Source: Streptosporangiaceae bacterium NEAU-GS5 (GTDB taxonomy: Bacteria > Actinomycetota > Actinomycetes > Streptosporangiales > Streptosporangiaceae). Taken from it: DNA of 64,000 nt. Under the pieces are notes generated by a model. That model was not told where the DNA came from, made no database searches, and was given only the letters and a program-made list of their open reading frames with translations. Location: assembly GCA_017592665.1 (NCBI GenBank), contig JAGFNW010000005.1, forward strand, positions 1 to 64,000. The letters run 5' to 3'. Both the position numbers and the translations under genes were made by a program. Positions 1-64,000 of the stretch are shown here, piece by piece; positions within the stretch are counted from its first letter, which is position 1; each line of letters begins with the position of its first letter.

Positions 1-128
1 CCGTCAACGCCGCCATCACCAAGATGTACCAGGACGGCACCATGCAGCAGCTGTTCACCAAGTGGTTCGGCCAGGCCAAGGGCCTGACCGCCCCCACCGC
101 GGCCCCCACCTTCGAGGCCTGCGCCTAG
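1..128 (+). CDS. gluB: Glutamate-type ABC transporter substrate-binding protein, C-terminal end (partial)
   Basis: The window opens inside this gene; only the last 41 codons are visible, read from base 3 to the TAG at 126-128. The tail contains a KMYQDGTMQQLFTKWFG segment, which is the usual C-terminal helix of family 3 solute-binding proteins (polar amino acids). The two permease genes that follow directly make this the lipoprotein that delivers glutamate or a similar amino acid to the importer. The last residues (LTAPTAAPTFEACA) are a short Pro/Ala/Thr tail. The ATPase gene (gluA) would lie upstream of the window and is not seen. The family call is firm; the substrate is inferred from operon type. 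Confidence 0.85.
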   Translation, partial: VNAAITKMYQDGTMQQLFTKWFGQAKGLTAPTAAPTFEACA

Positions 129-131
129 CAC

Positions 132-800
132 ATGAACGACCTGATCACGTACGCGCCGGCCCTGGCGCGGGGATTCCTGGAGAACGTCAAGCTCGCCGCG
201 GTCTGCGGCGTGCTGTCGCTGATCCTGGGCACGGCGCTGGTGTCGATGCGAGTCGCGCCGGTGCCGATCCTGCGCTGGGCGGGCGCGACGTACGTGAACG
301 TGGTGCGCAACACCCCGCTCACGCTGGTGCTCGCCTTCAGCGCGCTCGGCGTGAGCGACACGCTCGGCGTGACGTTCTCCCAGACCCCGTCAGTGAACGG
401 GTTCTGGCTCGTGGTGCTCGGAATGACGGCCTACACGTCCACGTTCGTGTGCGAGGCGCTGCGCGCCGGGGTCAACACGGTGCCGATCGGGCAGGCCGAG
501 GCGGCCCGCGCGCTCGGCCTGTCCTTCGCCCAGACGCTGGGCACGATCGTTCTGCCGCAGGCCTTCCGCGCGGTCATCGCGCCGCTGGGCAGCGTCATGA
601 TCGCCATGATCAAGAACACGACCGTGGCGATCGCGGCCGGATATCTGGCCGAGTCGGCCTTCGTCATGAAGGACACCTTCGACGACACCGGCGTCTCAAT
701 CCCGATCTTCATCGGGCTGGCTCTCGCGTTCATGGCCGTCACGCTCCCGGTCGGCCTGCTCAGCGGACGCCTGGCCCGGCGGCTGGCGGTGGTGCGCTGA
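132..800 (+). CDS. gluC: Glutamate-type ABC transporter permease (first subunit)
   Basis: This 222-residue inner-membrane permease belongs to the HisM/GluC family of polar amino acid importers. It has several hydrophobic segments and the EAA loop (EAARALGLSFAQTLGTIVLP, about residues 122-141) that contacts the ATPase. It begins three bases after the stop of the binding protein and ends in a four-base ATGA overlap with the next permease, so the genes are translationally coupled. Its length is normal for the family. The paired permease downstream forms the other half of the transmembrane channel. Substrate specificity cannot be read from the sequence; glutamate is inferred from the similarity to actinomycete gluABCD operons. 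Confidence 0.88.
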   Translation: MNDLITYAPALARGFLENVKLAAVCGVLSLILGTALVSMRVAPVPILRWAGATYVNVVRNTPLTLVLAFSALGVSDTLGVTFSQTPSVNGFWLVVLGMTAYTSTFVCEALRAGVNTVPIGQAEAARALGLSFAQTLGTIVLPQAFRAVIAPLGSVMIAMIKNTTVAIAAGYLAESAFVMKDTFDDTGVSIPIFIGLALAFMAVTLPVGLLSGRLARRLAVVR

Positions 801-1621
801 TGGCTTCGGGTGTGCTTTTCGACGCGCCTGGGCCGCGTGCGCGGACGCGCAACGCCGTGGCCACCCTCATCGCGCTCGCCGTCCTGGCCGCCATCGCGTA
901 TGCGATCTACGCGCGCTTCGACGAGCGCCACCAGTGGCAGGCCAAGCTGTGGAAGCCGTTCCTGCAGGGCGAGACCTGGACCGACTACATCATCCCCGGG
1001 CTGCTCGGCACGCTGAAGGCGGCCGCTCTCGGGGCCGTGTGCGCGGTAGTGGCCGGGACCCTGCTGGGTCTTGCCCGGCTGTCGGACCGCCGATGGATCC
1101 GGCTGACCGCGGGAGCGATCGTCGAGATCTTCCGGGCCATCCCGCTGCTGCTGCTGATCTTCTTCATCTTCTACCTCGCGCCCTCCGTCTTCGGAGGCGG
1201 CGACTACGCGCTGATCGCCGTGGTCGCGGGCCTGACCCTCTACAACGGGTCGGTGCTGGCCGAGATCTTCCGCGCCGGCGTCCTCGCCGTGCCGCGCGGC
1301 CAATCCGAGGCCGCGTACGCCCTGGGGATGCGCAAGCACCAGGTCATGCGGATGATCCTGCTCCCCCAGGCGGTGACGGCCATGATGCCGGCCATCGTCA
1401 GCCAGCTCGTGGTGCTCCTCAAGGACACCGCGCTCGGCTACATCATCGCGTACGTCGACCTGCTCAACATGGGCTTCAAGATCATCCCAGCGGTGTTCTT
1501 CGGATCGCTCATCCCGGCCGCCATCGTGATCGGGATCATCTACATCGGCCTCAACATGTCACTCAGCGCGCTGGCCACCTGGTTGGAACGCCGGCGCAGG
1601 CGCACCCGCAGAGCCGTGTAG
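800..1621 (+). CDS. gluD: Glutamate-type ABC transporter permease (second subunit)
   Basis: This 273-residue permease is the partner of the preceding gene. The ATG at 800 overlaps the previous stop (ATGA), which fixes the start even though the open frame runs further upstream. An N-terminal hydrophobic helix (about residues 20-38) and a cytoplasmic stretch precede the core channel domain, as is usual for GluD proteins, which are longer than GluC. The EAA loop is visible (EAAYALGMRKHQVMRMILLP, about residues 173-192). The tail is a run of arginines on the cytoplasmic side. It would form the heterodimeric channel with GluC. Confidence 0.88.
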   Translation: MASGVLFDAPGPRARTRNAVATLIALAVLAAIAYAIYARFDERHQWQAKLWKPFLQGETWTDYIIPGLLGTLKAAALGAVCAVVAGTLLGLARLSDRRWIRLTAGAIVEIFRAIPLLLLIFFIFYLAPSVFGGGDYALIAVVAGLTLYNGSVLAEIFRAGVLAVPRGQSEAAYALGMRKHQVMRMILLPQAVTAMMPAIVSQLVVLLKDTALGYIIAYVDLLNMGFKIIPAVFFGSLIPAAIVIGIIYIGLNMSLSALATWLERRRRRTRRAV

Positions 1622-1676
1622 ATCTTTTACCGTGTCGCTGCGCGGAACCGGCCCGCCGGGCTCCCATTCTCAATGC

Positions 1677-2396
1677 ATGTGGTGGGTGCTTGGGGTGCTG
1701 GTCGTGGCCCTGGCCGGATGCGGCGCCGACGGAGACCTGGTCGTGGGGGTGCGGCTCGGCCATCCCGGGCTGGTCAACCGGCTCCCTGACGGCACATATA
1801 CGGGCTTCGACGTCGCCGTCGCCACGTACGTCGCCCGCGAGCTCGGCTACCGGGACGACCAGGTCATCTACACGCTCGACATGGCCTCGGCCGACATCGC
1901 GCTCGAGCCGATCACCAAGGGGCGCGCGTTCGCCGGGCCATACCTCGTGACCTCCGAAGACATCCTCGTGCGCGCTCGCGACCTGTCCGTGCGAGGAGTA
2001 CGCGACCTGGCCGACCGGCGGGTGTGCGGCACAAGCGACTCGGGGCGGCCGCTGGCCCGGCGCCTCGGCACGGCGTGGAAGAACGCCAATCTCGCCGTGG
2101 CCAACGTGCCGGCCGCGTGCGTCCCGCTGATGGCCGACGGGCGGATGGACGCCATCGTGGCCGACGCGCCCGTGCTGGCCGGGATCGACGCGCAGTATCC
2201 CGGCCGCTTCCGCCTGGTCGGCCGATCGATCTCCGAGGAGCGGTACGGCATCGCGCTCCGCGACCCCGGCATGCGCGTCGAGGTGAACGACGCGCTGAGG
2301 CACATGTTCGAGGACGGAACATGGAACCGGGCCGTCATCGAACACCTGGGCATCCTGGCGCCTCGTTATCCACAGCCACCGCTTTGGGAAGGTTGA
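1677..2396 (+). CDS. Family 3 solute-binding lipoprotein, short
   Basis: The protein starts MWWVLGVLVVALAGC, a lipoprotein signal with lipobox LAGC and the modified cysteine at residue 15; this chose the ATG at 1677 over a GTG 15 codons earlier. The remainder (about 224 residues) reads as a PBP2-type amino acid binding domain, with VGVRLGHPGLVNRLPDG and TGFDVAVATYVARELG near its front. It follows gluD by 55 bases on the same strand and may be an extra or alternative receptor for that transporter, or a stand-alone sensor. It lacks the longer N-terminal region of the usual GluB. No clear Shine-Dalgarno sequence is seen. Confidence 0.72.
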   Translation: MWWVLGVLVVALAGCGADGDLVVGVRLGHPGLVNRLPDGTYTGFDVAVATYVARELGYRDDQVIYTLDMASADIALEPITKGRAFAGPYLVTSEDILVRARDLSVRGVRDLADRRVCGTSDSGRPLARRLGTAWKNANLAVANVPAACVPLMADGRMDAIVADAPVLAGIDAQYPGRFRLVGRSISEERYGIALRDPGMRVEVNDALRHMFEDGTWNRAVIEHLGILAPRYPQPPLWEG

Positions 2397-2457
2397 TTGT
2401 CCACAACCCACGTTGAGGTACAGACACCCGGGCAGGTTTTCGGGCAGGATGCGGGTC

Positions 2458-4275
2458 ATGTCGTGGCCTTCTCCGATCTCCACGGCCGACGTCGCGCGGT
2501 CGGGGCTTCACCTGGGCTTCCCGACCATGCTCGGCGACGAGGTCTGGTGGGAAGAGGATCGGCCCGCCGAGGGCGGGCGGCGCACGGTCGTCCATCGGGC
2601 GGCCGACGGCTCCCGCGAGGAGCTCGTGCCGGCGCCCTGGGATGCGCGCACGCGCGTCCACGAATACGGCGGCCGTTCCTATGCCGTGCTGCCCGGCCGC
2701 GGGATCGTCTTCGCCAACCACTCCGACCAGCGGCTCTATCGGGCCGCCGACGGGGTGATCGAGCCACTGACCCCGGACGACCACGCGCGCTACGCCGACT
2801 TCGCGGTCCACGACGGCACGATCTGGTGCGTGCGCGAAGTCGTTCATGACGACGGCAAGGTCGCGCGCTCGATCGTGTCCGTCTCGCCCGATGGAGAGGT
2901 CGTCGAGCTCGTCACGGGCAGCGACTTCTACGCTTACCCAACGATCTCCCCGGATGGGGAGCATCTCGCCTATATCTGCTGGAATCATCCGCGCATGCCG
3001 TGGGTGGGCACCGAGCTACGCGTCACCCGCATAGAGGGTGGCGGCTCGTGGACCGTCAAGGGCGGGCTCACCGAGTCCGTGCTCGCGCCGCAATGGCGCG
3101 ACAACCGGCATCTCTATGTCGTGTCCGACTGGTCCGGCTGGTGGAATCTGTATCAGATCGGGATCTTCGGCACATCGCCGCAGGCGCTCTATCCGGCCGA
3201 AGAGGAGTTCGCGGCGGCGCCGTGGCAGCTTGGCGGCCGGCCCTATGAAGTGCTCGCCGATGGGCGGCTGGCCGTCTTGCACGGGCAGGGCGATCTGCGG
3301 CTCGGCATCCTCGACCCCGACCTCGGCACGCTCACCGACCTCGAGGTCCCCTACGAGGGCTGGGTGCCGTCCCTCAGCGCCGATGGCCGTCTGCTCGTCG
3401 GCATCGCCTACGGGCCGTCCATCCCGACCTCGGTGGCGCGGATCGACACGGTCACCGGGCGGGTCGAGGGCCTCCGCCGGGAGATCGCCGAACTGCCCGA
3501 CATCGCCTATCTCCCCGTCCCACAGGCGGTCGAGATCGAAGGCGGCTTCGGCCGCCGGGTCCACGCCTATCTCTATCCGCCGTCCAATCCGGCGGCCGAA
3601 GAGGGGCCGGTGCCGTATGTGCTGTTCCTGCACGGCGGGCCGACCGGTCACGCGACGACGGCGCTCAGCATGGAGCGGGCCTATTTCACCAGCCGCGGCA
3701 TCGGCGTCCTCGACGTCAACTACGGCGGCTCCACCGGCTACGGCCGGGCCTACCGGGAGCGGCTGCGCGGCCAGTGGGGCGTGGTCGACGTCGAAGACAC
3801 GATCGCCTCGGCCCAGTGGCTGCTCGACACGGGGGCGGCCACCGGTGTGGCGGTGCGCGGCGGCAGCGCCGGCGGGTGGACGGTGATGGCCGCCTGCGCG
3901 GCGTCCGACGTGTTCGCGGGCGGCGTGTCCATCGCCGGGGTGAGCGCGCTCGGGCCGCTCGTGCGAGCCACACACGACTTCGAGTCGCGCTACGTGGAGT
4001 GGCTCGTCGGCCCTGAGGCCCTCTATGAGTCCCGAGAGCCCCTGTCCCGGGCCGATCAGGTGAGCTGCCCCATGCTCGTCATGCAGGGCCTCTCCGACCC
4101 CGTCGTGCCGCCCGCCCAATCCGAGACCTTCGTCGCCGCCCTCGCCGAACGCGGCGTCCCCTGCACCTACCTCACTTTCGAAAACGAATCCCACGGCTTC
4201 CGCCGCCAAGAAACCCGCACCGCCGCCCTAGCCGCCGAACTCGCCTTCTACCACCAACTCTTCCCCTCCCCGTGA
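2458..4275 (+). CDS. Prolyl oligopeptidase family (S9C-like) serine peptidase
   Basis: This 605-residue protein has an N-terminal beta-propeller region (repeated SPDGE/SADGR-type blades, residues about 1-370) and a C-terminal alpha/beta hydrolase domain. The catalytic serine sits in GGSAGGW (about residue 470), the aspartate in GLSDPVVPP (about 546) and the histidine in NESHGFR (about 577). This is the layout of dipeptidyl or acylaminoacyl peptidases that cut short peptides in the cytoplasm; no signal peptide is seen. The ATG at 2458 has an AGGA about nine bases upstream and is preferred to a nearby ATG at 2449. Its natural substrate is unknown. It is convergent with rny. Confidence 0.88.
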   Translation: MSWPSPISTADVARSGLHLGFPTMLGDEVWWEEDRPAEGGRRTVVHRAADGSREELVPAPWDARTRVHEYGGRSYAVLPGRGIVFANHSDQRLYRAADGVIEPLTPDDHARYADFAVHDGTIWCVREVVHDDGKVARSIVSVSPDGEVVELVTGSDFYAYPTISPDGEHLAYICWNHPRMPWVGTELRVTRIEGGGSWTVKGGLTESVLAPQWRDNRHLYVVSDWSGWWNLYQIGIFGTSPQALYPAEEEFAAAPWQLGGRPYEVLADGRLAVLHGQGDLRLGILDPDLGTLTDLEVPYEGWVPSLSADGRLLVGIAYGPSIPTSVARIDTVTGRVEGLRREIAELPDIAYLPVPQAVEIEGGFGRRVHAYLYPPSNPAAEEGPVPYVLFLHGGPTGHATTALSMERAYFTSRGIGVLDVNYGGSTGYGRAYRERLRGQWGVVDVEDTIASAQWLLDTGAATGVAVRGGSAGGWTVMAACAASDVFAGGVSIAGVSALGPLVRATHDFESRYVEWLVGPEALYESREPLSRADQVSCPMLVMQGLSDPVVPPAQSETFVAALAERGVPCTYLTFENESHGFRRQETRTAALAAELAFYHQLFPSP

Positions 4276-4364
4276 TCTTGCACGACTTCCCGAGCCGCAG
4301 CTCACCGCATTCGTGATCATGCACGAGTTCCCGAACCACAGCTCAGCACGTTCGTGATCATGCA
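4271..4364. repeat. 41-bp imperfect tandem repeat, 2.3 copies
   Basis: Copies begin CGTGATCWTGCACGASTTCC at 4271, 4312 and 4353, exactly 41 bases apart; the third is cut after about 12 bases. The array starts at the last bases of the peptidase gene and lies in the 318-base gap between it and the convergent rny. No gene is seen in the gap. There are no spacers, so this is not a CRISPR. Confidence 0.8.
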
Positions 4365-4403
4365 GAGTCGGCGCACGCCCGAGCGACGTGGGGGGCGACA
4401 TTT

Positions 4404-4515
4404 TTCGCGAGCGCCTAGCGCGGCACGACTATGCGGGACGGCTATCCGGGACGACTACTTCGCGAGCCCGTAGCGCGGGACGGCTATGCGGGGACGACTA
4501 TTTCGCGAAGGCCAC
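4404..4515. repeat. TTCGCGA-type degenerate repeat in a convergent gap
   Basis: Blocks starting TTCGCGA occur at 4404, 4459 and 4502. Each is followed by a TAGCGCGG element and shorter inner copies of GGGACGGCTAT or GGGACGACTA. Periods of 55 and 43 bases show an expanded and then decayed array. It is unrelated in sequence to the array just before it and lies in the same 3'-to-3' gap. Confidence 0.7.
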
Positions 4516-4593
4516 TTCGAGCACCCCTGCGCACCGCAACACACTGCCCCCGGCGCCCGGTCGCAGTGGCGAGGAGACCATCCATCCGGCGAG

Positions 4594-6255
4594 CTATTTG
4601 GCGAACTCGGTGGCCCGTGATTCACGGACCACGGTGATGCGGATCTGGCCCGGATAGGTCAGCTCCTCCTCCACCTGCTTGGCCACGTCACGCGCGATCA
4701 CCTGTGCCTGGATGTCGTCCACGTTCTCCGGACGCACCATTACACGGATTTCGCGGCCCGCCTGCATGGCGAAGACCTTCTCCACGCCCTCATAGGATTG
4801 CGCGATCTCCTCGAGCCGCTCCAGCCGCTTGACGTACGCCTCCAGCGACTCGCGCCGGGCGCCGGGCCGGCTACCGCTGACCGCGTCGGCCGCCTGAGTG
4901 AGGACCGCTTCAACCGTGCGCACCTCGACCTCGTTGTGGTGCGCCTCGATGGCGTGGACGACGTCCTCGTGCTCGCCGTACCGCCGGGCGATCTCCGCGC
5001 CGATGAGCGCGTGGCTACCCTCGACCTCGTGCGTGAGCGCTTTGCCGATGTCGTGCAGCAGCGCCCCCCGCTTGACCAGATCACGGTTGAGCCGTAGCTC
5101 CGCCGCCATGATCCCGGCGATGTGCGCGGACTCGATGAGGTGCTTCAGCACGTTCTGCCCATAGGAGGTGCGGTAGCGCAGCTGGCCGAGCAGCGTGATC
5201 AGCTCCGGGTGCATCTCGGTGATACCGAGCTCGACCAGGGCGTCTTCGCCTGCGCGTACACACAGATCCTGGACTTCGGCGCGGCTGCGCTCGTAGGCCT
5301 CCTCGATCCGCTGCGGATGGATCCGGCCGTCGAGGACCAGTTTCTCCAGGGTCAAGCGGGCGGTCTCCCTGCGTACCGGATCAAAACACGACAGCAGCAC
5401 GGCCTCCGGCGTGTCGTCGATGATCAGGTTAACGCCGGTCGTCGACTCGAAAGCCCGGATGTTGCGGCCTTCCCGCCCGATGATGCGGCCCTTCATCTCA
5501 TCGCCGGGCAGATGCAGCACGCTCACGACCGACTCGGCCGTCTGTTCGGTGGCGACCCGCTGCACGGCCAGCGCAACGATCTTGACGGCGCGCTTCTCGC
5601 CCTCCTTGCGGGCGTCGCTCTCGATCTCACGCACGATCAGCGCGGCCTCACGCTTGGCCTGGTTCTCGATGTCCTTGACCAGCTCCGACTTCGCCTGCTT
5701 GGCCGTCAACCCAGCCACCCGCTGCAGGACCTGCCGGCGCTCCTCGTCCATCTGATCCAGCGCGACGCGGCGGTCGGCGAGCTCGGTCTCCGTCTCGGCC
5801 AGCTGGCGGCCGCGCTCGGAATGGCGGCGGGCCTCCTCGTCGAGCCGCTGCTCGCGCTCGGCCAGCCGATTTTCGCGGCGTTCAAGGTCGGAGCGGAGCT
5901 CCTTCAGCTCGCCCTTGAGGACCCGGGACTCCTCCTCGACCTCCTTGCGCATCTGCGCCGCGTTCTCCGCGAGGATCTCCGACTTCTTCAGCAGCTCGGA
6001 CGCGTCCGACTCGGCCCGGCTCCGGATCTCCTCCGCCTCTCGGCGGGCCACCTCCAGCTCCTTGCCGGTCTCCCGCTCGACCTGCTCGCGCATCTGCTCG
6101 GCGATCTCGGCGCGCGCGGTGGAGAGCTCCTCCGGGGTCGGCGCGGCCGACTGATAGACCGCTGTCCGGCGCAACACGATGACGAGCGCGGCAATCGATA
6201 CGAAGGCCAGCATGACCGTAGTCACTGCCAACACGACCACGATCGTCATGTCCAT
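4594..6255 (-). CDS. rny: Ribonuclease Y
   Basis: RNase Y is a membrane-anchored endoribonuclease that starts mRNA decay. The protein shows the full domain order: an N-terminal transmembrane helix (TIVVVLAVTTVMLAFVSIAA), a long coiled coil rich in Glu/Arg/Ala (about residues 35-230), a KH RNA-binding domain with GRIIGREGRNIRAFE near residue 255, and an HD metal-hydrolase domain with LLHDIGK near residue 400. Length (about 553 aa) is typical. I chose the ATG at 6255 because a GAGGAGG sits about ten bases upstream; the GTG at 6264 would leave only one base. It follows recX and the PPOX gene on the same strand, as in other actinomycetes. Confidence 0.93.
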   Translation of the reverse strand: MDMTIVVVLAVTTVMLAFVSIAALVIVLRRTAVYQSAAPTPEELSTARAEIAEQMREQVERETGKELEVARREAEEIRSRAESDASELLKKSEILAENAAQMRKEVEEESRVLKGELKELRSDLERRENRLAEREQRLDEEARRHSERGRQLAETETELADRRVALDQMDEERRQVLQRVAGLTAKQAKSELVKDIENQAKREAALIVREIESDARKEGEKRAVKIVALAVQRVATEQTAESVVSVLHLPGDEMKGRIIGREGRNIRAFESTTGVNLIIDDTPEAVLLSCFDPVRRETARLTLEKLVLDGRIHPQRIEEAYERSRAEVQDLCVRAGEDALVELGITEMHPELITLLGQLRYRTSYGQNVLKHLIESAHIAGIMAAELRLNRDLVKRGALLHDIGKALTHEVEGSHALIGAEIARRYGEHEDVVHAIEAHHNEVEVRTVEAVLTQAADAVSGSRPGARRESLEAYVKRLERLEEIAQSYEGVEKVFAMQAGREIRVMVRPENVDDIQAQVIARDVAKQVEEELTYPGQIRITVVRESRATEFAK

Positions 6256-6506
6256 GCGCGGCACCCCTCCTCGCGTCGCTGTCGCGGCAAGGGGTCACAC
6301 ACACAGCACGGCAAAGCCTGATGGCGTCACCAGGACAAATATCAAACCCACGACGGCTGGCGCCGCAGGAGTGGCACACCTTCTCGTCCGAAGTTCACCG
6401 TTATGGCAATCCGCGCTGCGCGGAGTAACTCCTCACTGCGGTCGAGATTAAGCGTCAGAGAGGTAACGGGCAAGCAAAGACGCCCTGTCAAGCCAGTTTT
6501 GCTGGA

Positions 6507-7352
6507 TCATGCCCGGTAGAGCCGCTCAACATATGTGGGCCCGTAGTAGCCCTCCAGCTCCTCCAGCGTCTCCTCGGTCTCCTGTACGCACTTGACGATC
6601 GTGGCGTGCGAGGGAAGCTCGCCCGGCGTCCAGGTCTCCGGCTTCCACAGCTTTGACCGCATGAACGACTTGGCGCAGTGGAAGAAGATCTGATCGATCT
6701 CGACGACGATCGCCAGATGCGGCCGGTGCCCCTTGACGATCATGTCGTCGAAGAACGGCGCCTCACGCACCAGCCGCGCCCGCCCGTTGATCCGCAGCGT
6801 CTCGTGCCGTCCGGGGACAAAATAGATCAACCCCACATGCGGGTTGTCGAGAATGTTGCGGAACCCGTCCGCCCGCCGGTTTCCCGGCCGATCCGGAATC
6901 GCGATCGTGCTCTCCCCCAGAACCTGGGTGAACCCGGGCGGGTCGCCCTTCGGGGAGACGTCGCAGCTGCCGTCCGACGCCGACGTCGCGATCAGGCAGA
7001 ACGGCGACAGCTCCAGCCACCGACGATCCATGTCATGCAGCCTCACCCGCTCCTTGCCGGCCGCCCGCTCCGACGGCACCCCAAGGATCTCCCTCAGCTC
7101 CTCAACCGACCCGACCTCCTCCCACCCCCTCTCATCCCCCGCCACCGCGCCGCCCGCACGCCCCGCCGCGGCCCCCGCAGGCCGTCCACCCTCCGCGCGC
7201 CCCGCAGTCCCCACGGGCCCTCCACCCTCCGCGCCCTCGGCAGGCCGCCCGCCGCCCGCGCGCTCCGTTGGCCCCGTCGCCACGCCCCCCGCAGGTCCTG
7301 CCGCCACGCTCTTCGCTAGGTCAGCTGCCACGCTCGCCCTATCCACCGCCAT
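6507..7352 (-). CDS. PPOX-class FMN-binding protein (pyridoxamine phosphate oxidase-like)
   Basis: The C-terminal 205 or so residues form a split-barrel flavin-binding domain of the pyridoxamine 5'-phosphate oxidase superfamily. Recognisable parts are SVEELREILGVPSERA, FCLIATSASDGSCDVSPKGD, the RRADGFRNILDNPHVGLIYF block and GRARLV. Such proteins bind FMN or F420 and reduce unknown small substrates. The N-terminus is unclear: upstream of the domain the frame is Gly/Ala/Arg low complexity, and starts at 7145 (GTG), 7352 (ATG) or 7481 are possible. Most relatives begin close to the domain, so the true protein may be shorter than given. It lies between recX and rny on the same strand. Confidence 0.78.
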   Translation of the reverse strand: MAVDRASVAADLAKSVAAGPAGGVATGPTERAGGGRPAEGAEGGGPVGTAGRAEGGRPAGAAAGRAGGAVAGDERGWEEVGSVEELREILGVPSERAAGKERVRLHDMDRRWLELSPFCLIATSASDGSCDVSPKGDPPGFTQVLGESTIAIPDRPGNRRADGFRNILDNPHVGLIYFVPGRHETLRINGRARLVREAPFFDDMIVKGHRPHLAIVVEIDQIFFHCAKSFMRSKLWKPETWTPGELPSHATIVKCVQETEETLEELEGYYGPTYVERLYRA

Positions 7353-7671
7353 GTCTACCGCCCCATCCCTATCCGCGTCCCTGCCTACGTCCGCGCCGTG
7401 TCTCCGCTCGCGGGCAGCGCAGGCGCTCCACGAGATCACCGCACCCTGCGGTGCGCATCCCCGCCGCGCCGTCGCTATCACCCCGGATCCCGCGCTCCTG
7501 TACCCTCACCGATTCTCACCCATCCGCCCGTTTCGCCCCACACCAGTCCTGGACACGGCTGTGGTCGCCCAGCCGATCCGCTTCCTCCGCGGCCTGGGAA
7601 CGGCGAGCATCAACACGGCACGTACGAGCTAGAGACAAGGAGGAACGCTCCGAGGCGCGGGCCCAGCGGGA

Positions 7672-10206
7672 CTATTCGAACGGAAGGTCCTCAGAAAGGT
7701 CGTCGGCTCCGGTTCCTTCAGCTTCGAGCGCTTCGCGGACGACGCGGAACGCTAGACCAGGCGAGTAGCCCTTACGCGCAAGCATGCCGACGAGCTTTCG
7801 CGTCATGGACCGAGCGTCTCCACCCTTCGTCGAGGCCATCGACGCAAGCTTGTGGGCGACCAGCTGACGAGCCGTCTCGACTTCCTGCTCTGGATCGAGC
7901 TGCTCGACGGCCTCCTTCACGGTGTCCTCATCGACGCCCCTCTGGCGCAGTTCCTGAGCAAGAGCTCGGCGGGCCAGTCCTCGACCGGCATGTCGGGACT
8001 CCACCCATGCGTTCGCGAACGCCTCGTCGTCGATCAACCCGACCTCGGAGAACCGCTCCAGTACGGCCTCCGCCGCCGCTTCTGGCACGTCTCGCTTCCG
8101 CAGCGCCTCAGCCAGCTGAGCGCGAGTGCGCGGCGCGAGCGTCAGCAATCGCAAGCAGATGGCTCGTGCCACCGCCTCTGGATCGGCGGGTGGCCCCTGA
8201 GCAGCTAGAGACCCGGACCGCGGCCCGTCCGGCGACCAGCCCGACCGGCTCGAACGCCCCGATCGCCCGCGCCGCCCCCATCCACCCGAACGGCCTTGCC
8301 CCTCAAGGCGACCGGATCCCTCAAAGCGGCCAGCCCCGCGAGACTGGTCCAACCCCTCAGCCAGGCCCGACCCACTAGGGGAACCCCAGTCCCCAGGTCG
8401 GCCCGACCCACCAGGCGGCTCCCAATCCCCAGCCCGGGGAGACGCCTCAAAGTGATCCCACCCTTCCGAGCCACCCAAGCCGCCCGGCTTTTCAGGCTGC
8501 CCTAGTTGGTCAGCCCAATCCGTCGCACCGTTTTGTCCTCGGTTGCTCCGGCTTCGCTTGCCTCGGCCTTGTCCGCTTCGCCCCTGCACGCCCCGACCTC
8601 TGCCGCTTTCTCCTCGACCTGGTGTGTTCTGATTTTGCGATCGCCAGTCCTTGCCAAGGGACTGACGGCCGATCCCCAACCATGGGTCGTCCGAGCCGGT
8701 CAGCCATGAGTCGTGTGACTCATAGCCCGACGCGCCGGCGCCGGCAGAGGAGCGAGGGTCAGTGTCGCGGGACGAGCCGCTGCCGAAACGGGGATCGGCT
8801 TCGGCATCGTGGATCTGATGACGCAGGTCCTCAATGATTGCGGCAGGATCGCGCCGATCAGCGGGCTCTGCAGCGCCCGCGCTTCCGAAGTCACTGCCCG
8901 GGCGGTCGCGGCCTTCCGGGTCGTCGCCGACCTCCGGCTGGCGGCCTTCCCGGCCACGGACCGCCCGATCGCGATCCTCCGGACCACGGACCGCCCGACC
9001 ACGAACCGCCCGACCACGGACCTGCCGGTCCAGGCGCTCGTCGTCGCTAGTGTCCTGATCGCCGGCCCAGCGATTGCCTATCTCTCGGTCGCTCTCGAGA
9101 CGGGTTCCGCGGCCCGCCTCGCGGCTGCCGGTCTCACCGCTACTGGTCTCATCGCTACTGGTCTCACCGCTGCTGGTCTCACCGCTGCTGGTCTCATGGT
9201 CACGCGGAGCGGAGTTGATTTCCTCGGGGGAGCCACCCGCGTAAGCGGGACGAGCCACTGCGGGTGCCTGGACATCAGCATCAGCCGTCGTAGATGCTCG
9301 GCGCTTGCTCGTGGCGGCATCGTCCGCAGGTGAAGCCGCCTTGCGGCCGTCCTTCTTGCGGCTGACCTTGGATACGGTACGGCCGCTTGTGGTGGCCCCG
9401 CTCCCCCGAGTGGACGCTTTGCCTTGGCGCGCCGACGCGTCCGGGGCAGAAGCGGAGGCAGCCGGGGCGGAGGCGGCCGGAGCGGAGGCGGCCGGAGCGG
9501 AGGCGGCCGTGCGCTTGTGGGCGGTGCTGGGCGCTACGGCTCCGGGTGCGGGATCGGCGACCTGAGGACCGCTCCCCGGCCCGGGGAGCTCGGGCGAGCG
9601 TTCGACGACCGCAGGACCAGATTCGGCGATCTCGCGACCAGGCTCGGGTGCGGTGAGCCCGGCCGGGGCGCCAGCTACTTCGGGCAGCGGCGCGACGGCG
9701 CGGGGCACCGGACGTGGGTCCGTCCGCTTCGAGCGGCGGCGCGGAGCGACATGGGCCGCAGGACCGGCCGTGATGGTGCCCTCGGGGGTGGCCGCGGAAC
9801 CGGGCACGGGGGCGGCGGCGGGAGTGGATCCGTCGGCTTCGGGCGACGGCGCTGCGGACCCAGGCGCGGGAGGGGAACCGGGCGCGGGGGCGGGATCAGG
9901 CGACTGCGTGGTCGCGGGGGGCGGGGTGGAGGAATCGAGGGTGGGGGCGGAGCTGTGACTGGGTGGGGCGGGGGACTGCGTGAGGGCGGTGGAAGTGGAG
10001 GTGGAGGAGTCGGGAGAAGGGGTGGGGGTGGGCGTGGAGGAGTCGGAAGAAGAGGTGGGAGTGGGTGGGGTGGAGGCGTGGGAGGAGGTGGGAGTGGATG
10101 GGGTGGAGGCGTGGGAGGAGGGGCCGCTGGGGGTGGTGCCCCAGGGGCCGGATGGCCAGTCCCCCGGCCCGTGGTCGGGTGGGCCGGGGGCGTGGTTACG
10201 CCTCAT
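7672..10206 (-). CDS. recX: RecX regulatory protein with a very long disordered N-terminal extension
   Basis: RecX binds RecA filaments and limits their activity. The normal RecX domain (three-helix repeats) occupies about residues 670-830, beginning PEAVARAICLRLLTLAPRTR. Ahead of it come about 660 residues of low-complexity sequence: a Pro/Ser/Thr-rich start, Ala-Ser-Ala-Pro repeats, Ser/Glu/Thr repeats near residues 335-360, Arg-Gly-Arg repeats near 395-415 and Gly/Arg/Ser-rich stretches. The ATG at 10206 lies eight bases after the recA stop, as expected for a coupled recA-recX pair, and no frame break occurs between it and the domain. Ordinary RecX proteins are about 150-270 residues. No strong Shine-Dalgarno precedes the ATG, so internal starts remain possible. 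Confidence 0.85.
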   Translation of the reverse strand: MRRNHAPGPPDHGPGDWPSGPWGTTPSGPSSHASTPSTPTSSHASTPPTPTSSSDSSTPTPTPSPDSSTSTSTALTQSPAPPSHSSAPTLDSSTPPPATTQSPDPAPAPGSPPAPGSAAPSPEADGSTPAAAPVPGSAATPEGTITAGPAAHVAPRRRSKRTDPRPVPRAVAPLPEVAGAPAGLTAPEPGREIAESGPAVVERSPELPGPGSGPQVADPAPGAVAPSTAHKRTAASAPAASAPAASAPAASASAPDASARQGKASTRGSGATTSGRTVSKVSRKKDGRKAASPADDAATSKRRASTTADADVQAPAVARPAYAGGSPEEINSAPRDHETSSGETSSGETSSDETSSGETGSREAGRGTRLESDREIGNRWAGDQDTSDDERLDRQVRGRAVRGRAVRGPEDRDRAVRGREGRQPEVGDDPEGRDRPGSDFGSAGAAEPADRRDPAAIIEDLRHQIHDAEADPRFGSGSSRDTDPRSSAGAGASGYESHDSWLTGSDDPWLGIGRQSLGKDWRSQNQNTPGRGESGRGRGVQGRSGQGRGKRSRSNRGQNGATDWADQLGQPEKPGGLGGSEGWDHFEASPRAGDWEPPGGSGRPGDWGSPSGSGLAEGLDQSRGAGRFEGSGRLEGQGRSGGWGRRGRSGRSSRSGWSPDGPRSGSLAAQGPPADPEAVARAICLRLLTLAPRTRAQLAEALRKRDVPEAAAEAVLERFSEVGLIDDEAFANAWVESRHAGRGLARRALAQELRQRGVDEDTVKEAVEQLDPEQEVETARQLVAHKLASMASTKGGDARSMTRKLVGMLARKGYSPGLAFRVVREALEAEGTGADDLSEDLPFE

Positions 10207-10214
10207 GGGTGCGA

Positions 10215-11318
10215 TCAGACGTCACCGGGGCGAGGGGCGGGCGTTCTGCCGCCCTTGGCCGCGGGAGCGGGCTCGCCCAAGGCAGACGAGGAGGACGGGG
10301 CGGCGGGGTCGGCTGCGTCGAGGCGCGGCCCGACACCGAGCTTCTCCTTGATCTTCTTCTCGATCTCGTTGGCGATGTCGGGGTTGTTCTTCAGGAAGTT
10401 GCGCGCGTTTTCCTTGCCCTGGCCAAGCTGGTCGCCCTCGTAGGTATACCAAGCGCCGGCCTTGCGGACGAAGCCGTGCTCGACCCCCATGTCGATCAGG
10501 CCACCTTCGCGCGAGATGCCCACGCCGTAGAGGATGTCGAAGTCGGCCTGGCGGAAGGGCGGGGCGGTCTTGTTCTTGACGACCTTCACCCGCGTCCGGT
10601 TGCCGACCGCCTCTGTGCCGTCCTTCAGCGTCTCGATGCGCCGGACGTCGAGACGGACGGAGGCGTAGAACTTCAGCGCCTTGCCACCCGTGGTGGTCTC
10701 GGGGGATCCGAACATCACGCCGATCTTCTCGCGGAGCTGGTTGATGAAGATGGCGGTGGTGCCGGTGTTGTTGAGGGCGCCGGCGACCTTCCGGAGCGCC
10801 TGGGACATCAGGCGGGCCTGGAGGCCGACGTGGCTGTCGCCCATCTCGCCCTCGATCTCGGCCTTGGGGACAAGGGCGGCCACCGAGTCGATGACGATGA
10901 TGTCGACGGCGCCGGAGCGGATCAGCATGTCGGCGATCTCCAGCGCCTGCTCCCCCGTGTCGGGCTGGGAGACCAGCAGCGCGTCGACGTCTACGCCGAG
11001 CTTCTTGGCATACTCAGGGTCGAGCGCGTGCTCGGCGTCGATGAACGCCGCGATGCCGCCCGCCTTCTGGGCGTTGGCAACGGCGTGCAGCGCGAGAGAC
11101 GTCTTACCCGACGACTCGGGGCCATAGATCTCAACAATGCGACCGCGTGGATAGCCGCCAATGCCGAGGGCGACGTCAAGGGAGATCGAGCCGGTCGGGA
11201 TGACCTCGATGGGGGCCCGCGCCTCATCGCCGAGGCGCATGACGGAGCCCTTGCCGAACTGCCGCTCGATTTGCGCGAGGGCTGTCTCCAGGGCCTTCTC
11301 GCGGTCATTGATTGCCAT
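10215..11318 (-). CDS. recA: Recombinase RecA
   Basis: RecA forms ATP-dependent filaments on single-stranded DNA, drives strand exchange and promotes LexA self-cleavage. The 367-residue protein starts [20 protein letters not shown]; Walker A is GPESSGKT (about residue 66), followed by the usual core, and it ends in an Ala/Pro-rich acidic tail. An AGGGG lies upstream of the ATG at 11318; longer upstream frames do not match the family. It is the first gene of recA-recX. The upstream region carries both a LexA box and a PafBC-type promoter, described separately. No intein is present. Confidence 0.97.
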
Positions 11319-11361
11319 TGGATTTGCCCCCTGTGAGGGTTGTGGTCTATCGGTCACCGGA

Positions 11362-11383
11362 AGGCTACGGGGTGCCACTGACA
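11362..11383 (-). promoter_or_regulatory. PafBC-dependent (RecA-NDp) promoter of recA
   Basis: On the minus strand the sequence is TGTCAGTG, eight bases, then TAGCCT. This matches the mycobacterial RecA-NDp consensus TTGTCRGTG-N8-TANNNT at every defined position except the first T. Transcription would start near 11355, about 36 bases before the recA ATG. In mycobacteria this promoter answers DNA damage through PafBC, independently of LexA. Confidence 0.8.
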
Positions 11384-11426
11384 TTTTTCCGGCCTCGCAC
11401 CCCTGCTACCGCGAGTCAAATATAGC

Positions 11427-11440
11427 CGAACGACTGTTCG
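11427..11440. promoter_or_regulatory. LexA SOS box upstream of recA
   Basis: CGAACGACTGTTCG is a perfect match to the actinobacterial LexA operator (GAAC-N4-GTTC with flanking C and G). It lies about 110 bases before the recA start. On the minus strand a TATATT that could be a -10 element follows the box. The small gene at 11627 is divergent, so the box lies between the two genes. Confidence 0.85.
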
Positions 11441-11626
11441 ATCACATCCCATTCGCCGCATGCGCCGCACAGAAGGCCGGGCCGTACCGCAACAAAGACG
11501 TCAAGCCATCCCAACCTGAAGGTCACATTCCCGGGCATTCCGCTGCGGCTGTTGTCATGCCACTGACCTGCGGCGATCCTTGAGATAACGGCCCCTTGAG
11601 CACTACGACTTCCCCGAGGCGGCGAC

Positions 11627-11899
11627 GTGACGAGCACCAGCACATTCGCCCGCCAGCGCCGCGCTCATCTGGAGGCGCTGGCCGAGCGCTTGCCCGAGCG
11701 CGGGCTGGTCAGCCGCATGCTCGGCGCGGACGACCCGGTTCTTTGGGTCTGGCATCCGCACACCGGCAAGCAGACGATCGTCTTCGCCACTCCCGCCAAG
11801 GAGGGCTGGCTGTTCCTGTGGTCGCCCGATGGACAGGAGAGTGCGGACGAGCCAGGCAGCGCCGCTGATTTGGTGCAGAAGCTGCTCAGCATGGTCTGA
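11627..11899 (+). CDS. Small conserved-looking protein of unknown function
   Basis: A 90-residue protein starting at a GTG with a GAGGCGG about six bases upstream. It has an N-terminal basic, Leu-rich helix (RQRRAHLEALAERLPERGL), then WVWHPHTGKQTIVFATP and WLFLWSPDGQ, which suggest a small beta fold, and an acidic end. I do not recognise a named family. It is divergent from recA and shares the 308-base intergenic region with the SOS box and PafBC promoter, so damage control is possible but unproven. Its last codons are repeated three more times after the stop. Confidence 0.6.
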   Translation: MTSTSTFARQRRAHLEALAERLPERGLVSRMLGADDPVLWVWHPHTGKQTIVFATPAKEGWLFLWSPDGQESADEPGSAADLVQKLLSMV

Positions 11900-11981
11900 G
11901 AGGCCGGCTGCTCAGCATGGCCTGAGAGGCCAGCCTGCTCAGCATGGCCTGAGAGCTGCTCAGCACGGCCTGAGAGGCAGC
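11882..11981 (+). repeat. Tandem copies of the gene end including the stop codon
   Basis: Four copies of CTGCTCAGCAYGGYCTGAGA begin at 11882, 11908, 11935 and 11956. The first copy is the coding end of the small gene (Leu-Leu-Ser-Met-Val-stop); the other three lie downstream. Each carries the same TGA in register, so frameshift or readthrough in the first copy would meet further copies. Confidence 0.85.
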
Positions 11982-12025
11982 CAGAGTGACGATGAAGGCG
12001 TCGGAGCGGTCCCGTGCGGGGCCGT

Positions 12026-12109
12026 GGCCATATCGACGGGGCATGTCGACGGGGGCATGTCGACACCATGTCTACGGGCCATGTCGACGTCTACGGGGCC
12101 ATGTCGACC
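12026..12109. repeat. CATGTCGACG-type degenerate tandem repeat
   Basis: At least five copies related to GGGCATGTCGACGG follow each other with small changes (CATATCGACG, CATGTCGACA, CATGTCTACG). The block lies in the 280-base gap between the small gene and the convergent subtilase remnant, just after an unrelated array. I see no gene in this gap. Confidence 0.7.
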
Positions 12110-12179
12110 GCCTCATATGGCGGATCGTCATCCACGTGGGCCCCTTCTGGGCCTCCTCGGCGATGCCAGGGGCCTCAGA

Positions 12180-13780
12180 TCACCGTTCGATCGTGGCGGC
12201 GAGCAGGGCGTTGACGACGCCACGGCCGTAGAAGCCGTTGCGTGCCTCGCCGCCTTTGCAGGTCTGGGAATGCTTGTCGTCGACTTTGACGGTCCTTGGC
12301 GACTGGCAGGCCATCGGAACGACGCTGGCGTACAGCAGGCGCTCGACCTCCGCCGGATCCATGGCCAGCCCGCCCTTGCCCGGCCTGCCGAACGGCCGAT
12401 CAGGATGGCCGCCACCCCGGCCACGTGGGGCGCGGCCATCGAGGTGCCTTCCAGGTATTGGTAGCAGCCGCATCGGCCGCCCTGGCACTCGCGCACGATG
12501 GTCGCGTCCGTTGGCCTGCCTTTGGCGTCGATCGCTCCGGTGGCTCGCAGCGCGTTCTCCGGGGCGGCGGACAACACCCCTCCAGTGCCGGACAGGTCGC
12601 CGTCGTCCCGGCCGCCGCCGGGCGCGGACAGGTCGGTGTACTTCAGGCCGTAGTTGGAGTAGTAGGCCAGCGTGCCGTCGATGCCGAGCCCGGTGGCGGA
12701 AATTACCCCATCCGCCCGGTTCGGCATCATGCGGCAGGTCTTGTCGATCTTTCGCGGGTGATTGGCGGACACGTCGTCGTCGACCGTGAGGGTGTCGAGG
12801 TCGGTCGAGTCATTGCCGAGCGCGGATATCAGCGTGACCCCGTGTGCGCGGGCGTAGTCCAGAGCGCGCTGGGCGCCGATCAGGATGCGGCCTGCTCGAG
12901 TTGGTCCGCTCTCGAGTCGCTCTTCCCCGCGGCGCAGTTGAATCGCCAGGGGTCGAGGTAGAAGCTCATGTTGACCACGTCGATCCCCACGTCGATCCCC
13001 ACGTCGATCCCCACGTCGATCCCCACGTCGATCCCCACGTCGATCCCCACGTCGATCCCCACGTCGCCCGCGTAGGTGAGCGCGTCCAGGGTCGGTTTGA
13101 GGTAGACGGCCTCGCCGTCCATCGAGACACGGAGGTCGACGAGCGATACGCCGGAGACGACGCCGGAGACGACGCCGAAGATGCCAAGTCCGTTGGCCGA
13201 GGCTCCGATGATGCCGGCCACATGAGTTCCGTGGCCTGAGAGGTCGATGCCGGGGCGCCGGTCGCGGACGAAGCTGCGGCTGAGCGCGCGGTTGAAGTTG
13301 GGCGCGATGTCCGGGTGCGTGCCGTCGACGCCGGTGTCCATCACGCCGACCAAGACCTTGTGGGAGCCACGTGCGAAAGCATGGGAGCCGTCGGCCGTGG
13401 CGCCGATCATCCGCATGTTCCACTGGCGCCCTTCCAGCGGCTCGGCCGGGCCGTTCGAGACCGCCCACCGCCCGGCCGGGACGCCGTATCCGGCGACGGC
13501 GCCGATCGCGCGATCCGGCGCGACGCCGACGACAGCGGGCGTCGTCGCCAGCGCCTCGGGGAAGCCCGTCGAGACTCGCCGCACCACGGCATATCTGAGC
13601 TTGGGGCTGTCCTCAGGCTTGCCGCCGGCGGCGTATCGCCTGGAACGGCTCGGCCTTCTTGCCGTCGGCATAGAAGACCAGATAGTCACGCCTGGCCGCG
13701 ACAGCCTCGCTCACTGCCACACCGGTCGTGCTCAAGGCGACGACCAGCACCGCCGCCGCGATCGGACGTAAAGCCCTCAT
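12180..13780 (-). pseudogene. Subtilase (S8) serine protease, broken by three frameshifts
   Basis: Read across three frames this is a secreted subtilisin-like protease: signal peptide MRALRPIAAAVLVVALSTTG, an inhibitor-like propeptide (DYLVFYADGKKAEPFQAI), Asp in VMDTGVDGTHPD, His in HGTHVAGI and Ser in GTSMAAPH. The frame is lost near 13630, near 12885 and near 12395. In each case one missing base explains the shift, and restoring it gives continuous family-like sequence. The catalytic residues survive but lie in different frames, so no active enzyme is expected. Two 12-base in-frame expansions lie inside the gene. Long-read sequencing error is the alternative; neighbouring genes are intact, which argues against it. 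Confidence 0.82.
12977..13060 (-). repeat. Seven perfect 12-bp tandem copies encoding Gly-Ile-Asp-Val
   Basis: ACGTCGATCCCC is repeated seven times without error inside the subtilase remnant and reads (GIDV)7 in the local frame, just before VVNMSFYLD. Relatives have one copy at this place. A second 12-base duplication (GVVS twice) lies near 13155-13180. Perfect copies imply recent slippage. Confidence 0.92.
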
Positions 13781-13939
13781 CGAGCCTCTTTCATCAGTGA
13801 GCCCGCGCCCCGGTGGCCGTCAAAGCCCGCCGACAGCCCGCACGCCACGGCACAGCGGCAGCGTGGCTCACAGCGGCGGTGATGATCGTCAACACGTGGC
13901 GACGGGGTCCCGGGGGGCGCATCCGGCCGGGTCGTGCGG

Positions 13940-14134
13940 TCAGCGGATCTTGGGGTCCACGTTTTCGATCTGGCAGACGGCCTGCCATACGCGCTTGGCG
14001 GAGATGCCGTCGGCAAGCGCCTGCTCGACTGTGCGGCCGCCCAGGCCGGCGATGACATAGTCCTTGGCCCAGGACTCCGCATACGCCTGGCCGAAATGGT
14101 GATGCATTCGGTTCCAGAATTCAGTGAGGCGCAT
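13940..14134 (-). CDS. DUF3046 small protein
   Basis: A 64-residue protein beginning MRLTEFWNRMHHHFGQAYAE and continuing SWAKDYVIAGLGGRTVEQAL and VWQAVCQ. These are the hallmarks of the DUF3046 family, a short actinobacterial protein commonly encoded near recA. The function is unknown. The length is the family norm and the ATG is the only sensible start. It lies upstream of the subtilase remnant on the same strand and is divergent from the small basic gene at 14194. Confidence 0.88.
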   Translation of the reverse strand: MRLTEFWNRMHHHFGQAYAESWAKDYVIAGLGGRTVEQALADGISAKRVWQAVCQIENVDPKIR

Positions 14135-14193
14135 GGCTTCAAGTATGGGCCCGGCAGGAGTATGAAGGGTTTTCCGAGTGATGGGAGGCCCCG

Positions 14194-14370
14194 ATGGCTA
14201 AGCTCACCCGCGCGGTACGTCAGGCACGAAAGGCGCGTAAGCGGCAGATCGCGTTCCAGCTGCGCCAGGCCGTGCTGACGGCCAAGTCAGAGCGTGCGGA
14301 ACGGCACGACGGCCTGCACAAGGCCAAGCGCGCGCTGAAGCCGCGGGTCCGCAAGGCCTCCTGGCGCTAG
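14194..14370 (+). CDS. Small Arg/Lys-rich protein
   Basis: A 58-residue protein beginning MAKLTRAVRQARKARKRQIA, with a GGGAGG eight bases before the ATG and a clean TAG end. About a third of the residues are Arg or Lys and the sequence should be largely helical, suggesting nucleic-acid or ribosome binding; that is inference only. I recognise no family. It stands alone, divergent from DUF3046 and convergent with the VOC gene. The strong ribosome site and high third-position GC support it as real. Confidence 0.65.
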   Translation: MAKLTRAVRQARKARKRQIAFQLRQAVLTAKSERAERHDGLHKAKRALKPRVRKASWR

Positions 14371-14391
14371 GTCTTCGGTCTGAGGTCTTCT

Positions 14392-14423
14392 GGCGTCTTG
14401 TCTTCTCGGCGTCTTGTCTTCTC
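14392..14423. repeat. 16-bp perfect tandem duplication
   Basis: GGCGTCTTGTCTTCTC occurs twice without a gap (14392 and 14408), preceded by weaker GGTCTTC copies. It lies in the 127-base gap between the convergent small basic gene and the VOC gene. Confidence 0.75.
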
Positions 14424-14497
14424 GGCTCGGCGGCTCGGGCTCGTGGGGGTTCGGTGGTTCGCGTCTGTGGTGGGGTGTCTTGTTGGGCCGGGCCGGG

Positions 14498-14986
14498 TCA
14501 GAGGATGCGGGAGCCGTACATCTCGCCTAGATGGTCGGCGAGGAGCTCGAGCCTGGCGCCGTCCGGGTCGCGGAAGTAGATCGAGGCGCCGCTCTCGATC
14601 TGGTATGGCACGCCGGCGGCCTCGAGGCGGCCGCGGAGGCGCTCCCATGTCGCGGGGTCGACCGAGATGGCCACGTGGTGGAGGCCGCCGAGCACCTCTT
14701 GGTAAGGCCCGAGGTCGAGGCCGGGGAAGTCGAAGAACGCGAGCAGGTTGCCGTTGCCGATGTCGAAGAAGAAGTGGCTTGATCCTTTGTAGTCGCGGTT
14801 CTCGAAGATCTCGGTGAGGGGGAACTCGAGGATCTCCTGGTAGAACTGGACCGTGCGGTCGACGTCTGAAGACAGGAGCGCGAAGTGGTGCAGGCCACGC
14901 GCGCTGCTGGGCGGCCTGCGGTCTTCGAGGTATCGATCCCGAATGCGCGCCCGTTCGGCTTCGATGGCCGCGTAGTCGATGCTCAT
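14498..14986 (-). CDS. VOC superfamily (glyoxalase/dioxygenase-like) protein
   Basis: This 162-residue protein has two beta-alpha-beta-beta-beta halves typical of the vicinal oxygen chelate fold. The halves begin GLHHFALLSSDVDRTVQFYQ and GLHHVAISVDPATWERLRGR; the end IYFRDPDGARLELLAD carries the usual C-terminal metal-ligand glutamate. Candidate metal ligands are the His of each GLHH and that Glu. The N-terminal 30 residues form a charged helix ahead of the domain. Substrate is unknown: glyoxalase, fosfomycin-resistance-like and dioxygenase activities all occur in the fold. Confidence 0.82.
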   Translation of the reverse strand: MSIDYAAIEAERARIRDRYLEDRRPPSSARGLHHFALLSSDVDRTVQFYQEILEFPLTEIFENRDYKGSSHFFFDIGNGNLLAFFDFPGLDLGPYQEVLGGLHHVAISVDPATWERLRGRLEAAGVPYQIESGASIYFRDPDGARLELLADHLGEMYGSRIL

Positions 14987-15093
14987 AGCGCAGGATCATT
15001 CCGCTGCGATCGCGGCTCAACCTGCCGTTGTGGCCACAGTCTCCTCGTCCACCACGCCGCCGGAATCCCGTGGAGGACCGCGACGGGCGGTTC

Positions 15094-15115
15094 TGTCGGT
15101 GGCGGGAGGCATGAT
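15094..15115 (+). promoter_or_regulatory. PafBC-like promoter motif upstream of lhr
   Basis: TGTCGGTG is followed after exactly eight bases by CATGAT, against the consensus TGTCRGTG-N8-TANNNT; only the first base of the -10 hexamer differs. Transcription would start about 29 bases before the lhr ATG. Confidence 0.5.
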
Positions 15116-15150
15116 GAGGCCTGTCGGGTGACGAGGGCGAAGGGGGAGCC

Positions 15151-18100
15151 ATGAGCGCGATCGACCACTTCAGCCCGGTGACCAGAGAGTGGTTCACGGG
15201 AGCGTTCGCCGCGCCCACGGCGGCGCAGGATGGCGCGTGGGAGTCGATCGCGCGCGGGGACAACACGCTCGTCGTGGCCCCAACGGGCTCGGGAAAGACG
15301 CTGGCCGCGTTCCTGTGGTCCCTCGATCGGCTGGCGACCACTTCACCTCCCGCGGCGCCGAAGGGCGGGGCGGGGCGGGGTGTCAAAGGGCGCGGGTGCC
15401 GGGTCGTCTATGTCTCGCCGCTGAAGGCTTTGGCGGTGGACGTCGAGCGCAATCTCCGGGCGCCGCTCACCGGGATCCGGCAGACGGCTCGGCGGCTCGG
15501 GGTCGAGGTGCCCGAGATCTCGGTCGCGATCCGGTCGGGTGACACGACCGCGGAGGATCGGCGGCGGTTCGCGACGCGGCCGTCCGACATTTTGATCACC
15601 ACGCCGGAGTCCTTGTTCCTCATCCTCACGAGCCAGGCACGTGAGGCTTTGCGCGACGTCGAGACCGTCATCGTGGACGAGGTGCACGCGGTGGCCGCGA
15701 CCAAGCGCGGCGCGCATCTCGCGCTCAGCCTCGAGCGGCTCGACGCGCTGCTGCCGCGTCCCGCACAGCGGATCGGCCTGTCGGCGACGGTGCGGCCGGT
15801 GGAGGAGGTGGCCGCGTTCCTGGGCGGCAGCCGTCCGGCGAGGGTGATCCAGCCGCCGTCGGAGAAGGTCATCGAGGTCGAAGTGATCGTGCCGATCGAG
15901 GACATGACCGAGCTCGCTCCGGTCACGCCCGCCGGCGAGGGCGAGCCGTCCGAGCATCGGCGCAGCATCTGGCCGCATGTCGAGGAGCATCTGCTCGATC
16001 TGATCGAGGCGCACCGCTCGACCATCGTGTTCGCCAACTCTCGCCGCCTGTCCGAGCGCCTGTGCGCGCGGCTCAATGAGCTGGCTTGGGAGCGGCAGGG
16101 GGGTGAGCTCGGTGCTCCCTCGGTTCCCGCGGAGGTGATGGCTCAGGCCGGGGCGACCAAAGGCGGAGCCCTCGCTGAGATCGTCCGGGCTCACCACGGG
16201 TCGGTGTCGAAGGAGGAGCGCTCGCAGATCGAGGAGGCGCTGAAGTCGGGGCGCCTGCCGGCGGTCGTCGCCACGTCCAGCCTGGAGCTGGGCATCGACA
16301 TGGGTTCGGTCGACCTGGTGGCCTGTGTGGAGGCGCCGCCGAGCGTGGCCAGCGGCCTGCAGCGGATCGGCCGGGCCGGGCACCAGGTGGGCGCCGTCTC
16401 GCGTGGAGTGATCTTCCCGAAGTACCGCGGCGACCTGGTCCAGACGGCGGTCGTGGCCGAGCGGATGAAGTCCGGCGAGATCGAGGAGATGCGCTATCCG
16501 CGCAACCCGCTCGACGTGCTCGCGCAGCAGATCGTGGCGATGACCTCGCTCGACGAGTGGACCGTCGACGAGCTGGAGGAGCTGGTCCGAAGGGCCGCGC
16601 CGTACGCGACGCTGCCGAGGTCGGCCCTGGAGGCGACGCTCGACATGCTGGCCGGGCGCTATCCGAGCGAGGAGTTCGCCGAGCTGCGCCCGCGCGTGGT
16701 GTGGGATCGGGTGACCGGCAAGCTGCAGGGCCGCCCGGGCGCGCAGCGGCTCGCGGTGACCAACGGCGGCACCATCCCCGACCGGGGGCTGTTCGGCGTG
16801 TTCCTGGTCGGCGAGAAGGCGTCGCGGGTGGGCGAGCTCGACGAGGAGATGGTCTACGAGTCGCGGGTGGGCGACGTGTTCGTCCTCGGCGCGAGCTCCT
16901 GGCGGATCGAAGACATCACCTCCGACCGGGTGCTGGTGTCCCCCGCACCTGGGCAGCCGGGCAAGCTGCCGTTCTGGCACGGCGACACGCTCGGCCGCCC
17001 GGCCGAGCTGGGCCGGGCCATCGGCGCGTTCCTCCGCGACCTGTCCAAGACCGGCCCCGCTCCGGACGCCTCCGATCCCGCGGTCGCGCGGATCAGGTCG
17101 GCCGGGCTGGACGACTTCGCGGTCGGCAATCTGCTGGCCTACGTGAACGAGCAGCGTGAGGCCACCGGCTATGTGCCGGACGACCGGACGCTGCTGGTCG
17201 AGCGCTTCCACGATGAGCTGGGCGACTGGCGCGTGGTGATCCACTCGCCCTATGGGGCGCGGGTGCACGCGCCCTGGGCGCTGGCGGTCGGGCGCCGGCT
17301 GCGCGAGCGCTACGGCTTCGACGTGCAGGCCGTGCATTCCGATGACGGCATCATCCTGCGCATCCCCGACACCGGCGGCTTCGAGAGCGAAGCGCCCACC
17401 GATGTGGCCGTGTTCGACGCCGAAGAGATCGAGCGGATCGTGACCGAGGAGCTGGGCGGCTCGGCGCTGTTCGCCTCCCGGTTCCGCGAGTGCGCGGGGC
17501 GGGCCCTGCTGCTGCCGCGCCGGATGCCGGGCCGGCGCAGCCCGCTCTGGCAGCAACGCCAGCGCGCGGCCCATCTGCTCGGCGTCGCGAGCCAATACGC
17601 GGGTTTCCCGATCGTGCTGGAGACCATGCGGGAGTGCCTGCAGGACGTGTTCGACGTCCCCGGGCTCGTGCGGCTGATGCGCGACGTCGCGGCCCGGCGG
17701 GTGCGCGTGGTCGAGGTCGAGACGTCTCAGGCCTCGCCGTTCGCCGCGTCGCTGCTGTTCAACTTCGTGGGCGCGTTCATGTACGAGGGCGATGCCCCGC
17801 TGGCCGAGCGGCGAGCCCAGGCGCTGGCCCTCGACACGGCGCTGCTGGCCGAGCTGCTGGGTCAGGCCGATCTCCGGGAGCTGCTCGACCCCGACGTGAT
17901 CGCCGAAACCGAGCGCGAGCTGGCGCGGCTCGACCGGCCGCTGCGCGACGCCGAGGATCTGTCCGATCTGCTCCGCTCCCACGGGCCGCTGCTGACCGAG
18001 GACGTGTCGATCCGCGAAGGCGATCCCGGCTGGCTCGAGGATCTGGAGCGGGCACGCCGGGCCATCCGGATCCGGATCGCAGGGGCCGATCAGTGGGCGG

Positions 18101-19764
18101 CGGTGGAGGATTCCTGGCGGCTGCGTGACGCGCTCGGTGTGCCGCTGCCGGTGGGCATTCCGCAGGAGTTTCTCGACGCCCCCGACCTCGCGGGAAACGT
18201 GCGCCCCGATCCGCTCGGCGATCTGGTGGCGCGCCATGCCCGCACCCGCGGGCCTTTCCCGGCGAGCACGGCCGCGGCCCGTTTCGGCGTGGGGGTCGCC
18301 GTGGTCGACGACACGCTGCGGCGGCTGGCGGCGACGGGCCGGGTGGTCTCCGGGGAGTTCCGGCCCGGCGGCCGGGGCGAGGAGTGGTGCGACGCCGGCG
18401 TCCTTCGCATGCTGCGCCGCAGGTCGCTGGCCCGGCTGCGGAAAGAGGTCGAGCCGGTTCCGCCGGAGGCGCTGGCGGCGTTCCTTCCGTCATGGCATGG
18501 AATTCGCGCGGAGGTCCCGAAGGCCGGCGCGCCAGGGCGGGCCATGGATGCTCTTGTCAACGCCATCGAGCGGCTGCAGGGCGCGTCGGTGCCGGCGTCG
18601 GCGCTGGAAACGCTCGTGCTGCCGGGCCGGGTCCCGGGTTATTCGACCGCTCTGCTCGACGAGTTGACGGCGTCCGGTGAGGTCATCTGGGTCGGGCAGG
18701 GATCGCTGCCCGGCGGAGACGGGTGGGTCGCGCTCTATTTCGCCGACACCGCGCCGCTGCTGCTCCCCCCGCCCGCCGAGATCACGATGACGCCCGCGCA
18801 CGATCACGTCCTCGATGTCCTGGGCGGCGGCGGCGCGTTGTTCTTCCGCGAGCTGGCGAACCGGGTCCCAGCGACGACGACAGGCCTGGACGATCAGACG
18901 CTGGCCGCGGCCTTGTGGGATCTCGTCTGGGCCGGCCGGGTGACGGGCGACACCCTCGCGCCCCTGCGGTCCGTGCTCGGCGCCGGACGGCCGGCGCATC
19001 GGCCGCCGGCCGCGCGCGGCAGGAGGCGGGCCGTCCTGCCGACCCGCAGCGGCCCGCCGACCGTGAGCGGCCGGTGGTGGCTGCTGCCCTCCCCTTCGAC
19101 GGACGGCACCCAGCGCGCCCAGGCGCAGGCCGAGGTGCTTCTCGAACGGCATGGTGTGGTGACCCGGGGCGGGGTCACGGCCGAGCGGCTGCCGGGCGGG
19201 TTCTCGGCCGTCTATCAGGTCTTGCGGGCTTTCGAGGAGAGCGGGCGCTGCCGGCGTGGCTACTTCGTCGAAGGGCTTGGCGGAGCGCAGTTCGCGCTTC
19301 CGGGAGCGGTCGATCGGATGCGCGCCCAGGCGTCGCCCACCGGGGCCGAGCCGGCGGCATGGGCCGACGTGGTCGCGGGGCGGGGCGGGCGGCGGGATCG
19401 GAATGTAGTGGTCTTGGCCGCTGCCGATCCTGCCAATCCTTATGGCGCGGCTCTTCCGTGGCCCGACCGGCCGGGTGAGGTGACGCACAAGCCGGGCCGG
19501 AAGGCCGGCTCGCTCGTCGTGATCGTCGATGGTCGTCTCGTCCTCTATGTCGAGCGCGGTGGGCGCACCCTGCTCTCGTTCGGCGAGGAGGAGGATCTTC
19601 GTCCCGCGGTCGAGGCGCTGGCCCGGGCCGTTCGGGAGGGCGCCCTTGGCAAGCTCACGGTCGAGCGCGCCGATGGGGCGTCGATCGCCGACAGCCCTCT
19701 TGGGCGGGCGCTGGAGGAGGCCGGCTTCCATCCGACGCCCCGCGGGCTCCGGCTCCGTTCGTAA
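15151..19764 (+). CDS. lhr: Lhr-type large DNA helicase
   Basis: Lhr is a superfamily 2, 3'-to-5' ATP-dependent helicase linked to DNA repair. The 1537-residue protein has Walker A APTGSGKT (about residue 44), the DEVH box in VIVDEVHAV (about 175), the SAT motif (GLSATVRPVEE), and motif VI in QRIGRAGHQVG (about 405). The winged-helix and beta-barrel Lhr-core domains follow, then the long C-terminal domain found in full-length Lhr. A GGGGGAG lies seven bases before the ATG. Length matches mycobacterial Lhr. A PafBC-like promoter lies just upstream. It is convergent with the ROK regulator gene. Confidence 0.95.
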   Translation: MSAIDHFSPVTREWFTGAFAAPTAAQDGAWESIARGDNTLVVAPTGSGKTLAAFLWSLDRLATTSPPAAPKGGAGRGVKGRGCRVVYVSPLKALAVDVERNLRAPLTGIRQTARRLGVEVPEISVAIRSGDTTAEDRRRFATRPSDILITTPESLFLILTSQAREALRDVETVIVDEVHAVAATKRGAHLALSLERLDALLPRPAQRIGLSATVRPVEEVAAFLGGSRPARVIQPPSEKVIEVEVIVPIEDMTELAPVTPAGEGEPSEHRRSIWPHVEEHLLDLIEAHRSTIVFANSRRLSERLCARLNELAWERQGGELGAPSVPAEVMAQAGATKGGALAEIVRAHHGSVSKEERSQIEEALKSGRLPAVVATSSLELGIDMGSVDLVACVEAPPSVASGLQRIGRAGHQVGAVSRGVIFPKYRGDLVQTAVVAERMKSGEIEEMRYPRNPLDVLAQQIVAMTSLDEWTVDELEELVRRAAPYATLPRSALEATLDMLAGRYPSEEFAELRPRVVWDRVTGKLQGRPGAQRLAVTNGGTIPDRGLFGVFLVGEKASRVGELDEEMVYESRVGDVFVLGASSWRIEDITSDRVLVSPAPGQPGKLPFWHGDTLGRPAELGRAIGAFLRDLSKTGPAPDASDPAVARIRSAGLDDFAVGNLLAYVNEQREATGYVPDDRTLLVERFHDELGDWRVVIHSPYGARVHAPWALAVGRRLRERYGFDVQAVHSDDGIILRIPDTGGFESEAPTDVAVFDAEEIERIVTEELGGSALFASRFRECAGRALLLPRRMPGRRSPLWQQRQRAAHLLGVASQYAGFPIVLETMRECLQDVFDVPGLVRLMRDVAARRVRVVEVETSQASPFAASLLFNFVGAFMYEGDAPLAERRAQALALDTALLAELLGQADLRELLDPDVIAETERELARLDRPLRDAEDLSDLLRSHGPLLTEDVSIREGDPGWLEDLERARRAIRIRIAGADQWAAVEDSWRLRDALGVPLPVGIPQEFLDAPDLAGNVRPDPLGDLVARHARTRGPFPASTAAARFGVGVAVVDDTLRRLAATGRVVSGEFRPGGRGEEWCDAGVLRMLRRRSLARLRKEVEPVPPEALAAFLPSWHGIRAEVPKAGAPGRAMDALVNAIERLQGASVPASALETLVLPGRVPGYSTALLDELTASGEVIWVGQGSLPGGDGWVALYFADTAPLLLPPPAEITMTPAHDHVLDVLGGGGALFFRELANRVPATTTGLDDQTLAAALWDLVWAGRVTGDTLAPLRSVLGAGRPAHRPPAARGRRRAVLPTRSGPPTVSGRWWLLPSPSTDGTQRAQAQAEVLLERHGVVTRGGVTAERLPGGFSAVYQVLRAFEESGRCRRGYFVEGLGGAQFALPGAVDRMRAQASPTGAEPAAWADVVAGRGGRRDRNVVVLAAADPANPYGAALPWPDRPGEVTHKPGRKAGSLVVIVDGRLVLYVERGGRTLLSFGEEEDLRPAVEALARAVREGALGKLTVERADGASIADSPLGRALEEAGFHPTPRGLRLRS

Positions 19765-19897
19765 AGGCGCCCTATTCCTGGAAGGCGTCCCGCTCCCCCA
19801 AGGCGCCCGTTCTCCCAAGGCGCCCGTTCCCCAAGGCCCCCTGTTCTCCCAAGGCGCCCCGTTCCCCCAAGCCGCCCCTGTTCGCAAGCGCTCCGGG
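19764..19897. repeat. 17-18-bp AAGGCGCCC tandem array
   Basis: Seven to eight units of the form AAGGCGCCCGTTCYCCC run from the lhr stop codon to the ROK stop codon and fill the whole 133-base convergent gap. Units vary between 16 and 18 bases and by point changes. No gene is seen here. Confidence 0.85.
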
Positions 19898-21061
19898 CTA
19901 GACGGTGTCGGAGAAGACCTCGTCGCGGGCGTTCTCCAAGGCCGCGACGAGGGCTCCGCGGAGCACGGGGTTTCCCGCGACCTCGGTCACGGCGACCCTC
20001 GGCTGACTGGGACATACGCGCGCGACGGCCTGCTCGACCCGCCAGGCCAGTTGATCTCCCCCCGCCCGCCCCACGTCCCCGCTGAGCACGATCAGCCCGG
20101 GATCCAGGACCACGGCGACCGCCGCGACCCCGACCGCCAGCCGCCCGGCGAGTTCATCGAGAAACCCCTCGTTCGAGGTGGCGACAGCCGTACGGACCAG
20201 GTCGGAGACCGGGACATCGGTGCGGAGGCCGTGCGCGGAGGCCAGCCGGGCGAGGGCCTGACCACCCACGAGCCGCTGGAATGAGCCGGACTGCGGGTCG
20301 GCGACGCCGCGCGGCAGCGGCTCACCGGGCACCGGCAGCCATCCGATCTCCCCGGCGCCGCCGGTGATGCCCCGGTGGAGGCGTCCGCCCAGCATGACCC
20401 CGAGGCCCTGGCCGACCCCGGCCCACACGATGACGAAGTCGTCCTGCCCCTGCGCCGCTCCATATGTCTGTTCCGCCAGTGCGGCCAGGTTCACGTCGTT
20501 CTCGATCACGACCTGCTGCCCGAGGCTGGTACGCAGCGCCGCCAGCACACCCACGTGCCATTCCGGCAGATCGAAGGAGAACCGGACATCTCCGCTGCGC
20601 GGGTCGACGACGCCGCGCGTCCCGATCACGAACGACCGCAACCGCGACATGGCCACGTTCGCCGTCTCGCACGCCCGCAACACGGCGTTGTGCACGATTT
20701 TTACGGGATCCTGGCCGTCGCTTGGGTCCACCATTACTTCCGCGATGGTCTCCCCTGTGATGTCCGCCACAGCGGCCGTGACCTGGTCGGGCAGGACGTC
20801 GAGACCGGCGACGTACGCACTGTCCGGATTCACCGCGTACAGCGCCGCATTCGGTCCGCGACCGCCGGCGCGCTCGCCCGCTGCCGCCACAAGGCCGCGC
20901 TCCTCGAGTCTGGCCAGGAGTTGCCCAGCCGTTACCTTAGAGAGACCTGTATGTTCTCCCAGCTCAGCACGGGTGAGCGGGCCCTGTGACAGGAGGAGCT
21001 CCAATGCCGCCCGATCGTTCATCCGGCGTAGCAGCCGGGGCGTTCCCGGTCGTGGTGACAA
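19898..21061 (-). CDS. ROK family transcriptional repressor (first paralogue)
   Basis: This 387-residue repressor has an N-terminal winged helix (LTRAELGEHTGLSKVTAGQL, residues about 30-50) and a C-terminal sugar-kinase-like ROK domain. The start is a TTG at 21061: a GGGGAGG lies nine bases upstream, and the resulting N-terminus aligns with the paralogue at 25899. The ROK domain probably senses the sugar brought in by the divergent ABC operon (GlcNAc or chitobiose). Autorepression and operon repression through the 21101-21123 operator are inferred from the divergent layout. Confidence 0.88.
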   Translation of the reverse strand: MSPRPGTPRLLRRMNDRAALELLLSQGPLTRAELGEHTGLSKVTAGQLLARLEERGLVAAAGERAGGRGPNAALYAVNPDSAYVAGLDVLPDQVTAAVADITGETIAEVMVDPSDGQDPVKIVHNAVLRACETANVAMSRLRSFVIGTRGVVDPRSGDVRFSFDLPEWHVGVLAALRTSLGQQVVIENDVNLAALAEQTYGAAQGQDDFVIVWAGVGQGLGVMLGGRLHRGITGGAGEIGWLPVPGEPLPRGVADPQSGSFQRLVGGQALARLASAHGLRTDVPVSDLVRTAVATSNEGFLDELAGRLAVGVAAVAVVLDPGLIVLSGDVGRAGGDQLAWRVEQAVARVCPSQPRVAVTEVAGNPVLRGALVAALENARDEVFSDTV

Positions 21062-21100
21062 CTAGGACGCCTCCCCTCTCGTCACGATCCGCTAACACGG

Positions 21101-21123
21101 GTTTCTTTTAAGAAAGTTTCTTG
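21101..21123. promoter_or_regulatory. Candidate ROK operator in the divergent promoter
   Basis: AAGAAAGTTTCTT (21110-21122) is a perfect 6-1-6 inverted repeat, and an overlapping TTCTT-TT-AAGAA lies just before it. The block is AT-rich amid GC-rich DNA, between the ROK gene and the sugar transporter. An 11-of-13 match lies upstream of the second ROK gene. Confidence 0.65.
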
Positions 21124-21220
21124 TTAGTTTAGCGGCAGTCATCCCGAAGGCAAGTGATCAAGCAATCGGGTTGCCACAAGCCGGCGCGGCTCGCCGACCC
21201 CCAGAACGGGAGAAAACACA

Positions 21221-22552
21221 GTGAAGATCGCAAAGATTGCGGCCGCTACGACTGCGACCGCTGCTCTGGCCCTGGGCCTGGCCGCCTGTTCGTCCAGCTC
21301 CGGCAACGAGGGCGCGTCGTCGGCCCCCAGCGCCGCCCCCGCGTCGAGCGGTCCCAAGTTCGCCGGTCAGACGCTCACCGTGTGGCGCCTCGGCGACAGC
21401 AACGACCCGTCGCAGAAGTACATGGACGACCTGAACGCCGCCTTCAAGGCCGAGACGGGCGCCGACGTCAAGCTCGAGTGGATCCCGTGGCCGCAGGTCA
21501 ACGACAAGTTCACGGCCGCGGCGGCCGGCGGCGCCGGCCCTGACGTCACCGAGATCGGCAACGACCAGGTCCCGCTGTGGCAGAGCCAGGACGCGCTGGC
21601 CCCCGTCACCTCCGTCTTCGCCGACGGCGACCAGGCTCAGATCCCCGCCAACGTGAAGTCGCTGGAGACCATCGACGGCGAGACCTACGCCGTGCCGTGG
21701 GGCGCCGGCACCCGCGCCGTCCTCTACCGCAAGGACTGGTTCGACAAGCTCGGCATCGAGGTTCCCAAGACCTGGGACGAAGTCGTCGCCGCGGCCAAGA
21801 AGATCCAGGACAAGTACGGCAAGGACGTCGACGGCTTCGCCTTCAACGGCGGCTCGGACGCCAACCACCTGCTCGGCTCGATGGTGTGGGCCAACGGCGG
21901 CGACTACGCCAAGAAGGACGGCGGCAAGTGGGTCGGCACGCTGACCGACCCGGCGTTCAAGGCCGGCTTCGAGCAGTACACGGGCCTGGTGACCGGCGGC
22001 CTGTCCAGCAAGTCCCGCCTCACCCAGAACTCGGTGGACATCTCGACCCGCTTCGCCAACAGCAAGGTCGGCATGTACCTGACCGCCTCGTGGGACATCC
22101 CCGCGATCGAGAAGAACAGTAAGGGCAAGGTGAAGGCCGACCAGCTGGCCTTCTTCCCGCTGCCCGACAAGAACGGCAAGCCCGCCCCGGCGTTCTTCGG
22201 CGGCAACGACATCGCGGTCTGGGGTTCGACCAAGAACGCCGAGCTCGCCACCGCGTACGTGAAGATGGCCACCAACCACCAGTGGGGTGACCGCTACGCC
22301 AAGGACGGCGGCCTGCTGCCGATCTACCCCGACACCCTGTCGGCGCTGTCCAGCGACCCGGCCCAGGCGCCGTTCGCGGCGGCCTTCGCCAGCGCGCACG
22401 CCTTCCCGAACAGCCCCAACTGGACCGAGGTCGGCGAGACCAAGGCCCTCCTGCAGAACGCAGCCCGCTCGGTGATCGAGGGCAAGGCCTCCGCCGATGA
22501 GGCTCTCGCCAAGGCCAACACCGAGCTCGAATCGATCCTGAACCAGCAGTAA
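21221..22552 (+). CDS. Sugar ABC transporter binding lipoprotein (chitobiose/GlcNAc type)
   Basis: A 443-residue family 1 solute-binding lipoprotein with signal MKIAKIAAATTATAALALGL and lipobox LAAC, followed by a Ser/Gly/Ala linker. The body resembles DasA/NgcE-like receptors (LTVWRLGDSNDPSQKYMDDL, GPDVTEIGND, YAVPWGAGTRAVLYRKDWF). The GTG at 21221 has GGGAG nine bases upstream. It is the first gene of a four-gene unit with two permeases and a GH3 hexosaminidase, which points to chitin- or cell-wall-derived amino sugars. No ATPase is encoded here; a shared MsiK-like ATPase elsewhere is expected. Confidence 0.85.
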   Translation: MKIAKIAAATTATAALALGLAACSSSSGNEGASSAPSAAPASSGPKFAGQTLTVWRLGDSNDPSQKYMDDLNAAFKAETGADVKLEWIPWPQVNDKFTAAAAGGAGPDVTEIGNDQVPLWQSQDALAPVTSVFADGDQAQIPANVKSLETIDGETYAVPWGAGTRAVLYRKDWFDKLGIEVPKTWDEVVAAAKKIQDKYGKDVDGFAFNGGSDANHLLGSMVWANGGDYAKKDGGKWVGTLTDPAFKAGFEQYTGLVTGGLSSKSRLTQNSVDISTRFANSKVGMYLTASWDIPAIEKNSKGKVKADQLAFFPLPDKNGKPAPAFFGGNDIAVWGSTKNAELATAYVKMATNHQWGDRYAKDGGLLPIYPDTLSALSSDPAQAPFAAAFASAHAFPNSPNWTEVGETKALLQNAARSVIEGKASADEALAKANTELESILNQQ

Positions 22553-22554
22553 CC

Positions 22555-23562
22555 ATGACGCACACGTCAACGGTCTCCCGGAGCGGCGGGCGCCTGTCCG
22601 CCGCGCCGGGGACCCCCCGCCGACGGTCGAAGGCCAGCGGGATGCCGGGCTGGCTCATCCCGTACGCGCTGCTCATCCCGGGTCTCGTGGTCATCGCCGG
22701 ACTGCTGCTCTATCCGATGTACCAGGTCATCGTCATCTCCTTCCAGAAGGTGGGCCTGGTCCAGATCAGCGGCAAGAAGCCGGCCACCTGGGTCGGCTGG
22801 AACAACTACAACAACATCTTCGACAACGACGTCTTCTGGTCCTCGCTCCGCAACACGGTGCTGTTCGCCGTGGTCGCGGTCACCCTCACGCTGGTCCTGG
22901 GCACGGCCGTGGGCGTCCTGCTCAACCGGCTCAACGGCAAGATGTCGACCTTCCTGATCATCGGGATCATGTCCGCGTGGGCGGTCCCCCCGGTGGCGCA
23001 GGGCGTGATCTGGAAGTGGCTGTTCGACGCGGACGCCGGCGTCGTCAACTGGGTGCTCAACCTGCTTCCCGACGGCCTTTCCAACCTGGTGTTCGGCCGG
23101 GCCGACTGGAGCGGCCAGCCCTGGCTGAACGACGCGTGGACCATCTACGTGGCGCTCACCATCACCGTCGTGTGGGCCGGGTTCCCGTTCATCGCGGTGT
23201 CGGTGCTCGCGGGCCTGAAGGGCATCCCGCTGGAGCTCTACGAAGCGGCCAAGGTCGACGGCGCGCGGGCTTGGAAGACGTTCCGGCGGATCACGCTGCC
23301 GCTGCTGAAGCCGGTGTTCGCGGTCCTCGTGGTGCTGTCGATCATCTGGGACTTCAAGGTTTTCAGCCAGCTGTACGTGCTGATGAGCGGCCCGACCAAC
23401 CCCGACGCCTACAACCTGTCGATGTACTCGGTCGCCGAGGCGTTCAAGGCTCCGCCCAAGATGGGCAACGGCGCCGCGATCGCCGTGGTGCTCACCGTGA
23501 TCCTGCTGGTCATCACGTCCGTGTACGTCCGGCAGATCATCAAGCAAGAGGAGATGGGATGA
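22555..23562 (+). CDS. Sugar ABC transporter permease (MalF type)
   Basis: A 335-residue membrane protein of the MalF/DasB group with six or so hydrophobic helices. Its cytoplasmic EAA loop reads LYEAAKVDGARAWKTFRRIT (about residues 225-244). It starts two bases after the binding-protein stop and overlaps the next permease by ATGA, so the genes are co-translated. It forms a heterodimeric channel with the following gene. The N-terminal 35 residues are basic, as usual for the cytoplasmic end. Confidence 0.9.
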   Translation: MTHTSTVSRSGGRLSAAPGTPRRRSKASGMPGWLIPYALLIPGLVVIAGLLLYPMYQVIVISFQKVGLVQISGKKPATWVGWNNYNNIFDNDVFWSSLRNTVLFAVVAVTLTLVLGTAVGVLLNRLNGKMSTFLIIGIMSAWAVPPVAQGVIWKWLFDADAGVVNWVLNLLPDGLSNLVFGRADWSGQPWLNDAWTIYVALTITVVWAGFPFIAVSVLAGLKGIPLELYEAAKVDGARAWKTFRRITLPLLKPVFAVLVVLSIIWDFKVFSQLYVLMSGPTNPDAYNLSMYSVAEAFKAPPKMGNGAAIAVVLTVILLVITSVYVRQIIKQEEMG

Positions 23563-24410
23563 CCCCGCTAGCGCGGAAGCGCCTCGGCGTCGTGGCGGTC
23601 AACGCCATCGCGGTCCTGGTCTTCCTGTTCGCCGTGTTCCCCGTCTACTGGATGGTCTCGGCGGGGTTCAAGGAGAACGACCAGATCTTCACGACCGAGT
23701 TCATCCCGTTTCCCACGCACTTCACCTTCGACCACTTCGCGCGGGTGTTCACCGACGGCGTGGCGGGCCACTCGATCTGGCTCTACATGAAGAACAGCGC
23801 CATCGTGGCGCTGGGCACGGTCCTGATCGGCTCCATGTTCGCGCTGCTGTCGGCCACCGCGATCGCCCGCTTCCGGTTCAGGGGGCGTGCCGGGTTCCTC
23901 ATCGTGCTCCTGGTCGTCCAGATGATCCCCGCCGAGGCGCTGCTCATCCCGCTGTTCCTGATGGTCAAACGGCTCGGCCTCTATGACCACCTGGCCAGCC
24001 TGATCGTGGTCCACGTGGCGCTCACCCTGCCGTTCGGCGTGTGGATGCTGCGCACGTTCGTCGCGGCCGTGCCGAAGACGCTGGAGGAGGCCGCCTGGAT
24101 CGATGGGGCGAGCCGGATGACCACATTCTGGAAGGTGCTCTTCCCCCTGGTCGCGCCGGGGCTCGTGGCCACCAGCATCTTCTCGTTCATCACCGCCTGG
24201 AACGACCTGATCATGGCGCTCTACCTGATGAACGACCCCACCGGCTACACCATGCCGGTGGCCTTGCAGTACTTCTTCGGCCAGAAGGGCACCGACTGGG
24301 GCGCCATCATGGCGGGCTCGACGCTGATGACGATCCCCGTGGTCGTGTTCTTCCTGCTGGTGCAGCGGCGCATGGTCTCCGGCCTGGTCGCCGGCGCCGT
24401 CAAGGGCTGA
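23559..24410 (+). CDS. Sugar ABC transporter permease (MalG type)
   Basis: A 283-residue permease of the MalG/DasC group. The ATG at 23559 overlaps the previous stop and gives a normal N-terminus (MTPLARKRLGVVAVNAIAVL); the open frame extends upstream but that part is not this gene. The EAA loop is EEAAWIDGASRMTTFWKVLF (about residues 178-197). With the preceding gene it forms the membrane channel of the amino-sugar importer. Confidence 0.9.
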   Translation: MTPLARKRLGVVAVNAIAVLVFLFAVFPVYWMVSAGFKENDQIFTTEFIPFPTHFTFDHFARVFTDGVAGHSIWLYMKNSAIVALGTVLIGSMFALLSATAIARFRFRGRAGFLIVLLVVQMIPAEALLIPLFLMVKRLGLYDHLASLIVVHVALTLPFGVWMLRTFVAAVPKTLEEAAWIDGASRMTTFWKVLFPLVAPGLVATSIFSFITAWNDLIMALYLMNDPTGYTMPVALQYFFGQKGTDWGAIMAGSTLMTIPVVVFFLLVQRRMVSGLVAGAVKG

Positions 24411-24455
24411 CCGGCCACTCACTCGAATACACATCTGACAGGAGTTCATTTCGCC

Positions 24456-25892
24456 ATGGGCGCTGATCGGGGTCTGCGTCGCCTCGCGGCGGGCACATTG
24501 CTCGTCGCCTTTCAGGGCACGACCGCCCCATCCTGGGTGCTGCGGGGTATGGAAGACGGCTTCGGCGGGGTCACCCTCTTCGGATTCAACGTCGCCGGCC
24601 CCGACCAGCTGGCGGCGCTCACCGCGCAACTGCGGGTGGCCGGTGAGCCGGTGATCTCCCTCGACGAGGAGGGCGGCGACGTCACCCGCCTCGCCTATCA
24701 CACGGGCAGCCCCTATCCGGGCAACGCGGCCCTCGGCGCGGTGGACGACCCGGAGCTGACCGAGCGCGTCTACCGCTCGATCGCCTCCGACCTCGCGGGC
24801 TGCGGCGTCAACCTCGACATGGGCCCGGTCGCCGACGTCAACACGGCCGACGACAACCCCGTGATCGGCACCCGTTCCTTCGGCTCGTCGCCCGATCTGG
24901 TCGCCAGGCACACGGTGGCGGCCGTGCGCGGCCTTCAGGCGCAGCGCGTGGCCGCGTGCGTCAAGCACTTCCCCGGACACGGCGCCACCCGGCAGGACTC
25001 CCACCTGGAGATCCCCGTCGTCGACGCGCCGCGCGGGCTGCTGTGGGAGCGCGAGCTCGTGCCGTTCCGCGCCGCCATCCAGGCCGGCGCCAAGTCGGTC
25101 ATGACCGCGCACGTTGCCGTCCCCTATCTGACCGGTACGGCTCCCGCCACGCTCAGCCCGGCCGCGCTGACCACGCTGCTCCGCGGCGAGCTTGGCTTCG
25201 ACGGCGTGGTGATCTCCGACGCCCTCGACATGCACGCCATCACCAAGAGCGTCGGCCTGGCCGGTGGGGCCGTGCGGTCCCTAGCGGCCGGATCCGACCT
25301 GCTGTGCCTCGGGCCACTACCGACCGAGGACGAGATCGACCACGTCATTCGAGAGATCCTCGACGCCGTGGCCGACGGCCGCCTCCCGCTGACCAGGCTC
25401 GAGGAGGCGGCCGATCGGGTGGCCCGGCTGCGCGACTGGTTCGCCGCGCCGCACGAGAACGAGTCGGTCAGCAACGTGATCGGCCTGGCCGCGGCACGCC
25501 GCGCCGTACGCCTGACAGGGGCTGCCTCACCGCTGGTCGACCCGTTCGTGATCGAGGTGGACACGCCGCCCACGATCGCGGTCGGCGACGTGCCGTGGGG
25601 CGTGGCGCCATGGCTGCCCGGCGCGGAGGTGGTCCGGGTGAAGCCGGACGAGGCCGACGCGCCGGCCCTGCTCCACCGCGCCGCCGGCCGTTCGCTGATC
25701 ATCGTGGTGAAGGACGCGCACCGCTATCCGCGCAGCCAGACGCTCGTACGCGAGCTGCTCGGCTCCCGGCCCGACGCCGTCGTCGTGGAGATGGGGCTGC
25801 CGGTCTGGCGGCCGGACGCGGCCGCCTACATCGCCACATACGGCGCGGCCCGCGCCAACACCCAGGCCGCCATGGAGCTCCTCACCGCCTGA
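24456..25892 (+). CDS. Glycoside hydrolase family 3 beta-N-acetylhexosaminidase (NagZ-like)
   Basis: This 478-residue cytoplasmic enzyme (no signal peptide) should remove terminal beta-GlcNAc from imported chito-oligosaccharides or muropeptides. The NagZ signature KHFPGHG (about residue 170) is present and the catalytic aspartate lies in SDALDMHAI (about 251). The first 330 residues form the NagZ-type TIM barrel; about 140 further residues form a C-terminal domain absent from the short E. coli NagZ. AGGAG lies 11 bases before the ATG. It follows the permease by 45 bases and is probably the last gene of that operon; it is convergent with the second ROK gene, only six bases away. Confidence 0.9.
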   Translation: MGADRGLRRLAAGTLLVAFQGTTAPSWVLRGMEDGFGGVTLFGFNVAGPDQLAALTAQLRVAGEPVISLDEEGGDVTRLAYHTGSPYPGNAALGAVDDPELTERVYRSIASDLAGCGVNLDMGPVADVNTADDNPVIGTRSFGSSPDLVARHTVAAVRGLQAQRVAACVKHFPGHGATRQDSHLEIPVVDAPRGLLWERELVPFRAAIQAGAKSVMTAHVAVPYLTGTAPATLSPAALTTLLRGELGFDGVVISDALDMHAITKSVGLAGGAVRSLAAGSDLLCLGPLPTEDEIDHVIREILDAVADGRLPLTRLEEAADRVARLRDWFAAPHENESVSNVIGLAAARRAVRLTGAASPLVDPFVIEVDTPPTIAVGDVPWGVAPWLPGAEVVRVKPDEADAPALLHRAAGRSLIIVVKDAHRYPRSQTLVRELLGSRPDAVVVEMGLPVWRPDAAAYIATYGAARANTQAAMELLTA

Positions 25893-25898
25893 TCGGGC

Positions 25899-27095
25899 TC
25901 AGGCCGCGAAGATCTCCTCGCGGGCCTGGTCGAGGGCGGCGATCACGGCGCCCCGCAGCACGGGGTTGCCGTCGACGGCGCTGGTGACGACCTCGGGCTT
26001 GATGGGGCACATCCGGGCGACGGCCTCTTCGACCCGGCTGGTCAGGGCCGATCCCCCGGCCCTGCCGACCTCTCCGGCGAGGACCACGAGGCCCGGGTCG
26101 AGGACCACGCACACGGAGGCGACGCCCAGCGCCAGGCGGTGGGCCACCTCGTCGAGCAGCGGCTCGCCGCGCTCCCCCGCCGCCACGGCGGCCATGACGA
26201 CCTCGGCCGAGGTCGCGCCGCGGAAGCCGTGGTCGGCCGCGAGCTCGAGCACGGCCTCGGAGCTGATCAGCGACTGGAGTCCGCCGGCCAGCGACGGCAG
26301 GCGGCCGGGCATGGCCTTCACGTCTTCGGCCAGCGGCACACCCGGCACCGGCAGGTAACCGATCTCGCCGGCGCTTCCGGAACGGCCGCGGTGCAGGCGG
26401 CCGCCCAGCATGACCGCGAGGCCGATGCCGCGGCTCACCCAGATCTCCACGAAGTCGTCCACGCCGCGCGCCGCGCCCACCGCCCTTTCAGCCACGGCGG
26501 CCAGGTTGACGTCGTTCTCGATGGTCACGTCGCGGCGCAGGTCGCGGGCGAGCGCCTCGTGGATGCCCTCGTGCCAGAGCGGCAGGTCGAAGGAGAAGTG
26601 CACGTCGCCGGTGCGCGGGTCGACCACACCCGGGGTGCCGATCACCACGCCGCGAAGGCGCGACTGGGCCACCTTCGCCGACCGGCAGGCCTTGACGACC
26701 GCGTTGTGCACCACCGACACCGGGTCGTCGTGCCCGTTGGGGGCGGCCGTGACCTCGGCGACCACCTCGCCGTTGAGGTCGGAGACGGCCGCCGTGACGA
26801 ACTCGGGGCCGACGTCCAGCCCCGCCACGTACGCGAACGACGCGATCACGCCGTAGAGCGCGGCGTTGGGCCCGCGGTTGCCGGCCTGCTCGCCGACCAC
26901 CTCGACCAGCCCGCGCTCCTCGAGCCGGGCCAGCGTCTGGGACGCGGTCACCTTCGAAAGGCCGGTCAGCTCGCCGATCTGTCCGCGCGTGAGGGGACCC
27001 GAGGCCAGCAGCAGCTCCAGCGCGGCCCGGTCGTTGATCTCGCGGAGCAACCTGGGCACCCCAGGACGTCGCTCCATGCTCCTGCTCTCTGCCAT
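25899..27095 (-). CDS. ROK family transcriptional repressor (second paralogue)
   Basis: A 398-residue repressor closely similar to the one at 19898 (shared RLLR-INDRAALELLL start, winged helix LTRGQIGELTGLSKVTASQT, and ROK domain). The start could be the ATG at 27095 or that at 27077; a GGGGGAA favours 27095, while the long open frame beyond is not similar to the family. The pair encloses the amino-sugar operon. Its upstream region holds AACAAAGTTTCCT, nearly the same as the operator next to its paralogue. The effector is presumably GlcNAc, its 6-phosphate or a related sugar. Confidence 0.87.
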   Translation of the reverse strand: MAESRSMERRPGVPRLLREINDRAALELLLASGPLTRGQIGELTGLSKVTASQTLARLEERGLVEVVGEQAGNRGPNAALYGVIASFAYVAGLDVGPEFVTAAVSDLNGEVVAEVTAAPNGHDDPVSVVHNAVVKACRSAKVAQSRLRGVVIGTPGVVDPRTGDVHFSFDLPLWHEGIHEALARDLRRDVTIENDVNLAAVAERAVGAARGVDDFVEIWVSRGIGLAVMLGGRLHRGRSGSAGEIGYLPVPGVPLAEDVKAMPGRLPSLAGGLQSLISSEAVLELAADHGFRGATSAEVVMAAVAAGERGEPLLDEVAHRLALGVASVCVVLDPGLVVLAGEVGRAGGSALTSRVEEAVARMCPIKPEVVTSAVDGNPVLRGAVIAALDQAREEIFAA

Positions 27096-27131
27096 TTCCC
27101 CCGCGCTGATTTTTCCCGCCCGATAATCGTC

Positions 27132-27144
27132 AACAAAGTTTCCT
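27132..27144. promoter_or_regulatory. Candidate ROK operator upstream of the second ROK gene
   Basis: AACAAAGTTTCCT matches AAGAAAGTTTCTT of the first ROK intergenic region at 11 of 13 positions. It lies about 37 bases upstream of the predicted start, between this gene and the divergent EEP gene. Confidence 0.5.
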
Positions 27145-27207
27145 GCAAAGCATAGCCAGCGACAAGCACCCATTGATATTGCCGCCTCGGCGCACAATGA
27201 TCGCCGC

Positions 27208-29106
27208 GTGACCGAGTCCGCACCTTCCGCTCCACCTGCGCCGTCCGTCCGGCTGCATGCCGCGGCGCTGGCCGCCGGCCTGCTGCTGTTCATCGACGCG
27301 GTGCGGGTCTTCCTGCCGTCGCTGATCACCCTGTACGGCAGGGCCGGCGAGACCCCGGCCGAGCAGCTGGGCCTGTTCGCGGTGGTGTGGTTCTTACTGC
27401 CGTTCGCCGCGGTCCCGTTCGGCCGCCGGGCCCGTTGGCTGCGCCTGGGCGCGGCCGCGCTCCTCGTGGTCACCCATCTGGCCCTGCAGGCCACCGACGG
27501 CGGCCTCTCCCAGCTCTACCTGGCCGCGGCCGGCGTCTCCACGGGCCTGGTCTTCCTGTACGGCTCGGCCCAGGTCATGCCACGGGCGGCCGTCCCGGCC
27601 GGGCTCCTCGGCGGGATCGGCCTGTCCGGATTGCTCTACCTGCTGATCGACTACCAGGACGCGGTCTGGCAGGACGGCGTGACCGCCTGGGTCCCGGCGA
27701 TCGTGGTCGGCGCCCTGTTCCTGTGGCTCGTGTGGAAGGCGCAGACGCCCGGCGATCCCGCGTCCGGGAGCGCGTGGTTCCTGGCCGGCCCCGCGTTCTA
27801 CCTCGCCGGCACCTATCTGGGGCCGGGCGCCCTGATCCGGCAGGACAGCCCCTACGGCTGGCCGGCCGCGATCTGGGTGGCCGACCTGGCGCTCGCGCTC
27901 GGCGTCCTGGTCGCGGCGGCCCTGATCACGCTGTTCGGCCGGCTGCCCGCCGGCGCCTGGCGCACGGTCGTCCTGGTGACGTGCGCGGCGATCAGCGTGC
28001 TCGCTGTGCTGTTGCGGGTCGATCCAGGAATCGTGCTGGCGATCGCGCTGATCACCGCGGTCATTCCGGCGGCCGAAGGCCCGTCGGCGCGGCCGGGCCT
28101 CGGCGTGCTCGGCGGCTTCGCGGTCTTCCTGGTCGCCACGTTCGTCTATTACGCGGCCTACGACGTGAACCTGGGATTCTCCAACCTGGCGATCTCGGTG
28201 GCCGTCCTGGCCCTGATCACGGCCGTGGGCGTGCCGTCCAACACCTCCGAGGGGGGCGGGCGGTTCCGGGCGCCGTGGCCGGTCATAGCGGGTGTCGTGC
28301 TGGTCCCGGCCCTGCTGGCGGCCCTCACCTGGCGGCCGGAACCCGCCGAGACCAAGGTGAACGGGGCCCAGTTCACGCTCATCGCGTACAACATCCGGAT
28401 GGGCTTCGGCCTGAAGGGCACGCTCGACCTGGATCGGGTCGCCGCGTGGGCACGCGCCCAGCACCCGGACGTGGTGCTGCTGAGCGAGGTGGACCGCGGC
28501 TGGTTGCTGAACGGCGGCCACGATGACCTCGCGCGGATCGCGAAAGGGCTCGGCATGCGCTTCTACTTCGCACCGGCCGCCGATCCGCTCTGGGGCGACG
28601 CGCTGCTGACCAACCTTCCGGTCAAGGCCATCTCCTCGCGCCCGCTCGGCGCGTACGACTATCCGACCGGCGCGCAGGCGCAAGCAGCGGTGCTGGACGT
28701 CGGCGGGCATGAGGTGGGGATCGTCAACACGCACCTGCAGGCCCCGGCCGGGCAGGCCCGTGAGGCGGCGGCGCTGGCGCACTGGCTGTCGTGCGGCACC
28801 TCGCCCGGCGACGCCTCCCTCGACCCTGGCGAGAACCCGGCGCCGTGCGCCGCGCGCCCGGTGATCCTCGCCGGCGATCTGAACACCACGCACGCCGACC
28901 CGCAGATGAACGAACTGCTCCGCTATGGCCTGACCGACCCGCTCGTGGCCCTCGGCGACCCGCCCACCTCCCCCGCCGACGACCCCACCGAGCGGATCGA
29001 CCACGTGCTGGTCACAGCGGGTGTGAGCGTCATACACGCGGAGGCGCCACGGGTCACCTACTCCGACCATCTGCCGGTCGTCGCACGGCTGGAAATTCGC
29101 GGGTAG
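27208..29106 (+). CDS. Membrane protein with C-terminal endonuclease/exonuclease/phosphatase (EEP) domain
   Basis: The first 370 or so residues contain about ten to twelve hydrophobic helices; the last 245 form an EEP-type metal hydrolase. EEP motifs are YNIRMGFG, LLSEVDRGWL, LAGDLNTTH, RIDHVLV and YSDHLPVVA. Such membrane-anchored EEP proteins may cleave phosphodiesters of lipids or nucleic acids; the substrate is unknown. It starts with GTG at 27208, divergent from the second ROK gene, and is not obviously part of the sugar operon. Total length is 632 residues. Confidence 0.82.
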   Translation: MTESAPSAPPAPSVRLHAAALAAGLLLFIDAVRVFLPSLITLYGRAGETPAEQLGLFAVVWFLLPFAAVPFGRRARWLRLGAAALLVVTHLALQATDGGLSQLYLAAAGVSTGLVFLYGSAQVMPRAAVPAGLLGGIGLSGLLYLLIDYQDAVWQDGVTAWVPAIVVGALFLWLVWKAQTPGDPASGSAWFLAGPAFYLAGTYLGPGALIRQDSPYGWPAAIWVADLALALGVLVAAALITLFGRLPAGAWRTVVLVTCAAISVLAVLLRVDPGIVLAIALITAVIPAAEGPSARPGLGVLGGFAVFLVATFVYYAAYDVNLGFSNLAISVAVLALITAVGVPSNTSEGGGRFRAPWPVIAGVVLVPALLAALTWRPEPAETKVNGAQFTLIAYNIRMGFGLKGTLDLDRVAAWARAQHPDVVLLSEVDRGWLLNGGHDDLARIAKGLGMRFYFAPAADPLWGDALLTNLPVKAISSRPLGAYDYPTGAQAQAAVLDVGGHEVGIVNTHLQAPAGQAREAAALAHWLSCGTSPGDASLDPGENPAPCAARPVILAGDLNTTHADPQMNELLRYGLTDPLVALGDPPTSPADDPTERIDHVLVTAGVSVIHAEAPRVTYSDHLPVVARLEIRG

Positions 29107-29131
29107 CCGACCAACCACTCCAACCAGGCGG

Positions 29132-29143
29132 GATAATCGATTA
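29132..29143 (+). promoter_or_regulatory. Putative -10 and palindrome at the Rrf2 start
   Basis: GATAAT (29132-29137) lies 8-13 bases before the ATG, which fits a leaderless promoter. It overlaps TAATCGATTA (29134-29143), a perfect 10-base palindrome that ends one base before the start codon and could be the autoregulatory site. Confidence 0.45.
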
Positions 29144-29144
29144 C

Positions 29145-29609
29145 ATGCGACTTTCTGCCCGTGTCGACTATGCCCTCCGCGCCGCCGCTGAGCTCGCCGC
29201 CGCCGGTGAAGGGCCCACGACGGTGGGCGAGCTGGCCAAGGGCCAGGAAATGCCGCCCAAATATCTGGAGAACATTCTGCTGCAGATGCGCCGCGCCGGC
29301 CTGGTGCGCGGTCAGCGCGGGCCTGAGGGCGGCTATGTGCTGGCCCGTCCCGCCAGCGAGATCTCCCTCGCCGACGTGATCAGGGCCGTCGACGGACCGC
29401 TGGCCAACGTGCGCGGCGAGCGTCCCGAGCACGTCGGCTACACCGGGGCCGCCGAGGCCCTGCAGCAGGTGTGGATCGCGCTTCGCGCCAGCGAGCGGGC
29501 CATCCTCGAGACGGTCAACCTGGAGCACATCGCCAAGGGCGAGCTGCCGCATCGGGTCACCGAACTGGCGGCCGACCCGTCGGCCTGGGATTCCCACACC
29601 CCGGTGTGA
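29145..29609 (+). CDS. Rrf2 family transcriptional regulator
   Basis: This 154-residue protein starts MRLSARVDYALRAAAELAAA, the standard Rrf2 N-terminus, followed by a winged helix (VGELAKGQEMPPKYLENILL) and the wing GQRGPEGGYVLARP. Many Rrf2 proteins (IscR, NsrR, RsrR) hold an iron-sulphur cluster; this one contains no cysteine, so it must sense something else or act without a cluster. No Shine-Dalgarno is seen and a -10-like GATAAT sits directly upstream, so the mRNA may be leaderless. It is followed by nei after 23 bases. Confidence 0.87.
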   Translation: MRLSARVDYALRAAAELAAAGEGPTTVGELAKGQEMPPKYLENILLQMRRAGLVRGQRGPEGGYVLARPASEISLADVIRAVDGPLANVRGERPEHVGYTGAAEALQQVWIALRASERAILETVNLEHIAKGELPHRVTELAADPSAWDSHTPV

Positions 29610-29632
29610 GGGCCGTCCTGTGACCTCGGCCG

Positions 29633-30409
29633 ATGCCTGAAGGCGACGCCGTCTACAAGACGGCCAAACGGCTGCGCGGCGCGCTCGACGGGCGCGCGCT
29701 GACGCGCTCGGATTTCCGCGTCCCCCGCTACGCCACGGCCGACCTCCGCGGCAGGACCGTGCTGACCACGCAGTCGCGGGGCAAGCACCTGCTCACCCGG
29801 GTCGAGGGCGGGCTGACGGTGCACACGCACCTGAGGATGGACGGCAGCTGGCGGATCAGCCGGGCCGGCGCCCGGATTCCGGGCGGCGACGTGGTGCGGC
29901 TCGTCCTGGGAAACACCGAATGGCTGGCCGTGGGCCACAAACTGGGGATGGTCGACCTGGTCGCCACCGACCGGGAGGACTCGGTCGTCGGGCATCTCGG
30001 CCCTGACCTGCTGGGAGCCGACTGGGATGCCGGACAGGCCGTGGAAAATATACGCAAAAATCCGGATCTGACGATTGGGGAGGCGCTGCTCGAGCAGCGC
30101 AATCTCGCCGGGATCGGCACGATCTGGCGGGCCGAGACCCTCTTCATGGCAGGTCTTTCACCCTGGCGGAAGGCCGGCGAAGTCACGGATCTGGAGGGCC
30201 TGGTCGCCGTCGCGCACCAGCTGATGAACGCCAGCAAGGACGGCCCTGGCCCCGTGACGACCGGCGACCCTCGTCCGGGCCGCACCCTTTGGGTGTACGG
30301 CAGGGCACACCGCCCCTGCCGTCGTTGTGGAAATCCGGTCAGTCGTGGAGACCTTGGAACACAGCCGTACGACCGGCTGATCTTCTGGTGCCGAACCTGT
30401 CAGACGTAG
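29633..30409 (+). CDS. nei: Endonuclease VIII-like DNA glycosylase (Nei2/Fpg family)
   Basis: A 258-residue base-excision repair enzyme that removes oxidised bases and nicks the backbone. The mature N-terminus is PEGDAVYKTA: Pro-2 and Glu-3 are the catalytic residues, and PEGD places it with Nei rather than Fpg (PELPE). The helix-two-turn-helix region (NLAGIGTIWRAETLF) and the C-terminal zinc finger (CRRC, then CRTC 20 residues later) are complete. It ends four bases before the convergent clgR stop. The position between lhr and clgR fits the actinomycete core order. Confidence 0.92.
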   Translation: MPEGDAVYKTAKRLRGALDGRALTRSDFRVPRYATADLRGRTVLTTQSRGKHLLTRVEGGLTVHTHLRMDGSWRISRAGARIPGGDVVRLVLGNTEWLAVGHKLGMVDLVATDREDSVVGHLGPDLLGADWDAGQAVENIRKNPDLTIGEALLEQRNLAGIGTIWRAETLFMAGLSPWRKAGEVTDLEGLVAVAHQLMNASKDGPGPVTTGDPRPGRTLWVYGRAHRPCRRCGNPVSRGDLGTQPYDRLIFWCRTCQT

Positions 30410-30413
30410 AACC

Positions 30414-30785
30414 TCAGGCGGCCACCATGTCCTTGACCTCTGGCGTGGAGCCAAGGTCGAAGTCTGCGGGCACCGTCTCGGAAATGGGCAGCCGCTCACG
30501 CTCGGGCACATCGGCGAGCCCGCTGTTGGCGAGCACCGGCGCGTGCTGCAGCTCGGCAAGTGCGAACTGGTCGGAAACATCGCGCAGCACCTGCGACAAC
30601 GGCACGCCCAGCGCGCCGCAGATCGAGGCCAGCAGCTCAGAGGAGGCTTCCTTCTGCCCACGCTCGACCTCGGACAGATAACCGAGCGAGACGCGCGCCA
30701 AGGTCGACACCTCACGCAGAGTGCGGTTCTGCCGCACTCGCAGCCGCCGAAGCACATCACCGAGCAGCTGACGCAGCAGGACCAT
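30414..30785 (-). CDS. clgR: Clp protease regulator ClgR (XRE-type HTH)
   Basis: ClgR activates clp protease and related genes. The 123-residue protein starts [20 protein letters not shown] and has the helix-turn-helix [20 protein letters not shown] with the diagnostic [23 protein letters not shown] lies seven bases before the ATG at 30785; the longer upstream frame is not conserved-looking. The protein ends in Ala-Ala, which in Streptomyces ClgR is a degradation signal for ClpP, giving feedback control. It is downstream of pncC on the same strand, separated by 217 bases that probably hold its own promoter. Confidence 0.93.
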
Positions 30786-31002
30786 CTGTCGCTCCCTCCC
30801 TGGAGCGGGCGTCTTCACAACGCTCCGCGCGGTCGGCTCGTGTCGTCCGTCCTTCGAACGTCCTTGGTACATAATCCTCGCAGCCCTGGTCTTGCTCCTT
30901 GCAGATGGCTCACGGACCTCACTCACAGCTCCACCGTACCTGTATCGAGCGACACCGCGGCAGACCGTGGTGAGCATGTTCGCTGGGGACGTAACGCGGT
31001 AA

Positions 31003-31491
31003 TCATCCCGAATGTTCCCCAAATTTGACCTCTAGCACACCTCGGAGGAGATCAATTGCCTCCCTCAACGTGCCATTTCTTATGTCTTCGCGCGAGCCGG
31101 ACAGCTGGATGTCCCGGTGCCACAGGCGTCCGGACGGCCCCGCGAGGCCGATGTGGACGGTGCCGACCGCTTTGCCGTCCTGTGGATCAGGCCCGGCGAC
31201 GCCTGTAACCGCCAGGCCATAGTCGGACGCGGTCAGCTCGCGCACCCCCCGGGCCATCGCGGCCGCCACCTCGCGGTGCACCGCGCCCTCCCGCGCCAGC
31301 AGATCATCCGGCACGCCGAGCAGCTTCGCCTTCAGATCGGTCGCGTACGCGATGACGCCCCCACGGAACGCCTTGGACGCCCCGCTGGGCGTGGTGAGGG
31401 CGGCGCCGATCAAACCACCGGTGAGCGACTCCGCGACGGCCACAGTGGCGCTCTGGCGCACCAGGAGATGGATGACGTCGGCCGCCGTCAC
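31003..31491 (-). CDS. pncC: Nicotinamide-nucleotide amidohydrolase PncC (CinA C-terminal domain)
   Basis: This 162-residue enzyme converts nicotinamide mononucleotide to nicotinate mononucleotide in NAD recycling. Motifs are [33 protein letters not shown], and [10 protein letters not shown]. The GTG at 31491 overlaps the pgsA stop (GTGA), which sets the start and shows coupling. It is the stand-alone PncC form without the N-terminal CinA domain. The gene sits in the conserved rimO-pgsA-pncC-clgR order. Confidence 0.92.
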
Positions 31492-32102
31492 GAGCGGGCC
31501 CTCTTCGCCACCTGGCGCAGCCGGACGGCCCGGACCACATAGTCGATTCCGGTGCCGAGGGTGACGCCGAGGGCGGCCGCCATGACGATCCAGCGGATCA
31601 CATCGGGCATGCCCGGCAGGATGTAGAGCGCGATGGCGGCGATCTGCAGCACGGTCTTGACCTTGCCGCCGTAGCTGGCCGGGATCACGCCGTAGCGGAT
31701 CACCGCGAACCGCAGCATGGTCACGCCGATCTCTCTGGCCAGGATCGCCAGCGTGACCCACCAGGGCAGCTCGCCCAGGGTCGATAGGCACACCAGCGCG
31801 GCCCCGATCAGCGCCTTGTCGGCGATCGGGTCGGCGATCTTGCCGAAGTCGGTGACCAAGCCGTAGCGCCGGGCCAGCCAGCCGTCCAGCTGGTCGGTGA
31901 CCGAGGCCACCACGAAGACGGCCAGCGCCACGAGCCGCCAGGACGGCACGAACATGCAGACCACGAACGCCGGAACCATCGCCAGCCGGACGACCGTCAG
32001 CGCGTTGGCGATGTTCCACGTGCTCACCCGGCGCGCGACGATTCCCTGCGCGCCCGGGGGCAGCGCCTCCGGGATCCCCTGCGGCACGGCCTCGTCACTC
32101 AT
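31488..32102 (-). CDS. pgsA: CDP-diacylglycerol-glycerol-3-phosphate 3-phosphatidyltransferase
   Basis: PgsA makes phosphatidylglycerophosphate in the membrane. The CDP-alcohol phosphotransferase motif is visible as [12 protein letters not shown] followed by [12 protein letters not shown], with all the required Asp and Gly residues. The 204-residue protein has about five hydrophobic helices. It overlaps rimO by ATGA upstream and pncC by GTGA downstream, so these three are one translational unit. Confidence 0.93.
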
Positions 32103-33535
32103 GGACGGGCCTTGATCCGGGCGATCAGGTCAACCCCTTCCGCGTCGACCGCCACGGCCCGGACGATCTGGCCGGGAACCAGCCCGATGCCCTGAACCGT
32201 GACGGATCCGTCGACCTCAGGTCCTTGATGGGCCGCGCGGCCCTCGTAGCCGCCGTCGCCCAGATCCTCCTCCACGAGGACCTCGAGCTCGGCGCCGATC
32301 CGCTCCTCGGCCCGCTGGGCCGTCAGCTCCTCGGCCAGCTCCCACAGGGCGGCCACGCGCTCGTCGACCACATCCTGCGAGTGCTTGTCGTCGAAGGAGG
32401 CGGCCTCGGTGCCCTCCTCGTCGGAATAGCCGAACACGCCGATCACGTCGAGCCTCGCGTCTTCGAGGAACTCGGCCAGCTCGCCGAACTGCCGCTCGGT
32501 CTCACCCGGGAAGCCCACGATGAAGTTGGATCGCACGCCGGCCTCGGGCGCCAGCTCGCGAATGCGGCCGAGCAGGTCGAGGAAGCGCGCCGGGTCGCCG
32601 AAGCGGCGCATCCGGCGCAGCACGGGGCCGCTCGCGTGCTGGAAGGAAAGGTCGAAGTAGGGCGCGACGCCCGGCGTGCCGGCGATCACCTCGATCAAAC
32701 CGGGGCGCAGCTCCGCCGGCTGCAGGTAGCTGACCCGGACCCGCTCGATCCCGTCGACCGCGGCCAGCCGCGGCAGCAGCTTCTCCAGGGCGCGCAGGTC
32801 GCCCAGGTCTTTGCCGTACGACGTCGAATTCTCGCTGACGAGGACCAGCTCGCGCGCCCCGTGCTCGGCCAGCCACCCGGCCTCGGCCACCAGCTCGTCG
32901 GGCGTGCGCGACACATACGCACCGCGGAAGGCGGGGATGGCGCAGAAGGTGCAGCGGCGGTCGCAGCCGGAGGCCAGCTTGAGCGAGGCCACCGGGCCGC
33001 CGGCGAGCCGCTTGCGCAGCACCCGGGGCCCGCTGGCGGGCGCGAGGCCCGCCGGCAGATCGCTCGCGAGGCTGGGCATGGCCGCGTGGCCTGGAATGGC
33101 CGTGTGGGCGCCGACGCGCTCGACCGGGCTGATCGGCAGCAGCGTGCGCCGATCGCGCGGCGTGTGCGCCGTCAGGGGCCGCCCGGCCAGCACGTCGTCG
33201 AGGCGCGCCCCGATGTCGGTGTAGTCGTCGAACGAAAGGACGGCGGCGGCCTCGGGCAGCGCGCCGGCCAGCTCCTCGCCGTAGCGCTCGGCCATGCAGC
33301 CGGCGGCCACGACCTTCGCCCCCGAGTCGGCGGCGGCGAGGATGGTGTCGATCGAATCCTTCTTCGCCGACTCGATGAAGCCACACGTGTTGACGACGAT
33401 GACGTCGGGGTCGGGCCCCTCGTCGTCGCCGAGGCTCCAGCCCGCGGCCTCAAGCCGAGCGGCGAGCTCCTCGGAGTCGACCTCGTTGCGGGCGCAACCC
33501 AGCGTGACCAGCGATACGGTTCGGCGCGAAGACAT
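32099..33535 (-). CDS. rimO: Ribosomal protein S12 methylthiotransferase RimO
   Basis: RimO adds a methylthio group to an aspartate of ribosomal protein S12. The 478-residue protein has the UPF0004 domain ([20 protein letters not shown], a RimO rather than MiaB signature), the radical SAM cluster CDRRCTFC (about residue 195), and a C-terminal TRAM domain. The N-terminal domain carries three conserved cysteines (GCARN, NTCGF, AAGCMAE) for the second iron-sulphur cluster. It starts with ATG at 33535 and overlaps pgsA by four bases. Confidence 0.93.
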
Positions 33536-33564
33536 GATGAACCTACGGTATCGGGAGTCGGGCC

Positions 33565-34347
33565 CTAACGTGGACGCGGGACCCCCGGCCCATAGGTCTC
33601 GCGCACGATCTGCCCCAACTTGCCCGGCGCGCCGAGGTAGGTGCCGTTGACTTCCAGCCGCACCAGGCCCGCGTTGCCGAATTCCACCCGCATCTTGTCC
33701 TTGGTCATCCAGGTCGAGGTCTTGCCGGTGGGGATGGTGCCCTCGAAGATCTGGACGCCCTTGGCGTCGCGGACGTCGACGTAGGCCGAGTGTGTCGCGG
33801 TGACCCGGAGGACCACCAGGCTGTCGTTCACGGCCGGGGCCACGCCCTGTGCGGGCCGCGCCGCCGGCTGCGCCACCGCCGGTGTCTTGACCGCCGGCGT
33901 CTTGGCCGTCGCGCTCGAGGCCACCGCCGCCGGCTTCACCCCGGCCGCGGAGTCGACCTCGGCCGTCTCCGGGCCCCCCATGACCCGGACCACGCCGAAG
34001 ACCACCACCACAGCGAGCGCCACCGCCATCGCGAGCGTCCAGTTGGGCGTGCGGCGATCGCGCAGCTTGATGGGCATGTCGACCTTGAACACGGACGCCG
34101 CGCGCACCGGCTGCACGCCGGCGTGATGATCGTCGTACTCGCGGACGAGCGCGTCCGCGTCGGCGCCCACCTCATTGGCGAGCGCGCGCAGATGACCGCG
34201 CGTGTAGAAATCGCCGCCGCACAGCGAGAAATCGTCCCGCTCGATAGCGTGAATGATGGCCTCGCGGATGCGGGTGCGGCCGCTCAACTGGCCCACGGTC
34301 AGCCCCGCCTGCCAGCGGGCCTCCGCCAAAGTCGCGCCGATAGACAT
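33565..34347 (-). CDS. RodZ-like helix-turn-helix membrane protein
   Basis: A 260-residue protein with an N-terminal HTH_25 domain ([20 protein letters not shown]; then the [14 protein letters not shown] block), a single transmembrane helix ([19 protein letters not shown], about residues 104-122), an Ala/Pro/Val linker and a C-terminal DUF4115-like beta domain ([19 protein letters not shown]). This is the layout of RodZ, a cell-shape protein that links the cytoskeleton to wall synthesis. It sits between ftsK and rimO, as in other actinomycetes, and begins 82 bases after ftsK. Confidence 0.85.
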
Positions 34348-34429
34348 CCAGGCGCCTCCCCACCCCCGACGTTGCGTAGTGAGACATATTCAACCAGTAA
34401 CACCGGGGGGAGGTGACGCAGGGGGGCCG

Positions 34430-36940
34430 TCAACCACCCCGCAGGTCGGCGAGAAGGCCGGGCAGGTCGTCCGGCTTGACCATGACCTCACGCGCCTTTG
34501 AGCCCTCGCTGGGGCCGACCACGTTTCGGCTCTCCAGGAGATCCATGAGACGACCGGCCTTGGCGAACCCCACCCGCAGCTTGCGCTGCAGCATGGACGT
34601 CGAGCCGAACTGGGTGGTCACGATCAGCTCGGCCGCCTGGATCAGCAGGTCGAGGTCGTCGCCGATCTCCTCGTCGACCTCCCGTTTGGCGGCCGCGGGG
34701 GCCGCCACGTCGTCGCGGTATTCGACCTGCATCTGCGCCTTGCAGTGCGCGACGATCTCGTTGATCTCCTTCTCGGAGACGTAGGCGTTCTGCAGCCGCA
34801 TGGTCTTGCTGGCGCCCATCGGCAGGAAGAGCGCGTCACCCTGGCCGACCAGCTTCTCGGCGCCCGGCTGGTCGAGGATGACCCGGCTGTCGGCCAGGCT
34901 GCTGGTGGCGAACGCCAGCCGGGACGGCACGTTGGCCTTGATCAGACCGGTCACGACGTCGACGGACGGCCGCTGGGTGGCGATCACGAGGTGGATCCCG
35001 GCGGCGCGGGCCAGCTGGGTGATCCGGACGATCGAGTCCTCCACGTCGCGCGGGGCGACCATCATGAGGTCGGCCAGCTCGTCGACGATCACCAGAAGAT
35101 ACGGATAGGGCTGGTAGACGCGCTCGCTGCCGGGCGGGGGCTTGAGCTTTCCGGCGCGCACGGCCTTGTTGAAGTCGTCGACATGCCGAAAGCCGCTGGC
35201 GGCGAGGTCGTCGTAGCGCCGGTCCATCTCCCCCACGACCCATTCGAGGGCCTCGGCGGCCTTCTTCGGGTTGGTGATGATCGGCGTGATCAGGTGGGGG
35301 ATGCCCTCGTACGTGTTGAGCTCGACCCGCTTGGGGTCGACCAGCACCATCCGCACCTCGTCCGGCGTGGACCGCATGAGGATCGAGCAGATCAGCCCGT
35401 TGATACAGGTCGACTTGCCGGCGCCGGTGGCGCCCGCGATCAGGATGTGCGGCATCTTGGCCAGGTTGGCCACGATGGTGCGGCCTTCGACGTCCTTGCC
35501 GAGCCCGACGATCATCGGGTGGTGGTCGGCCTGGGCCACCTGCGAGCGCAGCACGTCGCCGAGCGAGACGAGATCCTTGTCGGTGTTGGGGATCTCGACC
35601 CCGATCGCCGACTTGCCTGGGATGGGCGACAGGATCCGCACGTCGGCCGACTTCACGGCGTACGCGATGTTCTTGGTGAGCGCGGTGACCTTCTCCACCT
35701 TCACCGCGGGGCCCAGCTCGATCTCGTAGCGGGTGACGGTCGGCCCCCGGGTGAACCCGATCACCTGGGCGTCGATGGCGAACTGCTCGAGCACGCTGGT
35801 CAGCGCGTTGACCACGACCGTGTTGCCCTTGGTCTGCGGCTTGGGCGCGGTGCCCGGCTTCAGCAGCTGGGCGCCCGGCAGAGTGTAAGGGCCGGCCTGG
35901 GACGACAGCACGAGCTGCTCGACCGTGCGCGGCGGCGGGGTCGGCAGCGGCGGCTGCGGGGGCGGCTGAGACGACGCGACCGGCTCGTCCTCCACCGGCT
36001 CCGGCACGACGCCCGCGCTCGGGCCCTTCTCGGCCAGCACCGGTGTGTCGTACGGCGGGTCGCCCTCGCGCTCCAGCGGGGTGGGCGCCTGCTTGCGCGA
36101 GCGCTTCGAACGCTTCTCGGCGGCCGGCTTCTCCACCGGCGACGACGGGACGTTCTCCTGGGCCGGGGGGCGCTCGAAGAGCAGGTGCCGGATCTCGTGG
36201 AACCGCTCGGGGATGCGGTGGATCGGGGTCGCGGTGATGACCAGCACGCCGAAGCCTGACAGCATCAGCAGCAGTGGAATCGTCACGAACGCCGGCAGGA
36301 TGCTCGCGGGCGGGGCCGACACGATGAAGCCGAGCATGCCGCCCGCCTGCGACACCTTGTCCATGCCGTCGCTGCCGCCGCCGGACGGATAGGGCGTTTC
36401 GTGCGCGACATGGACGACTCCGAGGATGCCGGTCAGCAGCGCGGTCCAGCCGATGACCATGCGGCCCGTCTCGGCGTTCTGGTCGGGATGGCGCAGCAGC
36501 CGCCACGACAGCAGCGCGAGCAGGATCGGCACGGACCAGGTCAGCGACCCGACCACGCCGTGGACCACCGCGTCGACCACGGTGGCCACCTCGTTCTTGG
36601 TCTCCCGCCAGGTCATCGTGGCCAGCACGATCGCCCCGGCGAGCACGGAAAGGCCCACCCCGTCGCGCCGGTGCGCCGGGTCGAGGTCGCGGGCCCCCTG
36701 GCCGAGGGCCCGGGCGGCGCTGCCGATGCCGTGGGCGAGCAGCAGCCAGAGGCCGATCACCAACTTGCCGATCATCATGAAAACCCACGAGATGGGATCC
36801 TGACCGGTGGCGACGGGCCTCCTGGCGGGCCCGCGCCGGGCTGGTCTGCGGGCCGGAGGCCGCTTGCCCGAGCCCGTACGGGAGCCCGAGCGGGCGGGAG
36901 TCCGCTTGTTGGGACTACCTCCAGACGTACGGGTGGCCAT
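34430..36940 (-). CDS. ftsK: DNA translocase FtsK/SpoIIIE
   Basis: FtsK pumps chromosomal DNA through the division septum. The 836-residue protein starts MATRTSGGSPNKRT; upstream frame is not conserved. A basic N-terminus precedes four transmembrane helices (about residues 55-240), then a Pro-rich linker, and the motor: Walker A GATGAGKST (about residue 505) and Walker B LLVIVDELADLM (about 620). The C-terminal gamma winged helix (ELIVTTQFGSTSMLQRKLRV, then AGRLMDLLE) recognises polar DNA sequences. It heads the minus-strand core run ending at clgR and is divergent from the XRE-ImmA gene. Confidence 0.95.
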   Translation of the reverse strand: MATRTSGGSPNKRTPARSGSRTGSGKRPPARRPARRGPARRPVATGQDPISWVFMMIGKLVIGLWLLLAHGIGSAARALGQGARDLDPAHRRDGVGLSVLAGAIVLATMTWRETKNEVATVVDAVVHGVVGSLTWSVPILLALLSWRLLRHPDQNAETGRMVIGWTALLTGILGVVHVAHETPYPSGGGSDGMDKVSQAGGMLGFIVSAPPASILPAFVTIPLLLMLSGFGVLVITATPIHRIPERFHEIRHLLFERPPAQENVPSSPVEKPAAEKRSKRSRKQAPTPLEREGDPPYDTPVLAEKGPSAGVVPEPVEDEPVASSQPPPQPPLPTPPPRTVEQLVLSSQAGPYTLPGAQLLKPGTAPKPQTKGNTVVVNALTSVLEQFAIDAQVIGFTRGPTVTRYEIELGPAVKVEKVTALTKNIAYAVKSADVRILSPIPGKSAIGVEIPNTDKDLVSLGDVLRSQVAQADHHPMIVGLGKDVEGRTIVANLAKMPHILIAGATGAGKSTCINGLICSILMRSTPDEVRMVLVDPKRVELNTYEGIPHLITPIITNPKKAAEALEWVVGEMDRRYDDLAASGFRHVDDFNKAVRAGKLKPPPGSERVYQPYPYLLVIVDELADLMMVAPRDVEDSIVRITQLARAAGIHLVIATQRPSVDVVTGLIKANVPSRLAFATSSLADSRVILDQPGAEKLVGQGDALFLPMGASKTMRLQNAYVSEKEINEIVAHCKAQMQVEYRDDVAAPAAAKREVDEEIGDDLDLLIQAAELIVTTQFGSTSMLQRKLRVGFAKAGRLMDLLESRNVVGPSEGSKAREVMVKPDDLPGLLADLRGG

Positions 36941-37026
36941 GATGACCAAGTTACGTCCTGCGGCCATCGAGACGGCGGTAGCCACGCCGTGCGCCGCCCG
37001 TGCTCCTGGCCCCTGCCCCAAGGGAC

Positions 37027-37041
37027 GTGCGATTATCGCAC
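37027..37041. promoter_or_regulatory. Perfect 15-bp operator at the XRE-ImmA start
   Basis: GTGCGATTATCGCAC is a perfect 7-1-7 inverted repeat ending one base before the ATG. It contains GATTAT exactly 7-12 bases upstream of the start codon, the place of a -10 element for a leaderless mRNA. Binding of the encoded XRE domain would cover promoter and start. Confidence 0.7.
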
Positions 37042-37042
37042 T

Positions 37043-38140
37043 ATGGCCGTGGAACTGAACTGGACCGACATCGGCAGCCGCGTTCGCGAGGCGCGTCTGG
37101 CCGCGGGGCTGTCCCAGGACCAGCTCGCCGACCTCATCGGCCTGGATCGGACCATGGTCAGCAAGGTCGAGGCCGGCACGAGGCGGCTGGATGCGCTTGA
37201 GCTCGTCCGGCTCTCGCAAGCGCTGGAACTGCCGATCGGCCACTTTCTCGACCCGGCCCCGGAGATCATCTCCCGGCGGGCCTCTTTGGCGGATGACACC
37301 GCCACCGACGCCTCTCGCTCCTCCTATCGGATGGACGCTCTGCTCTCGGCATGGTTTCGGGACATCCGCCTGCTGATGTCCCTGGGCACTTTCCGCCCAA
37401 GCGTCCCGCTGCGGTATCCCGGCAGAGCCCGCGATCAGGAAGGCGCACGGGCCGCGGCGCGCTGGATACGCTCACAACTGCAACTTGGCGATGAGCCGAT
37501 CGACTCGATGGCAGACATATGCGAACGGTGCGGACAACTGATCCTGATCACCGATCTGCCAGGGGAAGGGGCGTCGGCGACCGATGGCGACATCGCCGCC
37601 GCCGTTGTCAGCCGCTTCGGCGATCCGGGACGACGCCGCGCCACCGCCGCCCACGAACTCGGTCACATGGTGCTCGGCGACGAATACTCCACCGACCTGG
37701 GAGTCTCGTCTTCCCGCGAGTCCCGCGAAGCGGTCATCGACGCCTTCGCGGCGGAACTCCTGCTTCCTCAGGCCGTGATCTCATCAAGCCTTGGTGAGAC
37801 GGAGCACGTCCGATCCACCCTGGTCGGCTTGGCCGCACGCTATCGGACGTCCTGGTCGCTCGCGTTGCGACAAGCCAAGGCCGCGGACATGCTCGATCAG
37901 CTGCAGCTGGATCGCCTGCGGAATTGTCTTCCAACGCGCGCCGAGTTCATGGACACCTTGGGCTGGACGCCGCAACCCGACCTCGCTTCGATCACGGTGC
38001 CACCCCGGTTCGCCCATGCCGTCATTCAGGCTTATCGGAAGGGACTCATCACCGACGCGCGCGCGATTGAGCTGATGCATGGCCAGCTGACCGACAAGTC
38101 GGACCTCCCCCCGCTCCCCGACGAGGATCTCAACCCATGA
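37043..38140 (+). CDS. XRE helix-turn-helix protein fused to ImmA/IrrE metallopeptidase
   Basis: The 365-residue protein has an N-terminal XRE DNA-binding domain (IGSRVREARLAAGLSQDQLA, then VSKVEAGTRRL) and a central zinc-peptidase domain with AAHELGHMVLGDE, the HExxH motif of the ImmA/IrrE family, about residues 210-222. Proteins of this kind cleave a partner repressor or act as the regulator of toxin-antitoxin or phage-related loci. It overlaps the next gene by ATGA. The ATG at 37043 has no ribosome site but sits directly on a palindromic promoter. GC content looks lower than in neighbouring core genes, in keeping with acquisition. Confidence 0.85.
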   Translation: MAVELNWTDIGSRVREARLAAGLSQDQLADLIGLDRTMVSKVEAGTRRLDALELVRLSQALELPIGHFLDPAPEIISRRASLADDTATDASRSSYRMDALLSAWFRDIRLLMSLGTFRPSVPLRYPGRARDQEGARAAARWIRSQLQLGDEPIDSMADICERCGQLILITDLPGEGASATDGDIAAAVVSRFGDPGRRRATAAHELGHMVLGDEYSTDLGVSSSRESREAVIDAFAAELLLPQAVISSSLGETEHVRSTLVGLAARYRTSWSLALRQAKAADMLDQLQLDRLRNCLPTRAEFMDTLGWTPQPDLASITVPPRFAHAVIQAYRKGLITDARAIELMHGQLTDKSDLPPLPDEDLNP

Positions 38141-38493
38141 CCGTGCCACCACTGCCTCCGTTGGTGGCGGACACGATGGTCATCCATCACTTCGCGCTCG
38201 CTGATCGAATCGACGTGCTGGGCGCCTACGTGACTCAACTGACCACCACCTACGTGGTGGAAAGCGAGATCCGGCGCTACCTCCGTGACTACCCGAGCCT
38301 GACCCGGGTCGGGCGCAACGGAGGCATCGACATTCACGGAACGATCTGGCTGCTCACCCGCTTGTCCGCGCTTGGAAAGGCCACCCTGAGCGAAATCTGC
38401 GAGCTGGTCGATGTGCTGAGGGCGACGGGCATGCGACTGCCGTGCACGGGGGCCGAATTGCCACGGTGGGCGCGCGACCACAGCCTCCTGTGA
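38137..38493 (+). CDS. Short PIN-like protein coupled to the XRE-ImmA gene
   Basis: This 118-residue protein starts MTVPPLPPLVADTMVIHHFA; an aspartate after a hydrophobic strand (VADTMVIHHF) is the usual opening of a PIN-domain nuclease, and VESEIRRYL supplies a second acidic position. The rest (GKATLSEICELVDVLRATG) is compatible with the later PIN helices, but the protein is short and the third and fourth acidic residues are uncertain. ATGA overlap with the upstream gene implies a fixed two-protein ratio. A toxin or RNase role is inference from fold and context only. Confidence 0.6.
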   Translation: MTVPPLPPLVADTMVIHHFALADRIDVLGAYVTQLTTTYVVESEIRRYLRDYPSLTRVGRNGGIDIHGTIWLLTRLSALGKATLSEICELVDVLRATGMRLPCTGAELPRWARDHSLL

Positions 38494-38503
38494 TTCCATA
38501 TAG

Positions 38504-38519
38504 GCGAATTTAATTTCGC
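38504..38519. promoter_or_regulatory. AT-rich palindrome at the kdgK start
   Basis: GCGAATTTAATTTCGC has perfect GCGAA/TTCGC arms and one mismatched pair inside. TAATTT lies 7-12 bases before the ATG at 38523, the position of a -10 element for a leaderless mRNA. It may be the operator of a uronate regulator. Confidence 0.45.
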
Positions 38520-38522
38520 TAC

Positions 38523-39491
38523 ATGGGACGGTCGGTTGGTGTGGATGTCGTGGTGGTCGGGGAGCCTCTTGTGGAGTTCTCGGCCGATCGGGCGCTGGGC
38601 GAGGCCGAGGTGTTCCGGCTGTCGTTCTCGGGGGACGCGCTCAACGCGTCGGTGGCCGCGGCCGCGGCGGGAGCCCACGTGGCGCTGGTCACCCGCGTCG
38701 GCAGGGACGAGTTCGGCGAACGGCTGATCGCGTTCGCGGCCGCGCACGGCGTGCATACCGCCTGGATGCGGCCGGGCGACGGCTCGACGGGCGCGTACGC
38801 CGTGGGGGCCGACCCGACCGGGTCGCGCGCCTTCGCCTACCTCCGTGCCGCTTCGGCCGCGACGCGGATGACGGCCGACGACGTCGACGACTCCCCCGTC
38901 GCCGAGGCGCGGGTGGTGCTGCTGTCCGGGGTCGGCGCGGCCGTGGCCGAGCCGACCGTGCTGCGCGCCGCCGAGGTCGCCTCCGGCCGCGTCGTGTACG
39001 ACCCGAACTACCGCGGCAGGCTGACCACGCCCGAGGCGGCCCGCCGCGTGCTGGAGCGGGTGGCCCCGCACGCGGCGCTGGTCACCCCGTCCTGCCCGGG
39101 CGACAGCGGCCCCCTGTTCGGGACGGACGACCCGGACGAGACGGCCGGGAAGGCGCTGGCGCTGGGCGCCCGCGCGGTGGCCGTCACGCGAGGACCGGAG
39201 GGCGTGCTGCTCCGCTATGGGGGCGGAGCGGGGGCCGGCACGCCCTCCCTCGAGCATGTGCCGGCGTTTCCGGCCGGGCGGATCGTCGACCAGACGGGTG
39301 CGGGCGACGCCTTCGCGGGCGCGCTGTCGGCGTGGCTGGCCCGCGGCGCCGACCTTGCGGAGGCCGTGCGCGCGGGGGCCGCGGCCGCCGCGGTCTCGCT
39401 CGAAGGGCAGGGCGGCACGGGCCGGGTCGCGGCCCGTGCCGAAATCGAGGCGCTGCTCCAGATGGCTATGCCAGGCGCGGAGACCTTCTGA
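38523..39491 (+). CDS. kdgK: 2-Keto-3-deoxygluconate kinase (PfkB family)
   Basis: KdgK phosphorylates 2-keto-3-deoxygluconate (KDG) to KDPG, the step after KduD in uronate breakdown. The 322-residue protein has the PfkB N-terminal GDALNASVAAAAAG block, and the C-terminal signature DQTGAGDAFAGAL, where the second Asp (about residue 262) is the catalytic base. Nearby kduI and kduD make KDG kinase the best reading among PfkB sugar kinases. It ends inside the last 26 bases of the convergent permease gene. No KDPG aldolase is in the window. Confidence 0.8.
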   Translation: MGRSVGVDVVVVGEPLVEFSADRALGEAEVFRLSFSGDALNASVAAAAAGAHVALVTRVGRDEFGERLIAFAAAHGVHTAWMRPGDGSTGAYAVGADPTGSRAFAYLRAASAATRMTADDVDDSPVAEARVVLLSGVGAAVAEPTVLRAAEVASGRVVYDPNYRGRLTTPEAARRVLERVAPHAALVTPSCPGDSGPLFGTDDPDETAGKALALGARAVAVTRGPEGVLLRYGGGAGAGTPSLEHVPAFPAGRIVDQTGAGDAFAGALSAWLARGADLAEAVRAGAAAAAVSLEGQGGTGRVAARAEIEALLQMAMPGAETF

Positions 39492-40824
39492 GCGCCCAGT
39501 AGAGGCCGAAGGAGATCAGGAAACCGACTTCGAAGGCGATGTCACCCACGCCGGGGACCTTCGAAGGCACGACTCCGACGTACTTCTGCTGGTTGGAGAA
39601 GAGCCACACCGACAGCACCACGCCGACGACCATGGCGATGGGCCCGGCCCAGTTGGTGTAGGACCGGTCGTACAACGGCCCGGGGTCGCGCCGCAGATAC
39701 CAGTCGGCCAGGATCACGCCCAGCCACGGCCCGATCCAATACGAGATGACCAGCAGGAACGCCTCGTACTTCGAACCCGCGTCGGACAGCCCGGACAGCG
39801 CCACCAGGAAGCCGACCACGCCGCAGACCAGCGCCGTCATCGCGCGGCGGAGCGTAAGCGGGAGCCGTACGCCCATGGTGAGCAGCGACATCGAGCCCGA
39901 GTAGACGTTGAGGGCGTTGGCCGAGATGGCGCCGAGCGCGATGGCGAGCAGCGTCAGGTTGGCCACCACCGACGGCAGGTGGGAGGTGAACGCCGTGGTC
40001 GGCTGGCCCATCGCGTCGCCGCCGATGGTGACCGAGGCCGCGCCCACGACCTCGAGGACCACGGCCGACACGAACACTCCGGCACCGGCCGCCAGGCCGA
40101 CCGCGGTCTTGGAGGAGCCCGGCGGCAGGTAGCGGGTGTAGTCGGCGGCGTAGGGGTTCCAGCCGGCGGTGTAGCCGAAGCAGGCGCCGACCGTGAGCAG
40201 GAATCCGCCGATCCCGCCGCCGGCGCCGGCGTATCCAGGCGAGGCCTTGGACAGCACGATCACCGACGCGATCAGGAAGATCAGCGCGAGCACCGGGAAC
40301 GCGTACTTCTCGAAGGCCTGCACCAGATTGTGCCCGAAGTAGCCGAGCGTGATCATGATGGCCACGACGATCACCAGGCAGAGCCAGCCGGGGAGGCCCG
40401 TGAGCGTGTTCAGGGCCAGCGCGCCGCTGACGCTGTTGACCGCGAACCAGCCGATCCCGGCGGCCAGGGTGTTGAACGCGGACGGCAGCAGGTTGCCCCA
40501 GTAGCCGAACGCCGACCGGCCTAAGACCATCTGCGGCACGCCCACCGACGGGCCGCGCGCCGACAGCAGTCCTTGCGAGACCGCGCCGAGGCCGGTGCCG
40601 ACGATGATCGCCAGCACGGCCTGCCAGAAGCTCAGCTGGAAAACCGCCACCGCGAGCACGCCGAGGAAGACCGTGGCGAACTCGAGGTTGGGCGACATCC
40701 AGGTCCAGAAGAGGTCGCGCGGCCGCCCGTGCCGCTCCTCCAGGGGGATGAACTCGATGCCGCCCGGCTCGACGGCAGTGATCTTGTCTCCGTATTGGCC
40801 TTCTCGGACGTCGATGGTGCTCAT
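39466..40824 (-). CDS. NCS1-family nucleobase permease (FCY2-like)
   Basis: A 452-residue membrane protein with about twelve helices, of the purine-cytosine permease type. Motifs include WTWMSPNLEFATVFLGVLA near the first helix and GWNPYAADYTRYLPP in the middle, which resemble fungal FCY2 more than generic NCS1 proteins. It is the last gene of a three-gene minus-strand unit: cytosine deaminase, iron/2-oxoglutarate oxygenase, permease. The gap to the oxygenase stop is seven bases. Uptake of cytosine, 5-methylcytosine or thymine is inferred from the operon. Its end overlaps the end of kdgK by 26 bases. Confidence 0.85.
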   Translation of the reverse strand: MSTIDVREGQYGDKITAVEPGGIEFIPLEERHGRPRDLFWTWMSPNLEFATVFLGVLAVAVFQLSFWQAVLAIIVGTGLGAVSQGLLSARGPSVGVPQMVLGRSAFGYWGNLLPSAFNTLAAGIGWFAVNSVSGALALNTLTGLPGWLCLVIVVAIMITLGYFGHNLVQAFEKYAFPVLALIFLIASVIVLSKASPGYAGAGGGIGGFLLTVGACFGYTAGWNPYAADYTRYLPPGSSKTAVGLAAGAGVFVSAVVLEVVGAASVTIGGDAMGQPTTAFTSHLPSVVANLTLLAIALGAISANALNVYSGSMSLLTMGVRLPLTLRRAMTALVCGVVGFLVALSGLSDAGSKYEAFLLVISYWIGPWLGVILADWYLRRDPGPLYDRSYTNWAGPIAMVVGVVLSVWLFSNQQKYVGVVPSKVPGVGDIAFEVGFLISFGLYWALRRSPRLA

Positions 40825-40831
40825 GCAGTGC

Positions 40832-41770
40832 TCATACGGTGATCGCTCTCAACTTCTCGAGCAGATAGTCGGACGCCCTGACCGGGGAGTGCACGGACGT
40901 GCCCACAGGGAGGGACTCGACCTGGGCGTTGGGATTGCACTCGTAGAAATAGATGAGCGAGACGAGCTCTTCGTCGGGCGCGCTCGCGTCGGGGGGCAGC
41001 ACCCGATGCCGGTTGGACAGCCAGCGGTCGCCGGTCCAGCGGGCCAGCAGGTCGCCGATGTTGATCGTGAAGGAGTCGTCGACGTAGGGGGCGTCCTCCC
41101 AGGCGCCGTCCGCGAACACCTGCAGCCCGCCGACGCCCGGCTGCCGGTCGAGGATGGTGACGGTCCCGAAGTCGGTGTGCGGGCCGATCCTGAACTGGCC
41201 CGGCTCGGGCGGCCCGAGCAGCGACATGGGCGGATACCAGTTGATGTTCATGGTGTACGAGGGATGGGTGGCCGCGTCGAGGAACACCCTCGGCAGGCCG
41301 AGCGCCGTGCCGCAGATGAGCAGCAGTTCGTCGGCCAGCCGCCGCATGCGCGCCAGATATTCGGTGACCAGCGGCTCCAGCTCCGGGATCTCGCCCGGAT
41401 AGACGTTGTCGAGGAACCACACGGGGTCGTGCTCGGGGTCGTCCATCCGCTCGTCGGCGCCGACGGCGAAGGTCTCCTTGAGGTCGGGCGGGGTGGGCGT
41501 GCCCTCGGCGTAGCCGTTGGCCTCGGCGCCCGGCGGCAGCCAGCCCCGCCCGCCGATGGTCACCGCGTAGGGCTGTTTCTCCTTGTACGGCAGGGCGAAG
41601 AAGCGCTTGGCGGCGTCCCGGATGTCCGCGCGGAGCGCGGTGGGCACGCCGTGGCCCGTGACCAGCAGGAAGCCGACGTCGCAGAGGGCGGCGTCCACCT
41701 CCTCCGGGGCGGTAACCCGGTCGCCTTCGAACCAGCTTGTCAGGTCGACGATCGGAACACGCGTCGTCAT
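40832..41770 (-). CDS. IPNS-family iron/2-oxoglutarate oxygenase (thymine hydroxylase-like candidate)
   Basis: This 312-residue protein has the jelly-roll oxygenase fold of the isopenicillin N synthase family. The N-terminal DIOX_N region is IVDLTSWFEG and GFLLVTGHGVP; iron ligands are His198 and Asp200 (GPHTDFG) and His255 (NRHRVL). The RxS motif that usually binds 2-oxoglutarate appears altered: Ser271 is present but Leu stands where Arg is expected. The ATG at 41770 overlaps the deaminase stop (ATGA). Fungal thymine-7-hydroxylase belongs to this family and is the best functional idea given a deaminase and a base permease on either side; that is inference. Confidence 0.78.
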   Translation of the reverse strand: MTTRVPIVDLTSWFEGDRVTAPEEVDAALCDVGFLLVTGHGVPTALRADIRDAAKRFFALPYKEKQPYAVTIGGRGWLPPGAEANGYAEGTPTPPDLKETFAVGADERMDDPEHDPVWFLDNVYPGEIPELEPLVTEYLARMRRLADELLLICGTALGLPRVFLDAATHPSYTMNINWYPPMSLLGPPEPGQFRIGPHTDFGTVTILDRQPGVGGLQVFADGAWEDAPYVDDSFTINIGDLLARWTGDRWLSNRHRVLPPDASAPDEELVSLIYFYECNPNAQVESLPVGTSVHSPVRASDYLLEKLRAITV

Positions 41771-42207
41771 CTGCCGATGTCCTCGTTCCACAGGTCAGGA
41801 AATTTGGTGATGAACTCGGTCATGAGGTCGACGCACTCCTGGGAGTCGACGACCTCGACCTCGACCCCGTTCGCGGCCAGCCACTCGTGCTGGCCCATGA
41901 ACGTGCGGCACTCCCCCACGACCAGGCGGGAGATGCCGAACTGGCGGATCAGGCCGGAGCAGTACCAGCACGGGGACAACGTGGTGACCATGGTGGTGCC
42001 GCGGTAGGTGCGCTGGCGCCCGGCGTCGCGGAAGGCCGCCGTCTCGCCGTGAATGGACGGATCGCCGTCCTGGACCCTGCGGTTGTGGCCGCGGCCCAGC
42101 AGCTCGCCCTCCGGGCCGTACAACGCGGCCCCGATCGGAATGCCGCCGTCGGCGTATCCTCTCCGGGCCTCCTCGATCGCCACCACCAGCAGGTCTTCGC
42201 CGCGCAT
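41767..42207 (-). CDS. Yeast-type cytosine deaminase
   Basis: The 146-residue protein matches yeast cytosine deaminase (FCY1) along its length. Zinc ligands and catalytic Glu are His53-Gly-Glu55 (IHGETAAF) and Cys80/Cys83 (SPCWYC). Residues that hold free cytosine in the yeast enzyme also appear conserved: Asn42 in GRGHNRR, Phe103, and the C-terminal Trp140/Asp143 in LWNEDIGR (yeast WFEDIGE). This argues for a free-base deaminase rather than a nucleoside or tRNA deaminase. Bacteria normally use the unrelated CodA. It is first in the operon with the oxygenase and permease; a GATAGT at -12 suggests a leaderless mRNA. Confidence 0.85.
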   Translation of the reverse strand: MRGEDLLVVAIEEARRGYADGGIPIGAALYGPEGELLGRGHNRRVQDGDPSIHGETAAFRDAGRQRTYRGTTMVTTLSPCWYCSGLIRQFGISRLVVGECRTFMGQHEWLAANGVEVEVVDSQECVDLMTEFITKFPDLWNEDIGR

Positions 42208-42273
42208 ACCATCACTATCCGCCGTGAAGGTCGGTCCGAAAAGATCTCGGCCCGTTAAATGCGTGTGTCTGAA

Positions 42274-42285
42274 GAACAGGTGTTC
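42274..42285. promoter_or_regulatory. GAACAGGTGTTC palindrome upstream of the deaminase operon
   Basis: GAACAGGTGTTC is a perfect inverted repeat 67-78 bases before the deaminase ATG and just after the end of the IclR gene. It fits the LexA core GAAC-N4-GTTC and equally the TGTTC half-site seen upstream of kduI, so the bound regulator is uncertain. Confidence 0.45.
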
Positions 42286-42294
42286 GCCGCTTGG

Positions 42295-43056
42295 TCACAG
42301 AGCGGACGGCACGGGGGCGCCCAGCGCGACCGAAACCTCCTTGGCCGCGGCGATCACCTCGGGGGCCAGCCCCTCGATCGCGGTGCGGTCCATGTCGAGC
42401 ACGAGCGCGGAGATCGAGATGCCGCCGAGCACCCGGCCCGTGTGGTCGAAGACGGCCGCCGCGACGCAGCGCAGGCCGGGCACGTTCTCCTCGTCGTCGA
42501 TGGCGTAGCCCAGCGCGCGGATCTCCGCGAGGTGCGCGATCAGGGCGTCGACGTCGCTGAGGGTGTTGGGCGTCAGCGGGGTGAGGCCCGTGTGCTTGGC
42601 GATCTGCCGGACCTCGTCGTCGGACAGCTCGGCCAGGATGGCCTTGCCGATCCCGCTCGTGTGCAGGCGCAGGCTCATCCCGATGCGCGAGGGCATCTGA
42701 TAGGGGCGGCGGCCTTCCAGCTTCTCCACGTAGACGGCCTCGTCGCCGTTGCGGATCGCGAAGTGGGTGGTGTAACCCGTGCGCTCGTGCAGCGAGCGGA
42801 GCGCGTGGCCGGCCTGCCTGGCCGGGTCGAACCGGTTCATCACGCGGCCCGCGAGGGTGAGGATCCGGGGGCCGGGCTCATAGCCGCCGTTTCCGTCGGC
42901 CACCACGAACCCCCACTCGACCAGCGACTGGAGAATCCGGTGCACGGTCGACTTCGACACGCCCGTCGCGGCCGCGATGTCGGTCACCCGGTGATGATCG
43001 GCGATCGCCTCCAGCACGGAGAGCGCCTTGTCAATCGAACTTCCTTCGCGAACCAC
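42295..43056 (-). CDS. IclR family regulator (uronate cluster, first)
   Basis: A 253-residue regulator with the IclR winged helix (SSIDKALSVLEAIADHHRVT, then VSKSTVHRILQSL) and the effector-binding domain (GMSLRLHTSGIGKAILAELS, RALGYAIDDEENVPGLRCVA). The start is a GTG at 43056. It lies 17 bases downstream of kduD and is thus the third gene of kduI-kduD-iclR; a KdgR-like role sensing KDG is likely but inferred from context. Confidence 0.87.
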   Translation of the reverse strand: MVREGSSIDKALSVLEAIADHHRVTDIAAATGVSKSTVHRILQSLVEWGFVVADGNGGYEPGPRILTLAGRVMNRFDPARQAGHALRSLHERTGYTTHFAIRNGDEAVYVEKLEGRRPYQMPSRIGMSLRLHTSGIGKAILAELSDDEVRQIAKHTGLTPLTPNTLSDVDALIAHLAEIRALGYAIDDEENVPGLRCVAAAVFDHTGRVLGGISISALVLDMDRTAIEGLAPEVIAAAKEVSVALGAPVPSAL

Positions 43057-43073
43057 AAGCTAGAGCGTACGCG

Positions 43074-43841
43074 TCAACGGGCCAGCCAGCCGCCGTCGAC
43101 GGCCAGGAGATGCCCATTGACGTAGTCGGAGGCGGGCGAGGCCAGGAACACGGCGGCGCCCACGAGGTCGTCCGGCCGCCCCCACCGGCCGGCCGGGATG
43201 CGCGCGCGGATGGCCGGCTCGCGGTCGGCGTCCTCGCGCAGCACCATCGTGTTGCTGGTCTCGATGTAGCCGGGGGCGATGCCGTTGACCTGCACGCCCA
43301 GGGGCGCCCACTCGACCGCGAGGGCCTTGGTCAGCCCCGCGACGCCGTGCTTGGCCGCCGTGTAGCCGACCACGTTGACGCCTCCCTGGAACGACAGCAT
43401 CGACGCGATCATGATGATCTTGCCGTGGCCGCGTTCCAGCATGGGCCCCGCGACCGCCTTGCTGAGCAGGAAGACCGCGTCCAGATCCACGTCGAGCACG
43501 GTCGACCAGTCGTCGTAGGTCTGGTCGATGGCCGGGCCGCGCCGGATCACGCCGGCGTTGTTGACCAGGATGTCGATCTGGTGCGCCCCGAGGACGTCGG
43601 CCACGGCGTCCGGGATCACGGCCGGGCGTGAAAGATCCAGGATCCACCGGTACGCCTTGCGGCCGGCCGCCTTGACCTCGGCCTCCACCTCGTCGAGGTC
43701 GTCGCGGTGGCCGTGCAGCACGAGATCGGCGCCGGCCCGGGCCAGCCCGGCCGCGACCGCCCGGCCGATCCCCGTGCGCGCGCCGGTCACCAGCGCCGTC
43801 CGGCCCTCGAGCGAGAAATCCCCGAGTACGTGCTCGGTCAC
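43074..43841 (-). CDS. kduD: 2-Dehydro-3-deoxy-D-gluconate 5-dehydrogenase KduD (SDR)
   Basis: KduD reduces 2,5-diketo-3-deoxygluconate to KDG with NAD(P)H. The 255-residue short-chain dehydrogenase has the cofactor motif TGARTGIGRAVA, NNAG, a catalytic Ser in ASMLSFQGG and the Tyr-x3-Lys in GYTAAKHG. The text FSLEGRTALVTGARTGIG and GVIRRGPAI are typical of KduD. The GTG at 43841 overlaps the kduI stop (GTGA), so the pair is coupled; the frame runs on upstream but not as this gene. Confidence 0.88.
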   Translation of the reverse strand: MTEHVLGDFSLEGRTALVTGARTGIGRAVAAGLARAGADLVLHGHRDDLDEVEAEVKAAGRKAYRWILDLSRPAVIPDAVADVLGAHQIDILVNNAGVIRRGPAIDQTYDDWSTVLDVDLDAVFLLSKAVAGPMLERGHGKIIMIASMLSFQGGVNVVGYTAAKHGVAGLTKALAVEWAPLGVQVNGIAPGYIETSNTMVLREDADREPAIRARIPAGRWGRPDDLVGAAVFLASPASDYVNGHLLAVDGGWLAR

Positions 43842-44647
43842 CGCATGGCCTCGATCGCGACCGGCTCGACGTCCTCGTACGCCTGGTTCTCCCCGCCCAT
43901 GGCCCAGACGAAGGAGTAGCTGCGCGTGCCGAAGCCGCAGTGCACCGACCAGGGCGGCGAGATGACCGCCTGCCGGTCGGACAGCACGAGATTCCTGGTC
44001 TCGTCCGGCTCCCCCATGAGATGGAAGATCCGATGGCCTTCCGGAAGGTCGAAGTAGAAGTAGCACTCGGTGCGGCGCTCGTGGACGTGGCACGGCATGG
44101 TGTTCCACATGCTGCCGGGCTCGAGCACGGTCACGCCGAGCACGAGCTGGCAGCTCTGGATGCCCTTGGCGTGGATGTACTTGTAGATGGTCCGCTCGTT
44201 GGAGCCTTCGATCGAGCCGAGCCGTACGGGCTCGGCGTCGGCGAGGCCGGCACGCGTGGTCGGATGATGCGTGTGGGCGGGGGTGGAGACGAGGTAGAAC
44301 TCGCCCTCCTCGAAGACGACGTCCTGCGCGCCGCGGCCCACGTAGAGGCATTCCTTGTTGCCCAGGGGATACGACCGGCCGTCGACGGTCACCGTGCCCG
44401 GCCCGCCGATGTTGACGACGCCGAGCTCCCGGCGCTCCAGAAAGTAGGTGGCGCGCAGCTGGTCGGGGCAGGGCAGCGCCACCGGGGCCGTGGCCCGGAC
44501 GCCTCCGAGGATGAGCCGGTCCTCCATGGAGTAGACGAGGCCGACGTCCGCCGAGTCGTATAAGCCAGGCACGACGAACCGCTCGCGCAGCCGCTCGGTG
44601 TCCATCCCCGGCACCTGGTCGGGCGCCGTCGCGTGCCGTACCTCCAT
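43838..44647 (-). CDS. kduI: 5-Dehydro-4-deoxy-D-glucuronate isomerase KduI
   Basis: KduI converts 5-keto-4-deoxyuronate, made from unsaturated uronates released by polysaccharide lyases, to 2,5-diketo-3-deoxygluconate. The 269-residue protein has the family patterns RATYFLERRELGVVNIGG, YKYIHAKGIQSCQLVLGVT, and the metal-ligand block CHVHERRTECYFYFDLPEG. GGAAGG lies about eight bases before the ATG at 44647, so this is preferred to a GTG six bases earlier. It is the first gene of kduI-kduD-iclR. Confidence 0.92.
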   Translation of the reverse strand: MEVRHATAPDQVPGMDTERLRERFVVPGLYDSADVGLVYSMEDRLILGGVRATAPVALPCPDQLRATYFLERRELGVVNIGGPGTVTVDGRSYPLGNKECLYVGRGAQDVVFEEGEFYLVSTPAHTHHPTTRAGLADAEPVRLGSIEGSNERTIYKYIHAKGIQSCQLVLGVTVLEPGSMWNTMPCHVHERRTECYFYFDLPEGHRIFHLMGEPDETRNLVLSDRQAVISPPWSVHCGFGTRSYSFVWAMGGENQAYEDVEPVAIEAMR

Positions 44648-44661
44648 AGCCACACCTTCCC

Positions 44662-44694
44662 GCTACACGGAACATCTGGCTGCTACATCGAACA
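44662..44694 (-). promoter_or_regulatory. Two direct repeats upstream of kduI
   Basis: On the minus strand TGTTCGATGTAGC and TGTTCCGTGTAGC lie 20 bases apart, on the same face of the helix, just ahead of the kduI ribosome site. This is a likely IclR-type operator. A TGTTC half-site recurs near the uronate transporter and kdgD. Confidence 0.55.
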
Positions 44695-44769
44695 CTCAGA
44701 CGCCGTGTCCGGTCAAGCGTCCAACGAGAGCCCCTCCGATGAATAACGGCTCAGAGGCCGCGCGGCCTC

Positions 44770-45558
44770 TTAGTATCGGCGGATGGCTCGCGTGGCCATG
44801 TCGATCCGGTCGCGCGCCTCGAGGAGGCAGGCGACGATCTCCTTGTCGCGGCCCGGCGTCAGCCGGGGCACCGGGATCGAGCAGCTGATCGCGTCGCGCG
44901 GCGGGAAGGCCGTGCCGAGGGCCACGCCGAAGCAGCGCAGGCCCTCGGTGTTCTCCTCGCGGTCGATGGCGTACCCCCGCTTGCGGATCTTGGCGAGATC
45001 CTGCAGCAGCTGCCGGTGGTCGGTGATCGTGTTCCGGGTGAGCGCCGGCAGCTCGGCCGGCAGCAGCGCCAGCACCTCGGCGTCGTCGCGATCGGCCAGG
45101 ATGGCCTTGCCGAGCGAGGTGGTGCCGGCCGGCAGGCGGCGCCCCACCCGGGCGAAGGGCCGCAGATAGTGCCGCGACGCCCGGGTGGCGAGGTAGACGA
45201 CGTCGTCGTGGTCGAGCCGCGCCAGGTGGACCGTCTCGCCGGTGGCCTCGGCCAGCCAGTCGAGCGCGTCGCGCGCCAGCTGCACCACCGGGTCGCCGTC
45301 GATGTAGGTCGCGCCGACCAGCAGGGCGCGCATGCCGATGCGATAGAGGGTGCCGCTGACGTCGGTCTCGATCCAGCCGAGGTCGACCAGCGTGCGCAGC
45401 AGGGCGTGCAGGCTGGACTTGGGATAGCCCAGCTTGCCCTGCAGGTCGGTCAGGCTGTGCAGCCCGGGATATTGGGCGAAGAAGTCGAGCAGCTCGACCG
45501 TCCGCTCGGCCGACTTGACGCGCGGCACGCTGATCTTCTCGCTGATCTCGTCGGTCAT
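44770..45558 (-). CDS. IclR family regulator (uronate cluster, second)
   Basis: A 262-residue regulator with winged helix (KSAERTVELLDFFAQYPGLH, then YPKSSLHALLRTL) and effector domain (LPAGTTSLGKAILAD, KRGYAIDREENTEGLRCFGV). The ATG at 45558 is preceded by GGAGGG; the open frame upstream lies within the aldehyde dehydrogenase gene and is not part of it. It follows the KGSADH gene on the same strand after 26 bases and most probably controls the oxidative uronate genes. Confidence 0.87.
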   Translation of the reverse strand: MTDEISEKISVPRVKSAERTVELLDFFAQYPGLHSLTDLQGKLGYPKSSLHALLRTLVDLGWIETDVSGTLYRIGMRALLVGATYIDGDPVVQLARDALDWLAEATGETVHLARLDHDDVVYLATRASRHYLRPFARVGRRLPAGTTSLGKAILADRDDAEVLALLPAELPALTRNTITDHRQLLQDLAKIRKRGYAIDREENTEGLRCFGVALGTAFPPRDAISCSIPVPRLTPGRDKEIVACLLEARDRIDMATRAIRRY

Positions 45559-45584
45559 CACGTTCCCTCCGCTCCGATTGTCGC

Positions 45585-47006
45585 TTAGCCGGCAATTCGA
45601 CGCGGGATGCCAAGCGGGTTGGCGTCCTGAAGCTCGGGTGGGAGCAGGGCGTCCGGCCAGTCCTGGTACGCCACGGGGGTGAGCCACCGGCGGATGGAGG
45701 TGGCGCCGACGGACGTGTGCTGCGCGTTGGTCGTCGCCGGCCAGGGCCCGCCGTGGTGCATGGCCCAGCTGACCGCGACGCCCGTGGGCCAGCCGTTCCA
45801 GATGACCCGCCCGGCGAGGCCGGTCACCGCCTCCACGATGTCGCCGGAGGTCCCGGCCGTGTCGTCCGGCGAACTCGCGTGGATGCTCGCCGTCAGGGAT
45901 CCGGGCAGCCGGCGCAGCACATCCGGCAAATCCTCCTTGTCGAGATATTTCACGACGATGGCGGCGGGGCCGAAGCACTCCTCGGCCAGGCCGGGCAGCC
46001 CGTCCACGAACGCCGCCAGCCCGATCGTGAAGACCCGCGCGGCCTCCGCGCCCTGCGACGGGCCGGCCTGGCCCACCGCCAGCCGCTCGAGACCGTCGAG
46101 GCGGACCAGGCCGCGCAGGTAGCCCTCGTGGATCTTGTCGGTCAGCATCACGCCGCCGGTCGTCTCGGCGACGGCCAGCGCGATGGCCTCGGCGTAACCG
46201 CCCTCTTCGGGCACGAACACCAGCCCGGGATTGGTGCAGAACTGGCCGACGCCGAGGGTCAGCGACCCCGCGAACCCGGTGGCGACCGCCGCCGGATCGG
46301 CCGACGGCAGGACGACGACCGGGTTGACGCTGCCCAGTTCGCCGAAGAACGGGATCGGGTCGGGCCGCTTGGCGATCAGCCCCTGGATGGCCGTCCCTCC
46401 GGCCAGGGAGCCGGTGAAGCCGACCGCCGTGACCAGCGGGTGCTGGACCAGCGGCGCGCCCGACTCGAAGCCGTGGACCAGGCCGAGCAGGGCCGGGTCG
46501 GGCAGGGCCTGCCGTACGACCGCGGCCGTGGCGTCGGACGTGCGCGGATGGCCCTCGTGCGCCTTGACCACCACCGGGCACCCGGCCGCCAGGGCCGAAA
46601 CGGTGTCGCCGCCCGCCACCGAGAACGCGAACGGGAAGTTGCTCGCCGAGAACACCGCGACCACGCCCAGCGGGCGGAGCATGCGCCGCACGTCGGGCCG
46701 GGGCGGCGTGGCCGTGGGGTCGGCGTGGTCGATGATCGCGTCCACCCACCCGCCGTCCCGCAGCACGTCGGCGAAGAGCCGGAACTGCGAGGCCGTACGG
46801 GCCACCTCGCCGCGCAGCCGGGCCTCGCCGAGGTGGGTCTCCTCGTCGGCCACCGGCCACAGCTCGTCGGCGTGCTTCAGCAACGCGTCGGCGACGGCCT
46901 CGAGGACGATCGCGCGGTCGGCGGCCGGTGTGGCACGCCACGCGCGGCCCGCCGCGGCGGCCGCCTCGACAGGCATGGCGACGATTCGGGCCACCTCGGA
47001 ACTCAT
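45585..47006 (-). CDS. Alpha-ketoglutaric semialdehyde dehydrogenase
   Basis: This 473-residue aldehyde dehydrogenase oxidises 2,5-dioxovalerate (alpha-ketoglutarate semialdehyde) to alpha-ketoglutarate, the last step of the oxidative uronate route. The catalytic cysteine lies in GQFCTNPGLV (about residue 258) and the general-base Glu in FFGELGSVNPVVV. The NFPFAFSVAGGDTVSALAAG block is typical of the NADP-type KGSADH group rather than betaine or succinate-semialdehyde enzymes. Its ATG overlaps the udh stop (ATGA). Confidence 0.88.
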   Translation of the reverse strand: MSSEVARIVAMPVEAAAAAGRAWRATPAADRAIVLEAVADALLKHADELWPVADEETHLGEARLRGEVARTASQFRLFADVLRDGGWVDAIIDHADPTATPPRPDVRRMLRPLGVVAVFSASNFPFAFSVAGGDTVSALAAGCPVVVKAHEGHPRTSDATAAVVRQALPDPALLGLVHGFESGAPLVQHPLVTAVGFTGSLAGGTAIQGLIAKRPDPIPFFGELGSVNPVVVLPSADPAAVATGFAGSLTLGVGQFCTNPGLVFVPEEGGYAEAIALAVAETTGGVMLTDKIHEGYLRGLVRLDGLERLAVGQAGPSQGAEAARVFTIGLAAFVDGLPGLAEECFGPAAIVVKYLDKEDLPDVLRRLPGSLTASIHASSPDDTAGTSGDIVEAVTGLAGRVIWNGWPTGVAVSWAMHHGGPWPATTNAQHTSVGATSIRRWLTPVAYQDWPDALLPPELQDANPLGIPRRIAG

Positions 47007-47821
47007 CGGCCGAACCTTTCCGTGAGTCGGTCAACATCCAGTTCGGGGCGGCAGAACGTGCCCCCCAGCAGAGCATGGGCCATGGACGCCGGATCCGGCT
47101 CGCCGAATTCGGCGATCAGCCCCGGCGCGTACGCCTCGGCGTCGTCGCGCGGCTGGAAGCCGATCGAGCGCGCCTCGTCCAGCGACCACCAGCGCCGCGT
47201 GTTGTCGGAGACCCCCCACACGACGTGGAAGCCCTCGGCGGTGAGCGCGGCCTCGACGAGGCGGGCGCAGTCGTCCGGCGACAGCCAGGTGGACAGCGTA
47301 CGCACGTCGTGGGGGCGTTCGAAGCAGGTGCCGATGCGAAGGCAGGTGACGTCGAGGCCGTAGCGGTCGTGGTAGAGCGAGCCGAGCGCCTCGACGACGA
47401 CCTTGCTGACGCCGTAGTAGGTGTCGGGACGCGGGAAGAGGTAGTCGGGCGCCTGGCCGTCGGCCGAGCCGTTCCTCGGGTGGAAGCCGGCCGCGTGGTT
47501 GCTGCTGGCCAGCACGACGTGCTCGATCCCGGCCTTGCGCGCGGCCTCGAGCACCACGTAGGTGCCGTTGATGTTGGTGTCGAGGATGTCGGCCCAGGGA
47601 CGTTCGAGGCTGTGGCCGCCGAGGTGGATCACGGCGTCGGCGCCGTCGACGGCCTTGGCCATCGCATCGGGGTCGGTGACACTGCCGGTCACGGCCTCCT
47701 CTGCGGGACCCGGCTCGATCGGAGCCAGGTCGAACAGGCGGAGGATCCTGCCTTCGCGGGCGAGGCGAGGCCGGAGGAGGGTGCCGACGCCTCCGGCGGC
47801 CCCCGTGATCAGTAGTCGCAT
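47003..47821 (-). CDS. udh: Uronate dehydrogenase
   Basis: Udh oxidises D-galacturonate or D-glucuronate to the aldarolactone with NAD. The 272-residue extended-SDR protein has the Rossmann motif TGAAGGVG at residues 6-13, SSNHAAGFH and the active-site YYGVSK. These strings match bacterial Udh closely. AGGAG lies five bases before the ATG at 47821, preferred to an ATG 12 bases upstream. It is the first gene of udh-KGSADH-iclR and is divergent from the uronate ABC transporter. Confidence 0.9.
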   Translation of the reverse strand: MRLLITGAAGGVGTLLRPRLAREGRILRLFDLAPIEPGPAEEAVTGSVTDPDAMAKAVDGADAVIHLGGHSLERPWADILDTNINGTYVVLEAARKAGIEHVVLASSNHAAGFHPRNGSADGQAPDYLFPRPDTYYGVSKVVVEALGSLYHDRYGLDVTCLRIGTCFERPHDVRTLSTWLSPDDCARLVEAALTAEGFHVVWGVSDNTRRWWSLDEARSIGFQPRDDAEAYAPGLIAEFGEPDPASMAHALLGGTFCRPELDVDRLTERFGR

Positions 47822-47837
47822 AGCACTCCTCATCAGC

Positions 47838-47863
47838 GTTCACAAACCAAGCTCAAGTTCACA
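47838..47863. promoter_or_regulatory. GTTCACA direct repeats near the udh start
   Basis: GTTCACA occurs at 47838 and 47857, 19 bases apart. The pair lies in the divergent udh/transporter region and is mirrored by GTGAAC pairs nearer the transporter gene. Confidence 0.5.
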
Positions 47864-47920
47864 CTCTTGACCGGCTGTCTGTGACTCGTTACGTTCCCTC
47901 CAAGAAATATAGACATGATA

Positions 47921-47945
47921 GTGAACCCCATCCATGTATGTGAAC
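47921..47945. promoter_or_regulatory. GTGAAC direct repeats upstream of the uronate transporter
   Basis: GTGAAC occurs at 47921 and 47940, again 19 bases apart and in reverse orientation to the pair by udh. The second copy ends just before the AGGAGG of the binding-protein gene, a repressor-like position. Confidence 0.5.
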
Positions 47946-47960
47946 AGGAGGTTCGGTCGG

Positions 47961-49268
47961 ATGCCACGTCATCTGCTCGGGGTCGCGGTTGCCGCGGCCC
48001 TGGCCGCAACGACCCTCACCAGCTGCTCGGGCTCCGGCTCGGACGCGCTCGAGATCTGGATCCGCCAGGCCCCAGGGTCCGACTCGGCCAAGACGGCGCA
48101 GAAGTTAGCCGACGCCTTCACCAAGTCGACCGGCGTCAAGACCAAGGTCGTCGCGCTCTTCGACGACTTCGAGACCAAGCTCCAGCAGCAGGCGGCGCAG
48201 AAGAACCTGCCCGACATCGTCATCAACGACACGGCCCAGCTCGGCAACATGCAGACGCAGGGCTGGATCCAGGAGATCGACAAGTCCAAGCTCAAGGGCG
48301 CCGACCAGCTCTCCGACGTCGCGTGGAAGGCGGCGCAGGCGGCGAACGGCAAATATTACGGCGCTCCGTTCTCATCGCAATCGTTTGCGATCTTGGAGCG
48401 GAAGGACTGGCGCGAGAAGCTCGGCATGCCCGTGCCGCAGACCTGGGACGACCTCGCCGCCCTCGCCAAGGCCTTCACCGAGAAGGACCCGGACGGCAAC
48501 GGCGCGGCCGACACGGCCGGATGGGTCATGCCGGCCGGCACCAAGCGCGGCTACGCCATGTGGTACTCCTCGTCGTACGTGTACGCCAACGGCGGCGACT
48601 TCGTCACCGACATGGGCGGCGGCAAGTTCAAGCCGGCCGTTAACACGCCGCAGTTCGTCCAGGCCATCCAGTATCTGCAGGACCAGTTCTGCAAGGGCAA
48701 GACGGTCAACCCGGGCGCGGTCAGCAACGACACCACGATCAGCCACGAGGTCTTCGAGAAGGGCCAGGGCGGCATCTACCTGACCGGCCCCTACGTGCTG
48801 GCCCGCTTCGAGAAGAACATCGGCCCCGGCAAGGTCGAGGTCATCCCGCTGCCCAAGGGCCCGTCCGGCGGCCCCGGCACGCTCGGCGAGGGTGAGAACG
48901 TCTACCTGATGGCGGGCTCGGACCGGACCGACGACCAGCGCAAGTTCGCCGAATACGCGATCTCCGCGGCCGGCCAGCAGGTCGGCATGAACGGCGACGC
49001 CCCCGGCGCCATCGTGCGCCTCCCGATCAACACCACCGTCGACATGGCGTCCCAGCGCAAGGACCCGGGCTGGAAGGTCTTCCAGGACCAGTATCAGTAC
49101 GCCAAGTACAGCGCGCCGGTGCCGAACTGGGCGCCCATCCGCCAGACCTCGGCCGACGCCATCAACGCGGTGTACGCGGACTGCTCGGCCAACGTCCAGA
49201 CGGCCATGGACGGCCTGTCGGCCAAGTTGTCCGACGTACTGAAGCAGCAGAACGCCTCCGCGGCATGA
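47961..49268 (+). CDS. Uronate-cluster ABC transporter binding lipoprotein
   Basis: A 435-residue family 1 solute-binding lipoprotein with signal MPRHLLGVAVAAALAATTLT and lipobox LTSC. The ATG at 47961 has AGGAGG nine bases upstream; an earlier ATG at 47934 has none. The body contains EIWIRQAPGSDSAKTAQKLA, a DIVINDTAQL motif and a calcium-binding-like DPDGNGAAD stretch. It should capture uronates or oligo-uronides for the two permeases that follow. No ATPase is encoded in the cluster. Confidence 0.85.
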   Translation: MPRHLLGVAVAAALAATTLTSCSGSGSDALEIWIRQAPGSDSAKTAQKLADAFTKSTGVKTKVVALFDDFETKLQQQAAQKNLPDIVINDTAQLGNMQTQGWIQEIDKSKLKGADQLSDVAWKAAQAANGKYYGAPFSSQSFAILERKDWREKLGMPVPQTWDDLAALAKAFTEKDPDGNGAADTAGWVMPAGTKRGYAMWYSSSYVYANGGDFVTDMGGGKFKPAVNTPQFVQAIQYLQDQFCKGKTVNPGAVSNDTTISHEVFEKGQGGIYLTGPYVLARFEKNIGPGKVEVIPLPKGPSGGPGTLGEGENVYLMAGSDRTDDQRKFAEYAISAAGQQVGMNGDAPGAIVRLPINTTVDMASQRKDPGWKVFQDQYQYAKYSAPVPNWAPIRQTSADAINAVYADCSANVQTAMDGLSAKLSDVLKQQNASAA

Positions 49269-50194
49269 CGTTGACCGTCTCGCGGGACGCGCGGCACAAC
49301 GCGCCCCAAAAGCGCCGCCCCGGCAAGGGGCGGCGCCACGGGTCCCTGGTGGCGTGGCTCTTCCTGTCGCCCGCGCTGCTGTTGTTCTTCTGGTTCAAGT
49401 TCATCCCCATGTTCGAAGGCGTGCGGATGAGCTTCTACGAGGTCAGGCCGTACCTCGGGGACGAGTGGCGGGGCCTTTCCAACTACCGGACCATCGTCTC
49501 CGACAGCGCCTTCACCAGCGCCATCTGGCACAGCTTCATCCTCGCCATCGGGACGACGGCCGGGTCGCTGATCATCGGGCTGGTGCTCGCGCTGCTGATC
49601 GAGGGACGGGCGCGCTATCTGTGGTTCGTGCGGACCGCGGCCTTCCTCCCGGTCGTCACGACCATGGCCGCGGTGGCCGAGGTCTGGCGCATCATGTATC
49701 ACCCGGCCGACAACGGCCTGCTCAACACCATCGTCGGCTGGCTCGGCATCGGACCGGCGCCCTTCCTCGCCAGCGAGCACTCCTCGCTGGCGTCCATCAT
49801 GGGCATGGGCATCTGGCGGGGCGCGCCGTACGACATGATGATCTTCCTGGCCGGCCTGGTCGGCATCGACCGGACACTGTACGAGGCGGCGGCGGTGGAC
49901 GGCGCGACAGTGTGGCAGCGGCTGTGGCGGGTCACGCTCCCGGCGCTGCGCCCGGTGTTCTGGATCCTGTTCACGCTGGCCGCCATCCGCGGCATCCGCG
50001 TCTTCGTCGAGGTTTACGTGCTGACCAACGGCGGCCCGAACGGCTCGTCCGAGGTCCTGATGACCCTGATCTACAAGCTCGGCCTGCAGCAGGGTGAGCT
50101 GGGCGTGGCGGCGGCCGGGTCGATCGTGCTGTTCCTCGCCACGCTGACGCTCACTGTCGTCGTGCAGGCGCTGCGCCGAAGGAGCACCACGTGA
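49265..50194 (+). CDS. Uronate-cluster ABC transporter permease (MalF type)
   Basis: A 309-residue permease with about six helices and EAA loop LYEAAAVDGATVWQRLWRVT (about residues 204-223). It overlaps the binding-protein gene and the next permease by ATGA and GTGA, forming one translational unit. The N-terminal 30 residues are basic and cytoplasmic. With the following gene it forms the channel for uronic acid sugars. Confidence 0.9.
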   Translation: MTLTVSRDARHNAPQKRRPGKGRRHGSLVAWLFLSPALLLFFWFKFIPMFEGVRMSFYEVRPYLGDEWRGLSNYRTIVSDSAFTSAIWHSFILAIGTTAGSLIIGLVLALLIEGRARYLWFVRTAAFLPVVTTMAAVAEVWRIMYHPADNGLLNTIVGWLGIGPAPFLASEHSSLASIMGMGIWRGAPYDMMIFLAGLVGIDRTLYEAAAVDGATVWQRLWRVTLPALRPVFWILFTLAAIRGIRVFVEVYVLTNGGPNGSSEVLMTLIYKLGLQQGELGVAAAGSIVLFLATLTLTVVVQALRRRSTT

Positions 50195-51066
50195 CAACCC
50201 AGGCGAGCCGATTCGACACGGCGCTCGGGCTGGAGGCCAAGCGCGGGCCGATCGTGGTGGTGTTCAAGACCTTGCTCTACGGAGGCATGGTCCTGGTCTT
50301 CACCGGCCCGCTGTGGGGCCTGCTGGTCAGCGCGTTCAGCGACACGGTCAATCCGACCGGGTTCACGCTCGTCCCGCACTCGTTCACGCTGAAGAACTTC
50401 ATCGAGGCGGGCGACCGGGACGTCTACCACTACCTGTTCAACTCGTTCGTGGTGGTCGGCTTCGGGCTGCTGCTGCAGATGGTCGTGAGCGTGTTCGCGG
50501 CCTACGCCCTGGCCCGCAAGAAGTTCCGGGGCGCGGCGATCGTGCTGCTGCTGATGCTGGTCACGATGATGCTGCCGGAAGAGGTCATCATCATCCCGCT
50601 GTCGGTGGTGCTGGCCGACGTGCCGCCGTTCCACGCCAACCTGATCGGCTCCTACCTCGGCATGATCCTTCCGGTCGGCGCGTGGGGGTTCTCGATCCTC
50701 GTGATGACCGAGTTCATGAAGGAGGTGCCGGTCGAGCTGGAGGAGGCGGCGCGCATCGACGGCGCGGGCGAGCTGCGGATCTTCGCCACGATCATCCTGC
50801 CGCTGTGCCGTCCCGCGCTCGGCGTGATCGGCGTGTTCGGCTTCACCATGATCTGGGATCAGTATCTGCTGCCGCTCGTGGTCGGCCAGGAGGCCGGCGA
50901 GTGGACCATCCCGATCGCGCTCCGCTCGCTGCGCTCGGACGAGGAGGTCGGCATCGGCGTGCTGCTCGCCGCGTCGCTGCTGGCGCTGCTGCCGTCGATC
51001 ATCGCCTTCCTGGCGTTCCAGCGGCAGTTCATGCGCGGGCTGACCAGCGGCGCGATCAAAGGTTGA
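50191..51066 (+). CDS. Uronate-cluster ABC transporter permease (MalG type)
   Basis: A 291-residue permease with EAA loop LEEAARIDGAGELRIFATII (about residues 184-203) and six hydrophobic helices. It starts with a GTG overlapping the previous stop. It is the third gene of the importer; the catabolic genes kdgD and gudD start 95 bases later, after a palindromic site, so they may be separately controlled. Confidence 0.9.
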   Translation: MTTQASRFDTALGLEAKRGPIVVVFKTLLYGGMVLVFTGPLWGLLVSAFSDTVNPTGFTLVPHSFTLKNFIEAGDRDVYHYLFNSFVVVGFGLLLQMVVSVFAAYALARKKFRGAAIVLLLMLVTMMLPEEVIIIPLSVVLADVPPFHANLIGSYLGMILPVGAWGFSILVMTEFMKEVPVELEEAARIDGAGELRIFATIILPLCRPALGVIGVFGFTMIWDQYLLPLVVGQEAGEWTIPIALRSLRSDEEVGIGVLLAASLLALLPSIIAFLAFQRQFMRGLTSGAIKG

Positions 51067-51120
51067 CGCGCGCGCCGCGCCGGGGCCAGGCTCCGGCATG
51101 CCGAAAGTCGGCCAGTATGA

Positions 51121-51133
51121 TGAACCGTGTTCA
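51121..51133. promoter_or_regulatory. TGAACCGTGTTCA palindrome upstream of kdgD
   Basis: A perfect 5-3-5 inverted repeat about 30 bases before the kdgD start. Its arms carry the same GTTCA/TGAAC core as the repeats around 47838-47945, suggesting a common regulator. Confidence 0.55.
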
Positions 51134-51161
51134 CGTATGTGTATTTGTGAGGGGTCGTCGC

Positions 51162-52073
51162 ATGCATCTCGAGGGAGTCCTGTTCTTTCCGGTGACGCCG
51201 TTCCGGCGCGACGACGGGCGCTCGCTCGACGAGGAGGCCCTCGGCCGCCATGTCGAGCAGGGCGTGCGCGCGGGGGCGGGCGGCGTGTTCGCCGCGTGCG
51301 GGACCGGCGAGTTCAACGCCCTCGGTCTGGACGAATACGAACGCGTCGTCCGGATCGCCGTCGAGGCCACCGCGGGAAACGTTCCGGTCTTCTCAGGGGC
51401 GGGCGGATCGCTGCCCTTCGCCCAGGAATGCGCGCGGGCCGCGGCCCGGGCCGGGGCCGACGGACTGCTGCTGCTCCCGCCCTATCTCGTGTCCGCGCCG
51501 GTCGCCGGCCTGGTGCGCTACGTCGCCGAACTGACCTCGGCGACCGCCCTGCCGTCGATCGTCTACCAGCGCGGCACCGCCCGCTTCACCCCCGAAGCGG
51601 TGATCGAGCTGGCCGCGCTGCCCAACGTCATCGGCTTCAAGGACGGCGTCGGCGACGTCGACCTGCTCCAGCGCATCGTGATCGCCGTACGGCAGGCCGT
51701 GGACCGGGAGTTCACGTTCTTCAACGGGCTGCCCACGGCCGAGATGACGGTGCCCGCGTATCGCGGGATCGGGGTGGCCCTCTACTCCTCGGCCGTGTTC
51801 TGCTTCGTCCCCGAAGTGGCGCTCGGCTTCTACAAGGCCGTCACCTCGGGCGATCAGGCGGTGGTCGACCGGCTGCTGGCCGATTTCTACAAGCCGCTGG
51901 TGGAGCTGCGGGACAAGGTGCCGGGCTACGCCGTCTCCCTGATCAAGGCGGGGGTGACCCTGCGCGGGCTCGACGCGGGCGCGGTGCGGCCGCCGCTGAT
52001 CGACGCGGCTCCGGAGCACGTCGCCGAGGTCGGGCGGCTGATCGAGGCCGGGCTGCGGGCGGTGGGCGCGTGA
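51162..52073 (+). CDS. kdgD: 5-Dehydro-4-deoxyglucarate dehydratase (DapA family)
   Basis: KdgD dehydrates and decarboxylates 5-keto-4-deoxyglucarate to alpha-ketoglutarate semialdehyde. The 303-residue protein starts MHLEGVLFFPVTPFRRDDGR, has CGTGEFNALGLDE and VPVFSGAGG, and the Schiff-base lysine in VIGFKDGVGD (about residue 165), all typical of KdgD rather than of dihydrodipicolinate synthase. It overlaps gudD by GTGA. A true dapA is present separately at 59368. Confidence 0.9.
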   Translation: MHLEGVLFFPVTPFRRDDGRSLDEEALGRHVEQGVRAGAGGVFAACGTGEFNALGLDEYERVVRIAVEATAGNVPVFSGAGGSLPFAQECARAAARAGADGLLLLPPYLVSAPVAGLVRYVAELTSATALPSIVYQRGTARFTPEAVIELAALPNVIGFKDGVGDVDLLQRIVIAVRQAVDREFTFFNGLPTAEMTVPAYRGIGVALYSSAVFCFVPEVALGFYKAVTSGDQAVVDRLLADFYKPLVELRDKVPGYAVSLIKAGVTLRGLDAGAVRPPLIDAAPEHVAEVGRLIEAGLRAVGA

Positions 52074-53308
52074 AGATCGTCGATGTGGCCGTGACCCCGA
52101 TCGCGTTCCGCGACCCGCCCCTGCTGAACGCCGCCGGCGTGCACGAGCCGTGGGCGCTCCGCACGATCGTCGAAGTGGTGACCGACGAAGGGCTGACCGG
52201 GCTCGGCGAGACCTACGGCGACCTGGATCACCTGGTCCACGTGCGGGCCGCCGCCAAGGAGCTGGTCGGCCTCGACGTCTACCACCAGAACGCCGTCTAC
52301 GCGGCGGTCACCCGCTCGGTCGGCGCCGACGTGGTCGTCGACCGGCACGGCCTGATCGGCGCGGCCACCCACGAGAAGACGGTCGACCGGGTCTACTCCC
52401 CCTTCGAGGTGGCCTGCCTCGACATCCTCGGCAAGGCGGCCGGACGGCCCGTCGTGGACCTGCTCGGAGGCCGGGTCCGCGACGCCGTGCCGTACAGCGC
52501 CTACCTGTTCTACAAGTGGCCGGGCGATGATCCGTACGGCGCGGCCCTCGACCCCGCCGGGCTGGTCGCACAGGCGCGGGCGATGATCGACCGCTACGGA
52601 TTCCAGTCGATCAAGCTCAAAGGCGGCGTCTTCCCACCGGAGCAGGAGGTCGCCGGGATACTGGCGCTGCGCGAGGCCTTCCCCGGCCTGCCGCTGCGGA
52701 TCGACCCGAACGCCGTCTGGACCGTCGACACCTCGATCCGCGTCGGGCACGAGCTCGACGGCGTGCTCGAATACCTGGAGGACCCGACGCCGGGGATCGA
52801 CGGCATGGCCACGGTCGCGGCGCGAGTGCCGATGCCGCTGGCGACCAACATGTGCGTGGTCACCCACGAGCATCTGCCCGAGGCGATCGCCAAACGGGCC
52901 GTCCAGGTGCTGCTCATCGACCACCACTACTGGGGCGGGCTGGTCAGGGCGGCGCACGTGGCGACCCTGTGCGCGACGTTCGGGCTGGAGCTGTCCATGC
53001 ACTCCAACTCCCACCTCGGCATCAGCCTGGCCGCCATGACCCACCTGGCCGCCGCCACGTCCGTCATCACGCACGCGTGTGACACGCACACGCCCTGGCA
53101 GAACGGCCAGGACGTGGTGGCCCCCGGCGCGCTCCGGTTCGTGAACGGCGCCGTGCCGGTGCCCGAGGGCCCCGGCCTCGGCGTCGAGCTGGATCGGGAC
53201 GCGCTGGCGGTCATGCACGAGCAGTACGAGAAGTGCGGCGTCCGGACCCGTGACGACGGCGGCTACATGCGCTCGTTCAAACCCGACTGGAAGCGGCCCG
53301 TCTGGTGA
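52070..53308 (+). CDS. gudD: Glucarate dehydratase (enolase superfamily)
   Basis: GudD removes water from D-glucarate to give 5-keto-4-deoxyglucarate. The 412-residue protein shows the glucarate dehydratase active-site set: KxK in IKLKGG, metal ligands in RIDPNAVWTV and LEDPTPGIDGM, Asn in TNMCV, and HSNSHLGISLA, where the His is the second base. The GTG start overlaps kdgD, and its own stop overlaps the next gene (GTGA), so the three are co-translated. Galactarate could be an alternative substrate, but the motif set favours glucarate. Confidence 0.9.
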   Translation: MKIVDVAVTPIAFRDPPLLNAAGVHEPWALRTIVEVVTDEGLTGLGETYGDLDHLVHVRAAAKELVGLDVYHQNAVYAAVTRSVGADVVVDRHGLIGAATHEKTVDRVYSPFEVACLDILGKAAGRPVVDLLGGRVRDAVPYSAYLFYKWPGDDPYGAALDPAGLVAQARAMIDRYGFQSIKLKGGVFPPEQEVAGILALREAFPGLPLRIDPNAVWTVDTSIRVGHELDGVLEYLEDPTPGIDGMATVAARVPMPLATNMCVVTHEHLPEAIAKRAVQVLLIDHHYWGGLVRAAHVATLCATFGLELSMHSNSHLGISLAAMTHLAAATSVITHACDTHTPWQNGQDVVAPGALRFVNGAVPVPEGPGLGVELDRDALAVMHEQYEKCGVRTRDDGGYMRSFKPDWKRPVW

Positions 53309-54420
53309 ACGTCGTCTACGCCTATCCGTGGGACGTCGACGGCGACCCGGCGGCCGCGGAGCGCCTGCGGTCGCTGGGGGCGGACGCGGTCGCGCTCGCC
53401 GCGTCCTATCACACGACCCGCGCCGCCACCCCGCAGCACCCGGCCCACCGCCTGGTCGACGCCCGTCACGCCGCCTTCTACCTGCCCGTACGGTCAACGG
53501 CGTGGGCGGGGCGCAGGCTGACGCCCGGGGTGCCGGACTGGCCAGGGTCCTACCCGGCCGCCAGGGACGCGCTCCGCGCGATGGGGCTCCCGGTCCAGGC
53601 GTGGACCGTGCTCACCCACAACACGCGGCTGGGCCGCGCCAACCCGGATCTGGTCGTCGTCAACGCCTTCGGCGAGCGGTATCCGTACGCGCTGTGCCCG
53701 GCCTTCGACGAGGTCGCCGACTACTGCCGAACCCTGGTCGGCGAGGTGGTGGCCCTCGGCGAACCGGACGCGCTGATCCTCGAGGCCGCCGGGCCGCTCG
53801 GCTTCCGGCACATGGGCCACCACGAGAAGACCGACGGCGCCGACTGGTCACCCGTGCAGACGGCGCTGCTGTCGCTGTGCTTCTGCGCGGCCTGCGCGGC
53901 CCGGTACGCGTACGAGGGACTGGACGTGGCGCGGCTGCGCGCCCGGGTGCGCGCCGGCGTGGACCAGGGCGCGGCGTCGGTGGAGTCGGCGCTCGCAGAC
54001 GCCGGGGACGCCGTGCGGATCGTCCGCATCCGGCTCGCCCGCGACCTGCAGGATCTGCTGCGGGCCGAGGCCGGCGGGATTTCGGTGACGCTCCACGGCA
54101 ACGCCGATCCGTGGGCCGCCGGGCCGTTCGCCACGGTGGCGGGCGGCGGGGAGGCCGACCTCGTGGTGGGCAACTGCTGGAACGACCCGGCCGTGGACGA
54201 GGCCGGGCTGCGCGCGCTCGCCGCGCTCGGCCACCGGGTCGGCGCGTACGTGCTGGCCCTGCCGCCCCGCCCGGCCGACGGGACGGCCCTCGCGGCGCTG
54301 GCCGAACGCTACGCGAAGGCCGGCGCCGAGGAGATCCACTGGTACCACGGGGGCCTCGCCGGCCCCGCCCGCCTGACCGCGATCAGGGACGCGATCCATG
54401 CCCAACGCCGCGGGGTCTGA
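53305..54420 (+). CDS. Unassigned TIM-barrel-like protein coupled to glucarate dehydratase
   Basis: I do not recognise a named family. The 371-residue soluble protein has alternating strands and helices that look like a TIM barrel (MNVVYAYPWDVDGD, ADAVALAASYHTTR, LPVQAWTVLTHN, PDALILEAAGPLGFRHMGHH). It carries a cysteine motif LCFCAACAARY (C192-x-C194-x2-C197) of a kind I associate with some uncharacterised glycoside hydrolase-like proteins. Glu160, the 169-174 His-rich stretch and HWYHGG near the end are candidate catalytic residues. GTGA overlap with gudD strongly ties it to uronate breakdown, perhaps as a cytoplasmic hydrolase or lactonase; this is inference. Confidence 0.72.
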   Translation: MNVVYAYPWDVDGDPAAAERLRSLGADAVALAASYHTTRAATPQHPAHRLVDARHAAFYLPVRSTAWAGRRLTPGVPDWPGSYPAARDALRAMGLPVQAWTVLTHNTRLGRANPDLVVVNAFGERYPYALCPAFDEVADYCRTLVGEVVALGEPDALILEAAGPLGFRHMGHHEKTDGADWSPVQTALLSLCFCAACAARYAYEGLDVARLRARVRAGVDQGAASVESALADAGDAVRIVRIRLARDLQDLLRAEAGGISVTLHGNADPWAAGPFATVAGGGEADLVVGNCWNDPAVDEAGLRALAALGHRVGAYVLALPPRPADGTALAALAERYAKAGAEEIHWYHGGLAGPARLTAIRDAIHAQRRGV

Positions 54421-54466
54421 CAACCTCAACCCTGGTGCGCGGCGTCCAGGCGCTCCTTAAGCGAGA

Positions 54467-57400
54467 ATGACCGTTATGCGGTTCGGCATCCTCGGCCCCA
54501 CGGAGGTCCGGCGCGACGACGGCGCCGAGGCGCCGCCGGGCGGGCCGCGGCTGCGCGCGCTGCTCGTGCTCCTGCTGCTCGATCCCGGCCACGTGGTCAC
54601 CACCGAGCGGCTCATCGACGGCCTCTACGGCGAGGACCCGCCGAAGGGCGCCGTCAACGCGCTGCAGGCGCAGGTCTCGCGGCTCCGCCAGATCGTCGGC
54701 GACGTCGTCGAACGGCACGCGGCCGGATATCGGCTGGCGGCCCGGCGTGAGGACGTGGACGCCTACCGGTTCGACCGGCTGGCCGCCGAGGGACGCGCGG
54801 CGCTCGCCGCCCGCGACCTCCCGCGCGCCGCGGCACGCCTGGACGAGGCGCTCGCGCTGTGGCGCGGACCGGCGCTCGCCGACGTGACCGAGGCGCCGTT
54901 CGCGGCGGCCCAGGCCACCCGGCTCGAAGACCTTCGGCTCGCCGCCGTCGAGGACCGGGCCGAGGCCCGGCTCGAGCTCGGCCGCCACGGCGAGGTGGCC
55001 GCCGAACTGCGCGCCACCGCCGCCGCCCATCCGCTGCGCGAGCGGCTGCACGGCCTGCTCATGCGCGCCCTGTACGCCGACGGCCAGCAGGCCGCGGCGC
55101 TCACCGTGTTCGAGGAGGTCAGGCGGCGGCTGAGCGAGGAGCTCGGGGCCGACCCCTCCCCCGCCCTCGCCGCGATCCACCTCGCCGTGCTGCGCGGCGA
55201 TCCGGCGCTCACCGGGGCCACTGAGTCCAGTGCCGGTCCGCCCGCACACCACGGGGTCCCGGCCCAGCTCACCCCCCTCATCGGCCGGACCGCCGAACTC
55301 GCCGGGGTGAGCGCGCTGCTGGACGAGGGCCGCCTGGTCACGCTCACCGGCCCGGGCGGCACCGGCAAGACCCGGCTGGCCGCCGAGGCCGCGGCGCGGC
55401 GGCCCGGCGAGGTGTGCTTCGTCGAGTTCGCGCCCCTCGACTCCGGCGGCGACCTGCCGCGGACCGTGCTGACCGCGCTCGGCCTGCGCGAGACCGGCGT
55501 GATCGGCCAGGGCGCCGCCCGGGCCGCCGACATGATGGGCCGCATCGTGGTGGCGCTGGCCGACCGGCCTCTGCTGCTCGTCCTGGACAACTGCGAGCAC
55601 GTCATCGAGGACGCGGCCGGCCTGGCCGACCGGCTGCTGACGGCCTGCCCGACACTGCGGATCCTGGCCACGAGCCGGGAGGCCCTCGGCATCACCGGCG
55701 AATGGCTGTTCCCCGTGCCGCCGCTCGAACTGCCGCCTCCGGACGCGTCTCCCGGCCAGGCCGCCGAATACGCCGCGATCCGCCTGTTCGCGGAGCGGGC
55801 CGCGGCCGTACGCCCCGGCTTCACGCTCGACGCGGGCGCCGCCGACGCCGCGGCGCGCATCTGCACGGCCCTCGACGGCCTGCCGCTCGCGATCGAGCTG
55901 GCCGCGGCCCGGCTGCGCTCGATGAGCGCCCCCGAGGTCGCCGCGCGCCTCGGCGACCGGTTCGCCCTGCTGTCACGCGGCAGCCGTACGGCCCAGCCGA
56001 GGCACCGCACGCTGCGCTCGGTCGTCGAGTGGAGCTGGGATCTGCTCGAGCCGGAGGAGCAGGCGCTGGCCCGGCGGCTGACCATGTTCACCGGAGGGGC
56101 CACGCTCGACGCGGTCGACAAGGTCTGCGGCGGGCACGCCGACGTGCTGGCCTCGCTCGTCGACAAGTCGCTGGTCGAGCTCGCCGGAGATCGCTATCGC
56201 ATGCTGGAGACGATCCGGGCGTTCTGTTCGGAACGGCTGGCCGAATCCGGCGAGGCCGAGTCGATGCGGCAGGCCCATGGGGCGTACTTCCTGGCTCTGG
56301 CGCAGACGGCCGACCCGCACCTGCGCCGCGCCGAGCAGCTGGACTGGCTGCGGGTGCTCGGCCGCGAGCACGACAACCTGCACGCCGCGCTGCACCGGGC
56401 CACCGAGGCCGGCGACGTGGAGCTCGGGATGCGGCTGATCTCCGCGCTCACCGGCTACTGGGTGCTGCGCGGGATGCGCACGGAAAGCGGCCTGCTGGCA
56501 CAGGACCTGCTGCGGGTCGCCGGCCCCGCACCGCTCGACGACCTGGCCGAGGAGTACGACCTGTGCGTGCTGACCGCGACCATGAGCGGCAACACGCCCG
56601 AGCTGGAGGGCTTGCTGCGCGAGACGGTCGCCCGGGTGGACCGGCTGAACGCCCCGCCGCGCCAGCCGTACCTGACGATTCTGCGGGCCATCGCGGGCGG
56701 GCCGCCGAGCCGCGAGATGATGGCCGAGCTCGAGGCCCGCTACTGGTGGGTGTCGGACGACGACACGTGGATGTGGTCCCTGTACTCCTTCGGGCAGGGC
56801 TTCTTCCGCTACTTCGACGGGCAGCCGGAAGCGGCGGCGGTCGAGTTCGAACAGGCGCTCGCCGGAGCCCGGGTGACCGGCGACCGCTGGGTCATCCTGC
56901 AGGCGCTGATCGGGCTCGCCGAGCTGTCCGGCGCGCTGGGCGAGCCTGCCCGAGCTGAGGAGCTGTTCGCGGAGGCGCTGGAATTGGCCGGCATGCTCGA
57001 CGCCCAATCCGACGCCGGCGAGCTGATGTGCCGCCGGGGCGACCATCGCGTCCGGGCGGGCGATCTGGCCGGCGCGCGGGCCGACTTCGAACGCGCCGAG
57101 ATCCTCGGCCGCCGCTCGGGCGCGCCCGAGACAGTGGCCCTGGCCCAGATCGGCCTCAGCGTCATCGACCGGCTCAACGGCGACCTCGCCTCGGCCCGCG
57201 GGCGCTGCGAGAGCACGCTCGCCGGGTTCTCCACCAACTGGTTCAGCGGCTCGGAGGTGCGGGCCCGGGCGTATGAGTCGCTCGGCTGGATCAGCGCGCG
57301 TGAGGGCGACGCGGACGCCGCCCTCGGCTGGCACCGGCAGGCCCTCGCCACCGAATACAGCCGCAGCAACCGGACCCAGGCCGGGCGGGTCGCCGAAGGC

Positions 57401-57643
57401 CTGGCCGCGGTCGCGCTACTTGGCCACGACGCGGTCCGGGCCGCCCACCTGCTCGGCGTGGGCGCCACGCTCCGCGGCTCCCCATCGGCGGCCGACCCGG
57501 ACGTGGCCCGCGTCCGCGCGCGGGCCACCGTCCAGCTGGGCGAGACCGGCTTCGCGACGGCCTACCGCCGCGGCGCCGAGACCACCCGCACCGTGCTCAC
57601 CGACCCCGCGACCATCGACGTGCTGGCCGCGATCGACGCCTAG
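54467..57643 (+). CDS. SARP/AfsR-type transcriptional regulator with ATPase and TPR domains
   Basis: The 1058-residue protein has an OmpR-like winged helix (MRFGILGPTEVRR at the start), a bacterial transcriptional activation domain (about residues 95-245), an AAA/NB-ARC ATPase with Walker A GPGGTGKTRLA (about residue 295) and Walker B-like LLLVLDNCEH (about 365), and a C-terminal region of TPR-like helices. Such proteins activate antibiotic or other accessory genes. The start is either the ATG at 54467 or that at 54476. Nothing nearby is a secondary-metabolite gene, so its targets are unknown. It ends tail to tail with rnj, sharing a CTAG. Confidence 0.88.
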   Translation: MTVMRFGILGPTEVRRDDGAEAPPGGPRLRALLVLLLLDPGHVVTTERLIDGLYGEDPPKGAVNALQAQVSRLRQIVGDVVERHAAGYRLAARREDVDAYRFDRLAAEGRAALAARDLPRAAARLDEALALWRGPALADVTEAPFAAAQATRLEDLRLAAVEDRAEARLELGRHGEVAAELRATAAAHPLRERLHGLLMRALYADGQQAAALTVFEEVRRRLSEELGADPSPALAAIHLAVLRGDPALTGATESSAGPPAHHGVPAQLTPLIGRTAELAGVSALLDEGRLVTLTGPGGTGKTRLAAEAAARRPGEVCFVEFAPLDSGGDLPRTVLTALGLRETGVIGQGAARAADMMGRIVVALADRPLLLVLDNCEHVIEDAAGLADRLLTACPTLRILATSREALGITGEWLFPVPPLELPPPDASPGQAAEYAAIRLFAERAAAVRPGFTLDAGAADAAARICTALDGLPLAIELAAARLRSMSAPEVAARLGDRFALLSRGSRTAQPRHRTLRSVVEWSWDLLEPEEQALARRLTMFTGGATLDAVDKVCGGHADVLASLVDKSLVELAGDRYRMLETIRAFCSERLAESGEAESMRQAHGAYFLALAQTADPHLRRAEQLDWLRVLGREHDNLHAALHRATEAGDVELGMRLISALTGYWVLRGMRTESGLLAQDLLRVAGPAPLDDLAEEYDLCVLTATMSGNTPELEGLLRETVARVDRLNAPPRQPYLTILRAIAGGPPSREMMAELEARYWWVSDDDTWMWSLYSFGQGFFRYFDGQPEAAAVEFEQALAGARVTGDRWVILQALIGLAELSGALGEPARAEELFAEALELAGMLDAQSDAGELMCRRGDHRVRAGDLAGARADFERAEILGRRSGAPETVALAQIGLSVIDRLNGDLASARGRCESTLAGFSTNWFSGSEVRARAYESLGWISAREGDADAALGWHRQALATEYSRSNRTQAGRVAEGLAAVALLGHDAVRAAHLLGVGATLRGSPSAADPDVARVRARATVQLGETGFATAYRRGAETTRTVLTDPATIDVLAAIDA

Positions 57644-59325
57644 AGCTCGACCACCACCGGGATGATCATCGGGCGGCGCCGGTAGGTGTCGCTCACCCAG
57701 CGGCCCACGGTCCGCCGGACCACGCGGCGGATCTGCATGGTGTCGGAGATGCCGTCGGCCGCCGCGTCCTGCAGGGCCCGCTCCAGCAGCGGGACCACCG
57801 CCTCCAGCGCGACCGGGTCGATGCCCGAGCCGCGAGCGGTGATCTCTGGCCCTCCGGTGAGCTTCAGGCTGGTCGAGTCGACCACGACGACGATCGAGAT
57901 GAAGCCCTCGTCGCCCAGGATCCGCCGGTCCTTCAGCGCCACGTCGGTGATGTCGCCGACCGAGGTGCCGTCGACGAACACGTAACCACACGGCACCGCG
58001 CCGACGATCCGCGCCTGACCGTCGACCATGTCGACGACCACGCCGTCTTCGGCGATGACGATGTTGTCGTCCGGGACCCCGGTGAGCCGGGCCAGCTTCG
58101 CGTGCGCCCGCAGATGCCGCCACTCGCCGTGCACCGGCATGAAGTTGGACGGCTTGGTCAGGTTGAGCACATACAGCAGCTCGCCGGCGGCGGCGTGCCC
58201 CGAGACGTGCACCCGCGCGTTTCCCTTGTGGATGACCCGCGCGCCCCACCGGCTGAGCCCGTTGATGACCTTGTTGACCGCGGTCTCGTTGCCCGGCACC
58301 AGCGAGGACGCCAACAGGATCGTGTCGCCCTCGGCGATCCTGATCGGATGGTCGCGGTTGGCCATCCGCGACAGCGCCGCCATCGGCTCGCCCTGCGAGC
58401 CCGTGCAGACCAGGACCACATCCTCCGGCGGCCATTCCTCGATCTCACGCGAGTCGACGATCAGGCCCTCCGGCACCTTCAGGTAGCCGATGTCGCGGGC
58501 CACCCCCATATTGCGCACCATCGACCGGCCCACCAGCGCCACCTTGCGGCCGTGCGCGTAGGCGGCGTCGAGGACCTGCTGGACGCGGTGGATGTGGGAG
58601 GCGAAGCTCGCCACGATGATCCGCTTTTCGGCCGTGCGGAACACGTCGTCGATGACCGGCGCGATCTCACGCTCGCTGGTGACGAACCCCGGCACCTCGG
58701 CGTTGGTCGAGTCGGACATGAGCAGGTCGACGCCCTCGCCGCCGAGCCGGGCGAAGCCGCCGAGGTCGGTGAGCCGCCCGTCCATCGGCAGCTGGTCCAT
58801 CTTGAAGTCGCCCGTGTGCAGGACGATGCCGGCGGGCGTGCGGATCGCCACCGCGAGCGCGTCCGGGATGGAGTGGTTGACCGCGAGGAACTCGCACTCG
58901 AACGGCCCGAGCCGGCGCCGCTCCCCCTCGATCACCTCGACCTTGACCGGCTGGATCCGGTGCTCGGTGAGCTTGCTCTCGATCAGCGCCAGCGTCAGCT
59001 TCGATCCCACCAGGGGGATGTCGACCCGCTCGCGCAGCAGATAGGGCACGGCCCCGATGTGGTCCTCGTGGGCGTGCGTCAGCACCACCGCCTCGATGTC
59101 GTCGAGCCGGCCGCGGACGTAGTCGAAGTCCGGCAGGATCAGATCGACCCCCGGCTGGTCGGGCTCGGGGAACAGCACCCCGCAGTCGACGATCAGCAGC
59201 CTGCCGTCGTACTCGAAGACGGCCATGTTTCGGCCGATCTCCCCGATGCCGCCCAGCGCCACGATGCGCAGTCCGCCCACCGGCAACGGCGGCGGAGGCC
59301 CCAACTCTGGATGGGGATGACTCAT
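57640..59325 (-). CDS. rnj: Ribonuclease J
   Basis: RNase J is a metallo-beta-lactamase/beta-CASP ribonuclease with 5'-to-3' exonuclease and endonuclease activity in RNA maturation and decay. The 561-residue protein has VLTHAHEDHIGA (HxHxDH, about residue 80), further metal ligands in NHSIPDA and HTGDFK, and beta-CASP motifs including CTGSQGEP and HVSGHA. It lies 42 bases downstream of dapA on the same strand, the usual actinomycete pairing. Confidence 0.95.
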   Translation of the reverse strand: MSHPHPELGPPPPLPVGGLRIVALGGIGEIGRNMAVFEYDGRLLIVDCGVLFPEPDQPGVDLILPDFDYVRGRLDDIEAVVLTHAHEDHIGAVPYLLRERVDIPLVGSKLTLALIESKLTEHRIQPVKVEVIEGERRRLGPFECEFLAVNHSIPDALAVAIRTPAGIVLHTGDFKMDQLPMDGRLTDLGGFARLGGEGVDLLMSDSTNAEVPGFVTSEREIAPVIDDVFRTAEKRIIVASFASHIHRVQQVLDAAYAHGRKVALVGRSMVRNMGVARDIGYLKVPEGLIVDSREIEEWPPEDVVLVCTGSQGEPMAALSRMANRDHPIRIAEGDTILLASSLVPGNETAVNKVINGLSRWGARVIHKGNARVHVSGHAAAGELLYVLNLTKPSNFMPVHGEWRHLRAHAKLARLTGVPDDNIVIAEDGVVVDMVDGQARIVGAVPCGYVFVDGTSVGDITDVALKDRRILGDEGFISIVVVVDSTSLKLTGGPEITARGSGIDPVALEAVVPLLERALQDAAADGISDTMQIRRVVRRTVGRWVSDTYRRRPMIIPVVVEL

Positions 59326-59367
59326 GCTCCCGCCTCGCTACGCTCGATCATGCACTTCCCTCGCTCA

Positions 59368-60282
59368 TCAATCTCCTAGCTTGAGGCCGCTCGCGACGAG
59401 GTCGGCGCGGAGCAGCGCGATTTGGTCCGGCGTCGCGCCGACAAGCGGGAGCCGTACGGACCCCGCGTCCTGGCCGACCAGCCGGAGAGCCGCCTTGGCC
59501 ATGATCGCCCCGCCGGCCCGCGTCATGATCCCGGACACGACCGGCAGCAGCCGCTGGTGGATCTCCAGCGCGCGCCCGACCTCCCCGGACCGGTAGAGCG
59601 CGATCATGGTGGCCAGGTCGGCGCCGGCCACGTGGCCGATCACGCTGACGAAGCCGGCCGCCCCCACGGACAGCCACGGCAGGTTGAGCGTGTCGTCGCC
59701 CGAGTAGAAGACGAGGTCGGTCGAGATCATCACCTGGGAGCTGGTGAACAGGTCGGCCTTGGCGTCCTTGACGGCAACGATCCGCGCGTGCTGGGACAGC
59801 CGGATCAACGTCTCCGGCTGGATGGGGACGCCGGAGCGCCCCGGAATGTCGTAGAGCATCGCCGGGAGCCCGGTCGCCTCGGCGACGGCCCAGAAGTGCT
59901 GATAGAGCCCTTCCTGCGGCGGCTTGTTGTAATACGGCGTGACCAGGAGCACGGCGTGCGCGCCCGCCCGCTCGGCGGCCCGCGCCAGCTCGATGGAGTG
60001 GCGGGTGTCGTTCGTGCCGACTCCGGCGACGACGGTGGCGCGGTCGCCGACCGCGTCGAGCACCGCCCGCAGGATGCGGGTCTTCTCCTCGTCCGTGGTG
60101 GTCGGGGACTCGCCGGTGGTGCCGCTGACGATCAGGCCGTCGTTGCGCTGCTCGTCCACCAGATATGCGGCCAGCCGCTGAACGGCCGCGTAGTCGACCG
60201 TGCCGTCGGCGGAGAAGGGGGTGACCATCGCGGTCAGCATGCGGCCGAAGGGGGCGTCGGAGGTTCTGGTTGGCGATGCCAT
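59368..60282 (-). CDS. dapA: 4-Hydroxy-tetrahydrodipicolinate synthase
   Basis: DapA condenses pyruvate with aspartate semialdehyde in lysine and diaminopimelate synthesis. The 304-residue protein has MLTAMVTPF, VSGTTGESPTTT, the catalytic Tyr in LYDIPGRSG and the Schiff-base Lys in IVAVKDAKAD (about residue 175). The ATG at 60282 follows a TAGCGT eight bases upstream that could be a -10 of a leaderless mRNA; a longer frame upstream is not conserved-looking. The thyX gene that often precedes dapA in actinomycetes is not next to it here. Confidence 0.93.
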   Translation of the reverse strand: MASPTRTSDAPFGRMLTAMVTPFSADGTVDYAAVQRLAAYLVDEQRNDGLIVSGTTGESPTTTDEEKTRILRAVLDAVGDRATVVAGVGTNDTRHSIELARAAERAGAHAVLLVTPYYNKPPQEGLYQHFWAVAEATGLPAMLYDIPGRSGVPIQPETLIRLSQHARIVAVKDAKADLFTSSQVMISTDLVFYSGDDTLNLPWLSVGAAGFVSVIGHVAGADLATMIALYRSGEVGRALEIHQRLLPVVSGIMTRAGGAIMAKAALRLVGQDAGSVRLPLVGATPDQIALLRADLVASGLKLGD

Positions 60283-60375
60283 AGTGCGAACGCTACCTGG
60301 ATCCGGGGAACCGGTGGACCTCGCCACCCCGTTACGCCCACGTCACAAGCCTGGACTCATGAGCAAGAAACAGAA

Positions 60376-60421
60376 AGAGACCGCCGATATGTGCTCGGGG
60401 GTACACACATCAGCGGTCTCT
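60376..60421 (-). terminator. Rho-independent-like terminator downstream of the gene at 60507
   Basis: AGAGACCGC (60376-60384) pairs perfectly with GCGGTCTCT (60413-60421), with an inner ATGTG/CACAT pairing. Read on the minus strand the stem is followed by TTCTGTTTCTTG, a T-rich tail. It would end transcripts of the minus-strand gene at 60507 before dapA. Confidence 0.65.
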
Positions 60422-60506
60422 AAGGGTCAATCGCCACTTCTTACGGACGCGTTACACGCTCCTGGAGAGAATTTTGAGCCGGTCTGAGACCGCTGCGGAT
60501 GAGCGG

Positions 60507-60815
60507 TCAGCGATCGGTCCCCGCCAGCAGGCCCGCCCAGAGCCTGGTCGTCCGCGCCGCCACGAACCGGTCGGTCTCGATGAGCTCCCGCACCGTGCCG
60601 TCGGCCGCGTAGGTCATCCGCCGGATGAACAGCAGTCCTCCGGCCGCGCAGAGTTCGTAGACGACGTCGCGGCAGTCGCAGGTGTGCTGGACCACACGGA
60701 CGCGATCGCTGCGCGGGACCGCCGGCAGCCAGCGGATCCTTCGGAACCCCGGCTGCGGCGCGGCGACATGCAATCCGTGGAACTCGCCGAACTCAGAAAT
60801 CCCGGATTTCGGCAT
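60507..60815 (-). CDS. Small protein of unknown function, divergent from a GntR regulator
   Basis: A 102-residue protein with no family that I recognise. It has a Cys/Asp cluster (HTCDCRDVVYELC, about residues 44-56) followed by a hydrophobic strand and FIRRMTY; the end is Arg/Leu-rich. The two close cysteines could bind a metal or form a disulphide. It faces the GntR gene at 60951 across 135 bases, so the two may share control, and a strong hairpin follows its stop. Confidence 0.55.
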   Translation of the reverse strand: MPKSGISEFGEFHGLHVAAPQPGFRRIRWLPAVPRSDRVRVVQHTCDCRDVVYELCAAGGLLFIRRMTYAADGTVRELIETDRFVAARTTRLWAGLLAGTDR

Positions 60816-60950
60816 GCGATCTCCCCGGCAGCGCGGTCATATCCTTCTTCCCGAAACCAAAGTTGGAGTCACAACATCGAGCCATTACTCTCGGTTGCCC
60901 CTCGAATACGCCAAGATTGGGAAACCCTCACAACTTCATGGGATGGATGG

Positions 60951-61688
60951 ATGGCCAACTCCGATCCGGTCTACCTGCGCGTCGTGGAGGACCTGCGCCG
61001 TCAGATCATCGACGGCTCTCTCCCTCCGGGCGCCCCGATCCCCTCCCGCCACCAGATCACCCGGAAGTACGGCGTCGGCGAGACCGCGGCTCGGCACGCC
61101 CTGCGCGTCCTGGCGGGCGAAGGCCTGATCATTGGTCGGGTCGGCTCGGGGCACCGGGTCAGGGAGCGCCCGATCCTGATCCCCCTGCAGCGGGGCCGCG
61201 CCTCCGACCACCACTCCCTGTTCGCGACCGACATTCAGGCGGGCGGCATCCGCGCCACGTGGCACTGGCGCAGCGGGCCCGTCGACGCACCGCCCGACAT
61301 CGCACGAAGGCTCAAGCTCCCCGACTGGGAGCAGGTCGTCAGGACGAACTACGTCCTTCGCGGCGACGGCCGCCCGCTTCAGCTCGCCACCTCCTACGAA
61401 CAGGCCGGCTTCACCGAGGGCCTGGAGACCGAAGAGGGCAGCGGCGAGCGGCGCAGCTTCGTCAACCGGATCGCCTCCTACGGCGTGAAGATCACCGAGG
61501 TGACCGAGAGCGTCTACGTCCGCGTGCCACAGCCGATCGAGAGCGATCTGCTCGAACTGCCCACCGGCATCCAGCTGCTGCACATCGAGCGCACCCACTA
61601 CGCCGGCGACCGGCCCGTGGAGACCTCTGACGTGCTCATTCCCGGCGACCGGTTCCAACTCGTCTACACGATCCCGCCCCCCGGCTAG
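60951..61688 (+). CDS. GntR family regulator with UTRA effector domain
   Basis: This 245-residue regulator has an N-terminal GntR winged helix (LRVVEDLRRQIIDGSLPPGA, then GVGETAARHALRVLAGEGLI) and a C-terminal UTRA ligand-binding domain (residues about 90-240, with SDVLIPGDRFQLVY at the end), placing it in the HutC subfamily. The ATG at 60951 follows a GGATGG; the reading frame is open further upstream but without family similarity. Its ligand is unknown. It precedes radC by 94 bases. Confidence 0.87.
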   Translation: MANSDPVYLRVVEDLRRQIIDGSLPPGAPIPSRHQITRKYGVGETAARHALRVLAGEGLIIGRVGSGHRVRERPILIPLQRGRASDHHSLFATDIQAGGIRATWHWRSGPVDAPPDIARRLKLPDWEQVVRTNYVLRGDGRPLQLATSYEQAGFTEGLETEEGSGERRSFVNRIASYGVKITEVTESVYVRVPQPIESDLLELPTGIQLLHIERTHYAGDRPVETSDVLIPGDRFQLVYTIPPPG

Positions 61689-61731
61689 CGGCGGGAGGGG
61701 CACTGGCCACCCCCGCACGGCCGGGCGGCGA

Positions 61732-61753
61732 TGTCGGTGCGCACTGGTAAAAC
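61732..61753 (+). promoter_or_regulatory. PafBC-like promoter motif upstream of radC
   Basis: TGTCGGTG is followed after exactly eight bases by TAAAAC, against TGTCRGTG-N8-TANNNT; only the last base of the -10 differs. The predicted start of transcription is about 22 bases before the radC ATG. Confidence 0.55.
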
Positions 61754-61782
61754 GGTCCCGGATTCCCCGTCCGGAGGTCTCG

Positions 61783-62445
61783 ATGCGCGTAAAAGATCTA
61801 CCACCTACCGACCAGCCGCGCGAGCGGCTTCTGTCCACCGGCGCGACGGCGCTTGCCGATCGCGAACTGCTGGCTCTGCTGCTCGGCTCGGGCAGCAGAG
61901 GCGTCAGCTCGATCGAGCTGGCGTCCCGCCTGATCGCCCATTGCGGCGACCTCGGCGCGCTGTCCCGCGCCGAGGCCCACCGCCTCCTCGCCGTACCTGG
62001 CGTGGGCCCCGCGAAGGCCGCCCGCGTGGCCGCCGCATTCCATCTCGTACGGCGTGCGCAGTCGGAGCCCGACCGCGCGCGGATCTCCTCATCGGCCGAC
62101 CTGGCCGCCCTGGCCGCGCCTCTCCTGCACGGCCAGCCGAAGGAGCGGCTGGTCGTGGTGGTGTGCGACGCCCGAGGCGCCGTGCTGCGCCGCACGGTGG
62201 CCAGCGAGGGCGGCAGCGACCACACGACCGCGCCCGTCCGCGACATCATCGTCACCGTCCTCACCTCAGGGGGAAGCGCCTTCGGCCTCGCCCACAACCA
62301 CCCCAGCGGCTCGCTCGAACCGAGCCCGGCCGACCTCGACGCGACCTGGCGGATGGCCGAGGCCGCCGAAACGGTCGGCCTTCACCTGCTGGATCACCTC
62401 GTGATCACCGACACCGCCTGGCGCCGGATCCCACTCAGAGCCTAG
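61783..62445 (+). CDS. radC: RadC family JAB-domain protein
   Basis: A 220-residue protein with an N-terminal helix-hairpin-helix (LLAVPGVGPAKAARVAAAF, about residues 70-88) and a C-terminal JAB/MPN-type metal domain with LAHNHPSGSLEPSPADLDAT, which contains the HxH...D zinc site. RadC is historically linked to DNA repair, but its biochemical role is unsettled. GGAGG lies seven bases before the ATG. A PafBC-like promoter just upstream suggests induction by DNA damage. Confidence 0.9.
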   Translation: MRVKDLPPTDQPRERLLSTGATALADRELLALLLGSGSRGVSSIELASRLIAHCGDLGALSRAEAHRLLAVPGVGPAKAARVAAAFHLVRRAQSEPDRARISSSADLAALAAPLLHGQPKERLVVVVCDARGAVLRRTVASEGGSDHTTAPVRDIIVTVLTSGGSAFGLAHNHPSGSLEPSPADLDATWRMAEAAETVGLHLLDHLVITDTAWRRIPLRA

Positions 62446-62463
62446 GCCATCGGATCTGCATTG

Positions 62464-62533
62464 GTCTACTACTCCGCTACATCGGCCTCTTAGGTGTCTA
62501 CTTTGTGGGTATACGTCTTGAATCGTCTATGAT
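62464..62533 (+). promoter_or_regulatory. GTCTA-rich promoter of the first double-GntR gene
   Basis: GTCTA occurs at 62464, 62496 and 62525. The last overlaps TATGAT (62528-62533), which lies exactly 7-12 bases before the GTG at 62540 and reads as the -10 of a leaderless mRNA. GTCTA is a common half-site of GntR-family operators. Confidence 0.55.
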
Positions 62534-62539
62534 TTGACT

Positions 62540-63016
62540 GTGCTTGACCGCGACGGGCCGATTCCGATTTACAAACAGCTGGCCGACATCATTCGGGGGC
62601 AGATCGAGCGGGGCGAATTCGCTCCGGGCGATCTGCTTCCGAGCGAGGCGGAGCTCGAGGCCGAATACAAGATCGCCCGGCTGACCGTGCGCCGGGCCGT
62701 GCGGGAGCTGCGCGATCAGGGCGTGGCCTACACCGTCCAAGGCGAGGGCACGTTCGTCGGCCCGCCGGACGCGCCGCGCTCGGCCGACCAGCTCCACCGC
62801 TACCAGCGGATCGCCAGGGAGCTGAGCGAGCGGATCAAGAGCGGCGAACTGCCGCCGAACAAGCCCATCCCGAGCGAGCAGACGCTCATGAAGGACTACA
62901 CGGTGGCCAAGGCCACGATCCGCAAGTCCATGAAGCTGCTGCGGGAGCAGGGCTGGGTCTTCACGGTCGCCTACCGCGGCACCTATCCCGTCAAGCAGGA
63001 GGACTGGCCCCAATAG
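62540..63016 (+). CDS. Double GntR winged-helix protein (first)
   Basis: The 158-residue protein is made of two GntR DNA-binding domains in a row with no effector domain. The first is PIYKQLADIIRGQIERGEFA with LPSEAELEAEYKIARLTVRR; the second is QRIARELSERIKSGELPPNK with IPSEQTLMKDYTVAKATIRK. Each ends in a wing (VQGEGTFVG; VAYRGTYPV). It should bind two adjacent half-sites as a covalent dimer. The GTG at 62540 is preferred to a TTG two codons earlier because a -10-like TATGAT sits at the leaderless distance. A close paralogue follows. Confidence 0.82.
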   Translation: MLDRDGPIPIYKQLADIIRGQIERGEFAPGDLLPSEAELEAEYKIARLTVRRAVRELRDQGVAYTVQGEGTFVGPPDAPRSADQLHRYQRIARELSERIKSGELPPNKPIPSEQTLMKDYTVAKATIRKSMKLLREQGWVFTVAYRGTYPVKQEDWPQ

Positions 63017-63054
63017 CGGGTAGCCATAGGCAATAGGTCTAGCACTGATTGGCT

Positions 63055-63094
63055 GGTCTATTAGACCGATACTCCGGGCGAGGTCGTCTAATCT
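63055..63094 (+). promoter_or_regulatory. GTCTA palindrome and -10 of the second double-GntR gene
   Basis: GGTCTATTAGACC (63055-63067) is a perfect 6-1-6 inverted repeat. A further CGTCTAATCT follows, in which TAATCT (63089-63094) lies 8-13 bases before the ATG, a leaderless arrangement like that of the paralogue. Confidence 0.6.
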
Positions 63095-63101
63095 GGCTGC
63101 C

Positions 63102-63578
63102 ATGCTCGATCGATGGGGGCCGGTCCCGCTGTACCGGCAGATCGCCGACATGATCCGGGCGCGGATCGAGGAGCGGGAGCTGCGGCCGGGCGATCTCGTG
63201 CCGAGCGAGGCGCGGCTGATGGCCGATCACAAGGTGGCGCGGACCACCGCCCGGCGCGCCATCCGCGATCTGCGCGAGCGCGGCCTGGTCTACACGATCC
63301 AGGGCGAGGGCACGTTCGTAGGCCCGTCCGACGTGATCCGCGCGCCCCGCAGGACGCCGGTCTACCGGGAGATCGCCACCGAGATCGCGGAGTTGATCCG
63401 CAGCGGCGACCTGCGACCGGGCGACCCCATCCCCAGCGAGACGGCCCTCATGCGCCGCCACCGCCGCGCCAAGATGACCGTCCGCCAGGCCGTCCTTCAC
63501 CTGTGCGAGGCCGGGTGGACCTTCACCGTCCCCAACCGCGGCACCTTCGTCTCCCCCAGGGACACCTGGCCCCCATAG
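63102..63578 (+). CDS. Double GntR winged-helix protein (second)
   Basis: A 158-residue paralogue of the preceding gene with the same two-domain plan: PLYRQIADMIRARIEERELR with VPSEARLMADHKVARTTARR, then PVYREIATEIAELIRSGDLR with IPSETALMRRHRRAKMTVRQ. Both wings are present (IQGEGTFVGP; VPNRGTFVSP). Both proteins end in a short DxWPP or EDWPQ tail. No ligand-binding domain is present, so control would come from protein level, a partner or an unknown signal. The shared GTCTA motifs suggest auto- or cross-regulation. Confidence 0.82.
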   Translation: MLDRWGPVPLYRQIADMIRARIEERELRPGDLVPSEARLMADHKVARTTARRAIRDLRERGLVYTIQGEGTFVGPSDVIRAPRRTPVYREIATEIAELIRSGDLRPGDPIPSETALMRRHRRAKMTVRQAVLHLCEAGWTFTVPNRGTFVSPRDTWPP

Positions 63579-63692
63579 CCACCCACCTATGTGCCTCGGG
63601 CCGGCGGCGCCCGAAGCCCGCCCCGCCCAGCGCAGCGACCGGGCGGACCCGGGCGGCGCAGGCGCGGGGGACGCGGACTGCGGAGACAGGCC

Positions 63693-64000
63693 TTAGACGG
63701 CTTCGTAGGGGTTGTCGTGGCGGGTCAGGCGGGTGGCCATGGCCTCTACGGACTTCATGGCGGCACGGTAGAGGCCGGGGCCGAAGGTCACGCGGCGGAC
63801 GCCGAGGGCGGCGAGCTCGGCGATCGAGGGGCCGTCAGGGCGGTAGCCGGCGTTCACGGGGGCCTTGGTCTCGGCCACGATCGCGCCCAGGGCGTCCGGT
63901 GGGGCCGTGATCGGATAGACGCAGTCGGCACCGGCCGCCATGTAGGCCTGGGCGCGCTCGAGCGCGTCTTCGAGCACGCCGCCGCGCGCGAACGTGTCGA
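63693..64000 (-). CDS. Isocitrate lyase/PEP mutase family protein, C-terminal part (partial)
   Basis: The gene enters from beyond the window and about 102 C-terminal residues are seen. The sequence LERAQAYMAAGADCVYPI, then VNAGYRPDGPSIAELAALGV and RRVTFGPGLYRAAM, is typical of the PEP phosphonomutase/carboxyvinyl-carboxyphosphonate mutase-like branch of the isocitrate lyase superfamily. The catalytic region is outside the window, so the reaction cannot be assigned. Confidence 0.8.
   Translation of the reverse strand, partial: DTFARGGVLEDALERAQAYMAAGADCVYPITAPPDALGAIVAETKAPVNAGYRPDGPSIAELAALGVRRVTFGPGLYRAAMKSVEAMATRLTRHDNPYEAV

Follow-up and report, generated by a model that had tools for sequence, protein, structure and literature searches.

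Import and deamination of cytosine are carried out in Escherichia coli by CodB and CodA, the latter a deaminase whose fold is unrelated to the FCY1 type of yeast. In Klebsiella, Kpn00632 was reported to be a 5-methylcytosine deaminase with Ser at position 315, where cytosine-specific CodA has Asp (available text of PMC6186785). In two fungi, the gene of isoorotate decarboxylase is placed downstream of that of thymine-7-hydroxylase (T7H; PDB 5c3p-5c3s) in the available text of PMC6305744. The locus described here is predicted to share the overall import and deamination of the CodA/CodB system; it differs from Klebsiella in using an FCY1-type instead of a CodA-type deaminase, and its oxygenase is partnered by a deaminase, whereas fungal T7H is partnered by isoorotate decarboxylase.

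In the window, i.e., the whole stretch of 64,000 nucleotides that was analysed, three genes occupy 42207 to 39466, all on the minus strand:

41767..42207, minus strand: predicted FCY1-type cytosine deaminase, 146 aa (from PF00383, phmmer search of the PDB, residues, and tree)
41767..41770, minus strand: ATGA overlap of the deaminase stop and the oxygenase start (read from the sequence)
40832..41770, minus strand: IPNS-fold Fe(II) oxygenase, 312 aa, ATG start at 41770 (PF14226 and PF03171)
39466..40824, minus strand: NCS1 permease, 452 aa (PF02133)

The earlier note had reported three coupled genes here, and the open reading frames, the overlap, a gap of 7 bases between oxygenase and permease, and the Pfam families were all found. 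The ATGA overlap suggests that deaminase and oxygenase are translationally coupled, while a longer oxygenase starting from GTG at 41791 is also possible. We consider that the trio is probably a pyrimidine-base utilisation cassette, which would import, deaminate and oxidise the base. In this scheme, the permease would bring in a cytosine-type base, and the zinc deaminase would hydrolyse its 4-amino group with release of ammonia, converting cytosine to uracil and/or 5-methylcytosine to thymine. The oxygenase would then oxidise the product of deamination; the likeliest target is the methyl group at C5 of thymine, which would give 5-hydroxymethyluracil and perhaps more oxidised forms. We infer the substrates, the inward transport, the sequence of reactions and the use of 2-oxoglutarate (2OG) from the protein families and residues set out below.

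The deaminase matched PF00383 with 70.8 bits (cut-off 25), and phmmer against the PDB returned yeast cytosine deaminase at 121 bits, ahead of the best TadA (46.5) and of guanosine deaminase (29.4). The zinc ligands H53, C80 and C83 and the proton-shuttle residue E55 are invariant in the 16 rows of alignment A2. Every counterpart of N51, H62, E64, C91, C94, F114, W152 and D155 of yeast FCY1 is present, N42, F103, W140 and D143 standing for N51, F114, W152 and D155, the residues that we take to bind free cytosine in the yeast enzyme; the match claimed for such residues was thus complete. The counterparts of F114, W152 and D155 were kept in 28/28 close rows and in seven further FCY1-type rows (L181-L187), whereas five of six TadA-like or distant rows lack all three and have Lys at 114, and the sixth (L152, 41 bits) reads F-W-H and so lacks D155. 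In the tree, the window deaminase fell with the FCY1-type rows, apart from the TadA-like ones, and the grouping with nucleoside or guanine deaminases that the earlier note named as refuting was not found. These data support the assignment to cytosine-type deaminases of the FCY1 family, for which activity on cytosine is predicted. The window and yeast enzymes (PDB 1ysd and 1uaq) share the C-terminal WxEDIG end in addition to the zinc, proton-shuttle and base-binding residues, but differ at the zinc cysteines (PCWYC versus PCDMC), and they belong to separate clades, the window deaminase to a bacterial one and yeast FCY1 to another, on a long branch. The label 'fungal-style' proved misleading, as FCY1-type deaminases form a bacterial family too, being present in 27 of the 296 sampled genomes of the phylum.

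The permease matched PF02133 over positions 2-440 of 440 with 145.8 bits (cut-off 23.5). Against the NCBIfam models it scored 140.5 bits for ncs1 (cut-off 353), 84.6 for CytX and 43.3 for CodB; it thus differs from E. coli CodB, the equivalog model of which (PRK11017) requires 326 bits, and a profile of its family matched the CodB structure 7qoa with 29 bits. Of the 'FCY2-like permease' proposed before, NCS1 membership was borne out, and likeness to FCY2 in particular is putative.

To examine the linkage of the three genes, we used 80 named and 29 family loci, both nearest to the window deaminase, and 20 close loci of the phylum. The oxygenase lay within 300 bp on the same strand in 45/80 named loci (downstream in 44), 16/29 family loci and 5/20 close phylum loci. 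The three-gene order, which had been suggested as a search in other actinomycetes, recurs in other genera and is therefore conserved rather than a product of chance. The contrary explanation, that a cytosine deaminase merely neighbours an unrelated oxygenase and transporter, can point to 33/80 named deaminase loci without an oxygenase in the stretch examined (usually 8 kb on each side), and this number, like the finding that just 5 of the 27 phylum genomes with an FCY1-type deaminase have the oxygenase, also speaks against the cassette in its full form. On the other side, in the reverse test over 296 genomes, 5/5 oxygenases above 480 bits, the window's included, adjoined the deaminase, compared with 0/25 of the other loci returned. 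Moreover, the two genes overlap by ATGA, the trio is kept under differing gene orders (L229 and L259, among others, begin with the permease), and the deaminase has been replaced by a non-homologous one in some relatives. Chance neighbourhood is accordingly improbable, with a very slight share of our confidence.

The oxygenase carries PF14226 (70.0 bits, cut-off 27.3) and PF03171 (62.4 bits, cut-off 23). Its AlphaFold model (pLDDT 93) gave, in a structure comparison (VIA), Z scores of 35.3 for T7H (5c3p), 34.6 for TraH and 34.1 for 9ovh, so that the modelled fold appears nearest to T7H, in a tie with TraH. The positions that characterise its active site are as follows:

41171..41179, minus strand: H198-x-D200, two of three iron ligands, invariant in alignment A1, equivalent to His214/Asp216 of T7H
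41144..41146, minus strand: R209 codon, clade-specific arginine, R in 70/70 cassette rows and in 0/25 other homologues
41006..41008, minus strand: H255, third iron ligand, invariant in alignment A1, equivalent to His271 of T7H
40964..40966, minus strand: L269 codon, position of the RXS arginine, L in 70/70 cassette rows and R in 25/25 other homologues

T7H and the window oxygenase, aligned over 288 residues (rmsd 2.2, 25% identity), share the iron triad and the 2OG-site residues Tyr194 and Ser288 (T7H numbering). The base-sandwiching Tyr217 and Phe292 of T7H are kept as the aromatics Phe201 and Phe275; aromatics at these positions are common across the family and not specific to T7H. By contrast, Arg286 of the RXS motif, which binds 2OG, is Leu269, and an arginine stands at 209 in its place; Arg190, which T7H needs for both 2OG and substrate, is Asn175; Asn294 is Glu277; and in the cassette oxygenases Asn87 is replaced by Gly or Glu at 74 or by a gap, and Glu122 by Ala, Thr or Ser at 102. 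The earlier note had placed the enzyme in the group that includes T7H: the IPNS/T7H fold stands, and identity with T7H falls with the replacement of Arg190, Asn87, Glu122 and Arg286, which leaves the T7H assignment weak. That the aromatic sandwich alone remains of the T7H substrate residues, and that T7H did not come out as a resolved sister of the cassette clade, both count against thymine-methyl oxidation.

The exchange of arginines was without exception in the 70 cassette and 25 other rows, and R209 is, on sequence grounds, a candidate for a relocated 2OG anchor. The anchor would have shifted from the RXS site to the strand that follows HxD. Members of the swapped-arginine clade were also found at loci that have neither type of deaminase, FCY1 or CodA, nor either of the two NCS1 permease families searched for (e.g., L240-L250), so the swap alone is no mark of pyrimidine chemistry. 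Given the altered active site, the substrate of the oxygenase is best called putative.

With the residues gone by which T7H contacts the 5-substituent, foremost Arg190, a methyl group may not be required, which agrees with another route, in which cytosine is deaminated to uracil and the uracil ring is then hydroxylated (towards 5-hydroxyuracil or barbiturate), so that an oxygenase would open the catabolism of the pyrimidine ring. This route draws, as does the cassette reading for cytosine as a substrate, on the pairing of the same deaminase family with CodB-type permeases where the oxygenase is missing. Such pairs were seen at 11 loci across the three sets, all lacking the oxygenase, and at L155 and L158; the permease of L158, the one tested, passes the CodB equivalog cut-off of 326 with 386 bits. 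However, the few annotated neighbours include no barbiturase or dihydropyrimidinase, and the two CodA-type partners described next have Ser315 and not the Asp of cytosine-specific CodA. We regard uracil-ring hydroxylation as unlikely.

In L252 and L253, the oxygenase and a permease of the window's family adjoin an unrelated CodA-type deaminase, a non-homologous replacement that counts as one event, the two being 74% identical. These deaminases scored 488 and 454 bits against PRK07572 (cut-off 438), and fell just below the cut-off of 483 for a second cytosine deaminase model, PRK09230 (471 and 479 bits), which tells against the cassette reading. Both have Ser at position 315, like the Klebsiella enzyme in the available text of PMC6186785; against the weight of this residue, it was also present in 3/16 background CodA-type rows, all of one genus. 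The proposal that 5-methylcytosine is a substrate is strengthened by this Ser315 partner of the same oxygenase and permease families. If the trio is a base-utilisation cassette, we put the chance that 5-methylcytosine and thymine are the physiological route of its oxygenase-bearing version at a little short of even. The fuller reading is of a cassette that would salvage or detoxify 5-methylcytosine, put together on two or more occasions around unrelated deaminases, with the thymine methyl group oxidised by an oxygenase that has a moved cofactor arginine or is independent of 2OG; it is put forward tentatively, as something like a one-in-three prospect.

Two other substrates may be weighed at the same loci. 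Fe/2OG enzymes often act as N-demethylases, and the oxygenase could convert N-methylated cytosines, e.g., N4-methylcytosine, to cytosine ahead of the deaminase. In its favour, a demethylase-like gene of the FAD-GcvT type runs divergently from the oxygenase gene in both L251 and L253, and an N4-methylcytosine demethylase of unknown identity was proposed in E. coli (available text of PMC11898903). Yet the FAD-GcvT gene was seen in one genus only (two genomes) and nothing among the residues suggests an N-methyl substrate, making N-demethylation quite unlikely. Creatinine deaminases may occur among CodA-like enzymes, and a hydantoin permease belongs to NCS1, which would fit a non-pyrimidine heterocycle route such as creatinine to N-methylhydantoin. 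The FAD-GcvT gene adjoining the oxygenase in L251 and L253 is also sarcosine-oxidase-like, and a Sulfitobacter relative adjoins a creatininase-family gene (79.6 bits, below the model cut-off of 235). Against this, none of the FCY1-type residues has been lost and deaminases of this family also pair with true CodB, and we judge the route very unlikely. The Sulfitobacter genes form an operon-like run, in which a canonical oxygenase relative (36% to T7H) accompanies a cytosine deaminase of PRK07583 (588 bits against a cut-off of 403), and this counts in favour of the pyrimidine cassette.

CodA was sought in the genome of the window as well, where the best relative was a distant amidohydrolase with 239 bits, against 522-581 for the eleven close matches in the phylum sample. 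FCY1-type (27/296) and close CodA-type (11/296, above 500 bits) deaminases had no genome in common, from which nothing is inferred, since about one overlap would be expected by chance.

For the onward path to uracil proposed for the oxidised thymine, isoorotate decarboxylase was not recognised among seven of the nine PF04909 matches in the genome when they were searched against the PDB; their best relatives were other amidohydrolases. This, set beside the gene order of the two fungi, weighs against the cassette reading. Three, the best, were searched singly and four as one profile, the weak matches L119 and L120 being left out; isoorotate decarboxylase itself was absent from the hits of the four-row profile within E 1e-5, so this search may not reach that enzyme. 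Among the loci scanned, a PF04909-like gene occurs in L111, with an oxygenase, and in L175, without one; that of L111 lies about 6 kb from the deaminase and resembles L118 of the window's own genome (274 bits). UbiD/UbiX-type genes near the Streptomyces pair were considered as decarboxylases and set aside, since they occur whether or not a locus has the oxygenase. These genes (neighbour clusters 4 and 13) presumably belong to a conserved menaquinone block.

If the cassette acts as proposed, it would provide many soil actinomycetes with a compact genetic route for methylated cytosine, a base set free when methylated DNA is turned over. The open-licence PMC literature seems to say little about how bacteria break this base down, and the searches of it gave no title or abstract start that describes the operon. 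With 5-methylcytosine as substrate and a moved arginine, it would be a bacterial counterpart of fungal thymine salvage chemistry. The oxygenase clade, with one arginine lost and one gained, offers a clean test of how a 2OG site may be rebuilt, and suggests that the generic label '2-oxoglutarate and iron-dependent oxygenase domain-containing protein' can conceal pyrimidine-linked enzymes.

Around the trio, PucR-type regulators were found divergent and within 400 bp upstream in 23/80 named loci (21 of these with the oxygenase) and in 9/29 family loci (all with it), which favours the cassette; against a link to the full cassette, both such neighbours in the phylum set are at loci without it. The uronate (kdu) genes upstream of the trio are counted as neighbours and not as parts. 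L032 (Planotetraspora) is the only named locus that shares IclR, kduD and kduI together with pfkB, and L006 has IclR and kduD in common with the window.

The three-gene set described in the earlier note was confirmed: the genes are closely coupled on the minus strand, the deaminase and oxygenase genes sharing an ATGA overlap and the oxygenase and permease genes being separated by 7 bases.

42207-41767, minus strand: deaminase, 146 residues, PF00383 above cut-off
41770-40832, minus strand: oxygenase, 312 residues, PF14226 and PF03171 above cut-offs
40824-39466, minus strand: permease, 452 residues, PF02133 above cut-off
38523-39491, plus strand: pfkB-family gene, convergent with the permease gene, gene ends overlapping by 26 bases

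No NCBIfam model exceeded its cut-off for any of the three trio products. An IclR regulator and kduD/kduI-type genes lie upstream of the trio on the same strand. The kduD and kduI genes, the IclR gene and the KDG-kinase-like pfkB gene flank the trio (43074-44653 and 38523-39491), and this uronate-type cluster, trio included, is common to the window and a Planotetraspora locus (L032). Elsewhere in the window, positions 59797-60105 gave a weak amidohydrolase match (PF04909) of 24 bits, below the cut-off of 26.4.

The linkage was analyzed in the best 80 of 554 confirmed deaminase relatives, a set therefore biased towards sequences most similar to the deaminase of the window, in stretches mostly of 16 kb (shorter in 12). 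The results revealed an oxygenase gene in 47 of these loci, on the same strand within 300 bp in 45 and downstream in 44. Oxygenase and the window's permease family occurred together in 23 loci, the permease without oxygenase in two and a CodB-like permease in three, and 28 had none of these genes. Within the same family, 78 of 200 genomes, own genome included, had a deaminase match; the 29 best loci from other genomes (3.4-kb stretches) comprised 16 with oxygenase and permease, three with a CodB-like gene, one with the permease alone and nine with none. The 20 close deaminase loci of the phylum sample, window included, gave five oxygenases and five CodB-like permeases. Summed over the three sets, CodB-like genes were found in 0 of 68 oxygenase loci versus 11 of 61 others, a trend rather than a test, as the sets overlap in organisms and lineages. 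In the reverse direction, all five oxygenases above 480 bits among 296 phylum genomes (window's included) had an adjacent deaminase gene, and none was found within 1.5 kb on each side of the 25 further oxygenase loci listed, the sixth scoring about 350 bits and the others at most 222. Another 25 oxygenase loci were listed from 394 genomes sampled within the class; 17 of them had the deaminase in a stretch of about 3.9 kb, and the other eight were two high-scoring loci (L221 and L223) and six with a different residue at position 175. A divergent PucR-type gene, assigned by Pfam for one such gene, lay at most 400 bp upstream in 23 of the 80 loci (21 with oxygenase), and was also present in nine of the 29 family loci, each of which has the oxygenase, and in two of the 20 phylum loci, both of which lack it. 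In the window, the IclR gene takes this place.

Against PDB entries, the window deaminase scored 121 bits with yeast cytosine deaminase (FCY1) and 46.5 with the best TadA. A residue table and tree were built from the yeast enzyme and 41 bacterial rows. The F114, W152 and D155 counterparts were present in all 28 close rows and seven FCY1-type rows (L181-L187). In four of five weak rows and the own genome's second match, position 114 is Lys and both W152 and D155 are missing, while the remaining weak row (L152, 41 bits) reads F-W-H; the N51 counterpart is kept in every row except L173 (Asp). By these residues, the window deaminase is assigned to the FCY1 type. The "fungal-style" label of the earlier note proved misleading, because the residues, the tree and the occurrence of FCY1-type deaminases in 27 of the 296 phylum genomes, window's included (at least about 160 bits; 159.8-279), bear no mark of fungal import: yeast FCY1, a long branch, groups with six bacterial rows (100/98), separately from the cassette clade (99/98).

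The AlphaFold model of the oxygenase (pLDDT 93) was aligned by VIA-align best with the four entries of fungal thymine-7-hydroxylase (T7H; Z 35.3, 35.0, 35.0 and 34.8), with TraH level (34.6) and 9ovh slightly behind (34.1); by profile score T7H came fifth (153 bits versus 195 for 9ovh). Residue roles given in PMC4787775 were transferred by profile alignment. The iron ligands are kept, as are the 2-oxoglutarate (2OG)-site residues Tyr194 and Ser288 (Tyr179 and Ser271) and the aromatic residues 217 and 292 (Phe201 and Phe275). In contrast, Arg286, which binds the 2OG C5-carboxylate, is Leu269, and Arg190, serving 2OG and substrate, is Asn175; Asn87 corresponds to Gly/Glu74 (a gap in a second alignment), Glu122 to Ala102 (Ser or Thr elsewhere) and Asn294 to Glu277. 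Leu269 occurs together with Arg209 in all 70 cassette oxygenase rows (window counted twice, some loci possibly of the same genome) and in L126, as well as in every row of a second clade set of 48 rows (40 distinct, window again included) with two plasmid-borne relatives. By contrast, position 269 is Arg in 25 of 25 other homologue rows (24 loci), and Arg209 occurs in none of them. Since the swapped clade, with L126, forms one branch (100/100), the swap represents one event. Residue 209 lies at the end of the modelled strand 204-208, two positions past Leu207, which corresponds to Leu223 of T7H, a residue that contacts 2OG according to that paper; a one-residue gap to T7H nearby makes this register approximate. 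Arg209 may thus have taken over the carboxylate role, the alternative being an oxygenase that does not use 2OG.

Taken together, we regard it as fairly probable that the permease would import a cytosine-type base, the deaminase would remove its amino group and the oxygenase would oxidise the product. This outline of the earlier interpretation stands as inferred chemistry; its T7H step is unproven, with Arg286, Arg190, Asn87, Glu122 and Asn294 all changed.

Partner exchanges bear on the substrate. Where the oxygenase is absent, the window's deaminase family was found with a CodB-type permease, and the one tested (L158) exceeded the CodB equivalog cut-off (386 versus 326). On the other side, a diverged oxygenase line (L251-L253) has Gln at 175 and keeps the window's permease family, and no FCY1-type gene was found in the stretches examined around it. 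The next gene in L252 and L253 encodes a cytosine deaminase of the CodA type, scoring 488 and 454 bits with PRK07572 (cut-off 438) and 471 and 479 bits with PRK09230, slightly short of its cut-off of 483; in L251 the contig end adjoins the permease gene. At position 315, Ser replaces the Asp of E. coli CodA in both partners, which are 45 and 48% identical to that enzyme. PMC6186785 reports Ser at this position in a 5-methylcytosine deaminase, and activity on 5-methylcytosine conferred by replacing CodA's Asp. Among 16 background CodA-type rows of the phylum sample, including the own genome's distant one, residue 315 is Asp in 11, Ser in three (single genus) and Asn in two. As L252 and L253 are 74% identical, they count as one replacement event; of the hints that the version with the oxygenase handles 5-methylcytosine, the Ser315 partners are the best. 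Three CodA-type deaminases of one genus with Ser315 (L273, L274 and L275) are candidate 5-methylcytosine deaminases, and the stretches examined around them gave no oxygenase match. In two genomes of one genus, a FAD-GcvT protein like sarcosine oxidase/TMAO demethylase is encoded divergently from the oxygenase (L253:700-3147 and L251:2936-5386).

The swap extends beyond this setting. Around relatives with the same swap in L240-L250, the search gave neither an FCY1- or CodA-type deaminase nor a member of the two NCS1 permease families it covered. Nine of these loci (L240-L246, L248 and L249; eight from genomes of a single genus, the ninth from a different family) combine Arg209/Leu269 with Trp at 201, and their neighbours are tentatively peptidase-like and siderophore-type hydroxylase-like. 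A swapped relative with 46% identity is encoded on a Rhodococcus plasmid; nearby is an NCS2 transporter of the xanthine-permease type (417 bits, cut-off 414), and another oxygenase, a canonical one, separates the two. This run on Rhodococcus qingshengii plasmid NZ_CP042916.1 (L212:4425-7966), in the order NCS2 gene, canonical and Arg209/Leu269 IPNS-fold oxygenases, may be an island for the oxidation of purine or pyrimidine bases; merB and a restriction system are close by. A canonical Sulfitobacter relative, 36% identical to T7H, keeps the counterparts of Asn87, Arg190 and Arg286 and shares an operon-like run with a cytosine deaminase assigned to PRK07583 (588 bits, cut-off 403); judged by residues, it is a better candidate for a bacterial T7H than the window's enzyme. 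In view of these cases, the pairing of a cytosine deaminase with an IPNS-fold oxygenase is recurrent, whereas the arginine swap alone does not mark the pathway. The Sulfitobacter pontiacus run (plasmid AP027374.1, L214:495-7709) comprises an ABC transporter, the PRK07583-type deaminase, a FAD-linked oxidase, two NAD(P)H dehydrogenases, the T7H-like 2OG oxygenase and a creatininase-family hydrolase.
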